From assembly GCA_902781745.1 (NCBI GenBank), contig CACZKM010000008.1, positions 1-44,559 of the forward strand: a DNA stretch of 44,559 bases, in the 5' to 3' direction. The DNA is from Oscillospiraceae bacterium. Its GTDB lineage: Bacteria > Bacillota > Clostridia > Oscillospirales > Oscillospiraceae. The notes beneath the pieces are model-generated. The model saw only the letters and a program-made list of their open reading frames with translations. It was not told the origin of the DNA and ran no database searches. Below, piece after piece: positions 1-44,559 of the stretch. Numbering within the stretch: position 1 is the first letter of the stretch; every line of letters begins with the position of its first letter. The position numbers and the translations under genes are program-made.

Positions 1-149
1 TGCGCAAGGTTCAGCGCGCCTTTTGCCAGATTTGCGTGCGCTTATTCGCCTGGTTGACAACGTATAAAATATGGGCATTTGTTCAGTAGGCATTATATAG
101 TACAAAAATAGAGAATCCAAGAGAACCCATCAAAAGGAGTCATTGCGAT
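1..149. other. Upstream region of sufC
   Basis: No coding sequence could be supported here. A TTGACA hexamer at 54-59 and AT-rich stretches (TATAAA at 63-68, TATAGT at 96-101) suggest that the sufC promoter lies here, but no -35/-10 pair has both good matches and 16-18 bp spacing, so the exact promoter is left open. An AAAGGAG ribosome binding site stands about nine bases before the sufC ATG. Confidence 0.4.
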
Positions 150-914
150 ATGTTGGAACTGAAGGGCGTATCCTATCAGGTGGAGGAGACCGGCTCCAAA
201 CTGGACATCCTCCAGAGCATCGACCTGACCATCGAAGACAATAAGATGGTGGTCATCACCGGACCCAACGGCGGCGGCAAGACCACCCTGGCCAAGGCCA
301 TCATGGGCCTGGTCCAGCCCACCGGCGGGCAGATCCTCTGGAACGGGGAGGACATCACCTCCCTGTCCATCACCGAGCGGGCCAAGCGGGGCATCAGCTA
401 CGGCTTCCAGCAGCCCCCCCGGTTCAAGGGCCTGCGGGTCCGGGACCTGCTGGAGCTGGCCTCCGGGAACAAGAAGCTGACCCGGGACGAGTGCTGCTCC
501 TACCTCAACCGGGTGGGCCTGTGCGCCGCGGACTATGTGGACCGGGACGTGGACGCCTCCCTCTCCGGCGGCGAGGTCAAGCGCATCGAGATCGCCACCA
601 TCCTGGCCCGGCCCGAGGGCGGCCTGCTGATCTTTGACGAGCCCGAGGCGGGCATCGACCTGTGGTCCTTCGCCAAGCTGACGGAGACCTTCCGCCTGCT
701 CCACGACCGGGGGAACGTCACCATCCTCATCATCTCCCACCAGGAGCGGATCATTGACCTGGCCGACGAGATCGTCATGATCGCCCAGGGCAAGGTCACC
801 CGCCACGGACCCAAGGAGGCCCTCATGGCCCATATCCTCATGGAGACCGGCGGCATCGGGGGGACCTGTGACTTTTTGCAGCCCCAGAACTGCGCGGACG
901 AGAAGGAGGCGTGA
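150..914 (+). CDS. sufC: SufC, Fe-S cluster assembly ABC ATPase
   Basis: This is the cytosolic ABC-type ATPase that powers Fe-S cluster assembly on SufB/SufD scaffolds. It is 254 aa, the usual SufC length. Visible motifs are Walker A GPNGGGKT at residues 38-45, the ABC signature LSGGE at 138-142, Walker B LLIFDEPEAGID around 159-170 and the switch histidine in ILIISHQE near 197. It lies 3 bp upstream of a SufB/SufD-family gene, so the two are surely co-transcribed. No sufS, sufU or sufD follows, so this resembles the minimal SufC-SufB arrangement (called SMS) known from archaea and some anaerobes rather than the full SUF operon. The family is clear; the SMS assignment is inference from context. 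Confidence 0.93.
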   Translation: MLELKGVSYQVEETGSKLDILQSIDLTIEDNKMVVITGPNGGGKTTLAKAIMGLVQPTGGQILWNGEDITSLSITERAKRGISYGFQQPPRFKGLRVRDLLELASGNKKLTRDECCSYLNRVGLCAADYVDRDVDASLSGGEVKRIEIATILARPEGGLLIFDEPEAGIDLWSFAKLTETFRLLHDRGNVTILIISHQERIIDLADEIVMIAQGKVTRHGPKEALMAHILMETGGIGGTCDFLQPQNCADEKEA

Positions 915-917
915 GAC

Positions 918-1841
918 ATGGCAAAGAGTAAAGTAGACATCGACCTCCTGCGGGAGATCGCGGACCTGGAGGGCACTCCCAAGGGAGCCTACAACATCCG
1001 GAAGAACGGCAAGCTGGACAGCCGGGCCTCCACGGCCAACATCGAGATCGTCAGCAAGGAGGACAAGTCCGGCATCGACATCCACATCAAGGACGGCACC
1101 GTCCGCCAGTCGGTGCACATCCCCGTCATCATCACCGAGACCGGCCTGGACGAGCTGGTGTACAACGATTTCTTCATCGGCAAGGACTGCGACGTGGTCA
1201 TCGTGGCCGGCTGCGGCATCCACAACGACGGGTCGGACAAGTCCCAGCACGACGGCGTCCACACCTTCTACGTGGGGGAGAACTCCAAGGTCCAGTACGT
1301 GGAGAAGCACTACGGCGAGGGCGAGGGCACCGGCGAGCGGATCATGAACCCCCAGACCGTGGTCTACCTGGAAAAGGGAGCCTCCATTCAACTGGACACC
1401 ACCCAGATCCGGGGGGTGGACTCCACCAAGCGGTACACCAAGGTGGTGGTGAAGGAGGGCGGCGAGGCCGTCATCAACGAGAAGCTCCTGACCCACGACA
1501 GGCAGCACGCCACCTCGGAGATGGACATCATCCTGGCCGGGGCGGACTCCAAGGGTCGGGTCATCTCCCGGTCTGTGGCCCAGGACACCTCGGAGCAGGT
1601 CTTCTACCCCCGGATGATCGGGGACGCGGCGGGCTTCGGCCACGTTCAGTGCGACTCCATCCTCATGGGCCAGGCCAAGATCCAGTCCATCCCCGCCATC
1701 ACCGCCAATCACCCCGACGCCCAGCTCATCCATGAGGCCGCCATCGGCCGCATCGCCGGGGATCAGATCCTCAAGCTCATGACCCTGGGCCTCACAGAAG
1801 AAGAAGCGGAAGAGGAGATCCTCCATGGCTTCCTCCGATAA
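918..1841 (+). CDS. sufB: SufB/SufD-family Fe-S scaffold protein (short form)
   Basis: This is the scaffold partner of SufC, holding nascent Fe-S clusters. At 307 aa it is much shorter than classical SufB (about 470 aa): it is essentially the beta-helix core plus the C-terminal SufC-binding part. A cysteine at residue 245 in GHVQCDS matches the conserved SufB GHxQCDS segment that carries a cluster-assembly cysteine, followed by HEAAIGRI near 272-279, where SufB has its conserved histidine/glutamate. Another candidate ligand is Cys99 in VIVAGCG. It starts 3 bp after sufC and overlaps the next gene by 17 bp, so it is translationally coupled. With no separate sufD, it probably forms a homodimeric scaffold. 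Confidence 0.9.
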   Translation: MAKSKVDIDLLREIADLEGTPKGAYNIRKNGKLDSRASTANIEIVSKEDKSGIDIHIKDGTVRQSVHIPVIITETGLDELVYNDFFIGKDCDVVIVAGCGIHNDGSDKSQHDGVHTFYVGENSKVQYVEKHYGEGEGTGERIMNPQTVVYLEKGASIQLDTTQIRGVDSTKRYTKVVVKEGGEAVINEKLLTHDRQHATSEMDIILAGADSKGRVISRSVAQDTSEQVFYPRMIGDAAGFGHVQCDSILMGQAKIQSIPAITANHPDAQLIHEAAIGRIAGDQILKLMTLGLTEEEAEEEILHGFLR

Positions 1842-2331
1842 GACCCTGGCCCGGGAGGGCAAGTTCTACGTCCGGGAGGACCCCCATCTGGGGAAGATCC
1901 GGGGGCTGGACCCCTGGGCGGTGGAAAACGGCATCCACCTCATCCGCAGCCAACTGGACGCGGCGGAGGGGATCATGATGATCGACAACACCAACACCCA
2001 GCAGTACGGCACCGTCCACGGCGGGGTGCTGGTGGCCTTTGCCGATACCATCGCCGGCCACAGCCTCACCCCCCACGGCAAGATGGTGGTCACCCAGGGC
2101 AGCACGGTGAACTTCCTGCGCCCGGCCTCGGGAGCCTACCTCTTCTGCCGGGCCACCCCTCTCCAGGTGGGGCGGCGGATCTGCGTGGTCTCCGTGGAGC
2201 AGCGCAACGACGCCGACCAGTTGGTGACCACCGCCCTGTTCACCTTTGCGGTGGTCAAGGAGATCGACCCCATCGTGGTGGAGCCCAAGCACCCCAGCCT
2301 GACCTTCGGCGACGGGGAGCCCAAGAGATAA
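1825..2331 (+). CDS. PaaI-type hotdog-fold thioesterase
   Basis: This is a 168-aa protein of the hotdog thioesterase superfamily (PaaI / 4HBT type), which hydrolyses acyl-CoA or acyl-ACP thioesters in the cytosol. The characteristic segment is GTVHGGVLVAFADT in the N-terminal third, where the HGG loop and the following acidic residue form the active site. The start lies inside the 3' end of the SufB gene (17 bp overlap), implying coupling to the sufCB transcript. The substrate cannot be told from the sequence. The overlap is suggestive but does not prove a role in Fe-S metabolism. Confidence 0.85.
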   Translation: MASSDKTLAREGKFYVREDPHLGKIRGLDPWAVENGIHLIRSQLDAAEGIMMIDNTNTQQYGTVHGGVLVAFADTIAGHSLTPHGKMVVTQGSTVNFLRPASGAYLFCRATPLQVGRRICVVSVEQRNDADQLVTTALFTFAVVKEIDPIVVEPKHPSLTFGDGEPKR

Positions 2332-2340
2332 CAAGGGATA

Positions 2341-2374
2341 AAAAAGACTGCCGCCGGTCACCCAGCGGCAGTCT
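2341..2374 (-). terminator. Intrinsic terminator of the small membrane-protein gene
   Basis: A 10-bp perfect stem, AGACTGCCGC (2345-2354) with GCGGCAGTCT (2365-2374), is followed on the minus strand by a run of six T. It sits between convergent genes. On the plus strand it lacks a T-run, so it works best for the minus-strand gene. Confidence 0.8.
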
Positions 2375-2394
2375 CCGTGATTCCTTCGGGGGAG

Positions 2395-2604
2395 TTACTC
2401 CCAGTCCTCGTATTCGTCGTCCCAATCCTCATACTCGTCGTCGCTCCAGGCGCAGCCGCGGCCGCAGAGCTTTCCCTTGGCCTTGCCGCACAGGTCGTCC
2501 AGAACGTCGGCAATGGCCTCCAGGTTGGCCACCAGCAGGCAGATGACCGCGGCGGCGGAGAGGACCAGGGCGATGAGCTTCAAGATGGAAGAGTAATTCT
2601 TCAT
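2395..2604 (-). CDS. Small membrane protein with acidic repeat tail (unknown function)
   Basis: This 69-aa protein belongs to no family I recognise. Residues about 7-29 form one hydrophobic helix, followed by a short cysteine-containing basic segment (LCGKAKGKLCGRGC) and an extremely acidic aromatic tail with the hexamer DEYEDW repeated twice. The start is chosen at the ATG at 2604 because GGAGG lies 10 bases upstream; a longer in-frame start at 2727 has no such site. It is a monocistronic minus-strand gene ending in its own terminator. The architecture suggests a membrane-anchored protein with a charged tail. No function is assigned. Confidence 0.7.
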   Translation of the reverse strand: MKNYSSILKLIALVLSAAAVICLLVANLEAIADVLDDLCGKAKGKLCGRGCAWSDDEYEDWDDEYEDWE

Positions 2605-2777
2605 AACAAAAAAACCTCCATTACAGTTGCACAGACTCCCTTGTGTATGGTAGTATTCTACATGAAAGCGGGAGAAAATACAATGGGGACTTGAAATTTT
2701 TCTCTCTGGCGCAGGGCGCTCCCCCATCCCTGCTGGTGCGGCGGCCGGTCCGCCGCGGAAAGGAACGGTAGTTTTCT

Positions 2778-3131
2778 ATGCGTATGCAAAACGATAAAGG
2801 TGAGATCCAGATCAGCAGCGAGGTCTTCACCACCATCACCGGCGCGGTGGCCACCCGCTGCTTCGGAGTGAAGGGCATGGCCGCCCGGTCCAAGAAGGAC
2901 GGTCTGGTCCACCTCCTCCGCAGCGAGTCCATGGCCAAAGGCGTCCGGGTGATTTTCCAGGAGGACGACACCGTGTCCATCGAGCTGCACATCATCGTGG
3001 ACAACGGCGTGAATCTGGCGGCGGTCACCACCTCCATCCAGAACGAGGTCCGGTATGAGGTGAGCAAGCTCACCGGCGCCCAGGTCCGGGCGGTGGACGT
3101 CTATGTGGACTCCATGCAGATCGACGAGTGA
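2778..3131 (+). CDS. Asp23/Gls24 family envelope stress protein
   Basis: This 117-aa protein belongs to the Asp23 (alkaline shock protein 23) family, small cytosolic or membrane-associated proteins of Gram-positive bacteria linked to cell-envelope homeostasis. The family pattern is seen in GEIQISSEVFTTITGAVATR near the N-terminus and in the later VRYEVSKLTGAQVRAVDVYVDSM segment. It is followed 19 bp later by the DAK2-domain kinase gene, a pairing conserved across Firmicutes (YloU-YloV in Bacillus). Its molecular activity is not defined. Confidence 0.92.
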   Translation: MRMQNDKGEIQISSEVFTTITGAVATRCFGVKGMAARSKKDGLVHLLRSESMAKGVRVIFQEDDTVSIELHIIVDNGVNLAAVTTSIQNEVRYEVSKLTGAQVRAVDVYVDSMQIDE

Positions 3132-3150
3132 ACCAGGAGGAAGTAGCGCA

Positions 3151-4836
3151 ATGGTACAGTCTATTGACGGGGCCGTCTTCGCGGGGATGCTCATCCACGC
3201 CTCGGCCTCTCTGAACGCGGAGAAACAGAAGATCAACGAGCTCAACGTCTTCCCGGTGCCCGACGGGGACACCGGCACCAATATGAGCCTGACCATCGGC
3301 ACCGCAGCCTCTGAACTGGCGGCCAAGAAGCCCACCACCATCGGTCAGGCCACCGCCCTCACCGCCTCGGCGATGCTCCGGGGGGCCCGGGGGAACTCCG
3401 GGGTCATCCTCTCCCTGATTTTCCGCGGCTTCTCCAAGGCCATGAAGGACAAGGAGACCATGGACGGCATCGACCTGGCCGACGGCATCAACGCCGGGGT
3501 CATCGCCGCCTACCGGGCGGTGATGAAGCCCGCCGAGGGCACCGTCCTCACCGTCTCCCGCCTGGCGGGGGACCGGGCCGGCCGGGCCGCCGAGGAGAAC
3601 ACCGGCTTCGAGTACGTCCTGGAGTCCGCCATCGACCGGGCCCGGGAGGCCCTGGCGGACACGGTGGAGCAGAACCCCGTGCTGAAAAAAGCCGGGGTGG
3701 TGGACGCCGGCGGCATGGGCTTCGTCACCATCCTCCAGGGGATGCTGGACGAGCTCCGGGGCGTGCCCATGCCCGACGGGCACGACCACGCAGAGGTCAA
3801 GGAGGCCGCCGACTTCGCCACCGTAGGGGACGAGGAGATCACCTTCACCTACGACACCGTGTACATCGTCCGGAAGAGCTCCCCCGACGTGGATCTGGAG
3901 CCCTACCGGGCCTGGCTGGAGAGCATCGGCGACAGCCTGGTCATCGGGGAGGACGACGAGGTCTTTAAGGTCCACGTCCACACCGACACCCCGGGGGAGG
4001 CCCTCACCGAGGCTTCCCGGTACGGCACCCTGGAGCTGGCCAAGATCGAGAATATGCGCACCCAGGCCGAGGAGCTGGCCGCAGGCAAGACCGCCCAGAC
4101 CACCGACGATCTGGACGCCGTGGAGGCCGAGCTGGAGGCCATGGAGGACTGTGAGCCCGCCGACTGCCCGCCGGAGAAGAAGTACGGCTTCGTGGCCGTG
4201 GCCGCCGGCGACGGGCTGGCCAAGGTTTTCCACGACCTGGGCGTGGACGGGGTCATCAGCGGAGGGCAGACCATGAACCCCTCCACCGAGGACATTCTCA
4301 AGCAGATCAAGAAGACCCCGGCGGAGATCGTCTACGTCCTGCCCAACAACAAGAACATCATCCTGGCCGCCCAGCAGTGTGTGGACCTGGTGGAGGACAA
4401 GAAGGTGGTGGTCCTCCAGGCCAAGACCGTCCCCCAGGGCATCTCCGCCATGATCGCCGTAGACCCCGAGGGGGAGGAGGCGGACAACACCGCCGCCATG
4501 GAAGAGGCCATGGAGCACGTGACCACCATGGAGATCACCTATGCCGCCCGGGACTCCGAGTTCGACGGCCAATCCATCCGCGCCGGGGACTACCTGGCCC
4601 TGGTGGACAACCAGCTCTTCGGCACCGAGCAGGACCTGAACACCGTCCTGGACAAGCTGGCCGCCGAGAGCGCCGCCCGGGACGCGGAGTTCATCAGCAT
4701 CTTCTACGGGGAGGGCGTGGCCGAGGCCGACGCCGAGGCCGCCAAGGCCCGGTTTGAGGCGGCCTGCCCCGAGGCGGAGATCACCATGCTTCAGGGGAAC
4801 CAGCCGGTCTATCATTACCTCATCTCGGTGGAATAA
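3151..4836 (+). CDS. DAK2/DegV-type kinase, FakA-like (YloV)
   Basis: This 561-aa protein matches the FakA/YloV family, the ATP-binding subunit of the fatty-acid kinase that phosphorylates exogenous fatty acids held by FakB (DegV) proteins. The N-terminal DhaL/DAK2 domain carries NVFPVPDGDTGTNMS near residues 30-45, whose aspartates bind Mg-ATP. A central linker and a C-terminal DegV-like domain follow, normal for the family (about 550 aa). The ATG at 3151 is preferred over an upstream one at 3103 because AGGAGG at 3135-3140 is ideally placed and the upstream start would overlap asp23. No fakB gene is seen nearby. The gene is co-transcribed with asp23. Confidence 0.9.
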   Translation: MVQSIDGAVFAGMLIHASASLNAEKQKINELNVFPVPDGDTGTNMSLTIGTAASELAAKKPTTIGQATALTASAMLRGARGNSGVILSLIFRGFSKAMKDKETMDGIDLADGINAGVIAAYRAVMKPAEGTVLTVSRLAGDRAGRAAEENTGFEYVLESAIDRAREALADTVEQNPVLKKAGVVDAGGMGFVTILQGMLDELRGVPMPDGHDHAEVKEAADFATVGDEEITFTYDTVYIVRKSSPDVDLEPYRAWLESIGDSLVIGEDDEVFKVHVHTDTPGEALTEASRYGTLELAKIENMRTQAEELAAGKTAQTTDDLDAVEAELEAMEDCEPADCPPEKKYGFVAVAAGDGLAKVFHDLGVDGVISGGQTMNPSTEDILKQIKKTPAEIVYVLPNNKNIILAAQQCVDLVEDKKVVVLQAKTVPQGISAMIAVDPEGEEADNTAAMEEAMEHVTTMEITYAARDSEFDGQSIRAGDYLALVDNQLFGTEQDLNTVLDKLAAESAARDAEFISIFYGEGVAEADAEAAKARFEAACPEAEITMLQGNQPVYHYLISVE

Positions 4837-4862
4837 GGAAGAAAACAAAACACAGACAGCAG

Positions 4863-4906
4863 AGCGCCCTCTGGGACGGCACAAGCCGGTCCCGGAGGGC
4901 GCTTTT
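4863..4906 (+). terminator. Intrinsic terminator after the fakA-like gene
   Basis: A 15-nt arm AGCGCCCTCTGGGAC (4863-4877) pairs with GTCCCGGAGGGCGCT (4889-4903), followed by TTTT. It lies between the convergent fakA-like and spoIIID genes and may serve both. Confidence 0.85.
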
Positions 4907-4952
4907 CGAGGCATTTCCCTAAAAAATGGGGGGTCATACAGCCGAAATCAGG

Positions 4953-5213
4953 TCATACCCGCCGCCGCTTCTCCCGATACTTCTCCCGGGTGGCGTTCCC
5001 GCCCCGGATGTGCCGCTCGGCCTTGTTCCGGTCCAGCACGGCCTTGGCCTGGAGATAAAGAGGCCGGTTGAAGGCGGGCAGCCGCTGAGACAGGTCCTTA
5101 TGCACTGTGGATTTACTGACGCCGAAGCGCCTGGCCGCGGCCCGCACCGTGGCCTCATGCTCGATGATGTACAGCGCCAGATCGCAGGCGCGGGCTTCCA
5201 TGTCGGTCCTCAC
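4953..5213 (-). CDS. spoIIID: SpoIIID sporulation transcription regulator
   Basis: This DNA-binding regulator of the mother-cell compartment acts after SigE and before SigK. The protein (86 aa from GTG 5213) aligns along its length with SpoIIID: a helix-turn-helix with FGVSKSTVHKDL then RLP, and the RHIRGGNAT segment near the C-terminus followed by a basic tail. GTG at 5213 gives the family's usual spacing to the helix-turn-helix, with GGAGG 11 bases upstream; ATG at 5201 is the alternative start. It lies downstream of spoVT on the same strand. Together they support a spore-forming lineage, though not proof that this strain sporulates. Confidence 0.9.
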   Translation of the reverse strand: MRTDMEARACDLALYIIEHEATVRAAARRFGVSKSTVHKDLSQRLPAFNRPLYLQAKAVLDRNKAERHIRGGNATREKYREKRRRV

Positions 5214-5290
5214 AGTCCACACTCCCTCCGCCTCTCGGAAAGGCGGCCTTGGATTCTTGGGACAATGTATGCGGAGACACAAAGGAGTAT

Positions 5291-5330
5291 GCCGGACGGA
5301 CCGGGAATGACGTCCCCCGGTCCGCCCGGC
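5291..5330. repeat. GC-rich inverted repeat between spoVT and spoIIID
   Basis: The near-perfect 15-nt arms GCCGGACGGACCGGG (5291-5305) and CCCGGTCCGCCCGGC (5316-5330) form a strong hairpin. A T-run follows on the plus strand only, although both flanking genes are on the minus strand. It may attenuate read-through from spoVT or end an antisense transcript. Confidence 0.6.
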
Positions 5331-5337
5331 GTTTTTC

Positions 5338-5880
5338 TCAGCCCTCCATGTGGCGGCCCAGGAACCCGGCGATGGTTTGGGCCAGCTTGTACTCGGTCTC
5401 GGCCACCTCGGGGCGGTCCCGGTCGCAGAGGAAGACCACGGCGCCCAGCACGTCCCCCTCGGCCAGGATGGGGGCGGCGGTGGAGACGATATACTGGTCG
5501 GTGTAGTCGCTGACGGGGACCGGCTCCTCTCCGGGCTGGAACTGGTAGATCTGCCGGTCCTCCATGCGCTGGGCCAGGGCGGGGGAGAGGGACTTGTCCG
5601 TCAGCGCCTTCCGGCAGGGCCCGGCGACGGCGATGCAGGCGTCCCGGTCGGTGATGGTGACCATCCGCCCGGTGGTCTTGTGGAGGGCGTCGCAGAGCTG
5701 GCCGGAGAACTCCCCCAGCCCGCCCATGAGGGAGTATTTCTTAAAGACCACGCCGCCGTCGCTGTTGGTAAAAATTTCTAAGGGGTCGCCCTCTCTGATC
5801 CTGAGGGTCCGCCGGATCTCCTTCGGAATGACCACCCGGCCCAGATCGTCGATGCGGCGGACAATACCTGTTGCTTTCAT
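5338..5880 (-). CDS. spoVT: SpoVT, AbrB-family stage V sporulation regulator
   Basis: This forespore transcription factor tunes SigG-dependent genes. It is 180 aa, matching SpoVT. The N-terminal AbrB swapped-hairpin DNA-binding domain reads MKATGIVRRIDDLGRVVIPKEIRRTLRI, followed by a GAF-like C-terminal domain with TDRDACIAVAG and STAAPI segments. The start at 5880 is fixed by GGAGG just upstream and by the family's MKATG beginning; the longer open frame upstream is not coding. It sits 125 bp from spoIIID on the same strand. Confidence 0.95.
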   Translation of the reverse strand: MKATGIVRRIDDLGRVVIPKEIRRTLRIREGDPLEIFTNSDGGVVFKKYSLMGGLGEFSGQLCDALHKTTGRMVTITDRDACIAVAGPCRKALTDKSLSPALAQRMEDRQIYQFQPGEEPVPVSDYTDQYIVSTAAPILAEGDVLGAVVFLCDRDRPEVAETEYKLAQTIAGFLGRHMEG

Positions 5881-6094
5881 ATAAAAAACCTCCTGCGGTC
5901 GTATTTCATGGTACGGGTGGTAGTATTTGCAGCCTTCGCAGCCGGTATACGCCCAAACCGCGCCCCTGTGAAACGCTATTCGGTTTTCCTTGACAGATAT
6001 CCCGATCCGGCGCAGAATGGGAACGGAAGCGGACACACAGAGGCTCCGCTCCCGGAAGAATAGATCGCAGCTTGACCGCAAGGGGGCAATGATG

Positions 6095-6595
6095 ATGCGG
6101 CTGTTTCTGGCTATTAACCTGAGCGACCCCATGAAGGACGCGCTGACAGAGGCCCAGGCCGCCCTCCGCCGGCAGGGTGTGCGGGGGAAGGAGACTACAC
6201 GGGAAAACCTCCATCTCACCCTGGCCTTTATTGGGGAGTACAACGACCCGGACGGGGTGATGGACGTCGTGGAAGCCGTTCCCTTTCACCCCTTCTCCTT
6301 GAAGCTGGAGGGCTTTGGTCGGTTCGGCAATCTGTATTGGGCGGGGACCGCGCCCTGTGAGGAGCTGACGGCCTATGTCCGGCGTCTGCGCCGGGCCCTG
6401 GGGGACAATGGGATCCCCTTTGACCGGAAAGGGTTCTCGCCCCACATTACCCTCCTGCGCAAGGCCGTTTCCCGGCGGGGACTTCCGTCGGTTCCGATCT
6501 CCGGGGCGGGGATGGAAGTCACGCGGGTCTCCCTGATGCGCTCGGACCGGGGCAAGAACGGGATGCTCTACACAGAGATCGGCTTTGTAGAATAG
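6095..6595 (+). CDS. thpR: RNA 2',3'-cyclic phosphodiesterase (2H family, ThpR)
   Basis: A 166-aa member of the 2H phosphoesterase family (ThpR/LigT), which opens 2',3'-cyclic phosphate ends of RNA. The two catalytic histidine motifs are visible as HLTLAFIG in the N-terminal half and HITLLRK in the C-terminal half, with the expected duplicated fold and MRLFLAINL start. Three consecutive ATG codons lie at 6089, 6092 and 6095; the AGGGGG at 6081-6086 is best spaced for 6095 or 6092. It is transcribed alone, divergent from spoVT. Confidence 0.9.
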   Translation: MRLFLAINLSDPMKDALTEAQAALRRQGVRGKETTRENLHLTLAFIGEYNDPDGVMDVVEAVPFHPFSLKLEGFGRFGNLYWAGTAPCEELTAYVRRLRRALGDNGIPFDRKGFSPHITLLRKAVSRRGLPSVPISGAGMEVTRVSLMRSDRGKNGMLYTEIGFVE

Positions 6596-6981
6596 ACCGG
6601 CGAGGCGAGAGAGGACGCTTCCCCGCCATGCCGGCAGGCTTGTTGACGTTTTTTCAACAGGCCATGGCATGGGCTCAGACAAAATCGTATTCCGCAGCAG
6701 GATGATCGCCGCAGTCTTATGCGGCGGTCACCCTGCTTTTTACCGTAAAGCGGCGGCCGCGCACCCAGAGGACCGGAATTATGCCCCGGAATCCGTAGGG
6801 AAACCCCGGGAAAACTGAGCAAAACGGAGAATCCCGCGAAAAGGATAGACTTCCCGCAGAAAACATGATAGCATGATAACCAACCAATAACCTTACCGCA
6901 GGGGATCGGATCATACCAGGCCCCGGTCAACGGGATTTGGCCGGCGCCGATGAAATATCATTGAGAAATGGGAGATGAATC
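6596..6981. other. Intergenic region between thpR and ilvB
   Basis: This 386-bp stretch holds the thpR terminator (6697-6741) and a possible weak promoter for ilvB (TAGACT at 6846-6851, 17 bp, TAGCAT at 6869-6874). A second short stem around 6640-6660 (TTGTTGA / TCAACAG) precedes the terminator. I found no T-box core, no leader peptide rich in branched-chain residues and no terminator close to ilvB, unlike the second ilv operon. Confidence 0.5.
6697..6741 (+). terminator. Intrinsic terminator after thpR
   Basis: A composite stem pairs GCAGG (6697-6701) with CCTGC (6732-6736) outside and GATCGCCGCA with TGCGGCGGTC inside, with a TTTTT run directly after. Confidence 0.8.
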
Positions 6982-8601
6982 ATGACTGGTGCAGAAGCAA
7001 TGGTGAAATGTTTGGAAGCCGAGGGGATCACCCGGGTCTTCGGCTATCCGGGGGTGGCCATCGCCCCCTTCTATGAGGGACTTTATAACTCCTCCATCGA
7101 GCACGTTCTGGTCCGCCAGGAGCAGAACGCCGGCCACGCCGCCAGCGGCTACGCGAGATTGTCCCGGAAGCCGGCGGTGTGCTGCGTGACCTCCGGCCCG
7201 GGGGCCACCAACCTCATCACCGCCCTGGCCACCTGCTACGCGGACAGCATCCCGATCATTGCGATCTCCGGCCAGGTCTCCAGCGAGCTGCTGGGGCGGG
7301 ACGTGTTCCAGGAAGCGGACATGACCGGGGCCACCCGGTCCTTCGTCAAGCACAGCTACCTGGTGAAGGACCCCGACGACCTCCCCCGGATCTTCAAGGA
7401 GGCCTTCTACATCGCCTCCACCGGGCGGAAGGGCCCCGTCCTCATCGACGTGCCCATCGACGTGCAGAACAAAAAGCTCAGCCGGGAGTTCAAATACCCG
7501 GATGAGGTGAACATGCGGGGCTACAAGCCGGAAGTCAAGGTCAATCTGCAGCAGATCAAAAAGGTGGTCGCGGCCCTGGACAAGGCCAAGAAGCCCCTGA
7601 TCTGCGCCGGCGGCGGCGTGATCCTCGGCGACGGAGAGGAGCATATCCGGGCCTTCTGCGAGAAGTTCAACATCCCCGTGGTGTCCACCATGATGGGCAT
7701 CGGGGTCATGCCCAAGAAGCACCCTCTGTACTTCGGGATGCTGGGCAACAACGGCAAGCCCTACGCCAACAAGGCCGTGGGCCGGTCCGACCTGCTGATC
7801 ATCGTGGGGGCCCGTCTGGCTGACCGGGCCATCCCCAAGCCGGAGAACCTGGTCCGCCGAGTGGGCGTCATCCACATCGACATCGACACGGCGGAGATCG
7901 GCAAGAATATGGGCCCCACCATCCCCCTGGTAGGCGACGTGAAGGATATCTTTGAGGCCCTCATGGAGCAGGAGATCCCCGTGGCCGACCAGAGCTGGAT
8001 CGATGAGCTGGAGGAGGTCAAGCACTCCACCGTGGACCCCAGAGTCTTCAGCGACAAGCTGGTCAACCCCAACCTCCTGGTCCAGATGCTCTCTGAGAAG
8101 ATGGACGACAACGCCGTCTACGTGGCGGACGTGGGCCAGAACCAGCTCTGGAGCGCGGACAACTACGTGATGAAGAACGGCCGGTTCATGACCACCGGCG
8201 GCATGGGCACCATGGGCTACTCCATCCCCGCCGCCATGGGGGCCAAGATGTACGATCCCTCCGTCCAGGCCGTGGCGGTCTGCGGCGACGGCTCCTTCCA
8301 GATGTCCATGAACGAGCTGGCCACCATCCGGGTCAACCAGGTCCCGGTGAAGGTGCTGGTGATGAAGAACCGCTTCCTGGGCCTGGTCCGGGAGTATCAG
8401 TACAACACCTACGACTCCCACTATTCGGGGGTCCGGCTCTACGACTGGCCCCGGTATGACAAGATCGCCGAGGCCTATGAGATGCCGTTCTTCTCCTGCT
8501 CCCACGACGCGGACCTGGAGAAGACCCTGGACGAATTCCTGGCCTGCCCCGACGCCTGCCTGATGGTGTGCGACGTGGACAGCGAGGACCGGGTGAAGTA
8601 A
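6982..8601 (+). CDS. ilvB: Acetolactate synthase large subunit (copy 1)
   Basis: This thiamine-diphosphate enzyme condenses two pyruvates to acetolactate, or pyruvate with 2-oxobutyrate, the first common step to valine, leucine and isoleucine. It is 539 aa. Visible are GYPG at 21-24, the catalytic glutamate 47 in VRQEQNAGHAA, the SGPGATN segment and the ThDP/Mg motif GDGSF near residue 434 closing with N about 28 residues later. It is slightly short relative to typical IlvB (550-580 aa). GGGAG precedes the ATG. A regulatory subunit follows 14 bp later. It differs clearly from the second copy at 40.5-42.2 kb and has no ilvC or ilvD nearby. Confidence 0.93.
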   Translation: MTGAEAMVKCLEAEGITRVFGYPGVAIAPFYEGLYNSSIEHVLVRQEQNAGHAASGYARLSRKPAVCCVTSGPGATNLITALATCYADSIPIIAISGQVSSELLGRDVFQEADMTGATRSFVKHSYLVKDPDDLPRIFKEAFYIASTGRKGPVLIDVPIDVQNKKLSREFKYPDEVNMRGYKPEVKVNLQQIKKVVAALDKAKKPLICAGGGVILGDGEEHIRAFCEKFNIPVVSTMMGIGVMPKKHPLYFGMLGNNGKPYANKAVGRSDLLIIVGARLADRAIPKPENLVRRVGVIHIDIDTAEIGKNMGPTIPLVGDVKDIFEALMEQEIPVADQSWIDELEEVKHSTVDPRVFSDKLVNPNLLVQMLSEKMDDNAVYVADVGQNQLWSADNYVMKNGRFMTTGGMGTMGYSIPAAMGAKMYDPSVQAVAVCGDGSFQMSMNELATIRVNQVPVKVLVMKNRFLGLVREYQYNTYDSHYSGVRLYDWPRYDKIAEAYEMPFFSCSHDADLEKTLDEFLACPDACLMVCDVDSEDRVK

Positions 8602-8615
8602 AGGAGGGCGACGCA

Positions 8616-9089
8616 ATGAAAGGGATCTTTTCTGTACTGGTGGAGAACAAGGAAGGCGTGCTCTCCGCGATCTCCGGCCTCTTCGCCCGGAGAGGCTACA
8701 ACATCGACAGCCTGGCCGTGGGCGAGACCGACGACCGCTCCGTCTCCAGCATGACCATCGTCTCCACAGGGGACCAGCGGACCATCGACCAGATCGAAAA
8801 GCAGCTAAACAAAAAGGTGGACGTCATCAAGGTCCGCCGCCTGGACGAGGCCAAGAGCATCTCCCTGGAGATGATGCTGGTGAAGGTGTCCTGCACCCCC
8901 GCCAACCGCTCCTCCCTCATCGAGCTGTGCCAGATCACCGGGGCCAAGATCATGAAGGTCTCCCCCAAGTTCCTGCTGCTGGAGTACCACGCGGAGCCCG
9001 AGGGCGTGGAGGACTTCATCGACCTCATCAAGAGCTACGGCATCCTGGACATCCAGCGGACGGGCACCATCTCCCTGTCCAAGACCTGA
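8616..9089 (+). CDS. ilvN: Acetolactate synthase small (regulatory) subunit (copy 1)
   Basis: This is the regulatory subunit that activates the large subunit and usually confers feedback inhibition by valine. The 157-aa protein begins with an ACT domain (FSVLVENKEGVLSAISGLFARRGYNIDSL is the classical IlvN/IlvH signature), followed by the C-terminal ALS_ss domain ending near TGTISL. The ATG at 8616 has GGAGG eight to nine bases upstream; the upstream in-frame ATG inside ilvB is rejected. It forms a two-gene operon with ilvB copy 1, closed by a strong terminator. Confidence 0.94.
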   Translation: MKGIFSVLVENKEGVLSAISGLFARRGYNIDSLAVGETDDRSVSSMTIVSTGDQRTIDQIEKQLNKKVDVIKVRRLDEAKSISLEMMLVKVSCTPANRSSLIELCQITGAKIMKVSPKFLLLEYHAEPEGVEDFIDLIKSYGILDIQRTGTISLSKT

Positions 9090-9109
9090 GCGAAATGTAG
9101 ACAGAATAC

Positions 9110-9165
9110 AAGGTCTGCCTCAAGACACGCCGCGGAAAAACGGCGGGTCTTGAGGCAGACCTTTT
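9110..9165 (+). terminator. Strong intrinsic terminator after ilvBN copy 1
   Basis: A 17-bp perfect stem, AAGGTCTGCCTCAAGAC (9110-9126) with its complement at 9147-9163, is followed by T residues. It lies between convergent genes and can act in both directions. Confidence 0.9.
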
Positions 9166-9174
9166 GCATCTGGG

Positions 9175-9849
9175 TCATCCCCTGGGGGGCAGGACCTCAT
9201 AGTAGAACCACAACGTCCCCCGGCAGGCCGCCAGGTCCAGGTACCGGGGGGCGGGGACGTGGCCGTCGCTGACCTTCAGATAGGTCCTCACCGCCCCGGT
9301 GGTCTGGCTGCGGACCTCCGTGTAGCCGTAGCCCACCAGATGGTGGTCCCGGTAGGCGGGGTGATGGCGGAGGACCAGGTAAAGCAGGCCGCCCCGGTCC
9401 AGGGACCGGCGAAGGTTGGCCTCGGTGGCCCGGCGGCAGGTGATAGCCGGAGAGACCCCCGCCAGCCGCCGGAACATCCGCCGGAGATAGGTCCCCGCCC
9501 GGAGGTCCGAGGTGCCGTGGAAGGGCCCCCGCCGGGCGTTGATGTAGAAGAGATGGCGGACGCCGTATCGAGCTACCCTGGCGTAGAGGTCCTGGTCGCC
9601 CCGGAGGGTGCCGGATATGCCGGCCCGCCGCCGGACCATCACCAGCAGATTGGTCACTGCCGTGGGGCCGCAGTTGTTGTACCAGCTCACCCCGCCCGCC
9701 TGGCCGAACCGGGTGAGGGTGGTGTAGTGGGGAGCCAGGTCCCCCCAGAGGTCCCGCTCCCGCCAGAGAACGTAGGGGCCGCCCCCTAGGCGATCGGCAT
9801 GAGCCGCGGGGTCGGCGATCTTCTCTCCGGAAACGGCTTTTTTTCCCAT
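9175..9849 (-). CDS. C39-like cysteine-peptidase-fold protein, unknown function
   Basis: A 224-aa basic protein. The motif YNNCGPTAVTNLL puts Cys60 in the CGPTA context typical of C39-like and other papain-like peptidases. A histidine follows in HHLVGYGY (about 100 residues later) and then an acidic/asparagine position in KVSDGH, matching the C-H-D order of that fold. There is no signal peptide or transmembrane segment, so an extracellular peptidase role is not supported. The start at 9849 is chosen for its GGAGG seven bases upstream. Many arginines (RRMFRR, CRR) are unusual. Activity is inference from the motif; the gene stands alone. Confidence 0.65.
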   Translation of the reverse strand: MGKKAVSGEKIADPAAHADRLGGGPYVLWRERDLWGDLAPHYTTLTRFGQAGGVSWYNNCGPTAVTNLLVMVRRRAGISGTLRGDQDLYARVARYGVRHLFYINARRGPFHGTSDLRAGTYLRRMFRRLAGVSPAITCRRATEANLRRSLDRGGLLYLVLRHHPAYRDHHLVGYGYTEVRSQTTGAVRTYLKVSDGHVPAPRYLDLAACRGTLWFYYEVLPPRG

Positions 9850-9888
9850 GGCGCGGCCTCCTTTCAGTTTTCTTTCAGACAAACCTGT

Positions 9889-9906
9889 GGTACAATAAAA
9901 TGTACC
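9889..9906. promoter_or_regulatory. Palindromic operator candidate
   Basis: The 18-bp dyad GGTACA-N6-TGTACC lies in the short divergent region between the C39-like gene and the C_GCAxxG_C_C gene. It overlaps a plausible -10 hexamer TACAAT (9891-9896) for the rightward gene. Perfect 6-bp arms with a 6-bp spacer fit a dimeric repressor site; the regulator is unknown. Confidence 0.45.
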
Positions 9907-9977
9907 ATATCATCATACCCTACCGGGGGACGGGACGCAAGCAAAAACCGGAGAACACAAAGAAAGAAGGAACGGCT

Positions 9978-10364
9978 ATGAGAACAGAACGAGTGGAGCA
10001 GGCGGCGGAGAGAAAGCAGAACGGCTTTAACTGCTGCCAGTCCGTGCTGCTGACCTATGCTGACGAGATCGGCCTGCCGGAGGAGCTGCTGGCCAAGCTG
10101 GCCTCCGGCTTTGCCGGCGGCGGCGGGACCCGGGAGGGGGTCTGCGGCGCCCTCAACGGCGCGGTGATGGCACTGGACCTGCTCAATGACGGCACGGTCA
10201 AGCCCATGAAGGCGGCAAAGGAGGCCCAGCTTGCCTTCCGGGAGAAGACGGGCGCCATCCTCTGCAAGGACATCAAGGGGGTGGAGACCGGCGTGGAGCT
10301 GTGCGCCTGCGTGGACTGCGTGCGCAACGCCGTCGCCGTGGTGGAAGAGGCCCTGGGCCGGTAA
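9978..10364 (+). CDS. C_GCAxxG_C_C family protein
   Basis: This 128-aa protein fits the C_GCAxxG_C_C family, small cysteine-rich proteins of anaerobes suspected of redox or metal binding. Conserved cysteines appear in FNCCQSVLL, in GGGGTREGVCGALNGAV (the GCAxxG-like block), in TGAILCKDIKG and in the final CACVDCVRN. The ATG at 9978 follows an AGAAGGA site and begins the conserved region; the longer open frame starting at 9900 would run through the palindromic operator and is rejected. No enzymatic activity is established for the family. Confidence 0.85.
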   Translation: MRTERVEQAAERKQNGFNCCQSVLLTYADEIGLPEELLAKLASGFAGGGGTREGVCGALNGAVMALDLLNDGTVKPMKAAKEAQLAFREKTGAILCKDIKGVETGVELCACVDCVRNAVAVVEEALGR

Positions 10365-10382
10365 TAGACCGGGCGAAAACTC

Positions 10383-10434
10383 AAAATGCCGGGTTTGCCG
10401 CCAAAAACAGGGCAGATTCGGCATTTTTTCTTTT
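10383..10434 (+). terminator. Intrinsic terminator
   Basis: The stem AAATGCCG (10384-10391) with CGGCATTT (10419-10426) is followed by a T-rich tract (TTTTTTCTTTT). It ends the C_GCAxxG_C_C gene. Confidence 0.8.
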
Positions 10435-10569
10435 CGTTTCTTCCGGATGACGGGAAAAAATCCTTCCCCATGCAGGGGATTTGTGTTATACTTGCATTTA
10501 TATTAGATGATACTGGACCGCGGGACATTCCCCCGCGGCACGTGACATAGAAAGGATCGGTGGTACACA

Positions 10570-11553
10570 ATGACGATCAGAGTGGGTATCATGGGCTACG
10601 GCAACCTGGGCCGGGGCGTGGAGCACGCCGTGGCAGCGGCGGGCGACATGGAGCTGGCCGCGGTCTTCACCCGGCGGGACCCCGCCTCCCTGACCATCCG
10701 GACGCCCGACGTCCCGGTGGTCTCCGCAGCGGAGGCCGAGGCCTGGCAGGACAAGATCGACGTGATGATCCTCTGCGGCGGCAGCGCCACGGATCTGCCG
10801 GAGCAGACCCCGAAGTACGCCCGGCTTTTCAACGTGGTGGACTCCTTCGACACCCACGCCCGGGTGCCTGAGCACTTTGCCAACGTGGATGAAGCGGCCA
10901 AGGCCGGCGGCAAGGTGGGGATCATCTCCGTGGGCTGGGACCCCGGGATGTTCTCTCTGGCCCGGGTCTATTCCACGGCGGTCCTCCCCCAGGGGAAGAA
11001 CTACACCTTCTGGGGCAAGGGCCTGAGCCAGGGCCACTCCGACGCCCTCCGGCGGATCGACGGGGTGAAGGACGCCCGGCAGTATACCATTCCCGTGGAG
11101 GCCTCCCTGGAGGCGGTGCGGTCCGGGTCCCAGCCCGAGCTGACCACCCGGCAGATGCACACCCGGGAGTGCTTCGTGGTCCTGGAGGACGGGGCGGACG
11201 CCGCCCGCATCGAGCGCGAGATCAAGGAGATGCCCAACTACTTCTCCGACTACGACACCACGGTGCACTTCATCTCCCAGGCAGAGCTGGACGCCAACCA
11301 CAAGAGCATGGCCCACGGCGGCTTCGTCTTCCGGTCCGGGACCACGGCGGGGGGCGCGAATTCCCACGTCATCGAGTACAGCCTGAAGCTGGACTCCAAC
11401 CCTGAGTTCACCACCAGCGTCCTGGTGGCCTACGCCCGGGCGGCCTATCGGCTGAACCAGGCGGGGGACAACGGCGGGAAGACGGTCTTTGATATCGCCC
11501 CCGCCCTGCTGTGCGAGCAGTCCGGAGAGGACCTGCGGGCGCATTTGCTGTAA
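10570..11553 (+). CDS. ddh: meso-Diaminopimelate D-dehydrogenase
   Basis: NADPH-dependent enzyme that makes meso-diaminopimelate in one step from tetrahydrodipicolinate, giving the cell-wall cross-linking residue and the lysine precursor. It is 327 aa, the family's length. The N-terminal Rossmann motif is GIMGYGNLGRGVE (residues 6-18). Family segments CGGSATDLPEQ, DSFDTHARVP, SVGWDPGMFSL and the HGGFVFRSG loop are all present. The ATG is preceded by AAAGGA at a relaxed distance. It is monocistronic; a short GC hairpin (10518-10538) lies in its leader. It implies the dehydrogenase variant of the DAP pathway. Confidence 0.95.
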   Translation: MTIRVGIMGYGNLGRGVEHAVAAAGDMELAAVFTRRDPASLTIRTPDVPVVSAAEAEAWQDKIDVMILCGGSATDLPEQTPKYARLFNVVDSFDTHARVPEHFANVDEAAKAGGKVGIISVGWDPGMFSLARVYSTAVLPQGKNYTFWGKGLSQGHSDALRRIDGVKDARQYTIPVEASLEAVRSGSQPELTTRQMHTRECFVVLEDGADAARIEREIKEMPNYFSDYDTTVHFISQAELDANHKSMAHGGFVFRSGTTAGGANSHVIEYSLKLDSNPEFTTSVLVAYARAAYRLNQAGDNGGKTVFDIAPALLCEQSGEDLRAHLL

Positions 11554-11582
11554 TGATTTGATATACGCGAGAGAACGAAAAG

Positions 11583-11724
11583 AGCGCCCTCTCAGTCATT
11601 TGCTTCGCAAATGCCAGCTCTCCCGGAGGGAGAGCCAAGATTTGTATAACCCCGCAAGAGGAGTACGAGTCTTGCCTCCCCCTTTGGGGGAGGTGGCACG
11701 GCGAAGCCGTGACGGAGAGGGCTC
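11583..11724. repeat. MITE-like palindromic element 1
   Basis: This roughly 142-bp structured repeat has imperfect terminal inverted arms (GAGCGCCCTCTCAGTCA at the left, complement of TGACGGAGAGGGCTC at the right). Inside are several small hairpins: TTTGCTTCGCAAA, GCTCTCCC/GGGAGAGC, CCTCCCCC/GGGGGAGG and CACGGC-GAA-GCCGTG. There is no open frame. Its right half resembles the arms of the element at 18095-18278, so both belong to one family of small non-coding repeats. It sits directly after ddh. Confidence 0.75.
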
Positions 11725-11746
11725 CTTTTCAGAATACCTCGCAGTT

Positions 11747-11776
11747 AAAAGGGAGCCCAAAGCGGGCTCCCTTTTT
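11747..11776. terminator. Bidirectional intrinsic terminator
   Basis: AAAAGGGAGCCC (11747-11758) pairs with GGGCTCCCTTTTT (11764-11776). T-runs on both strands fit its place between the convergent ddh and MBL-fold genes. Confidence 0.9.
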
Positions 11777-11780
11777 CAGT

Positions 11781-12515
11781 CTACAAAGCGTTTTCCCGGT
11801 CATCCAGCCGCCGGTCGATCCAGAGCACCGACCGCAGCCCCGCCGCCTTATACTGGCTCCGGCACACCCGGGGCCCGTAGGGGCCGGGATGGGAGGGGGC
11901 CTCCAGCCGCAGACAGTCCAGGTGGGCCAGGTGGACGTCCACCATGGCCTTGGGAATGGGCCGGGGGCTGTGGCTGGAGAGGTATTCGTCAAAGGGGAGG
12001 GCCCGGACTTCCTCCAGGGTCCGCCGCAGGAAGGACAGGGGGGCGGCCTCCTGGCCCAACAGCAGGAGGGTGGGGTTGAGCCCGTCCCCCGCCAGGAGAA
12101 GGCGGCGCTCCTCCAGCAGCAGGCCCAGGGAGCCCGCGGTGTGCCCCGTCAGGTCCACCACCCGGGCGGTGAGGCCCCCCAGGTCATAGACCTGACCGGC
12201 CTCCAGGGGGAGAATGTCGTATGCCGGGGGCCGCCGGTCCGTCAGGTTGGAATAGGCTTCCAGCAGGGGCCAGTCCGGCCGGGGGGCGTACACCCGGTCA
12301 AACCGCCGGTTGCCGCCGATGTGGTCGGCGTGGCCGTGGCTGTTCATCACCCGATAGGGGGTGGTCACCCGGGCGTCCATCCAGTCCTTCAGGTCCAGCC
12401 TTCCCTGGCCGGTGTCCCAGAGGATGGCGGCGTCCTGCCCCCGGACCAGGGTGCAGTAGACCCGGTAGTCCTCCTCAAAGTGGAGGACGCCGGGGGCGGG
12501 TTCCCGGACGTTCAT
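11781..12515 (-). CDS. MBL-fold metallohydrolase
   Basis: A 244-aa metallo-beta-lactamase-fold hydrolase. The metal-binding signature HGHADHIGG lies about a quarter of the way in, with further ligands in DLTGHTAGS and in AGDGLNP. This glyoxalase-II-like arrangement is shared by thioesterases, lactonases and other hydrolases, so the substrate is unknown. It begins one base after the lpd stop and is therefore probably the last gene of the glycine cleavage operon, though it is not a known member of that pathway. It ends just before the bidirectional terminator. Confidence 0.85.
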   Translation of the reverse strand: MNVREPAPGVLHFEEDYRVYCTLVRGQDAAILWDTGQGRLDLKDWMDARVTTPYRVMNSHGHADHIGGNRRFDRVYAPRPDWPLLEAYSNLTDRRPPAYDILPLEAGQVYDLGGLTARVVDLTGHTAGSLGLLLEERRLLLAGDGLNPTLLLLGQEAAPLSFLRRTLEEVRALPFDEYLSSHSPRPIPKAMVDVHLAHLDCLRLEAPSHPGPYGPRVCRSQYKAAGLRSVLWIDRRLDDRENAL

Positions 12516-12516
12516 C

Positions 12517-13884
12517 TCACTCCACGCGGAGCAGGTCCGCCGCCCCGTGGATCATCTCGATGAAGGTGGGGTGGGGGTGGATGACCGAGGAGAGCTCGTT
12601 GGCGGTGAGCGCCTGCTGGACCGCCACGGCCAGCTCGCCGATGAGGTCGGTGGCCCGGGGGCAGACCAGCTGAGCGCCCAGGATGACGCCGGTGTCCTTG
12701 TGGGCCACCAGCTTCACATAGCCGCTCTCGGTGTTCTCGATGAGGCACTTGCCGTTGGCCCCGGTGAGGTACTTGCCGCACTTCACGGGGATACCCTCGG
12801 CCTTGGCCTGCTCCTCGGAGAGGCCCACGGAGGCCACCTCGGGGGTGGTGTAGACGCAGTTGGGGACCACCCGCATATCCATGGGAGGCTCCTTGCCTGC
12901 CAGGAGGGCGGCCATATTGGTGCCCTGGGCCTCGGCCACGTGGGCAAGCTGGATGTTGTGGGCCTTGGCGTCACCGATGACGTAGAGGTGCTCCACAGAG
13001 GTCCGGCCCAGCTCGTCCGCCAGAATGGCCCCCTTCTCCATCTCCGGCTCCGCGCCGGGGGCAAAGAGGTCGTCGGTGTTGGCGATGCGGCCCGCCGCCA
13101 GGAGGACGCCCTGGGCGGTGGAGACCTGCTCGTTGCCCTTCTTGTCGGTCCAGGTGACGGACATATTGCCGGGCTCGCCCTCGATCTTGGAGACGAAGGC
13201 CTTGGCCTCCACCTTGCCCCCCTGCTTCTTCAGGATCAGGGCCAGCCGCTGAGCGATCTCCTTGTCCATGAGGGGGAGGATGTGGTCGGCGGCCTCCAGG
13301 ATGGTGACCTGGGCCCCCAGGGCCAGGTAAATGGAGGCGCACTCGGTGCCCACCACGCCGCCGCCGATGATGATGAGGGAGTCGAAGGGGACCCCGTCGC
13401 CGATGAGCAGGTCGTTGCTGCTGTACACCCCGGGCAGCTCCTTGCCGGGGATGGGGGGAGAGGCGATCTTGGAGCCGGTGGCCACCACGATATCGGCGGC
13501 CTCATAGAGCTCGCCATTGCAGGAGATCTTCCCCGGGCCTTCCACCCGGGCCTGGCCCTCGATGACGTCGATCTTCCCCGCCTTCATGAGCTGAGCCACG
13601 CCCTGGCGGAGCTTCTCCACCACCTCGTTTTTCTTCCGGTGCATCACGCCGAAGTCGTACCCCACGTCGCCGGCGTTCACGCCCAGGTCGGCGGCGTGCT
13701 TTAAGGCGGTGTAGGTCTCGGCGCTGTGGAGGAGGGATTTGGTGGGCATACAGCCCCGGTTGAGGCAGGTGCCCCCCAGGAAGGCTTTTTCAAACAGGAC
13801 CGTCTTCAGTCCCGCCTTGGCGGCCTTGTCCGCGCAGGTGTACCCGCCGGGTCCGCCGCCGATGATGGCAATGTCGTAGGTCAT
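12517..13884 (-). CDS. lpd: Dihydrolipoyl dehydrogenase (glycine cleavage L protein)
   Basis: This FAD-dependent disulfide oxidoreductase re-oxidises the dihydrolipoyl arm of GcvH with NAD+. It is 455 aa. The FAD motif GGGPGGYTCADKA is at 9-21, the redox pair Cys40/Cys45 lies in GGTCLNRGCMPTK, the NAD motif GGGVVGTE is mid-protein and the C-terminal HPHPTFIE holds the catalytic histidine. The gene overlaps lplA by 4 bp (ATGA), which places it in the gcv operon and marks it as the L protein rather than a 2-oxoacid dehydrogenase E3. Confidence 0.95.
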   Translation of the reverse strand: MTYDIAIIGGGPGGYTCADKAAKAGLKTVLFEKAFLGGTCLNRGCMPTKSLLHSAETYTALKHAADLGVNAGDVGYDFGVMHRKKNEVVEKLRQGVAQLMKAGKIDVIEGQARVEGPGKISCNGELYEAADIVVATGSKIASPPIPGKELPGVYSSNDLLIGDGVPFDSLIIIGGGVVGTECASIYLALGAQVTILEAADHILPLMDKEIAQRLALILKKQGGKVEAKAFVSKIEGEPGNMSVTWTDKKGNEQVSTAQGVLLAAGRIANTDDLFAPGAEPEMEKGAILADELGRTSVEHLYVIGDAKAHNIQLAHVAEAQGTNMAALLAGKEPPMDMRVVPNCVYTTPEVASVGLSEEQAKAEGIPVKCGKYLTGANGKCLIENTESGYVKLVAHKDTGVILGAQLVCPRATDLIGELAVAVQQALTANELSSVIHPHPTFIEMIHGAADLLRVE

Positions 13885-14882
13885 AGGCTTCCTCCGTTCT
13901 GGTCAGTCGTCAATAAAGAGAGGATGCCCTCCGCCGCCTCCCGGTCGCAGTCCGGGGGGGAGAGGAGAGCCGTGCGCAGGGGCCCCGCTTCCAGGGGACA
14001 GCCCCGGAGCAGCTCGGGCACCTGGCTGAGGTAGTCCGCCGAAAGGCCGTCGGACCAGAGGGCGGCGTCCTGGATCACCCCGTGGGACAGGGTGAAGTCC
14101 AGACGGACCAGCCCCCACTCGAAACGCCCCTCCCGTTGTTCGGTGAGGGGCTTGACAGTTCCATAGACCCAGCGGGGATCGGAAAACCGGGCGATGCTCT
14201 CGTCCAGGGCGGCCCGGTCCAGGGCGGCCTCGGTGAGAGGGGTCACGGGCAGGCCGTAGACCGCTCCAAAGGCCGCTGTCAGGGCGGACTTCAGGGTTTC
14301 GATGGTCAGCTCCGGCCGCAGGGCCTTGAGGTTTACCACCCGGGAGCGCACCGAAGCCACCCCCTTCGCCGCCAGCTTCAGGGGGGAGGGGGCCAGGTAC
14401 TGTTCCAGGGGCGCCATGTCTACGTCCACCATGAGGGTGCCGTGGTGGTAGCACTGGTCCCCGGTGCGATAGTAGGCGTGGCCGGAGAACTTCTGGCCGT
14501 CTACGGTCAGGTCGTTCCGGCCGTTCTTCTCCGCCGGGATGCCCAGGGCCTGGACCGCCCGGAGGATCACGTCGGTCTGTCTGGCCGCGTCGTAGTCCCC
14601 GTGGGTCACCAGGAAGGTGAAGTTCAGGTTCCCCAGGTCGTGATACACCGCCCCGCCGCCGGAGAGACGGCGGACAAGATGTCCGCCGTCGTTCTCCAGG
14701 GCCCGGATCCGGCACTCGCTTTCCGCGTGCTGGTTCCGGCCGATGACCACCGTGCGCTGGTTCTGCCAGAGGTACAATACGCATTGCCCAGGCTGAACTG
14801 CCCGGAGAAGGACCTCTTCCAGTGCCAGGTTGTGCCGGGGGTCGGTGTTTGCAGTTTCGATGGAATAAAGAGCGCGAACCAT
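13881..14882 (-). CDS. lplA: Lipoate-protein ligase A
   Basis: It attaches lipoate (or lipoyl-AMP) to the lysine of GcvH, making the H protein functional. The 333-aa length fits LplA with its C-terminal accessory domain. Signature segments are RRLSGGGAVYHDLGNLNFTF (lipoyl-AMP binding), NDLTVDGQKFSGHAYY with the conserved lysine, and HHGTLMVDVD. It lies between gcvPB (4-bp gap) and lpd (4-bp overlap), so the operon carries its own enzyme for lipoylating H protein. No LipA or LipB is seen, consistent with scavenging of external lipoate. Confidence 0.94.
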   Translation of the reverse strand: MVRALYSIETANTDPRHNLALEEVLLRAVQPGQCVLYLWQNQRTVVIGRNQHAESECRIRALENDGGHLVRRLSGGGAVYHDLGNLNFTFLVTHGDYDAARQTDVILRAVQALGIPAEKNGRNDLTVDGQKFSGHAYYRTGDQCYHHGTLMVDVDMAPLEQYLAPSPLKLAAKGVASVRSRVVNLKALRPELTIETLKSALTAAFGAVYGLPVTPLTEAALDRAALDESIARFSDPRWVYGTVKPLTEQREGRFEWGLVRLDFTLSHGVIQDAALWSDGLSADYLSQVPELLRGCPLEAGPLRTALLSPPDCDREAAEGILSLLTTDQNGGSL

Positions 14883-14886
14883 GGCC

Positions 14887-16323
14887 TTACGCGCCGAAGT
14901 CGTACCGCAGGATGGGGTTCCGGGCGGCGGTGACCTCGTCGGGCCGGCCGATGGCGCAGTCGTGAGGCGCGTGGTGGAGGCTCTCGGGATCGGACTTGGC
15001 CTCCTCCAGGATCTTCAGGAAGACCTCGGCGGCCTCGTCCAGGGTCTCGGGACTCTCGGTCTCGGTGGGCTCCACCATGAGGGCCTCGTGGACGATCAGG
15101 GGGAAGTACATCGTTGGTGGATGCATCCCGAAGTCCAGCAGGCGCTTGGCCACGTCCATGGCGGTGACGCCGGTGTCGTGGGCCAGCTTCTCCAGGGTCA
15201 TGACGAACTCGTGCATGCACAGGGTATTGAAGGACATATCGTAGTGCCCGGCCAGCTTCTTCATGAGGTAGTTGGCGTTGAGCACCGCCCCGGCGGAGGC
15301 CGCGGGGATGCCCTCCTTGCCCAGGGACAGGATATAGGTCAGGGCCTTGACCACCACCAGGAAGTTGCCGTAGAAGGACCGGACCTTGCCCATGGACTGC
15401 TCGGGGTCAAAGAACTCGTAGGAGTCCCCCGCCTTCTTCACCCGGGGAGAGGGCAGGAAGGGGGCCAGGAAGTCCTTGCAGCCCACCGGGCCGCTGCCGG
15501 GCCCACCGCCGCCATGGGGGGTGGCGAAGGTCTTGTGGAGGTTCACATGGACGCAGTCGAAGCCCATGTCGCCGGGCCGGACGTGGCCCATGATGGCGTT
15601 GAGGTTGGCGCCGTCGTAGTAGCACAGGCCGCCGGCGTCGTGGATGATCTGGGTGATCTCCAGGATGTTGGGGTCGAAGAGACCCACGGTGTTGGGGTTG
15701 GTGAGCATCAGGCCCGCGGTGTCGGGACCCACCGCCGCCCGCAGGGCGTCCAGGTCCACGCCGCCCATCTCATTGGAGGGCACGGAGACCACCTTGAAGC
15801 CCGCCATGGTGGCGGAGGCGGGGTTGGTGCCGTGGGCGGAGTCGGGGACGATGATCTTGGTCCGGGCGGTATCCCCCCGGGACTGGTGATAGCAGCGGAT
15901 GAGGAGCAGGCCGGTGTACTCGCCGTGGGCGCCGGCAGCGGGCTGATAGGTCACAGCGTCCATGCCGGTGATCTCGGTGAGGAGCTGCTCGCTCTTCCAC
16001 AGCACCTCCAGGCAGCCCTGCACGGTGTCCAGAGGCTGGAGGGGATGGATCTGGGTGAAGCCGGGGAGGGACGCGGTCTCCTCGTCCACCCGGGGGTTGT
16101 ACTTCATGGTGCAGGAGCCCAGGGGGTAGAACCCGTCGTTGACGCCGTGGGTCTGCTTGGCCAGCTCGGTGTAGTGCCGGCCCAGGTCCACCTCGGCGAT
16201 CTCAGGCAGACGGGGGGCGGAATCCCGCAGGAGGGCGGCGTCAAAGCTCACCGCCGGCACGTCGCAGGGGGGCAGCAGGTCCATGCCCCGTCCGGGACGG
16301 CTCCGTTCAAACAGCAGCTTCAT
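14887..16323 (-). CDS. gcvPB: Glycine dehydrogenase (decarboxylating) subunit 2
   Basis: This is the PLP-carrying C-terminal half of split P protein, which decarboxylates glycine and passes the aminomethyl group to lipoyl-GcvH. It is 478 aa from ATG 16323. The Schiff-base lysine is Lys264 in NLHKTFATPHGGGGPG, followed by the glycine-rich loop typical of the family. The start overlaps the gcvPA stop as ATGA, so the two halves are coupled and made in equal amounts; an ATG 9 bp further upstream is less likely. Confidence 0.96.
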   Translation of the reverse strand: MKLLFERSRPGRGMDLLPPCDVPAVSFDAALLRDSAPRLPEIAEVDLGRHYTELAKQTHGVNDGFYPLGSCTMKYNPRVDEETASLPGFTQIHPLQPLDTVQGCLEVLWKSEQLLTEITGMDAVTYQPAAGAHGEYTGLLLIRCYHQSRGDTARTKIIVPDSAHGTNPASATMAGFKVVSVPSNEMGGVDLDALRAAVGPDTAGLMLTNPNTVGLFDPNILEITQIIHDAGGLCYYDGANLNAIMGHVRPGDMGFDCVHVNLHKTFATPHGGGGPGSGPVGCKDFLAPFLPSPRVKKAGDSYEFFDPEQSMGKVRSFYGNFLVVVKALTYILSLGKEGIPAASAGAVLNANYLMKKLAGHYDMSFNTLCMHEFVMTLEKLAHDTGVTAMDVAKRLLDFGMHPPTMYFPLIVHEALMVEPTETESPETLDEAAEVFLKILEEAKSDPESLHHAPHDCAIGRPDEVTAARNPILRYDFGA

Positions 16324-17636
16324 TTTCCGCACACCTCCTTCAAAGCGGCCACCAGCCGGTCAATGTCGGCCTTGTCGTTGCACTCGGTGCAGCACCACAG
16401 GATGCCGCCGTCCACCGGCAGGCCGCCCAGGATGCCGTAGGGCTCCAGTTTCTTGCAGAGCTCGTCGGGGTCCATGGGGCACTCGGTCAAAAATTCATGG
16501 AAGAAGGGCTGGTCCGGGTCCTTCCGCCCAAAGCCCAGAGGCGCGATCTGGTCGGCCAGGTAGTGGGCGTGGGCGGCGGAGCTCTCCGCGGCCTGACGCA
16601 GACCCTTGGGGCCCATGGCGGCCAGGTAGACCGAGGCGGTCATGGCGCACAGGGCCTGGTTGGAGCAGATGTTGGAGGAGGCCTTCTCCCGGCGGATGTG
16701 CTGCTCTCTGGCCTGAAGGGTCAGGACGTAGGCGCGGTTGCCGTCGTGGTCGGCGGTCTCGCCCACGATGCGGCCAGGGAGCTTGCGCATCATGGCCTGC
16801 TTGCAGGTCATAAAGCCCAGGTAGGGGCCGCCGAAGGCAAGGGGCATGCCCAGAGGCTGGCCCTCGCCCACGGCGATGTCCGCGCCGTATTCACCGGGGG
16901 TCTTCAGCAGGCCCAGGGCAATGGGGTTGCAGCCCATGATGACCTTGGCCTTCTTGGCGTGGGCGGCCTCCACCACGGCGTCCATATCCTCGATGACCCC
17001 GTAGTAGTTGGGGCTCTGGACGTAGACGGCGGCGGTGTCGTCGGCGATGGCGGCCTTCAGGGCCTCCAGGTCGGTGGCGGTGCCCTTGGGGGGAATGACG
17101 GTGACGGGGACCTGACGGCTCTCGCAGTAGGTCTTCACCACCCGGAGGACCTGGGGATTGACGGCGCCGGAGAAGACCACGGCGCTCTTCTTGCGCTCCT
17201 GGCACATGAACACGGCTTCGGCGGCGGCGGAGGCTCCGTCGTACACCGAGGCGTTGGACACGTCCATGCCGGTGAGCTCACACATCTGGGTCTGGTACTC
17301 AAAGATGGACTGGAGCACGCCCTGGCTGATCTCGGCCTGGTAGGGCGTGTAGGCCGTCAGGAACTCCTCCTTGGAGGTGACGGTCTTGACGATGGCGGGG
17401 ATGAAGTGGCGGTAGGCCCCGGCCCCCCGGAAGATGCTCCGGAAGATCTTGTCCTTCTCGGCCATGTCGGCCATGACCCGGCCCACCTCCAGCTCGCTCA
17501 TGCCCTCGGGCAGGTCCAGGTCCTTCACCCGGACCGATTCGGGGACCACATCATAGAGCTGGTCGATGGAATCCAGGCCTACGGCCTTGAGCATGGCTTG
17601 CCGCTCTTCCCCGGTATAGGGAATGTAGCTTGCCAT
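16320..17636 (-). CDS. gcvPA: Glycine dehydrogenase (decarboxylating) subunit 1
   Basis: This is the N-terminal half of the split P protein of the glycine cleavage system and forms a heterotetramer with GcvPB. The 438-aa protein begins MASYIPYTGEERQAML, the family start, and includes FRGAGAYRHFIPAIV, YTPYQAEISQG and YDGASAAAEA. GAGGAGG stands six bases before the ATG at 17636; the start at 17669 would sit inside gcvH. It is one base downstream of the gcvH stop and overlaps gcvPB by 4 bp. Confidence 0.96.
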   Translation of the reverse strand: MASYIPYTGEERQAMLKAVGLDSIDQLYDVVPESVRVKDLDLPEGMSELEVGRVMADMAEKDKIFRSIFRGAGAYRHFIPAIVKTVTSKEEFLTAYTPYQAEISQGVLQSIFEYQTQMCELTGMDVSNASVYDGASAAAEAVFMCQERKKSAVVFSGAVNPQVLRVVKTYCESRQVPVTVIPPKGTATDLEALKAAIADDTAAVYVQSPNYYGVIEDMDAVVEAAHAKKAKVIMGCNPIALGLLKTPGEYGADIAVGEGQPLGMPLAFGGPYLGFMTCKQAMMRKLPGRIVGETADHDGNRAYVLTLQAREQHIRREKASSNICSNQALCAMTASVYLAAMGPKGLRQAAESSAAHAHYLADQIAPLGFGRKDPDQPFFHEFLTECPMDPDELCKKLEPYGILGGLPVDGGILWCCTECNDKADIDRLVAALKEVCGK

Positions 17637-17637
17637 A

Positions 17638-18021
17638 TTATGCCTCCTCAGCGGCCACGACAGCCTCATAGGCGGCGGCGTCCAGGAGCTCCTCGGTGTC
17701 GCTGACGTTCTGGACCTTCACCAGCCAGGCGTCATAGGGGGCCTCGTTGATCAGAGCGGGGTTGTCCAGCAGCTCCTCGTTGATGGCGCAGACCTCGCCG
17801 GTGACGGGGGAGAACACGTCGGAGACCGCCTTGACGGACTCCACGTCGGAGAAGGCCTCGCCGGCGGTGACGGCGTCGCCCTCCTCGGGCAGGTTGACGA
17901 AGACCAGATCGCCCAGGGCGCTCTGTGCGTAATCGGTCAGGCCGATGACGAACACGCCGTCCTCTTCCTTGACCCACTCGTGGGACTTGGTGTACTTCAG
18001 TTCAGCAGGGATGACAGACAT
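17638..18021 (-). CDS. gcvH: Glycine cleavage system H protein
   Basis: This lipoyl carrier shuttles the aminomethyl group between P, T and L proteins. It is 127 aa. The lipoylation site is Lys64 in [11 protein letters not shown], and the N-terminal [10 protein letters not shown] and GITDYAQ-like ([12 protein letters not shown]) blocks are classic. GGAGG lies eight bases before ATG 18021. A 301-bp gap that holds a palindromic repeat element separates it from gcvT upstream, unlike the tight spacing of the rest of the operon. Confidence 0.97.
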
Positions 18022-18094
18022 GATAAATTCCTCCATTAAAAATTGTTTTTTCAGTATCAATGTTTGTTGTTGTTTGGCTGCGACAGAGCCTCTT

Positions 18095-18278
18095 GCCTCC
18101 CCTTGCCAAGGGGAGGGGGACCGCCGGAGGCGGTGGAAGGGTGGCAACCTGTAAGCTTACAGGAACTTCCGGTCAATGAGTGGAGTTTAACGCAATGGTA
18201 CAACGATAGGATTGTTTGCGGCGTCCCCACCCTTCCGACCTCGCTTCGCTCGGCCACCTCCCCTTGCCAAGGGGAGGC
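18095..18278. repeat. MITE-like palindromic element 2, inside the gcv operon
   Basis: This 184-bp element has long inverted arms: 18095-18144 and 18227-18278. Each begins with GCCTCCCCTTG and its own internal hairpin (CCTCCCCTTGCCAAGGGGAGG) and ends in GGAAGGGTGG. The outer arms pair through most of their roughly 50 bp. The centre holds a perfect 16-bp palindrome CCTGTAAGCTTACAGG (18148-18163). There is no open frame. It belongs to the same family as the element at 11583-11724 and separates gcvT from gcvH. Confidence 0.85.
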
Positions 18279-18322
18279 TTTCAGGCAGGCGCGTCGCGGG
18301 AGGGCGGTGATTTCCTGGCTTC

Positions 18323-19411
18323 TTATTTGCCTCTGGTATAGAAGGGAAGGGGGACCACCTTGGCGGCGACCTTCCGTCCCCGGACGTCCACCTCGACCTC
18401 GTCGCCCTCCTTCACGGAGCCGGCAGTGACCAGAGCCATGGCGATGGCCTTGCCCAGATAGGGACAGTGGGTGCCGGAGGTGGTGTGGCCGATGCAGGCC
18501 CCATTGGAGAACACGTCCTGGTGCTCCCGGACGATGCCCCGGCCGGTGACCTCCAGGCCGATGCGCACCCGCTTGGGCGCCCCGGCGGCCACCAGAGCGT
18601 CGTGGCCGATGAACTCTTCCTTGTTCAGCTTCACGCCGAAGTCCAGACCGGCCTCCAGGGGGGTGATCTCCTCGTCCATCTCGTGGCCGTACAGGGGCAT
18701 GGCGGCCTCCAGACGGAGGGTGTCCCGGGCGCCCAGGCCGGCGGGGATGCAGCCGAACTCTTCGCCGGCCTCCCGCAGGAGCTTCCACAGCTTAGCGGCG
18801 TTTTCGTTGTGGGTGTAGATCTCATAGCCCAGCTCGCCGGTGTAGCCCGTCCGGGAGATCATGCACTTCATGCCGTCGATCTCCGCCAGGGGGACGGCGG
18901 TGTAGTAGCCCTTGGGAATGGCTTCCTCAGGCAGGAGCTTCTTCAGGATCGCCGGGGCCTTGGGGCCCTGAAGGGCGATCTGGGCCACGGTGTCGGAGAT
19001 GTCCTCGCACTTGGTGCCCTCCAAAACGTTGGCGGCCATGTGGGCGTAGTCCTTATCCCGGTTGGCGGCGTTGACCACCACGAGATAGGTCTCCTCCCCG
19101 AACTTGTAGACCACCAGGTCGTCGATGGTGCCGCCCTTTTCGTTGCACATCACGCCGTAGCGGACCTTGTTCAGGGGCATATTGGTGTAGTCGTTGGTGA
19201 GCAGGTGGTTCAGGGTGGCCAGGGCGGTGGGGCCGGTGAACAGGATCTCTCCCATGTGGGAGACGTCGAACAGGCCCGCCTGCTGGCGCACGGCCATGTG
19301 CTCCTTGATGACGCCGGTGCCGTACTGGACCGGCAGGAGGTAGCCGGCGAAGGGGACGATCTTGCCGCCCTCTTCTACATGGACGTCGTACAAAGGTGTT
19401 TTCTTTTCCAT
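18323..19411 (-). CDS. gcvT: Aminomethyltransferase (glycine cleavage T protein)
   Basis: It releases ammonia from the aminomethyl-lipoyl H protein and makes 5,10-methylene-tetrahydrofolate. It is 362 aa. The T-protein N-terminus [26 protein letters not shown] is clear, as are LFDVSHMGE, the [13 protein letters not shown] segment and the C-terminal GHDALV. ATG 19411 is chosen for its upstream GGAGA and the family start; the longer frame to 19477 runs into the riboswitch terminator. It is the first gene of the glycine-responsive operon. Confidence 0.96.
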
Positions 19412-19461
19412 GGGAACATCTCTCCTTTGCGATCTATTTGGATTCGTTTGATTTCCTGGGA

Positions 19462-19514
19462 TAAAAAACAGAGGCACTGCTTATTTAGCCATGCCAAATA
19501 AACCATGCCTCTGT
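19462..19514 (-). terminator. Riboswitch-controlled terminator ahead of gcvT
   Basis: On the minus strand, ACAGAGGCA (19506-19514 read in reverse) pairs with TGCCTCTGT (19468-19476). The stem extends through TTATTT/AAATAA inside and is followed by a six-T run. The 5' arm overlaps the 3' end of the second glycine aptamer, so glycine binding should prevent the terminator from forming. Confidence 0.88.
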
Positions 19515-19735
19515 GATTTGACCTGAAAGATTCTCCGCCCGCCCGGGCGGATTGCCTCTTCGGTGCGCGGGGCCCTCCGGACCGGCTCTGCCGCCGCGTC
19601 CGCGCGGTCCCCCTTCGCTTTCCAGAGTCTCGTCAGAGGCCGATCCCCCTTGCCTGAGAGTTCTTGCTTCCCCTTCGGCTCCGCGCGTGCGAGGTCATCG
19701 CGCGGCATCTCCCGGTCTCGTCATCCGAACGATAT
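19515..19735 (-). ncRNA. Tandem glycine riboswitch
   Basis: Two glycine aptamers in series upstream of gcvT. Read on the minus strand, the first contains CCGGGAGA, then GCCGAAGGGG, then ACTCTCAGGCAA; the second contains CACCGAAGAGGCAA and TTTCAGGTCAAATCACAGAG. These are the conserved internal-loop and 3' segments of the gcvT class. Between them is a short linker, as in cooperative tandem aptamers. The position between a consensus promoter and the terminator ahead of gcvT supports an ON switch for glycine breakdown. Confidence 0.92.
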
Positions 19736-19787
19736 GCAGTTGGGGCGGGGGAGTTGGTTCAAAAACAGCCCCATCCGTCGCACTCAC

Positions 19788-19816
19788 ATTATACCCATTT
19801 TGCAGGAAACTGTCAA
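19788..19816 (-). promoter_or_regulatory. Promoter of the gcv operon
   Basis: Minus strand: TTGACA (19811-19816), a 17-bp spacer and TATAAT (19788-19793). This is a perfect vegetative consensus, starting transcription about 45-50 bases before the first aptamer. Confidence 0.88.
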
Positions 19817-19998
19817 CAATATTTCAGGCTTTCTCCGGGGCGTTCCCAGTATGGAAACCCAGTCCCGGGGCCGCCATGCTGGAAGCCGATAGGACGCCCG
19901 CAGGGCGCGGCAGTGATCACTCTGCCTATAGAGGGCCCATCAGTTCCGGCGATCTTTTATTGGCGGAGTAAAAATACGCTGATCCGCCCGGGTTTCGG
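19817..19998. other. Intergenic spacer between gcv and tagA promoters
   Basis: I see no gene, structured RNA or repeat in this stretch. It separates the divergent gcv promoter and the promoter of the tagA-like operon. Confidence 0.4.
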
Positions 19999-20027
19999 TG
20001 GACAAACGGAAAAAACCATGGTACAAT
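19999..20027 (+). promoter_or_regulatory. Promoter of the tagA-tmk-FCL operon
   Basis: TGGACA (19999-20004), 17 bp, TACAAT (20022-20027). Good matches and ideal spacing, about 50 bases before the tagA start. Confidence 0.7.
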
Positions 20028-20079
20028 ACCAAATTATGAAAAATGGGTCTGTATGCCCTGCCGGAGATGAGGGATCGCT

Positions 20080-20808
20080 GTGCGCACGGATATTATGGGG
20101 GTCGGCTTCGACGACCTGACCTTGGAGGAGGCGGTGGCCGCCGGAGAGAAGCTGGCCCAGGGGCCGGGGTTCTCCTATGTGGTCACCCCCAACCCGGAGA
20201 TCGTGGATCTGGCCCGGGCTGACGCCGGCTACCGGGACCTCTTAAACGGCGCGGGGCTGGTTCTCCCCGACGGCATCGGGGTGGTCTACGCCGCCAAGCT
20301 CCTGGGCCGGCCCCTGAAGGGGCGGGTGCCGGGGATCGACTTTGCCACGGGCCTGCTGGACCGGCTGGCCAAGAACGGCGGAAAGCTCTTCCTCCTGGGG
20401 GCCAAGCCCGGGGTGGCGGAGCAGGCGGCGGCCCGGCTGAAGGCCGCCCATCCGGGACTTGTCATCTGCGGCGTCAACGACGGATATTTCAAGGACTCCG
20501 CCCCCGTGGTGGAGAAGATCAAAGAGTCGGCGGCCGACGTGGTTTTCGTCTGCCTGGGGGCCCCCAAGCAGGAGAAGTGGATGGCCCAATACGGCCCGGA
20601 GACCGGCGCCCACCTGATGGCGGGCCTGGGCGGGGCCCTGGACGTCTACGCCGGCAACGTGAAGCGGGCCCCGGTCCTGTGGCAGAAGCTGGGGATGGAG
20701 TGGGCCTACCGTCTGATCCGCCAGCCCAGCCGCATCGGCCGCATGGCCAAGCTCCCCCTCTTCCTGGTGGACGCCAGGCGCCAGAGCAAGAAGGAGCGGA
20801 GAGCATGA
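20080..20808 (+). CDS. WecG/TagA/CpsF family glycosyltransferase
   Basis: A 242-aa enzyme of the WecG/TagA (GT26) family that transfers a sugar, typically N-acetylmannosamine, to an undecaprenyl-linked acceptor for wall teichoic acid or other surface polymers. Segments VVTPNPEIVDLARAD, LPDGIGVVYAAKLLG and CLGAPKQEKWM are diagnostic. The start is GTG at 20080, with GAGGG six bases upstream and no better ATG. It overlaps tmk by ATGA. Basic, hydrophobic C-terminal helices (ERRA end) fit membrane association. The exact polymer is unknown. Confidence 0.9.
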   Translation: MRTDIMGVGFDDLTLEEAVAAGEKLAQGPGFSYVVTPNPEIVDLARADAGYRDLLNGAGLVLPDGIGVVYAAKLLGRPLKGRVPGIDFATGLLDRLAKNGGKLFLLGAKPGVAEQAAARLKAAHPGLVICGVNDGYFKDSAPVVEKIKESAADVVFVCLGAPKQEKWMAQYGPETGAHLMAGLGGALDVYAGNVKRAPVLWQKLGMEWAYRLIRQPSRIGRMAKLPLFLVDARRQSKKERRA

Positions 20809-21494
20809 AGAAGGGCACGCTCATCGTCATCGAGGGCACCGACGGGGTGGGGAAGTCCACCCAGTTCGACCGGCTGTGCCAGCGGGCCCAGGCAGAGGGC
20901 CATCCCTTCCGGCGGCTGGTCTTTCCCCAGTACCAGGAGGAGTCCTCCGCCCTCATCCGGATGTACCTGGCCGGGGAGTTCGGCAGCCGGCCGGGGGACG
21001 TGAACCCCTACGCCGCCTCCGCCTTCTACGCCGTGGACCGGTACGCCTCCTGGAAGAAGGTGTGGCAGGACTGGTACCAGGCCGGGGGCCTGGTGCTGGC
21101 CGACCGGTACACCACCTCCAACGCCGTCCACCAGACCAGCAAGCTGGCGGAGGCCGACCAGGGGCTCTTCCTGGACTGGCTCCGGGATTTTGAATACGAC
21201 AAGCTGGGTCTGCCCGCGCCTGACCTGGTCCTCCTGCTGGACGTACCTACGGACCGCAGCGAGGCCCTTTTGCGGCGGCGGGAGGCCGACACCAATACCA
21301 AAGGAGATATCCATGAGACCGACAGCGCCTATCTGGCCGCCTGCCGGGCCGCCGCCCGAAAGGCGGCGGAGGTCTGGGGCTGGACCAGGATCAACTGCCT
21401 GAACCAGGCGGGGGAGCTGCGGTCCGTGGAGGACATCCATCAGGAGATCTGGCAGGCGGTGCGCCCCCTGCTGGACCGGGAGAAGGAGAACTGA
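20805..21494 (+). CDS. tmk: Thymidylate kinase
   Basis: Phosphorylates dTMP to dTDP. The P-loop EGTDGVGKST is at residues 9-18, the DR(Y) motif occurs in ADRYTTSNAVHQ and the thymidylate-kinase acidic segment DLVLLLDVPTDRSEALLRRR is present. It is 229 aa, slightly longer than the usual 205-215, with residues such as FPQYQEESSALIRMYLAGEFG and VNPYAASAFYAVDR that are typical of a clostridial Tmk subgroup. The start at 20805 overlaps the previous stop by 4 bp, and a GGAG lies upstream. Confidence 0.9.
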   Translation: MKKGTLIVIEGTDGVGKSTQFDRLCQRAQAEGHPFRRLVFPQYQEESSALIRMYLAGEFGSRPGDVNPYAASAFYAVDRYASWKKVWQDWYQAGGLVLADRYTTSNAVHQTSKLAEADQGLFLDWLRDFEYDKLGLPAPDLVLLLDVPTDRSEALLRRREADTNTKGDIHETDSAYLAACRAAARKAAEVWGWTRINCLNQAGELRSVEDIHQEIWQAVRPLLDREKEN

Positions 21495-21496
21495 CT

Positions 21497-22087
21497 ATGG
21501 GAAGCGACGTTTCCAGTGTGAAAAAGATATTGCGCCAGCAGATCCGGGGAGCCCTGGCGGAGCTCAGCGACCAGGAGAAGGCCTGGTCCGACAAGGAGCT
21601 TATTGCCCGGTTCCTGGAGCACCCCGCTCTGGAGGGGGCCCGGACCATCCTGGTCTACTACGGCGTGGGTACCGAGATCGACACCAGGGGCCTTATCGAG
21701 ACCCTGTGGGCCCAGGGCCGGCGGGTCTGCCTGCCCAAGTGTCTCCCCGACCGGCAGATGGAGGCCCGGGTGGTGACCTCCTTTGGCGACCTGGAGCCTG
21801 ACGCCTACGGCATCCCTGCCCCCAAGGAGGGGTGCGAGACCGTGGCCCGGGAGGACCTGGACCTGATCCTGGTCCCCGGCCTGTGCTTCGACAGCCGGGG
21901 GAGCCGGCTGGGCCAGGGGGGCGGCTACTACGACCGCTATCTGGAGGACCACGATGGCCTGACCATCGGCCTGTGCCGGGAGGACTTTTTCCAGATCAAC
22001 CTGCCCCGGGAGCCCTTTGACGCCTGGGTGCGGTATGTGCTCACCGAGGAGGGCCAGGTCTGGCCCAACCGGGACCCGGACCTCTGA
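21497..22087 (+). CDS. 5-Formyltetrahydrofolate cyclo-ligase
   Basis: ATP-dependent conversion of 5-formyl-THF to 5,10-methenyl-THF, returning folate to the one-carbon pool. It is 196 aa. The family motif GQGGGYYDRYL near residue 140, preceded by DLILVPGLCFD, and the N-terminal KKILRQQIRGAL helix are all seen. It begins 2 bp after tmk. Tmk uses products of folate metabolism and the gcv operon nearby feeds methylene-THF, so the setting is folate and nucleotide metabolism, though the operons are divergent. Confidence 0.93.
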   Translation: MGSDVSSVKKILRQQIRGALAELSDQEKAWSDKELIARFLEHPALEGARTILVYYGVGTEIDTRGLIETLWAQGRRVCLPKCLPDRQMEARVVTSFGDLEPDAYGIPAPKEGCETVAREDLDLILVPGLCFDSRGSRLGQGGGYYDRYLEDHDGLTIGLCREDFFQINLPREPFDAWVRYVLTEEGQVWPNRDPDL

Positions 22088-22147
22088 CCGGGGCCGGACG
22101 CGACGAAAGAGAAGGCCGGGGCCTGACCCCGGATAGGAGGAGCAACT

Positions 22148-23329
22148 ATGGAACGGGACAACAGACGATATGGCTGGGACGAGTACCCGGAGTTTGACCG
22201 GTCCGACCGCGCCGAGCGCCCGGAGCGGACCGAACGGCGGAGCGGCAGCCGGAGCAGCCGGCCCCCCGCCCGCCGCCACCGGACCCCCATGCGGAAAAAG
22301 CGGCGCTCGGCCTTCAGCCAGTCCATGACCTACATCCTGGCGGTGTGCGGGGTGTCCATCCTTCTGGCCCTGGTGGGCTGGGCGGTGATGGGGGATGTGC
22401 TGGCCCTGAACAAGGACGAACTCAGCGCCACCATCACCGTGGACAACGACCGGGACTTCGACAACGTGGTCAAGCAGCTCAAGGACACGGGAGTCATCCG
22501 GTTCAAGGGGGTCTTCCGCCTCTTCTCGGCCATGGCCCACGGGGAGGACAAGATCCGCCCGGGCACCTACACCCTCACCAGCGACATGGACTATCGGGCC
22601 ATCCTCAACAACCTGGGCTCCCGGTCTACCAGCCGGAACACCGTGGAGGTGACCATCACCGAGGGCATGACCGAGCGGCAGATCTTCCAGCTCCTGGAGG
22701 AGAAGGGGGTCTCCACCGTGCCCGAGCTGGAGGAGATGGCGGCCAATCACAACTACAACTTCTCCTTCCTCCAGGACCTGCCTCTGGGCAGCGCCACCCG
22801 GCTGGAGGGCTACCTCTTCCCCGATACCTATGAGTTCTACACCGGCGACGACCCCAAGCTGGTCATCAACAAGATGCTGGTGAACTTCGACGCAAAGGTC
22901 ACCGACGACCTGCGCCAGCAGATCTGGGACAAGGGCTATTCCATCGGGCAGATGATGACCATCGCCTCCATGATCGAGAAGGAGGCCACCCTGGACGACC
23001 GCGGCACCGTGGCTTCGGTCATCTACAACCGCCTGAACAACCCCCGGGGCGGCACCCAGGGCTACCTCCAGGTGGACGCCACCATCCAGTATGTCCTGCC
23101 CGAAGGCCAGACGGTGACCCGGTCGGACTATGAGACCGTGGACAGCCCCTACAACACCTACCTGAACAAGGGCCTGCCCCCCGGACCCATCGCCAACCCC
23201 GGCCTGGGGTCCATCATGGCCGCCATCAACCCCGAGCGGACCAGCTACTTCTACTACGCTCTGGGCGACGACGGCGTCCACCACTTCTTCAGCACCTACA
23301 ACGAGTTCCAGCGGTTTACCTACGGCTGA
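22148..23329 (+). CDS. mltG: Endolytic murein transglycosylase MltG
   Basis: A membrane-anchored lytic transglycosylase that cuts nascent peptidoglycan strands and sets glycan length. The 393-aa protein has a charged, arginine-rich cytosolic N-terminus (residues 1-58) and one transmembrane helix at about 60-82. An extracellular LysM-like part then leads to the YceG catalytic domain with the conserved MIEKEAT around residues 275-281 and VASVIYNRL. The C-terminus holds LPPGPIANPG, the usual YceG signature. AGGAGG precedes the ATG. A 60-bp gap separates it from the cyclo-ligase gene. Confidence 0.94.
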   Translation: MERDNRRYGWDEYPEFDRSDRAERPERTERRSGSRSSRPPARRHRTPMRKKRRSAFSQSMTYILAVCGVSILLALVGWAVMGDVLALNKDELSATITVDNDRDFDNVVKQLKDTGVIRFKGVFRLFSAMAHGEDKIRPGTYTLTSDMDYRAILNNLGSRSTSRNTVEVTITEGMTERQIFQLLEEKGVSTVPELEEMAANHNYNFSFLQDLPLGSATRLEGYLFPDTYEFYTGDDPKLVINKMLVNFDAKVTDDLRQQIWDKGYSIGQMMTIASMIEKEATLDDRGTVASVIYNRLNNPRGGTQGYLQVDATIQYVLPEGQTVTRSDYETVDSPYNTYLNKGLPPGPIANPGLGSIMAAINPERTSYFYYALGDDGVHHFFSTYNEFQRFTYG

Positions 23330-23356
23330 GCCGGCACGGATCGACCAAAAAACACG

Positions 23357-23390
23357 ACGCCCGTTACCTGCCAAGCGCGGTAACGGGCGT
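23357..23390. terminator. Hairpin after mltG
   Basis: A perfect 12-bp stem ACGCCCGTTACC (23357-23368) with GGTAACGGGCGT (23379-23390). There is no T-run on the plus strand, so termination for mltG would be weak. It may instead act as a processing or stabilising hairpin before the U32 gene. Confidence 0.5.
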
Positions 23391-23415
23391 ATGTGACCGG
23401 AGAGAGGGATTCCCT

Positions 23416-24630
23416 ATGAAGAAAAAACTGGAGCTCCTGGCCCCCGCCGGGGACTGGGAGCGGCTGGAAATGGCCGTGGCCTACGGGGCCGACGCGGTGT
23501 ACCTGGCGGGGACCACCTTCGGGATGCGGGCCTTCGCCGGGAATTTTGAGGGCGAGGACCTCAAGCGGGCCGTGGCCTACTGCAAGGCCCACGGCGTGGA
23601 CGCCCACGTCACCTGCAACACCATGCCCCGGAACGACGAGGTGGCAAAGCTCCCTCAGTGGCTGGAGCTCCTGGAGGAGGCGGGGGCCACGGCGGTGATC
23701 CTGGCGGATGTGGGGGTCCTGGCCCTGGCCAAGCGATACGCCCCCTCAGTGAAGGTCCACATCAGCACCCAGGCCAGCGTGGTCAACTACCAGGCCGCCC
23801 GGGCCTGGCACGACCTGGGGGCGGACCGGATCATCCTGGCCCGGGAGCTGAGCCTGCCGGAGATCGCGGAGATCCGGGCCAAAACCCCCGGGGACCTGGA
23901 GCTGGAGGTCTTCGCCCACGGGGCCATGTGCGTGTCCTACTCCGGCCGGTGCCTGCTGTCCAACTACATGACCGGCCGGGACTCCAACCGGGGCGCCTGC
24001 GCCCAGCCCTGCCGGTACCAGTATTCCCTGGTGGAGGAGAAGCGGCCCGGGGAGTATTTCGACGTCTACGAGGACGAGAAGGGCACCTATATCATGAACT
24101 CCCGGGATATGTGCATGATCGACCACCTGCCCGATCTGATCGACGCCGGGGTGGACTCCCTGAAGATCGAGGGCCGGGCGAAATCGGCCTACTACGCCGC
24201 CATCGTCACCGGGGCCTACCGCCACTGCATCGACGACGTGCTGGCGGGCCGGCCCCTGGACCCGGTGTGGCGGGACGAGGTGGACAAGGTCAGCCACCGG
24301 CACTACTCCACCGGCTTTTTCTACGGCCAGCCGGGGCAGTTCACCGAGGACGCCCGGTACATCCGGGACTGGCAGGTGGTGGCGGTGGTGGAGTCCTGCA
24401 CCCCCGAGGGGCTGGCTACGGCTTCCCTGCGGAACAAGTTCGCCGCCGGGGACGAGATCGACCTGGTGGGCCCCGACCTGCGGCCGGTGTCCTTCTCCGC
24501 TCCCATGATGGAGGATATGGAGGGCTTCCCCCTGCGGGAGCCCCGGCACCCTCAGATGAGGTTTACTATCAAGCTGCCCTGCTACGCCCCGCCCTTATCC
24601 TTCCTGCGGGCCTGCCGGGAGAATTCGTAA
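23416..24630 (+). CDS. U32 family peptidase / tRNA hydroxylation protein
   Basis: A 404-aa member of peptidase family U32. The signature EVFAHGAMCVSYSGRCLLSNY is complete, and the following GACAQPCRYQY adds cysteines that in family members (TrhP/RlhA group) participate in Fe-S binding. Relatives such as TrhP are needed for 5-hydroxyuridine formation at tRNA position 34, using prephenate-dependent chemistry, so the name peptidase is historical. N-terminal LELLAPAGDWERLEMAVAYGADAVYL is the typical start. RBS GAGAG precedes the ATG. Confidence 0.88.
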   Translation: MKKKLELLAPAGDWERLEMAVAYGADAVYLAGTTFGMRAFAGNFEGEDLKRAVAYCKAHGVDAHVTCNTMPRNDEVAKLPQWLELLEEAGATAVILADVGVLALAKRYAPSVKVHISTQASVVNYQAARAWHDLGADRIILARELSLPEIAEIRAKTPGDLELEVFAHGAMCVSYSGRCLLSNYMTGRDSNRGACAQPCRYQYSLVEEKRPGEYFDVYEDEKGTYIMNSRDMCMIDHLPDLIDAGVDSLKIEGRAKSAYYAAIVTGAYRHCIDDVLAGRPLDPVWRDEVDKVSHRHYSTGFFYGQPGQFTEDARYIRDWQVVAVVESCTPEGLATASLRNKFAAGDEIDLVGPDLRPVSFSAPMMEDMEGFPLREPRHPQMRFTIKLPCYAPPLSFLRACRENS

Positions 24631-24636
24631 AGAAAA

Positions 24637-24677
24637 CGGACCCCGGAGCGGACATAGCGTCCGTTCCGGGGTCTTGT
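24637..24677. terminator. Bidirectional terminator between U32 and trpB2 genes
   Basis: GACCCCGGAGCGGAC (24639-24653) pairs with GTCCGTTCCGGGGTC (24659-24673). T-residues follow on the plus strand (TTGT) and a better TTTTC run on the minus strand. Confidence 0.75.
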
Positions 24678-24694
24678 CATGCAGGCAGAAGGGA

Positions 24695-26065
24695 TCACTC
24701 AACCTTAGGGAGCTTGGCGAAGCTGGCCTGGAGCTCCTCGTCGGTGGGGATGTAGTCGTCCATCTTCCCGTCGTGGTACTTCTCATAGGCCACCATGTCG
24801 AAGTAGCCCGTGCCGGTGAGGCCGAAGACGATGGTCTTCTCCTCGCCGGTCTCCTTGCACTTGAGGGCCTCGTCGATGGCCACCTTGATGGCGTGGGAGC
24901 TCTCGGGGGCGGGGAGGATGCCCTCCACCCGGGCAAACTGCTCGGCGGCGGCGAAGACCTCGGTCTGGGGCACCGCCCGGGCCTCCATGAAGCCGTCGTG
25001 ATAGAGCTGGGACAGGGTGGTGCTCATGCCGTGGAACCGCAGGCCCCCGGCGTGGTTGGGGGCGGGGATGAAGCCGCTGCCCAGGGTGTACATCTTGGCC
25101 AGGGGGCAGATCATGCCGGTGTCGCAGAAGTCATAGGCAAAGACCCCCCGGGTGAAGCTGGGGCAGGAGGCGGGCTCCACGGCGATGATCTGATAGTCAG
25201 CCTCCCCCCGGAGCTTTTCGCCCATGAAGGGGGCGATGAGGCCGCCCAGGTTGGAGCCGCCGCCGGCGCAGCCGATGATCATGTCGGGCTTGATGCCGTA
25301 CTTGTCCAGGGCCGCCTTGGTCTCCAGGCCGATGACCGACTGGTGCAGCAGCACCTGGTTCAGGACGGAGCCGAGGACATAGCGGTAGCCCTCGTTGGTG
25401 GTGGCCACCTCTACCGCCTCGCTGATGGCGCAGCCCAGGGAGCCGGTGGTGCCGGGGTGCTCAGCCAGGATCTTCTGGCCTACCTGGGTTTCCATAGAGG
25501 GGGAGGGGGTCACGGAGGCGCCGTAGGTCCGCATGACCTCCCGGCGGAAGGGCTTCTGTTCATAGCTGACCTTCACCATGTAGACCTTGCAGTCCAGGTC
25601 GAAGTAGGAGCAGGCCATGGACAGAGCGGTGCCCCACTGGCCGGCGCCGGTCTCGGTGGTCACGCCCTTGAGGCCCTGCTTCTTGGCGTAATAGGCCTGG
25701 GCGATGGCGGAGTTGAGCTTGTGAGAGCCGGAGGTGTTGTTGCCCTCGAACTTGTAGTAGATCTTGGCGGGGGTGCCCAGCTTCTCCTCCAGGCAGTAGG
25801 CCCGGACCAGGGGAGAGGGGCGGTACATCTTGTAGAAGTCCCGGATCTCCTGGGGGATCTCGATGTAGGGGGTGGTCTCGTCCAGCTCCTGGGCGATGAG
25901 CTCGTCGCAGAAGACGGGGGCCAGGTCGGCGGCGGTCATGGGCTGGCCGGTGCCGGGGTTGACCAAGGGGGCGGGCTTGTTCTTCATGTCCGCCCGGAGG
26001 TTGTACCATGCCTGGGGCATTTCGTTCTCTTCCAGATAGATTTTGTAGGGGATCTTGTTTTCCAT
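24695..26065 (-). CDS. trpB2: TrpB2-type tryptophan synthase beta-like enzyme
   Basis: A PLP-dependent enzyme that converts indole and serine (or a serine phosphate) to tryptophan. The 456-aa length and the long N-terminal extension (KPAPLVNPGTGQPM, ETTPYIEIPQEIRDFYKMYRPSPL) mark the TrpB2 group rather than classical TrpB (about 400 aa). The PLP lysine is Lys116 in NTSGSHKLNSAIAQ. Another landmark is ETGAGQWGTALS. No trpA or other trp gene is adjacent, so it may salvage indole. The ATG at 26065 has AAAGGA upstream. It is the sole gene behind a Trp-specific T-box. Confidence 0.9.
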   Translation of the reverse strand: MENKIPYKIYLEENEMPQAWYNLRADMKNKPAPLVNPGTGQPMTAADLAPVFCDELIAQELDETTPYIEIPQEIRDFYKMYRPSPLVRAYCLEEKLGTPAKIYYKFEGNNTSGSHKLNSAIAQAYYAKKQGLKGVTTETGAGQWGTALSMACSYFDLDCKVYMVKVSYEQKPFRREVMRTYGASVTPSPSMETQVGQKILAEHPGTTGSLGCAISEAVEVATTNEGYRYVLGSVLNQVLLHQSVIGLETKAALDKYGIKPDMIIGCAGGGSNLGGLIAPFMGEKLRGEADYQIIAVEPASCPSFTRGVFAYDFCDTGMICPLAKMYTLGSGFIPAPNHAGGLRFHGMSTTLSQLYHDGFMEARAVPQTEVFAAAEQFARVEGILPAPESSHAIKVAIDEALKCKETGEEKTIVFGLTGTGYFDMVAYEKYHDGKMDDYIPTDEELQASFAKLPKVE

Positions 26066-26142
26066 GGGATACCATCCTTTCATTCACTGGGTTTGTTGGA
26101 AGGTGTGGTGCTGGGACAAGAAAGGAATCTGCTTCGGGAAAC

Positions 26143-26425
26143 AAAAAACTCCTGTCCCAACAATTGCTTGCTGGGACAGGAGAGATCAGACTTTCCTGCG
26201 GTGCCACCCGGCTTGACGGACGCTCGGCGCCCGCCCACTTTGCGCGTACCAACATACGCCGGCCTTTGTTCACGGAGGGCCATCTCCGGCTCGTATACTC
26301 AAGGGCAGACGCCCTTTTTCCCCTCGCCCTCAGAAGTCCATTCAGTCCTACGGTCTCTGCCGCGCTTCCACCACCCGCGGCTCGCTGGGAGAGGGAGAAT
26401 AGGACCTACTCACTCTTCTTCAACG
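26143..26425 (-). ncRNA. T-box riboswitch, tryptophan specifier
   Basis: On the minus strand, a long stem I region is followed by the T-box core GGTGGCACCGC (its TGGCACCGC at 26198-26206), which binds the free acceptor end of uncharged tRNA. It ends in a terminator, CTCCTGTCCCA with TGGGACAGGAG (26148-26182), and a six-T run. In the specifier loop context GAATGGAC the codon TGG (26338-26340) is followed by a purine, giving a Trp specifier. This fits the gene it controls. Uncharged tRNA-Trp should favour read-through into trpB2. Confidence 0.92.
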
Positions 26426-26435
26426 GTTTGGACGC

Positions 26436-26464
26436 AGTTTAACACACCAAACGGGCCTTGTCAA
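26436..26464 (-). promoter_or_regulatory. Promoter of the T-box/trpB2 transcript
   Basis: Minus strand TTGACA (26459-26464), 17 bp, TAAACT (26436-26441). It lies between the ansA stop and the T-box, so trpB2 is transcribed independently of ansA. Confidence 0.8.
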
Positions 26465-26474
26465 GGGGATTACA

Positions 26475-27515
26475 TCATGTTTTTATGATTTTTATATCAG
26501 TTTTGTTTTTCACATCCTCCGGCGCGGCCAGGATCTCCCCGGCCACGGGGGAATAGAACAGGACCCGGACGGCGTCCCGGTCTTTGCTCTGGGCCAGGGC
26601 CCACATGAGCTTGGCCACGGCGGCCTCCAGGGTCATGTCGTAGGACTCCAGCACCCCCAGGTCGCTTTTCAGCCGGTGGCCCACGTTGTACACCGCCAGG
26701 TCGCTGCCCTCGTTCTGGACCTGGGTGGTGACCACCACGGTCTTGCCCCGGGCCACGGCGGTCCGGATGAGGTCGTAGAACTGCCCCCCGTCCCCGGCGG
26801 GGACCCCGCCCACGCCGAAGCTCTCGATGAGGACCCCGTCGCTGTGGTCCAGGGCGAAGGAGAGCATGGCGGGGGAGACCCCGGGGATGAGCTTCACCAG
26901 GGAGACGCGGGCGTCCAGGCTGTCGCAGAACAGGGGAGCGGGCCGGGCCGCCGGCGTGATATAGGGCACCAGCACGCCGTCCCGGACCACCCCCAGCACG
27001 GGGTAGTTGATGGAGGAGAAGGCCCCGAAGCTCTTGGAGTAGGTCTTTCTGGCCCGGGTCCCCAAAATCACCGCCCCGCCGAAAACCACGGTGACCCCGG
27101 GGATGCGCCCGTCGCAGGCCACGGTGAAGCTGTCCAGCAGGTTGGTTTTGGAGTCGGTGACGTCCATGCTGATGGGCTTCTGGCTGCCGGTGAGGACGAT
27201 GGGCTTGGGGCTGCCCTGGATCAGAAAGCTCAGGGCGGCGGCAGTGTAGGCCATGGTGTCGGTGCCGTGGCTGATGACGAAGCCGTCGAAGTCGTCGTAG
27301 CTCTCCCGGATGGCCCGGGCGATGTCCAGCCAGTGGGCGGGGGTCATGTTGGTGGAGTCGATGTTGCACACCTGGCGGGTCTCCACCCGGCAGAGGGCCT
27401 CCACTGCCGGGACGTACCGGAGGAAGGCGGCGGAGTCCAGGGCGGGGGCCAAACCGGCCTCGGTGTCGCCGGAGGCGATGGTGCCGCCGGTGCCGATCAT
27501 CAGGATGCGTTTCAT
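26475..27515 (-). CDS. ansA: L-asparaginase (type I-like)
   Basis: Hydrolyses asparagine to aspartate and ammonia. The two threonine-containing active-site motifs are GTGGTIASGD (Thr12) and FVISHGTDTMAYTA (Thr85/Asp86). The 346-aa length and lack of a signal peptide fit the cytosolic type I enzyme. The start has AAGGAG upstream. It stands between the S41 protease terminator and the trpB2 promoter, so it is probably monocistronic. Confidence 0.93.
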   Translation of the reverse strand: MKRILMIGTGGTIASGDTEAGLAPALDSAAFLRYVPAVEALCRVETRQVCNIDSTNMTPAHWLDIARAIRESYDDFDGFVISHGTDTMAYTAAALSFLIQGSPKPIVLTGSQKPISMDVTDSKTNLLDSFTVACDGRIPGVTVVFGGAVILGTRARKTYSKSFGAFSSINYPVLGVVRDGVLVPYITPAARPAPLFCDSLDARVSLVKLIPGVSPAMLSFALDHSDGVLIESFGVGGVPAGDGGQFYDLIRTAVARGKTVVVTTQVQNEGSDLAVYNVGHRLKSDLGVLESYDMTLEAAVAKLMWALAQSKDRDAVRVLFYSPVAGEILAAPEDVKNKTDIKIIKT

Positions 27516-27545
27516 AGAGCGTCTCCTTTTCTGTCGTTATGCCGG

Positions 27546-27585
27546 AAAAAGGACCCGCCGGCGGCGCGGGGCAGCGGGCGGGTCC
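27546..27585 (-). terminator. Intrinsic terminator of the S41-SLH gene
   Basis: Minus strand: GGACCCGCC (27577-27585) pairs with GGCGGGTCC (27551-27559), followed by TTTTT. Confidence 0.85.
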
Positions 27586-27602
27586 GGGAAACTGGCTCCC
27601 CA

Positions 27603-29516
27603 TCAATAGGGGATCAGGTCGACGGCGTTGAAAATGGTGTAGAGGACCAGGGCGGTCTCTCCCCGGGTGGCAGGGCCTCTGGGGGCGATGTTCTCCAGCT
27701 TGTCATAGAGCATGGACAGGGGCTGGCCCAGGATGTTGTGCTGGCTGTTGGCCAAAAGCCAGGTCCAGGGCTGGGCCCAGTCGCTGTAGGAGGCAGGCAC
27801 GCCGTAGTCCTCGGGCTGGGTCTTGGAGGACATCCGGAAGGTCAGGTTCACGTCGGCGGCCATCCGGCCCAGGACGGTGAAGAGCTGCTCATGGGTCACC
27901 GGGGCGTTGGGGGCGAAGACGTCGTTCCCCATGCCCTGGACGTACCCCGCGGCCTGGGCGGCCTTCACATAGGGGGAGAACCAACTGTCGGTGGGCACGT
28001 CCTTGAAGTCCTTCATCCTGTCAGCGGCAGGGAGGTTCAGGGCCTTGACCAGCAGGGCGCAGAGTTGGGCCCGGGTCAGGCCGCTGTTGGGGGCGAAGCT
28101 GCCGTCCCCCATGCCGGTGAGGATGCCGTAGGTGTAAAGGGTGTCGGCGGCAAACTGGCAGTCCGCGCCCTCCAGGTCGGTAAACCGCCGGGGCTGGTAG
28201 GTCTCGGCGCCGCTGGCCTGGGCGATGGCGTCCACGGTGGTCGCGTCCCAGCCGGAGGAGGTGCCCAGGAAGACATTGCAGCCGGGGGGGACGGCGGAGA
28301 GGAGCTCCCCGAAGTAGGGGGCGGCATCCTCGTCCTTGGCCTGGGACAGGTCCAGGTACCACCGCCAGCCGCCCAGGTGGAGCCGGGCCCAGCCGGTGTG
28401 GTCCCCGGCGGGCTCCCGGGAGGAGAAGAGGAGGGCGATCTCATCGGCGTGGTTGGGGTCCACCAGCAGGTCGGGGATGACGCCGATGTGCTGGGGAGTG
28501 TTTCCGCCGGAGCCGTAGGACTGGAAGGCGGTGATGCGCACGGCCTCGCCGCCGGAGAGGATTTCAGGACGCTGTTCCTCGGTGAGGACGATCTGGGCCA
28601 CGCCCTTGCCGTAGGTGTTGGAGCCGATGAGCATGCCCGAGGTCTTGTCCTTCATGGCCTGGGCGTAGATCTCCGCCGAGGAGGCGGTGAGGGGGCTCAC
28701 CAGGACGATGGCGGGATGGAGGGTGGTGCGGTCCTGCTGGGAGACGTAACGGAAGAGCTGATCCGCCCCGTCCCGGAGGTAGGCCATGGTGCCCGTGCCC
28801 AGGAAGACCCCGGCGGACTGGCTGGCAGCGTACACGTCGCCGCCGCCGTTGTTCCGCATATCCACGATCCATTTGTCGATCTCGCTCTGGTCCTGGGTGC
28901 CCTTGACGAAGTGCTCCAGGGTGGCCGGGCCGAAGTTCTTGCTGGAGATATAGCCGGTGGTGCCGTCCTCCAGGATGGTGGTGGTGGTGGCGGGGATGGT
29001 GATGACCGCCCGCTTGGTGGTGTAGCGCTGCTCCTTGCCGTTTTCATGGCGGACAAGGATGGTGACCTCGGTCCCCTCCTCTCCCTGGAGGAGGGAGGTC
29101 AGGATGTTGGGGCTCTGCTCCTCAGGGCCGCCCTCCACGTAGTAGATCAGATCCCCGGGGACCAGGCCCAGGGCCTCGGCGGGGGAGTCTTCATAGATGC
29201 TCACCAGTAGCAGGCCCTCGTCGGTGACCAGGGCGGAGATGCCGATGCCCACCAGGGCCCCGTCGGACATGGTGGCCTCATAGGCCGCGAACTCCTCCGC
29301 GTCCATGTAGGCGGTATAGGGGTCCCCCAGGGCCTGGATGATCTCCTCCACGGTGTCGGCCTCCAGGGCCGCCTGGGGCACGTCGTTGATGTAGTATTCC
29401 TCCAGCAGGTCCTTGAGCTGGTCGGGGGTGATGACCAACTGGGCCGCTTCGGCGGCGGGGGCCAGGAGGAAGGCGGAGGCCAGCAGGGCCGCCGCCCATT
29501 TTTTCCAATGGATCAT
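27603..29516 (-). CDS. S41 carboxyl-terminal processing protease with SLH repeats
   Basis: A 637-aa secreted protease anchored to the cell surface. Residues 1-24 are a signal peptide (cleavage near AEA-AQ). A PDZ-like segment follows at about 85-160 (GIGISALVTDEGLLLVSIYEDSPAEALGLVPGD region) and the S41 domain at about 185-350, with catalytic Ser279 in TASSAEIY and Lys304 in YGKGVAQ. Their spacing of 25 residues matches Prc/CtpA. The C-terminal half (about 440-637) carries three SLH motifs (FTDLEGAD..., FKDVPTDSW..., YSDWAQPW...) that bind cell-wall polymers. CtpA proteins rarely carry SLH domains outside such clostridia. Substrate unknown. Confidence 0.9.
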   Translation of the reverse strand: MIHWKKWAAALLASAFLLAPAAEAAQLVITPDQLKDLLEEYYINDVPQAALEADTVEEIIQALGDPYTAYMDAEEFAAYEATMSDGALVGIGISALVTDEGLLLVSIYEDSPAEALGLVPGDLIYYVEGGPEEQSPNILTSLLQGEEGTEVTILVRHENGKEQRYTTKRAVITIPATTTTILEDGTTGYISSKNFGPATLEHFVKGTQDQSEIDKWIVDMRNNGGGDVYAASQSAGVFLGTGTMAYLRDGADQLFRYVSQQDRTTLHPAIVLVSPLTASSAEIYAQAMKDKTSGMLIGSNTYGKGVAQIVLTEEQRPEILSGGEAVRITAFQSYGSGGNTPQHIGVIPDLLVDPNHADEIALLFSSREPAGDHTGWARLHLGGWRWYLDLSQAKDEDAAPYFGELLSAVPPGCNVFLGTSSGWDATTVDAIAQASGAETYQPRRFTDLEGADCQFAADTLYTYGILTGMGDGSFAPNSGLTRAQLCALLVKALNLPAADRMKDFKDVPTDSWFSPYVKAAQAAGYVQGMGNDVFAPNAPVTHEQLFTVLGRMAADVNLTFRMSSKTQPEDYGVPASYSDWAQPWTWLLANSQHNILGQPLSMLYDKLENIAPRGPATRGETALVLYTIFNAVDLIPY

Positions 29517-29559
29517 AGCGGTATTCCTCGATTATCTGGATATGGTTTCCCGGGCGGTG

Positions 29560-29588
29560 AAAAAGGACACCCCGGGGGATGCCCTTTT
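29560..29588 (-). terminator. Terminator of the beta-CASP gene
   Basis: Minus strand: an imperfect stem AAAGGGCATCCCC with GGGGTGTCCTTT, followed by T residues, immediately downstream of the beta-CASP gene. Confidence 0.6.
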
Positions 29589-29614
29589 CCATGCGCAGGG
29601 TCAGGCGCAGGGGC

Positions 29615-31219
29615 TCAGCCCTGCCATTTTTCGGTCATGGCCTTGATCTGGCTGGCCATCTTCTTCAGGTCTTTGTTGGTCAGGCCCTTGCTGGCCCGAA
29701 TGAGGGTCATCAGGTCCATGGCGGCGGACTCCAGCTCCTGGTAGGCTCCGGAGACCCGGCCGGTGGACTCGAAGCTGATCTTCTTGGGCTCCAGCTCCAC
29801 GCCGGCGGCCAGCATCCGGTTGGCGGCCAGGTCGTAAACCTCCTCATAGAGGGGGGCGTGGGCGTTCATGCCCTTCTCCCGGAGGGTGTTGGCGAAGATC
29901 TCGGTGACGGGGGCGTCGCCGTGGACCACGAAGACCTGGTCGGGGGCGGGGGAGGTCACATGGTCGATCCAGTCCAGCAGGTGGTCCCGGTCGGCGTGGG
30001 AGGACAGGCCCCGGAAATTGTGGATGGAAGCGTTGACGGCGATGTCCTCGCCGAAGAGACGGACCTGCTTGGCCCCCTCCAGCAGATGGCGGCCCAGGGT
30101 CCCTTCCCCCTGGTAGCCCACGAAGACCACGGAGCACTCCGGCCGCCACAGGTTGTGCTTGAGGTGGTGGCGGATCCGGCCGGCGTCGCACATGCCGGAG
30201 GCGGAGATGATGACCTTGGAGGTCTTGTCCATGTTCAGCAGCTTGGACTCGTCGCTGCTCTCGGTCATGGTCAGCCCGGGGAAGGTGAACAGACCCTCGC
30301 CGCCCTGGATGAGCTCGATGGCCTCCTCGTCCAGGTAGCCCCGCAGGTCACCGGCGAAGATCTTGGTGGCCTCGTTGGCCAGGGGGGAGTCCACCACCAC
30401 GGTGAAGTCGGGGTTGCTCTTGACCAGTCCCTTCTGCTTCATTTCCCGCATGAAGTACAGCAGCTCCTGGGTGCGGCCCACGGCAAAGGAGGGGATGATG
30501 ACGTTGCCGCCCCTGGAGAAGGTGTCGTCGATGATCTGGGCCAGGGACTCGGTGTAGGAGTCCACGGGCTCGTGGTTCCGGTCGCCGTAGGTGCTCTCCA
30601 TGATCACATAGTCGGCCCCGTCCACATAGGAGGGATCCCGGATGATGGGCTGGTTGACGTTGCCCAGGTCTCCGGAGAAGAGGAGCTTTTTCTCCACCCC
30701 GTCCTCGCTCAGCCACATCTCCACACAGGCGGAGCCCAGCAGGTGGCCGGCGTCCACGAAGCGGATCTTGCAGCCCTCGAAGAGCTCGATGGTCTGGCCG
30801 TATTCGGCGGTGACCAGGTGGTCGGCCACCTGAAGGGCGTCTTCCACGGTGTACAGAGGCTCCACCGGGGCCCGGCCGGCACGCATGCCCTTCTGGTTCT
30901 TGTACTGGGCCTCCATCTCCTGGATATGGGCCGAGTCCTGGAGCATGATGTCCAGCAGCTCGCCGGTGAGGCGGGTGGTAAAGATTTGCCCCTGGAAGCC
31001 CTGCTTGATGAGCAGGGGCACCCGGCCGGAGTGGTCGATGTGGGCATGGGTGACGATGACATAGTCGATGTAGTTGGGGGCGAAGTCCAGAACCGAATTG
31101 TCCCGCTCGTCCTTTCCCTGCTGGAGGCCGCAGTCGACGAGGATCTTCTTTCCGCACACTTCCACGCAGTGGCAGCTGCCGGTGACAGCCTTGGCTGCGC
31201 CGAAAAAGGTCAGTTTCAT
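29615..31219 (-). CDS. MBL-fold beta-CASP ribonuclease
   Basis: A 534-aa zinc-dependent RNA hydrolase of the metallo-beta-lactamase/beta-CASP group (YsgJ/CPSF-73-like). Motif HAHIDHSGR provides the metal ligands, LFSGDLG and MESTYGDR follow, and the beta-CASP module includes PSFAVGRTQE, SASGMCDAGRI and the C-terminal SSHADRD/VFVVHGD blocks that close the active site. It lacks the RNase J C-terminal domain. ATG 31219 is supported by AAAGGAG and by the conserved start MKLTFFGAAKAVTGS; the longer frame to 31306 is rejected. A role in RNA processing is expected, with unknown targets. Confidence 0.9.
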   Translation of the reverse strand: MKLTFFGAAKAVTGSCHCVEVCGKKILVDCGLQQGKDERDNSVLDFAPNYIDYVIVTHAHIDHSGRVPLLIKQGFQGQIFTTRLTGELLDIMLQDSAHIQEMEAQYKNQKGMRAGRAPVEPLYTVEDALQVADHLVTAEYGQTIELFEGCKIRFVDAGHLLGSACVEMWLSEDGVEKKLLFSGDLGNVNQPIIRDPSYVDGADYVIMESTYGDRNHEPVDSYTESLAQIIDDTFSRGGNVIIPSFAVGRTQELLYFMREMKQKGLVKSNPDFTVVVDSPLANEATKIFAGDLRGYLDEEAIELIQGGEGLFTFPGLTMTESSDESKLLNMDKTSKVIISASGMCDAGRIRHHLKHNLWRPECSVVFVGYQGEGTLGRHLLEGAKQVRLFGEDIAVNASIHNFRGLSSHADRDHLLDWIDHVTSPAPDQVFVVHGDAPVTEIFANTLREKGMNAHAPLYEEVYDLAANRMLAAGVELEPKKISFESTGRVSGAYQELESAAMDLMTLIRASKGLTNKDLKKMASQIKAMTEKWQG

Positions 31220-31411
31220 GAACAACGAGCTCCTTTCTCGATCGAGGGGCCCGGACGGTCCTCGTCCCGGCCATACTGAGAGATAATTACCTATATCATA
31301 CTCCATTTTTCGCCGTTTGCATAGGCCTTTTTTCGTTTTTCCATGGAACAGCCCCTGGAGAGGTCATAATCTTTTCGATATCATCCTGTCATTTTTCTTT
31401 CTTGCAAAACC

Positions 31412-31441
31412 TTGCGGAACCGGGAGAAGAGGGATTACAAT
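31412..31441 (+). promoter_or_regulatory. Promoter of the MFS gene
   Basis: TTGCGG (31412-31417), 18 bp, TACAAT (31436-31441), about 30 bases before the MFS start codon. Confidence 0.55.
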
Positions 31442-31471
31442 GCCACCAGAAATTTTCCCAGGAGGCCCGCC

Positions 31472-32680
31472 ATGAAACCTTTCCCCCGTATTCGAAACGC
31501 CACCCCTCTGTATACCCTCCTCCAGGGCCTGTACTGGGCAGTCTACTGTGTGCTGGTGTCCTTCTCCAGCGTTTACCTGCTGGACCGGGGCTTTTCCAAC
31601 ACCCAGATCGGGGTGCTGGTGGGGGTGTCCAGCGTCCTGTCCGCCCTGATGCAGCCCCTGGCGGCCTCGGTGGCGGAGCGGTCCCGGCGGCTGGCCCTCC
31701 GCCAGTGGAGCGCCCTGCTGGCCCTGGTCATGGCGGCGGGGGCGGTCCTCCTGCTGGTCCTGCCGGGGAAGGGGGGCCAGGCGGCCTGCTATATGCTCCT
31801 GCTGGTGGTCCTCCAGATTTTGACCCCCTTCACCTACTCTCTGGGCATGGAGTGCGTCAACCGCAACGTCCCCCTGAATTACGGCGTGGCTCGGTCCGCC
31901 GGGTCCATCGCCTACGCCGGGGCCTCCAGTCTCTGCGGGATGCTGGCCAAGTCCCGGGGGGCGGGAGCCCTGCCCCTGGCGGTGGCGGTGATGACGGCGG
32001 CCCTGATCCCGACCTGCCTCGCCTTTCGATTCCGGGGGAGCGAGGCGTCCGAGGGGGAAAGCGCCCCGGAGACAGAGGCCCCCGCCGGGGACGGCGCGCC
32101 CTTCCTGAAGAAATATTTCCGCCTGCTGCCTCTTCTGGCGGGCATCGTCCTGCTGTTCATCAGCCACAACATCCTCATGGCCTTTCCCTACCAGATCGTC
32201 CGGCGGCTGGGGGGCGACAGCCCGGAAATGGGGATCATGCTCATGGTGGTGAGCCTGGTGGAGCTTCCCATCATGCTCACCTTCTCCGTCCTCCTGCGGA
32301 AGGCCTCCGCCCGGTTCTGGGTGATGCTCTCCGGGGTGTCCTTTTTCCTCCACGCCGGGGTGATGTGGCTGGCCCCTAATTTCCCCGTGCTCTACGCCGC
32401 CCAGGTCTTTGAGGCCACGGGCTATGCCTTATACACTGTGGCGGTGGTCTATTTTGTCAATGACCTCATGGAGGCCGGGGACCGGGTGAAAGGGCAGGCG
32501 TGGTTTGCCATGACCAACACCATCGGCATCCTCCTGGGCACCTCCATCGGCGGCGTCCTTCTGGACCATGCGGGTGCGGGGGGCCTGCTGTGCTTCGCCA
32601 CTGTCACCGCCGGCGGGGGGATGGTCCTCCTCTTCGCGCTGCTGCGGGGGAAGGAAACGCCCTCACCCGACCGGATCTAG
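31472..32680 (+). CDS. MFS transporter
   Basis: A 402-aa integral membrane transporter with about 12 hydrophobic segments in two halves. It has the MFS loop-2 region after the second helix (VAERSRRLALRQW) and a charged central loop near residues 175-205 (GSEASEGESAPETEAPAG). The N-terminal GLYWAVYCVLVSFSSVYLLDRGFSNTQIG pattern is that of the MFS_1-like/nucleoside-symporter-like group. The ATG at 31472 has AGGAGG six bases upstream. The substrate cannot be predicted. It is monocistronic and ends before a bidirectional terminator. Confidence 0.88.
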   Translation: MKPFPRIRNATPLYTLLQGLYWAVYCVLVSFSSVYLLDRGFSNTQIGVLVGVSSVLSALMQPLAASVAERSRRLALRQWSALLALVMAAGAVLLLVLPGKGGQAACYMLLLVVLQILTPFTYSLGMECVNRNVPLNYGVARSAGSIAYAGASSLCGMLAKSRGAGALPLAVAVMTAALIPTCLAFRFRGSEASEGESAPETEAPAGDGAPFLKKYFRLLPLLAGIVLLFISHNILMAFPYQIVRRLGGDSPEMGIMLMVVSLVELPIMLTFSVLLRKASARFWVMLSGVSFFLHAGVMWLAPNFPVLYAAQVFEATGYALYTVAVVYFVNDLMEAGDRVKGQAWFAMTNTIGILLGTSIGGVLLDHAGAGGLLCFATVTAGGGMVLLFALLRGKETPSPDRI

Positions 32681-32863
32681 TGTGATATGGTAACCATACA
32701 TAGTCAGTATGGGGGCTCTGGGCCTCTGCCCGCCAGGGGTCTCCGGAATCCCCGCGGCGATCACAAGGCAGACGGGAGAACCAACCGCTCCGCCATGCTG
32801 ATCTCCCTGTCGGGATTTGCCTCCGATCTCTGCCGCTGCGGCAAGGATCGATCCAGAGAAAAC

Positions 32864-32901
32864 AAAAAAGCGATGAGAGATTGTGTCTCTCATCGCTTTT
32901 T
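32864..32901. terminator. Bidirectional terminator
   Basis: AAAAAAGCGATGAGAGA (32864-32880) pairs perfectly with TCTCTCATCGCTTTTT (32886-32901). It ends the convergent MFS and L,D-transpeptidase genes. Confidence 0.92.
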
Positions 32902-32939
32902 ATGATCTTTCGTCCCTTGGGGACAGCCCGCTGGAGCCG

Positions 32940-34394
32940 TCAATAGGACCGGTACACAATGACCGGGGTGTCATAGTCCACGGAGCCGTACAGGGCTGCC
33001 GCCGCGGAGGTGGGCAGGTTGATGCAGCCGTGGGAGCCGTTGTTCAGGTAGATGCTCCCGCCGAAGGCCCCCCGCCAGGGGGCGTCGTGGAGGCCGCAGC
33101 CCGTCCAGGTGAAGGGCATCCAGTAGGAGACGAAGGACTCATAGTCGTCGCCGGTGAGAGTGCGGTCTCGTTGCTTGCCCCAGACCCGGAAGACGCCGCA
33201 GGGGGTCCGCCGGCCGGGCTGGCTGTTCATGCCCGAGACGAAGTCGGTCTCATACTGGAGGGCGCCGTTTTTATAATACCACAGGTGCTGCCGGGCCAGG
33301 TCGGCTTCCACGTAGGTGGTGCCGATGTCCCCGTTGACGCTGTCCCGGCACTTGCCGGGGATCCGCCATACGGCGTCCACGGCGCCGGAGTCCAGATTGT
33401 CCAGAGCGGTCTGGACGGCCTCCTGGGTCTTGGAGATATTCATCTGGAAGCCGTAGGTGTCCAGCCCCGAGGCTCCCACGGTAACCGCCCCCACGCCGGT
33501 GGCGTTGAAGGTCCGCCGGGTCTCGAAGGTGTTGTACTTGTTGGCCAGGCCGGTGATGTAGTTGCCCAAGGCGTCGGGGTCGACGTAGATGGTGGCGCCG
33601 TCGGTCTGGAGCCAGTCCTTCAGCGTGTCGCCGTCCAGGACCTCCTTGGCGTCGGTGAGGTCGATGGTGATGCGGAGCTTCTCATACTGCTTCCACTTGC
33701 TCATCTGCTCCTTCAGGCCGGCGTCGTCGGCGTGGACTGCGGGCTTCTGGTAGCAGCCGCTCTCGTCCAGGTCCACGGCCAGCTCCCCGGCGTTGAGGGT
33801 GTCGGTGACGGTGGCCCAGACGGTGTCGTAGTCCAGGGTGTTGCCCTCTACCGCCTCGATGACGGTGAAGCCGTTGTCGGTTTTCTCAATGTGGGCGTCC
33901 ACCGGGGCCTGGATGGAGGGGTCGGAGAAGCAGGGAAGGGCCCGGAGCTGGTCGGCCAGGGCGGTCTCGTCAAAGGTGACCGCCAGGGGCACGTCCCAGG
34001 ATTCCTGGCTGAAGAAGGCCGTGGGCCACTTCAGGGGGGACTGGGTTTTCCGCAGCTCGTTGAGGTCGGAGTCGAACCAGCAGTCGTAGGAGAAGTCGGA
34101 CAGCTTGATCTGCTGGACCTCGTCCTCCAGGGTGGTCAGGTCCAGGGTGGAATTGGCGCTGCGGTCTGTGGCGATGGCGGCCACTGACTTCACGCTCTTC
34201 CCGCCGGCGTTCTGCCCGTTGATGTCGGTGTTGGGCAGAAAATGCTGGGAGAAAAAGGCCGTGCCGGCCAGATAGACCCCGGCCACCGCCACCAGCGGGA
34301 TCAGCCAGGGCAGCTTGGAGCGTTTCTTCTTGGCGGACTTAACGGAATTGGGTTTCTTGGTTTTGGGGGAACCGTTGGAAATGGTCTCCTGCAT
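32940..34394 (-). CDS. L,D-transpeptidase (YkuD domain) with putative peptidoglycan-binding region
   Basis: A 484-aa membrane-anchored enzyme that makes 3-3 peptidoglycan cross-links or anchors proteins. A lysine-rich cytosolic N-terminus (to about residue 28) is followed by one transmembrane helix (about 29-48). A long extracellular region follows with PG_binding_4-like repeats around AHIEKTDNGFTVIEAVEGN. The YkuD domain is C-terminal, with catalytic Cys457 in SHGCINLP preceded by GLHDAPWR. GGAGG precedes the ATG. Such enzymes are insensitive to most penicillins; no claim on resistance is made here. Confidence 0.93.
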   Translation of the reverse strand: MQETISNGSPKTKKPNSVKSAKKKRSKLPWLIPLVAVAGVYLAGTAFFSQHFLPNTDINGQNAGGKSVKSVAAIATDRSANSTLDLTTLEDEVQQIKLSDFSYDCWFDSDLNELRKTQSPLKWPTAFFSQESWDVPLAVTFDETALADQLRALPCFSDPSIQAPVDAHIEKTDNGFTVIEAVEGNTLDYDTVWATVTDTLNAGELAVDLDESGCYQKPAVHADDAGLKEQMSKWKQYEKLRITIDLTDAKEVLDGDTLKDWLQTDGATIYVDPDALGNYITGLANKYNTFETRRTFNATGVGAVTVGASGLDTYGFQMNISKTQEAVQTALDNLDSGAVDAVWRIPGKCRDSVNGDIGTTYVEADLARQHLWYYKNGALQYETDFVSGMNSQPGRRTPCGVFRVWGKQRDRTLTGDDYESFVSYWMPFTWTGCGLHDAPWRGAFGGSIYLNNGSHGCINLPTSAAAALYGSVDYDTPVIVYRSY

Positions 34395-34485
34395 GGGGCG
34401 AAGCCTCCCCTCTCTGTATGACGCATCTCTGCGTCCTATATCGGCACGACTGATGTGACGGGATTCGACAAATTTAGTACCCTAC

Positions 34486-34514
34486 ATTATAGCTTAACAA
34501 ATCGGGTTTGTCTA
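34486..34514 (-). promoter_or_regulatory. Promoter of the L,D-transpeptidase gene
   Basis: Minus strand TAGACA (34509-34514), 17 bp, TATAAT (34486-34491), about 90 bases upstream of the start codon. Confidence 0.75.
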
Positions 34515-34636
34515 TCATTACATGACAGGAAAATCAATTTTCTTTGGTACAGTGAGGGGGTGACGGCGGCTGTTTTTTGTGATACAATAAAAACAATACG
34601 AGCCCTCCACCCCCACATAGAACAGGAGGTCACGAT

Positions 34637-35152
34637 ATGAACTGGAAAACTGCCATGCAGGTGGCCAAGGGAATCCTCTCCGGCGCGGGCGTCCTGGCCG
34701 GGATCGCCGCCATTGCCCGGTCCGCCGCCTTCGGGAAGGCCCTGGCGGGCTACCTGTCTTCCACCGGGTCCGGCACGGCCTACAACGGCATCCAGAGCCA
34801 GGCTGCCCAGGCGGCCAGCGACGCTCTGAGGGCGGGGATGATCTTTTACGACAGCGTGCGCTATCTCCTCCTCTTTGGAGGCGTGGCCATGATTTGTTTC
34901 TTTGGCATCGTTCTGGCGGACACCCTTCTCCAGGCCCCGGTGGATGTGCTGGTGGACAGCGAGGGGGTGGACACCCTTCGTCGCCGGGTGGCTCGTCTGG
35001 CGGCCCGGCTGGCCCGCCGGCTGGACCCCGAGGAGCACGCCGAGGTCATCCCCCAGCAGGAGGTCCTTCCCGACGGGGAGCCCCCCATCGAATTCGCCCC
35101 GGCGGAGCCCCAGCGGGAGGAGGAGCCCGCCGCCCGGGAGCACAGGACCTGA
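34637..35152 (+). CDS. Membrane protein of unknown function
   Basis: A 171-aa protein not matched to a family I know. It has an alanine/glycine-rich amphipathic N-terminus (residues 1-40), a stretch rich in small residues and Gln/Ser (40-70), one clear transmembrane helix at about 76-96 (LLLFGGVAMICFFGIVLADTLL) and a cytosolic arginine-rich helix. It ends in a proline/glutamate-rich tail. GGAGG precedes the ATG (AGGAGGTCACGAT). It is divergent from the L,D-transpeptidase gene and monocistronic. Confidence 0.75.
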   Translation: MNWKTAMQVAKGILSGAGVLAGIAAIARSAAFGKALAGYLSSTGSGTAYNGIQSQAAQAASDALRAGMIFYDSVRYLLLFGGVAMICFFGIVLADTLLQAPVDVLVDSEGVDTLRRRVARLAARLARRLDPEEHAEVIPQQEVLPDGEPPIEFAPAEPQREEEPAAREHRT

Positions 35153-35160
35153 ACAAACCG

Positions 35161-35200
35161 AAAACCGCTTCGACCCACCGAGGGGCGAAGCGGTTTTTTT
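35161..35200. terminator. Bidirectional terminator
   Basis: AAAACCGCTTCG (35161-35172) pairs with CGAAGCGGTTTTTTT (35186-35200), between the convergent membrane-protein and lysR genes. Confidence 0.92.
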
Positions 35201-35220
35201 GATGGAACGTAGTTTGTAGC

Positions 35221-36093
35221 TTATAGAACCCCCATGGTGACCTTGGCGCTGCTGAGAAAGCGCTTGGCCGCCGGGGATAGGTCGCTGAGCCGGGGCACCA
35301 GGGCCCCCAACTGCCGGTGGGCCCGGGGGGCCAGGGGGAGGACCCGGATGCCGGGGTGATCCTCTCGGAGGTAGAGCCCCGGCAGTACGCTTACCCCAAG
35401 CCCCGCCCGGACCATGGCGATGATAGCCAGCTCGTCCTGGGAGGACCAGCGGATGTTGGGGTGGAAGTTTGCTTCCTTCAGCACCCGGGGAATGTCGTGG
35501 TCGTAGGTGTTGTCCTCCATGAAGAAGGGCTCGGACTCCAGCAGGGCCAGGGGGAGGTCCTCCCGGCCGGCCAGGGGGTGGTCCGCCGGCACCACGGCGC
35601 AGAGGTCGTCCTCCATGAACTGGACCCAGTCGTTGGGGTCTCCGGGCTGGCGGCTGCAAAAGGCGAAGTCGATGGTCCCCTCCCGGAGGGCGGCGTCGAT
35701 GGCCTCTTGGCCTCCCTCCCGGATGTTCAGGGTGATGCCGGGGTAGTCCCGGTGAAAGACCTTGAGAATGTCCGGCAGCCAGAACCGGGAGATACAGGGG
35801 AAGACCGCCAGGTGGACCGCCCCTGTGGCCAGGCCCCGGATGTCGGCGGTCTCCTGGTCGATGCGGCGGCAGAGGTTGTCCACCTCCCGGATGAGGGGGA
35901 GGACCCGCAGGCAGTCGGCGGTGGGCCGCACCCCGGTGCGGGAGCGGATGAGCAGGGGGAACCCCAGCTCAGCCTCCAGGGCCTTGATGGTGTAGCTGAG
36001 CCCCGACTGGGTGTAGCCCAGCTTCTCGGCGGCCCGGGTGAGGTTCCCCAGGTCCACGGCGGCCAGCAGGGCCTCCCGCTTGGTCTGGTCCAT
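35221..36093 (-). CDS. LysR-type transcriptional regulator
   Basis: A 290-aa LysR-type DNA-binding regulator. The winged helix-turn-helix is at residues about 8-60 (LGNLTRAAEKLGYTQSGLSYTIKALEAELGFPLL) and the periplasmic-binding-protein-like effector domain follows from about 90. The start at 36093 has GGAGG upstream. The divergent neighbour is a 67-aa membrane protein, and LysR proteins often control the divergent gene. The effector is unknown. The intergenic region carries an 11-bp inverted repeat bracketing the neighbour's promoter. Confidence 0.92.
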   Translation of the reverse strand: MDQTKREALLAAVDLGNLTRAAEKLGYTQSGLSYTIKALEAELGFPLLIRSRTGVRPTADCLRVLPLIREVDNLCRRIDQETADIRGLATGAVHLAVFPCISRFWLPDILKVFHRDYPGITLNIREGGQEAIDAALREGTIDFAFCSRQPGDPNDWVQFMEDDLCAVVPADHPLAGREDLPLALLESEPFFMEDNTYDHDIPRVLKEANFHPNIRWSSQDELAIIAMVRAGLGVSVLPGLYLREDHPGIRVLPLAPRAHRQLGALVPRLSDLSPAAKRFLSSAKVTMGVL

Positions 36094-36146
36094 GAAAACG
36101 CCTCCCTTCCGGCGAACAAGTTCCATGAGAAATTCTGATGGTATCC

Positions 36147-36237
36147 AGTGGATTTCCCTGTTTTACAAATGATGTTGGGTATAGTATAGTGAAGCCACAA
36201 AGGAAATGCAAGAGAATTCCTGGCCAGGAAATCCACT
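36147..36237. repeat. 11-bp inverted repeats bracketing a promoter
   Basis: AGTGGATTTCC (36147-36157) and its exact complement GGAAATCCACT (36227-36237) enclose 69 bp that contain the promoter of the small membrane-protein gene. It could be an invertible promoter or a two-site operator. Confidence 0.6.
36162..36190 (+). promoter_or_regulatory. Promoter of the 67-aa membrane-protein gene
   Basis: TTTACA (36162-36167), 17 bp, TATAGT (36185-36190), about 110 bases before the start codon. It points away from lysR. Confidence 0.65.
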
Positions 36238-36300
36238 TTCCCGAACGCAAACACCACATCGGATACAGACGCCCCGTCTGTCTTGAAAGGAGAATTTCCC

Positions 36301-36504
36301 ATGAAAACTTACACTTCTCTTGCTCTCGATACTCTCTTCCGCCTGGTCCTTCTGGTGGGCTACGCCTTCGTGATGGCTCAGATCGGCGGTTTCCATCTCT
36401 CTCTCATCGTCATTCTCTCCGTGCTGTGCATCCTCTTTGCCCAGGGGTGTTCCAATCTGATCACCGCGGTCAGCCAGGCGCGCAAGGCACACGCCAAGGC
36501 CTGA
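36301..36504 (+). CDS. Small two-helix membrane protein, unknown function
   Basis: A 67-aa hydrophobic protein with two predicted membrane helices (about 8-28 and 32-52) and a short basic C-terminus (ARKAHAKA). AAAGGAG lies upstream of the ATG at 36301; an in-frame ATG 18 bp further upstream overlaps that site. It is divergent from lysR and followed by its own terminator. I do not recognise a family. It could be a small transporter subunit or regulatory membrane peptide controlled by LysR; this is inference. Confidence 0.7.
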   Translation: MKTYTSLALDTLFRLVLLVGYAFVMAQIGGFHLSLIVILSVLCILFAQGCSNLITAVSQARKAHAKA

Positions 36505-36563
36505 GAGCTCGACGTTTTTCAAACAGACCCGAATCTCTCTCTCAAAACTCTCTATTGACGGCC

Positions 36564-36596
36564 AAGCCGGTCCCGCTCCCCTGCGGGACCGGTTTT
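36564..36596 (+). terminator. Intrinsic terminator
   Basis: CCGGTCCCGC (36567-36576) pairs with GCGGGACCGG (36583-36592), followed by TTTT. Confidence 0.88.
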
Positions 36597-36663
36597 GTGT
36601 GTTTCGGGGGAGATCGGGAATCCGCTTTCCCGGTCGCGGGGATTCGTCCGGTTTTTTCGTCTC

Positions 36664-36692
36664 TTGACAGAAAACCCCGTCTTTCGTATAAT
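36664..36692 (+). promoter_or_regulatory. Promoter of the SLH-lysozyme gene
   Basis: TTGACA (36664-36669), exactly 17 bp, TATAAT (36687-36692): a perfect vegetative consensus, 40 bases before the start codon. Confidence 0.9.
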
Positions 36693-36732
36693 GGTAACAA
36701 ATAGTTACAAAAATGAAAGGGGGGCGTGGGCC

Positions 36733-37941
36733 ATGAAAGGGAAAAAAGTCCTGTTTGTCCTGCTGGCCGCTGTCCTGACTCTCCAGCTCCTGGTCCTGCC
36801 CGCCCTGGCGGTCTCCAACGAGGAGCAGATCTGGGTCTATCTCCGGGGCAAGGGCCTGTCCCAGCCCGCCGTGGCGGGGATCATGGGGAACCTCCAGGCG
36901 GAGTCGGGCTATCTGCCCAATAATCTGGAGAACGTGGCCAACAACCGGCTGGGCATCACCGACGCGGAGTTCACCGCCATGGTGGACGACGGGACCGTCA
37001 CCCGGGATGAGTTCATCTCCTCCCAAAAGTTCGGCCTGTACAGCACCACCTTTTACGGCACCCAATACTATATGTACGGCTACGGCCTGGCCCAGTGGAC
37101 CTGGTTCTCCCTGAAGGCGGAGCTCTACGACTTCGCCAAGGCCCAGGGAAAGAGCATCGGGGACCTGAATATGCAGCTTGACTATCTGGTCAAGAGCGCC
37201 CTGGCCATGAAGAAGCTGGCGAACTATGGTGATTCCACGGACATTGAGGAAGCCACCCGGCTCTTCCACACGGTCTATGAGAACTCCTCCAGCACCGAGG
37301 CCATGATCGCCAAGCGGGTGGACGTGGCCCGGGGGGTCTTTGCCAAGTACGGCGACGCCTCGGTGACCTTCCCACGACCGGAGACCTATACCCCCGGCCA
37401 GTTCCTGGACGTGGCCAAGAACGCCTGGTACGTCTCCTCGGTGGCCGACGCCTATGCACTGGGCCTCATGACGGGGGTTTCCGGCAATGAGTTCGCCCCC
37501 ACGGGCAACGTGACCCTGGCCCAGGCCATCACCATGGCGGCCCGGGTCCACAGCATCTACACCACCGGGGCGGAGCGCTTTCAGCCCACGGGGGTCTGGT
37601 ACCAGGTCTACCTGGACTACGCCCTGAAAAACGGCATCATCGACCAGACCATGTACAAGAGCAACGTGAACCGGGAGGCCACCCGGGCCCAGTTCGCGGC
37701 CATCTTCGCCAAGGCCCTTCCCGCCGACGGGCTCATCGCCATCAACACCGTCCGGGCCATCCCCGACGTGAAGACCACCGACAGCTATGGCCCCGCGGTG
37801 TACAAGCTGTACAAGGCGGGCATCCTGGCGGGGGGAGACCGGGGTTGGTTCTACCCCGCCTCCCAGATCACCCGGGCCGAGGCCGCCGCCGTGGTGGCCC
37901 GGATGGGGGACTCCACCATGCGGCAGAGCGTGAAGCTGTGA
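36733..37941 (+). CDS. Secreted phage-tail-lysozyme-type protein with SLH repeats
   Basis: A 402-aa exported protein. A signal peptide covers about residues 1-26 (cleavage near ALA-VS). The lysozyme-like domain (phage tail-tip lysozyme type) spans about 28-220, with a candidate catalytic Glu57 in MGNLQAESGYLPNN and the usual GYGLAQWTW segment. About 235-402 holds three SLH repeats (VAKNAWYVSSVADAYALGLMTG..., the YQVYLDYALKNGII region, and the final one ending TRAEAAAVVARMG) for cell-wall anchoring. It is likely a wall-remodelling hydrolase. The ATG at 36733 follows an AAAGGGGGG site; the longer frame would include the promoter. Confidence 0.85.
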   Translation: MKGKKVLFVLLAAVLTLQLLVLPALAVSNEEQIWVYLRGKGLSQPAVAGIMGNLQAESGYLPNNLENVANNRLGITDAEFTAMVDDGTVTRDEFISSQKFGLYSTTFYGTQYYMYGYGLAQWTWFSLKAELYDFAKAQGKSIGDLNMQLDYLVKSALAMKKLANYGDSTDIEEATRLFHTVYENSSSTEAMIAKRVDVARGVFAKYGDASVTFPRPETYTPGQFLDVAKNAWYVSSVADAYALGLMTGVSGNEFAPTGNVTLAQAITMAARVHSIYTTGAERFQPTGVWYQVYLDYALKNGIIDQTMYKSNVNREATRAQFAAIFAKALPADGLIAINTVRAIPDVKTTDSYGPAVYKLYKAGILAGGDRGWFYPASQITRAEAAAVVARMGDSTMRQSVKL

Positions 37942-37983
37942 ACCATTAAATTATCGGACATAAAGGCGCCCCGCCTGTCCTGA

Positions 37984-38121
37984 ATTATTCAAGGTACTGT
38001 TCACAGCCCCGGAATCAAAACCCTCCACTGCATCGCCACCACCTTCAACATGACCCTCAGCGAATTTCTCGACTTCCCGGAACGCAACGAATACTCCCCA
38101 GACGACGACACAGAAGAATAA
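37984..38121 (+). pseudogene. Remnant of an XRE-family regulator
   Basis: A 45-codon open stretch encodes SPGIKTLHCIATTFNMTLSEFLDF followed by an acidic tail, which is the C-terminal part of Cro/C1-type helix-turn-helix regulators. The frame opens just after a TGA and has no start codon ahead of the conserved part, so the N-terminal helix-turn-helix is missing. It lies between the SLH-lysozyme gene and a toxin-antitoxin pair, suggesting past insertion or deletion. Confidence 0.65.
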
Positions 38122-38164
38122 AACCCCAGGCTCTCCACAACGGGAAAGCCTGGGGTCGTTTCTT
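38121..38164. terminator. Hairpin after the toxin gene (copy A of a repeated terminator)
   Basis: ACCCCAGGCT (38123-38132) pairs with AGCCTGGGGT (38147-38156). On the minus strand a TTTT run follows. The stem and its GGGGTTTTAT end are the same as in the hairpin at 38829-38867. Confidence 0.8.
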
Positions 38165-38168
38165 AGTG

Positions 38169-38506
38169 CTATCGTTCTGTCTCTTCTTCTTTCAGCAGCC
38201 GCTTGAACAGCACGGGATACTCTTTCGAACCGTGCGCGATATGATAGACGTACACACGGTCCTCTCTCTTCAGGAAGCGATATACTGCGATATACTTTCC
38301 CGCGATCACAATACGATACCCTGCCTTCGCCAGCCATCGGTCCCGGGCCGGATGGCCGGAGAGGGGAAACCGTTCCACCCGTCCGAGGGTATCATAGATC
38401 AGATCGGTGATCTTCCGGGCTGAATCGGGGCCGGACAGGTGCAGATGGACCAGGGCAATCTCTTCAACTCCTGCTGGGCCGGGGGCAGAATAACTAGCTC
38501 AGCCAT
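38169..38506 (-). pseudogene. RelE/ParE-type toxin, frameshifted
   Basis: The reading starts at ATG 38506 with MAELVILPPAQQELK. It then changes frame near 38461-38464 and continues as ALVHLHLSGPDSARKITDLIYDTLG through RDRWLAKAGYRIVIAGKYIAVYRF to HGSKEY, ending at 38169. The combined protein (about 111 aa) matches RelE/ParE mRNA-interferase or gyrase-toxin folds. Adding a single G (AAGGAGATT in place of AAGAGATT) would restore one frame. As read, the product stops after about 35 aa, so the toxin is probably dead; sequencing error is the alternative. It overlaps the antitoxin gene by 8 bp. Confidence 0.8.
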
Positions 38507-38765
38507 GGCGGAACAGCGCCTCCAGCCGCGCCTTGGAGTCTGCCAGGGGATACCCCTGTTCCCCGCGTTGCCGGCTCTCGTCCGCGGCCTCCAGCTTTGC
38601 CCGCAGACGCCAAAGCTCTTCCCGCTCTTCAAAGGCCTCAATACTCATGACTACAAGGTCGCCTTCGCCATTTTTTGTGATATAGATGGGCTCTCCCGCT
38701 TCATGGGCCAAGGAAGAAATCGTTCCATAGTCGTTGCGAAGGGCGGTAGAGGATTTGATCAGCAT
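38499..38765 (-). CDS. Phd/YefM-family antitoxin
   Basis: An 88-aa antitoxin. The N-terminal Phd/YefM DNA-binding part reads MLIKSSTALRNDYGTISSLAHEAGEPIYITKNGEGDLVVMSIEAFEE, a textbook match. The C-terminal 40 residues are the charged toxin-binding tail. AGAGGAGGG precedes the ATG. The stop overlaps the toxin start by 8 bp (ATGGCTGA), giving the usual antitoxin-first coupling. It remains intact while its toxin is frameshifted, and an operator is present upstream. Confidence 0.9.
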   Translation of the reverse strand: MLIKSSTALRNDYGTISSLAHEAGEPIYITKNGEGDLVVMSIEAFEEREELWRLRAKLEAADESRQRGEQGYPLADSKARLEALFRHG

Positions 38766-38796
38766 GGTTATCCCTCCTCTGTATTATTTTTATAGT

Positions 38797-38825
38797 ATTA
38801 TAGCAGAATAGTTTATATTCTGCAA
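38797..38825 (-). promoter_or_regulatory. TA promoter with autoregulatory palindrome
   Basis: Minus strand TTGCAG (38820-38825), 17 bp, TATAAT (38797-38802). The spacer is filled by the perfect dyad GCAGAATA-N5-TATTCTGC (38803-38823), which also overlaps the -35. This is the usual layout for repression by a Phd-type antitoxin. Confidence 0.85.
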
Positions 38826-38828
38826 GAT

Positions 38829-38867
38829 AAAACCCCAGGCTCACCTGCAAGGCAAGCCTGGGGTTTT
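38829..38867. terminator. Terminator of the ilvBNC operon (copy B of a repeated hairpin)
   Basis: ACCCCAGGCT pairs with AGCCTGGGGT, with TTTT on both strands. It ends ilvC on the minus strand and shares its stem with the hairpin at 38121-38164 on the other side of the TA pair. Confidence 0.85.
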
Positions 38868-38894
38868 GACACAGGGGGAAAGAATAAATTGGGA

Positions 38895-40443
<1,549 letters not shown>

Positions 40444-40457
40444 GACGCTTGCCTCCT

Positions 40458-42176
40458 TTAGTTGACCAGGAACTCGGTGATGTGCATGCCGCCGCTGACC
40501 ATGGGCCGGACCAGCTCACCCTCCTGGATGATGCAGTCCACCACGTAGCCGCGGCCCTGCTTGGCCTCCGCCATGCCCTCCTGGATGGCGGCCTCCAGCT
40601 CCTCCACGGTGTGGACCTGGGCGCCCTTGAGGCCGTAGGCCTCCGCCAGCTTGACGAAGTCGGGGCCCCGCTCGGTGGTGGTCATGAAGAAGCGCTTGTC
40701 ATAGGTCAGCTCCTGCCACTGGCGGACCATGCCCAGCCGGTGGTTGTTGAAAACGAAGGTGAGGATGGGGAGCTTGTAGAACTCCTCGGTGGCCAGCTCG
40801 TTGCAGTTCATGCGGAAGGAGCCGTCGCCGGTGATGTGGATAACGTGCTTGTCGGGGTTGCCCACCTTGGCCCCGATGGCGGCCCCCAGGCCGAAGCCCA
40901 TGGCGCCGAAGCCGCCGGAGGTCAGGAGCTGACCGGGATAGTCAAAGTGGAAGTGCTGGATGGCCCACATCTGGTGCTGGCCCACGTCGGTGGCCACGAT
41001 GGTGTCCTCGGGGCTCAGCCGGGAGATGGTGCTGAGGATCTGCTTGGGGGTGAGGACGTATTCGTTCTCGTCGTACTCGGTTTCGGTGGGGAAGGAGAAG
41101 ACGTACTTCTTCCACTCGCTGTGGTTGTACTGGGGGACCTTCCGGTTGAGGAGCTCCAGCACCTGCTTGGCGTTGCCGATGATGTGGTGGTCGGTCTGGA
41201 CGTTCTTGTCGATCTCCGCCCGGTCGATGTCGATGTGGACGATCTTGGCCTGGCGGGCGAAGGTGGCGGGCTTCAGGGCCACCCGGTCGGAGAACCGGCA
41301 GCCCACGGCGATGAGCAGGTCGCAGCCGTCGCAGGCCATGTTGGAGGCCTTGGAGCCGTGCATGCCGATCATGCCGGTGGCCAGCTCGTCGGTGCCGGAG
41401 ATGCCGCCGCCGCCCATGAGGGTGATGGCCACGGGAGCGTCGATGCGGTGGGCGAACTCCCGGAACTCCCGGTGGGCCCGGCCCCGGACCACGCCGCCGC
41501 CGCAGATGAGCATGGGCTTCTTGGACTGGGCGATCATGTCCACCAGGATGTTCACGTCGTCCTGGTTGGGCTCGGGCATTTTCAGGCTGGAGGTGCGGGC
41601 CCGGCGGATGAGGCCGGCCAGGCGGCCGGTGGAGGTGTGCTTCTCCCGGGGGAGATACTCATACTCGGCCTTCTCGGCGGTGGCGTTCTTCACGATGTCG
41701 ATGAGCACCGGGCCGGGGCGGCCGCTGCGGGCCAGAGCAAAGGCCTCCCGGACGGTGTCCGCGATGTCGGCGGGGTCCCGGACCAGGTAGGTGCACTTGG
41801 TGATGGGCATGGCGATGCCGGTGATGTCCACCTCCTGGAAGGCGTCCTTGCCGATGAGGTTCTGGCTGACGTTGCAGGTGATGAAGACCACCGGGGACGA
41901 ATCCATGTAGGCGGTGGCGATGCCGGTGACCAGGTTGGTGGCGCCGGGGCCGGAGGTGGCGAAGCACACGCCCACCTTGCCGGTGGACCGGGCATAGCCG
42001 TCGGCGGCGTGGGAGGCGCCCTGCTCGTGGGAAACCAGGATGTGCTGGATGCGGTCCTGGTAGTGGTAGAGTGCGTCATAGACGTTGAGGATGGTGCCGC
42101 CGGGGTAGCCGAAGACGGTGTCGACGCCCTGCTCCAGCAGGCACTCCATCAGGATCTTCGCGCCTGTCATTTCCAT
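40458..42176 (-). CDS. ilvB: Acetolactate synthase large subunit (copy 2)
   Basis: The catalytic ThDP enzyme of branched-chain amino acid synthesis. It is 572 aa, full biosynthetic length. GYPGG at 23-27, catalytic Glu51 in SHEQGASHAADGYA and the ThDP motif GDGSF...NN near the C-terminal third are present, with DIDRAEIDKN typical of FAD-containing acetohydroxyacid synthases. GGAGG lies 9 bases before the ATG at 42176. It is the first gene of ilvB-ilvN-ilvC and follows a leader-peptide attenuator. Confidence 0.97.
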   Translation of the reverse strand: MEMTGAKILMECLLEQGVDTVFGYPGGTILNVYDALYHYQDRIQHILVSHEQGASHAADGYARSTGKVGVCFATSGPGATNLVTGIATAYMDSSPVVFITCNVSQNLIGKDAFQEVDITGIAMPITKCTYLVRDPADIADTVREAFALARSGRPGPVLIDIVKNATAEKAEYEYLPREKHTSTGRLAGLIRRARTSSLKMPEPNQDDVNILVDMIAQSKKPMLICGGGVVRGRAHREFREFAHRIDAPVAITLMGGGGISGTDELATGMIGMHGSKASNMACDGCDLLIAVGCRFSDRVALKPATFARQAKIVHIDIDRAEIDKNVQTDHHIIGNAKQVLELLNRKVPQYNHSEWKKYVFSFPTETEYDENEYVLTPKQILSTISRLSPEDTIVATDVGQHQMWAIQHFHFDYPGQLLTSGGFGAMGFGLGAAIGAKVGNPDKHVIHITGDGSFRMNCNELATEEFYKLPILTFVFNNHRLGMVRQWQELTYDKRFFMTTTERGPDFVKLAEAYGLKGAQVHTVEELEAAIQEGMAEAKQGRGYVVDCIIQEGELVRPMVSGGMHITEFLVN

Positions 42177-42280
42177 AAGGTTGTTCCTCCTCCTTGTTTC
42201 CTTTGGATGGTAAACTTCATGCGCGGCGGTGGGCCGCGAAGGGGCTGCAAAAGGGAAGGGGTATGAAGTTTTTGTGTAAC

Positions 42281-42327
42281 AAAAAGCTCTTATGGTCCTC
42301 GTTGCAAAACGGATCCCATAAGAGCTT
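42281..42327 (-). terminator. Attenuator terminator of the ilvBNC leader
   Basis: Minus strand: AAGCTCTTATGG (42316-42327) pairs perfectly with CCATAAGAGCTT (42284-42295), followed by a T-run. It stands about 105 bases before ilvB. Its 5' loop (ATCCGTTTTG) can pair with the earlier GGAACGGAT, giving an alternative structure that would disrupt the stem. Confidence 0.85.
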
Positions 42328-42415
42328 ATAAGTACGTTCGTCTATCCGCGGGCCTGTATAGGGCTCGGCCTCGGATCGTCGGGTTGCTTATCCGTTCCGG
42401 ACATCACGTTTCGCA

Positions 42416-42496
42416 TCATTTCGGTACAACTACGCTCCGCAGCTGTACCGGAATAATGTTGATGGTCATGTTCAGAGTAACGGCCAGCAGCTTCAT
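42416..42496 (-). CDS. Branched-chain leader peptide for ilvBNC attenuation
   Basis: A 26-codon reading frame, MKLLAVTLNMTINIIPVQLR then SVVVPK and TGA, in the transcribed leader of ilvBNC. Twelve of 26 residues are Leu, Ile or Val, including Ile-Ile and Val-Val-Val. GAGG lies 8 bases before the ATG. A near-perfect hairpin (GGTACAGCT/AGTTGTACC) overlaps the last codons, and an attenuator terminator follows about 90 bases later. This is the design of leader-peptide attenuation: stalling at Leu/Ile/Val codons would change RNA folding. Its translation is inference from the sequence. Confidence 0.82.
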   Translation of the reverse strand: MKLLAVTLNMTINIIPVQLRSVVVPK

Positions 42497-42545
42497 ATCC
42501 GACGCCTCACGATACACCCCACGGGTGATTTTGATGGTTTCCCCA

Positions 42546-42574
42546 AAGATAGCACTGAAATAGAAGTATGTCAA
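42546..42574 (-). promoter_or_regulatory. Promoter of the ilvBNC operon
   Basis: Minus strand TTGACA (42569-42574), 17 bp, TATCTT (42546-42551), about 50 bases before the leader-peptide start. Confidence 0.8.
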
Positions 42575-42676
42575 TCGCTTTTCCGCAATTTTCCCGTTTT
42601 GTCCTGCCCGAAAATGCTTCCCGGAAGAAATTTGTCAACCTTGACCAAGAGGTCCAAAACACTTTGTGGAAGGGAT

Positions 42677-43591
42677 TCACCAACTTGTTTCCATGGCCTT
42701 GATCTTCTCATAGAGCATCCGGTTCACCGGGGCCTGCATCCCGTACCGGGCGGCCAGCTCCAGCACCGCCCCGGCGAAGAGGTCCACCTCGGTCCTCCGG
42801 CGGGCCAGGCCGTCCTGGCGCATGGAGGGGATGCCGTCGGGATGGAGGGCGTCCATGACGGCCAGGTATTCCGCCCGGTCCTTCTGGGTGACCAGCACCC
42901 CCTGGCAGGCGCCCACCTTCCTGGCCTCGTCCATGGCGGCGATCATCAGGTCCCGGAGCTCCCCCGGCTGCTGGACCCCGCCGTAATTGGTCTCGTAGGC
43001 CATGCACACCTGGTTGACCCCCACGTTGAGCATGAACTTGCACCACATCCGGTGGAGGATGTCCGCCTCCCGGACGAAGGGGAGCCCCGCCCGGGTCAGC
43101 AGGTCCAGGGCGGCGTCCAGCTTGTCCCCCCGGTCGAAGTAGTCCTCCTGGGGGACGCCCAGGAACATCTGCCCCGGGGTGTGGTAGGTCAGGGAATGCC
43201 CCACCCGCACGGCGTCCATCCCTTGGGTGACGGTGTAGAGGACCTTGTCCCCGCCGAAGGTCTGCTCCAGGATCTCCTCGCTGGTGACCCCGTTGAGGAG
43301 GGAGATCATCACGGTGTTCTCGTCCACCACCGGGGCGGCCAGGGCCATGGCGTCGGCCAGGTCGGGGGACTTCACGGCGAAGACCAGCAGCTCCGCCGGC
43401 CCGTCGGTCCCGTCGGAGAAGCGGAAGTCGCATTTCTCCCCGTTGCAGAAGGCCCCCTCCTTCCGATAGCGGTCCAGCCGGTCCCCGTCGGCCAGGAAGC
43501 GGACGCGGTCCGGACCCAGGTGCTTCACGGCGGCGTCGCCGAAGAGGATGCCCATGGCCCCCAGGCCGATGATGGTGATGGTGTGCAGCAT
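42677..43591 (-). CDS. panE: 2-Dehydropantoate 2-reductase (PanE/ApbA family)
   Basis: A 304-aa NADPH-dependent ketopantoate reductase of the pantothenate/CoA pathway. The N-terminal IIGLGAMGILFG Rossmann motif (7-18) and the VFAVKSPDL segment with its conserved lysine are visible. The C-terminal domain carries KFMLNVGVNQVC, where the catalytic lysine and asparagine lie. GAGGA precedes the ATG at 43591. It is upstream of the ilvBNC operon on the same strand but has its own promoter. The substrate 2-oxopantoate derives from the valine route. Some family members act on other 2-oxoacids, so the specificity is likely, not proven. Confidence 0.88.
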   Translation of the reverse strand: MLHTITIIGLGAMGILFGDAAVKHLGPDRVRFLADGDRLDRYRKEGAFCNGEKCDFRFSDGTDGPAELLVFAVKSPDLADAMALAAPVVDENTVMISLLNGVTSEEILEQTFGGDKVLYTVTQGMDAVRVGHSLTYHTPGQMFLGVPQEDYFDRGDKLDAALDLLTRAGLPFVREADILHRMWCKFMLNVGVNQVCMAYETNYGGVQQPGELRDLMIAAMDEARKVGACQGVLVTQKDRAEYLAVMDALHPDGIPSMRQDGLARRRTEVDLFAGAVLELAARYGMQAPVNRMLYEKIKAMETSW

Positions 43592-43628
43592 GGCGTGTGT
43601 CCTCGCTTTTCATGGAGTGATTTCCCCC

Positions 43629-43657
43629 AGTATACCGCCTGCTCCCTCCATTTGCAA
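43629..43657 (-). promoter_or_regulatory. Promoter of panE
   Basis: Minus strand TTGCAA (43652-43657), 17 bp, TATACT (43629-43634), lying in the left arm of an 11-bp inverted repeat. Confidence 0.75.
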
Positions 43658-43710
43658 GACGTTTTGTCCCCGCGCGCGGCAGGCCTTTTTTCTTCGCCCC
43701 GTCTTGCAAA
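43651..43710. repeat. 11-bp inverted repeat across divergent promoters
   Basis: TTTGCAAGACG (43651-43661) and its exact complement CGTCTTGCAAA (43700-43710) are 38 bp apart. Each arm includes the -35 hexamer of an outward promoter, so one regulator could control both panE and the surface-protein gene. Confidence 0.7.
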
Positions 43711-43732
43711 GGGCCCCGGCGTCTGGTATAAT
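43704..43732 (+). promoter_or_regulatory. Promoter toward the secreted surface protein
   Basis: TTGCAA (43704-43709), 17 bp, TATAAT (43727-43732). Transcription from here would give a leader of about 245 bases containing the AGAGC repeat tract. A second weaker candidate is TTGACA (43768-43773) with TACGCT (43791-43796). Confidence 0.75.
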
Positions 43733-43776
43733 CAAAGGAAACCAGTGGAAAGAATGCAGGAAAGGGCTTGACAGCC

Positions 43777-43911
43777 ATGGGGAATAGACCTACGCTCCTC
43801 AGAGCAGAGCAGAGCAGAGCAGAGCAGAGCAGAGCAGAGCAGAGGCTAACTGCGCCCTTTTTGCGTTTGAAACGGAATACAACATTCGTGATGGATAACC
43901 GTCGGATTTGA
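43777..43911 (+). other. Short upstream reading frame containing the AGAGC repeat
   Basis: A 44-codon frame starts at ATG 43777 and reads through the AGAGC tract as repeats of RAEQS, stopping at 43911. Each gain or loss of one 5-base unit would shift its frame. The ribosome site is weak (AGGAAAGG about 13 bases upstream), so translation is uncertain. Confidence 0.25.
43801..43844 (+). repeat. Pentanucleotide tandem repeat (AGAGC)8
   Basis: Eight perfect AGAGC units (43801-43840) are followed by a partial ninth (AGAG). It lies in the transcribed 5' region of the secreted protein gene. Pure short tandem repeats of this length are prone to slipped-strand change in copy number. Confidence 0.95.
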
Positions 43912-43983
43912 CGGGGTTAGTATACCCTGTCAGGTTCGGCGGTTTCTTTATATTCAAAAACAACAAATGGAGGTAAACATTTT

Positions 43984-44559
43984 ATGAAGATCAAGAAGAG
44001 AATCTTTTCCCTCGCCCTCGCGGGCGCGCTGACGCTGGGACTGCTCCCGGCATTCTCGTCCCCGGCGCTGGCGGCGGACGGAGACACCAGCACCTACACC
44101 CTCACCATCCCGTCCACGCTGAGCGTTGCCAACAGCGGCTGGAACGCCACGGGCGGCATCAGCGCCACGGGTACGCTGGCCAGCGGCAAGAAGCTGACCG
44201 TGACCGCAAGCTCCGAAAATAGCTTTAAGCTCAAATCGGGCAACAATGAAGTGGGCTACACGCTGGCAACCGCGTCCACAGATACGGAGGCTACCACCTC
44301 TTGGACTTTTGATAGTCTGAGCGACACCGCAACAAACAAAGCTATGGGCATCATCGTGGAGGATTACAGCACCAAGCCCGCAGGCACCTATCAGGACACC
44401 GTGACCTTTACAGCAAAGGTGGAGGTCGCCAAATCTGCCGCAGAAAAGCCCGACATTGCACAGGCAGATTGCACGTTCAGCCCCTCAAACGGCAAGAGCA
44501 CGCTCTCAAACGCTAATATTACGACCTCTATGGAATACTCCGCCGACAACGGCACGACC
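43984..44559 (+). CDS. Secreted cell-surface protein, N-terminal part (runs off window)
   Basis: An incomplete gene: 192 codons without a stop at the window edge. GGAGG lies 10 bases before ATG 43984. Residues 1-31 form a clear signal peptide (MKIKKRIF, hydrophobic core, cleavage near ALA-AD). The mature part is Thr/Ser/Gly-rich beta-type sequence (TYTLTIPSTLSV, SGKKLTVTASSENSFKLKSG, GTYQDTVTFTAKVEV) resembling WxL-like or other beta-sandwich modules of Gram-positive surface proteins, and it then begins a new repeat-like module near residue 160. Codon use (AAA, GCA, AAT) is more AT-rich than in neighbouring genes, hinting at acquisition. Function unknown, possibly adhesion. Confidence 0.8.
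   Translation, partial: MKIKKRIFSLALAGALTLGLLPAFSSPALAADGDTSTYTLTIPSTLSVANSGWNATGGISATGTLASGKKLTVTASSENSFKLKSGNNEVGYTLATASTDTEATTSWTFDSLSDTATNKAMGIIVEDYSTKPAGTYQDTVTFTAKVEVAKSAAEKPDIAQADCTFSPSNGKSTLSNANITTSMEYSADNGTT

Follow-up and report, generated by a model that had tools for sequence, protein, structure and literature searches.

The window analysed here is a stretch of 44,559 nucleotides from an Oscillospiraceae genome (contig CACZKM010000008.1), which carries on its minus strand the genes ilvB (acetolactate synthase large subunit, 40458-42176; TIGR00118, 686 bits), ilvN (acetolactate synthase small subunit, 39895-40443) and ilvC (ketol-acid reductoisomerase, 38895-39914). Ahead of these genes, on the same strand, the elements of a leader-peptide attenuator are present, in the order promoter-like site, GAGG, leader frame, hairpin, spacer and terminator with T-run, followed by ilvB from position 42176. 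The predicted σ70-like promoter (TTGACA-17-TATCTT, 42546-42574) is weak when taken alone, since one site was found where shuffled sequences give an expected 0.7. The GAGG ribosome-binding site (42505-42508) lies 8 nt 5' of the ATG at 42496, which opens a leader ORF of 26 codons plus stop (42416-42496). The encoded peptide, MKLLAVTLNMTINIIPVQLRSVVVPK, contains four Leu, three Ile and five Val residues, so that 12 of its 26 codons would specify end products of the pathway; ilvB, ilvN and ilvC make these same candidate sensed amino acids. The predicted intrinsic terminator (42284-42327) is placed between the leader frame and the first gene, with a perfect 12-bp stem (arms 42327-42316 and 42295-42284, 20 nt between them) and a T-run to about 42281; it was absent from the list of a simple terminator scan because that scan had a loop limit of 8.

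Folding and alignment place a hairpin (P1, the 1:2 hairpin) at 42414-42458, over the second half of the leader frame and its Leu/Ile/Val ("hungry") codons, with an outer stem CATTATT/AATGATG and an inner stem CGGTACAGCTGCG/CGTAGTTGTACCG. The leader RNA has a folding energy of -80.8 kcal/mol (z -6.3 versus 200 shuffles), and its best structure includes this hairpin and the terminator. When the 236-nt region was dinucleotide-shuffled 2000 times, a comparable Leu/Ile/Val-rich frame arose once and a perfect 11-bp terminator never. An initial annotation of this DNA had described a 26-residue leader with 12 branched-chain residues, a promoter and ribosome site ahead of it, and a hairpin overlapping the branched-chain codons followed by a perfect 12-bp terminator with a T-run; the same frame and elements were recovered here, and its central interpretation, that ilvBNC is controlled by a leader-peptide attenuator, is supported. 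Downstream of the terminator, and before the ribosome site of ilvB, there is also an inverted repeat of 9 bp that encloses a GC hairpin (AAACTTCAT/ATGAAGTTT; 42212-42271, minus strand; z -3.96, 1/200 shuffles equally good), the arms of which were not found in the other 13 upstream regions from the genus.

Competing helices and the ribosome

The antiterminator pairs strand 2, TGCGAAACG (42407-42415), with strand 3, CGTTTTGCA (42303-42311), the latter within the terminator loop. This helix excludes both the terminator and the hungry-codon hairpin, a relationship that is less clear in L037, in L211 and in three distant members of the genus. Comparison was based on the genus, in which IlvB was found in 15/16 genomes; upstream sequence was obtained for 14 loci that include the IlvB N-terminus, the window copy among them. 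All 14 upstream regions contain a promoter-like site (as a TTGACA/TATC(T/G)T pair), a leader and a terminator, with GAGG before eight of the leaders, GGAG before five and neither in L021. In the 14-row alignment the 1:2 hairpin is paired in 91.2% of cells, versus 17.5-67.7% in slid controls, and has six pairs with both sides changed; 0/500 shuffles were as high. The antiterminator is paired in 86.7% of cells versus 31.3-44.9% in slid controls, and its covariation score exceeds those of all 500 shuffles; there is no excess of pairs with changes at both positions (2 versus 1.9 in shuffles) or of further pair types (11 versus 10.6). Within the alignment the window copy fits 9/12 antiterminator pairs and the three distant genus members fit 5-6/12.

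Because relatedness inflates the shuffle test, strand 2 of each leader was also crossed with the terminators of the others, using 19 of 29 rows after near-copies were dropped; the permutations did not include L112 and L201, for which the terminator finder had chosen the wrong hairpin. Across these 19 representatives strand 2 pairs with its own terminator at -19.5 kcal/mol on average, versus -14.5 kcal/mol with those of others, a difference for which none of 20000 permutations was as low, and the same result (0/20000) was obtained with 15 divergent rows. The own terminator ranks first in 6/19 and within the first three in 11/19, with poor ranks for L037 (13th), L211 (8th), and L203 and L205 (both 6th). 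Sequence and comparison establish the leader frame, the two competing helices, the terminator and the linkage to genes of the pathway.

The effect of a translating ribosome was modelled by removing the RNA up to 13 nt past the first base of the A-site codon, and folding the remainder with strand 3 out and the terminator 3' arm not yet made; this is an equilibrium model in which the helix is supplied in advance. For the window copy the modelled antiterminator probability is 0.00 for ribosome-free RNA and 0.98-0.99 with codons 10-23 in the A site, and from codon 24 on the antiterminator is blocked. This off-on-blocked pattern is predicted for 6/7 further leaders, with the block where the Leu/Ile/Val run ends in L013, L014, L015 and L017 and a few codons past it in L206 and L224; L206 dips once to 0.67 within its run, and L116 is erratic.

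The initial annotation had proposed a different antiterminator, GGAACGGAT with ATCCGTTTTG. This pairing can form, yet relatives keep TGCGAAACG:CGTTTTGCA instead, of which the conserved strand sits further upstream, and the proposed helix loses in the masking model: its probability is at most 0.011 at the eight stall positions modelled between codons 7 and 23, and with a stall at codon 3 it reaches 0.364 versus 0.529 for TGCGAAACG:CGTTTTGCA. We therefore rejected it as probably wrong.

From sequence and modelling combined, it is very probable that a ribosome-mediated transcription attenuator of the classic type controls ilvBNC. The translation, stalling, termination, direction of response and amino acids sensed that we infer would fit together as follows. 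Transcription would start near 42538, with a ribosome following on the 26-codon leader. With Leu, Ile and Val tRNAs charged and plentiful, the ribosome would clear the hungry codons and either cover strand 2 or allow the 1:2 hairpin to re-form; strand 2 would then be kept from strand 3, the terminator could form, and transcription would end near 42281. If any one of the three amino acids were short, the ribosome would stall at the hungry codons, where it covers strand 1, and the 1:2 hairpin would not form, leaving strand 2 to pair with strand 3, so that the terminator would be pre-empted and ilvBNC transcribed.

Conservation of the leader frame and alternative explanations

The 14 genus leaders are 26-49 codons long, of which 11-18 specify Leu, Ile or Val. 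Within the frame, as far as the last hungry codon, all 25 gap runs are multiples of three (3, 6, 9 or 15 bases, from five distinct gaps), whereas past the hungry codons gaps are of 1, 2, 8, 22 and similar lengths, which are not multiples of three. An early stop directly follows the hungry codons in the window copy and L017-L019 through a small gap, and in L020 through a substitution, while the remaining genus members read on past them with the RNA beneath conserved, which suggests that the hungry run is kept as codons and strand 2 as RNA. The density of Leu/Ile/Val codons, on which the initial annotation had made its reading depend, is maintained in relatives. Over 37 leaders Leu, Ile and Val account for 506/1325 codons (38%), versus 27% and 8% when the two alternative frames are read, a comparison biased by several non-genus leaders having been chosen for their Leu/Ile/Val density. 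With regard to codon choice, Ile is encoded by ATT in 2/3 cases in the window leader versus 5/106 Ile codons in five window genes, and Val by GTA in 3/5 versus 3/122; part of this excess is forced by pairing.

If a T-box or another riboswitch, such as a ppGpp-type aptamer, controlled the terminator, the Leu/Ile/Val-rich frame would be coincidental. Many family members do have a T-box before ilvB, and in the genus the LeuA-like genes are preceded by a T-box core motif. However, an Rfam search of the window ilvB locus at E-values up to 10 gave five hits, all far under their cut-offs and none a T-box, in agreement with the initial annotation; at gathering score Rfam had no match in the 11 loci given, eight of which carry this leader class. 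Together with frame gaps in multiples of three, this makes control by such an RNA highly improbable. The peptide might instead act by nascent-chain or drug-type stalling that depends on its own sequence and not on a shortage of charged tRNA, and residues resembling the tail NSAKSHA do recur in other genera. This tail overlies strand 2. Genus leaders either translate strand 2 in a different frame (EIMLNVM) or have it past the stop, so the tail looks kept as RNA, and the peptides vary greatly at constant Leu/Ile/Val density; we consider peptide-specific stalling hardly credible.

It could also be argued that a constitutive partial terminator and mRNA structure set the level of ilvBNC without amino acid sensing, as regulation at this locus is a prediction. 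Such an arrangement leaves unexplained why relatives keep two mutually exclusive helices and a Leu/Ile/Val-rich frame, and we regard it as very unlikely. Attenuation by a ribosome stalling for lack of charged tRNA is the reading that we prefer.

Distribution of the leader and exchange with T-boxes

We searched 400 genomes of the family with a covariance model of the leader (20 rows), using strict filters at which weak matches are lost, as in all covariance searches reported here. Matches were obtained in 27 genomes, giving 30 rows, of which 24 were credible on reading (14 training loci and 10 new); the six judged false were unlike leaders (L212, L216), low-complexity repeats (L214, L215) or the reverse strand of true hits (L217, L218). 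Going by how the next gene begins, and for L205 and L206 by family models, the credible leaders precede ilvB orthologues, leuA (L206-L209) or another type of acetolactate synthase (L205, L210, L211). A second model (23 rows) was used on 394 genomes of the order, which named relatives such as L037, L039 and L059 indicate to be Oscillospirales, and on 391 of the class. It matched 17 order genomes, with 15 credible rows (five being training loci) in families f1, f7, f10, f13, f20 and f23 and two judged false (L215, L228), and six class genomes, with four credible when the own genome is counted and two judged false (L233, L234). The credible class matches include L232 and L230, the latter preceding a LeuA-like gene that scores under the family cut-offs, and L231, which precedes a gene with a start similar to that LeuA-like gene. 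Members of the leader class thus precede acetolactate synthase genes, ilvB among them, and leuA; they occur in six families of the order and in a few genomes outside it. The own genome gave a single match at these strict filters, and hence no second leader copy. A plasmid search found nothing, and neither the leader nor a T-box motif was seen ahead of ilvD in 13 loci scanned (14 were matched; L163 covered only ~380 upstream bases).

Other short frames outside the described class were noted during this survey. In Oribacterium sinus DSM 17245 (L102, 2836-2982) a leader MQNIWLAIIMILAVIIVLHDNVCLRNATFER precedes ilvB, with a 9-base complement (GCGTAACGC/GCGTTACGC) linking leader and terminator loop. 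Short Leu/Ile/Val-rich frames also lie upstream of ilvB in Oligosphaera ethanolica DSM 24202 (L077), where a terminator-like hairpin follows the frame, and in L078.

Rfam was run on 40 of the 46 loci that belong to the family but not to the genus, and 20 of these 40 have a T-box above gathering score ahead of ilvB. A leader takes the place of the T-box in four (L112, L113, L116, L117), or in five if the weaker L118 is included. In an IlvB tree of 48 rows and three outgroups, with L118 labelled as leader despite its weakness and 13 T-box rows (L128 and L133 by sequence motif only), the T-box and leader labels cluster. The T-box pair L111 and L115 (support 100/99) is nested in a supported clade (97/95) that comprises 19 leader, five unassigned and two T-box rows, and the starred branches of the tree require at least two changes for the T-box and at least six for the leader, which may have run in either direction. 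With both sensors in related lineages, the tree offers a natural comparison of two sensors of tRNA charge exchanged on one gene. We consider it likely that these leaders form one homologous attenuator family, unmatched in the Rfam copy used, which is shared by six or more families of the order and extends into further orders of the class, is found before ilvB, before leuA and before a second type of acetolactate synthase gene, swaps with T-boxes before orthologous ilvB, and keeps strand 2 as RNA while the frame over it changes.

Other regulators in the genus and window were recorded alongside. The T-box core motif was found upstream of all 15 LeuA-like loci read in the genus (18 rows from the search, three fragments or weak hits left out; none above the TIGR00973 cut-off). 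A search for CodY in the 16 genomes of the genus, several of which are incomplete, gave no hit, with Bacillus subtilis and Lactococcus lactis positive as controls. In the window itself a T-box-like element (26169-26432, minus strand; 75.6 bits, under the Rfam cut-off of 93 bits) precedes a TrpB-like gene (24695-26083), in line with the T-box core that had been noted upstream of trpB2. A glycine riboswitch aptamer above gathering score (19631-19724, minus strand) lies ahead of gcvT, and a second biosynthetic-type acetolactate synthase large subunit, 37% identical to ilvB, is encoded at 6982-8601 on the plus strand (TIGR00118, 596 bits), with no leader evident ahead of it by eye. Branched-chain synthesis would be under ribosome-mediated attenuation in Clostridia in which CodY is not detectable and the LeuA-like gene has a T-box motif, and the window leader may serve as a model for annotating similar leaders in uncultured genomes.

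Comparison with known attenuators

Attenuators of Escherichia coli follow a logic of 1:2, 2:3 and 3:4 pairings in which strand 1 holds the hungry codons, and their strand 3 is usually the 5' arm of the terminator. The window leader shares this logic and the hungry codons on strand 1, and differs in that its strand 3 is mainly terminator loop. The E. coli examples mentioned in PMC6123439 precede ilvBN, ilvGMEDA and leuABCD. The attenuator principle is known, while the leader family described here appears to be undescribed in the literature: among the literature matches listed, in which subscription journals are poorly covered, no title concerned branched-chain leaders in Oscillospirales or other Clostridia.

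Leader-peptide attenuators also control histidine genes in Firmicutes, according to PMC2965389 and PMC9413887, the former describing them in place of T-boxes and an exchange between both; the leader described here would likewise use leader-peptide attenuation, there for histidine and here for branched-chain biosynthesis. The ilvB-II motif of Corynebacterium and the ilvB-OMG motif, described in PMC10272879, are uORF-based and located ahead of ilvB, as is the window leader, which is longer than the 15-17 aa given there as usual for ilvB-II. Rfam matched neither motif at the window locus, although the copy used may lack both models.

The initial annotation had presented translation-coupled attenuation as the enterobacterial and actinobacterial solution. 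This is contradicted by PMC5794164 and PMC6123439, in which attenuation of branched-chain genes is reported for Staphylococcus aureus and Listeria monocytogenes (for the latter an ilv-leu leader attenuator cited in PMC6123439) and predicted for Lactococcus and Streptococcus, so that the window attenuator belongs to a known kind. In S. aureus, according to PMC5794164, the ilv-leu leader has a Leu/Ile/Val-rich 26-aa peptide, a terminator and proposed ribosome stalling, precedes ilvD and works alongside CodY. The likeness to S. aureus and L. monocytogenes, in a Firmicute host, a Leu/Ile/Val-rich leader, a terminator and proposed stalling, is one of description and does not imply homology; unlike its S. 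aureus counterpart, the window leader precedes ilvB, occurs in a genus in whose 16 genomes CodY was not detected, and has its strand 3 in the terminator loop.
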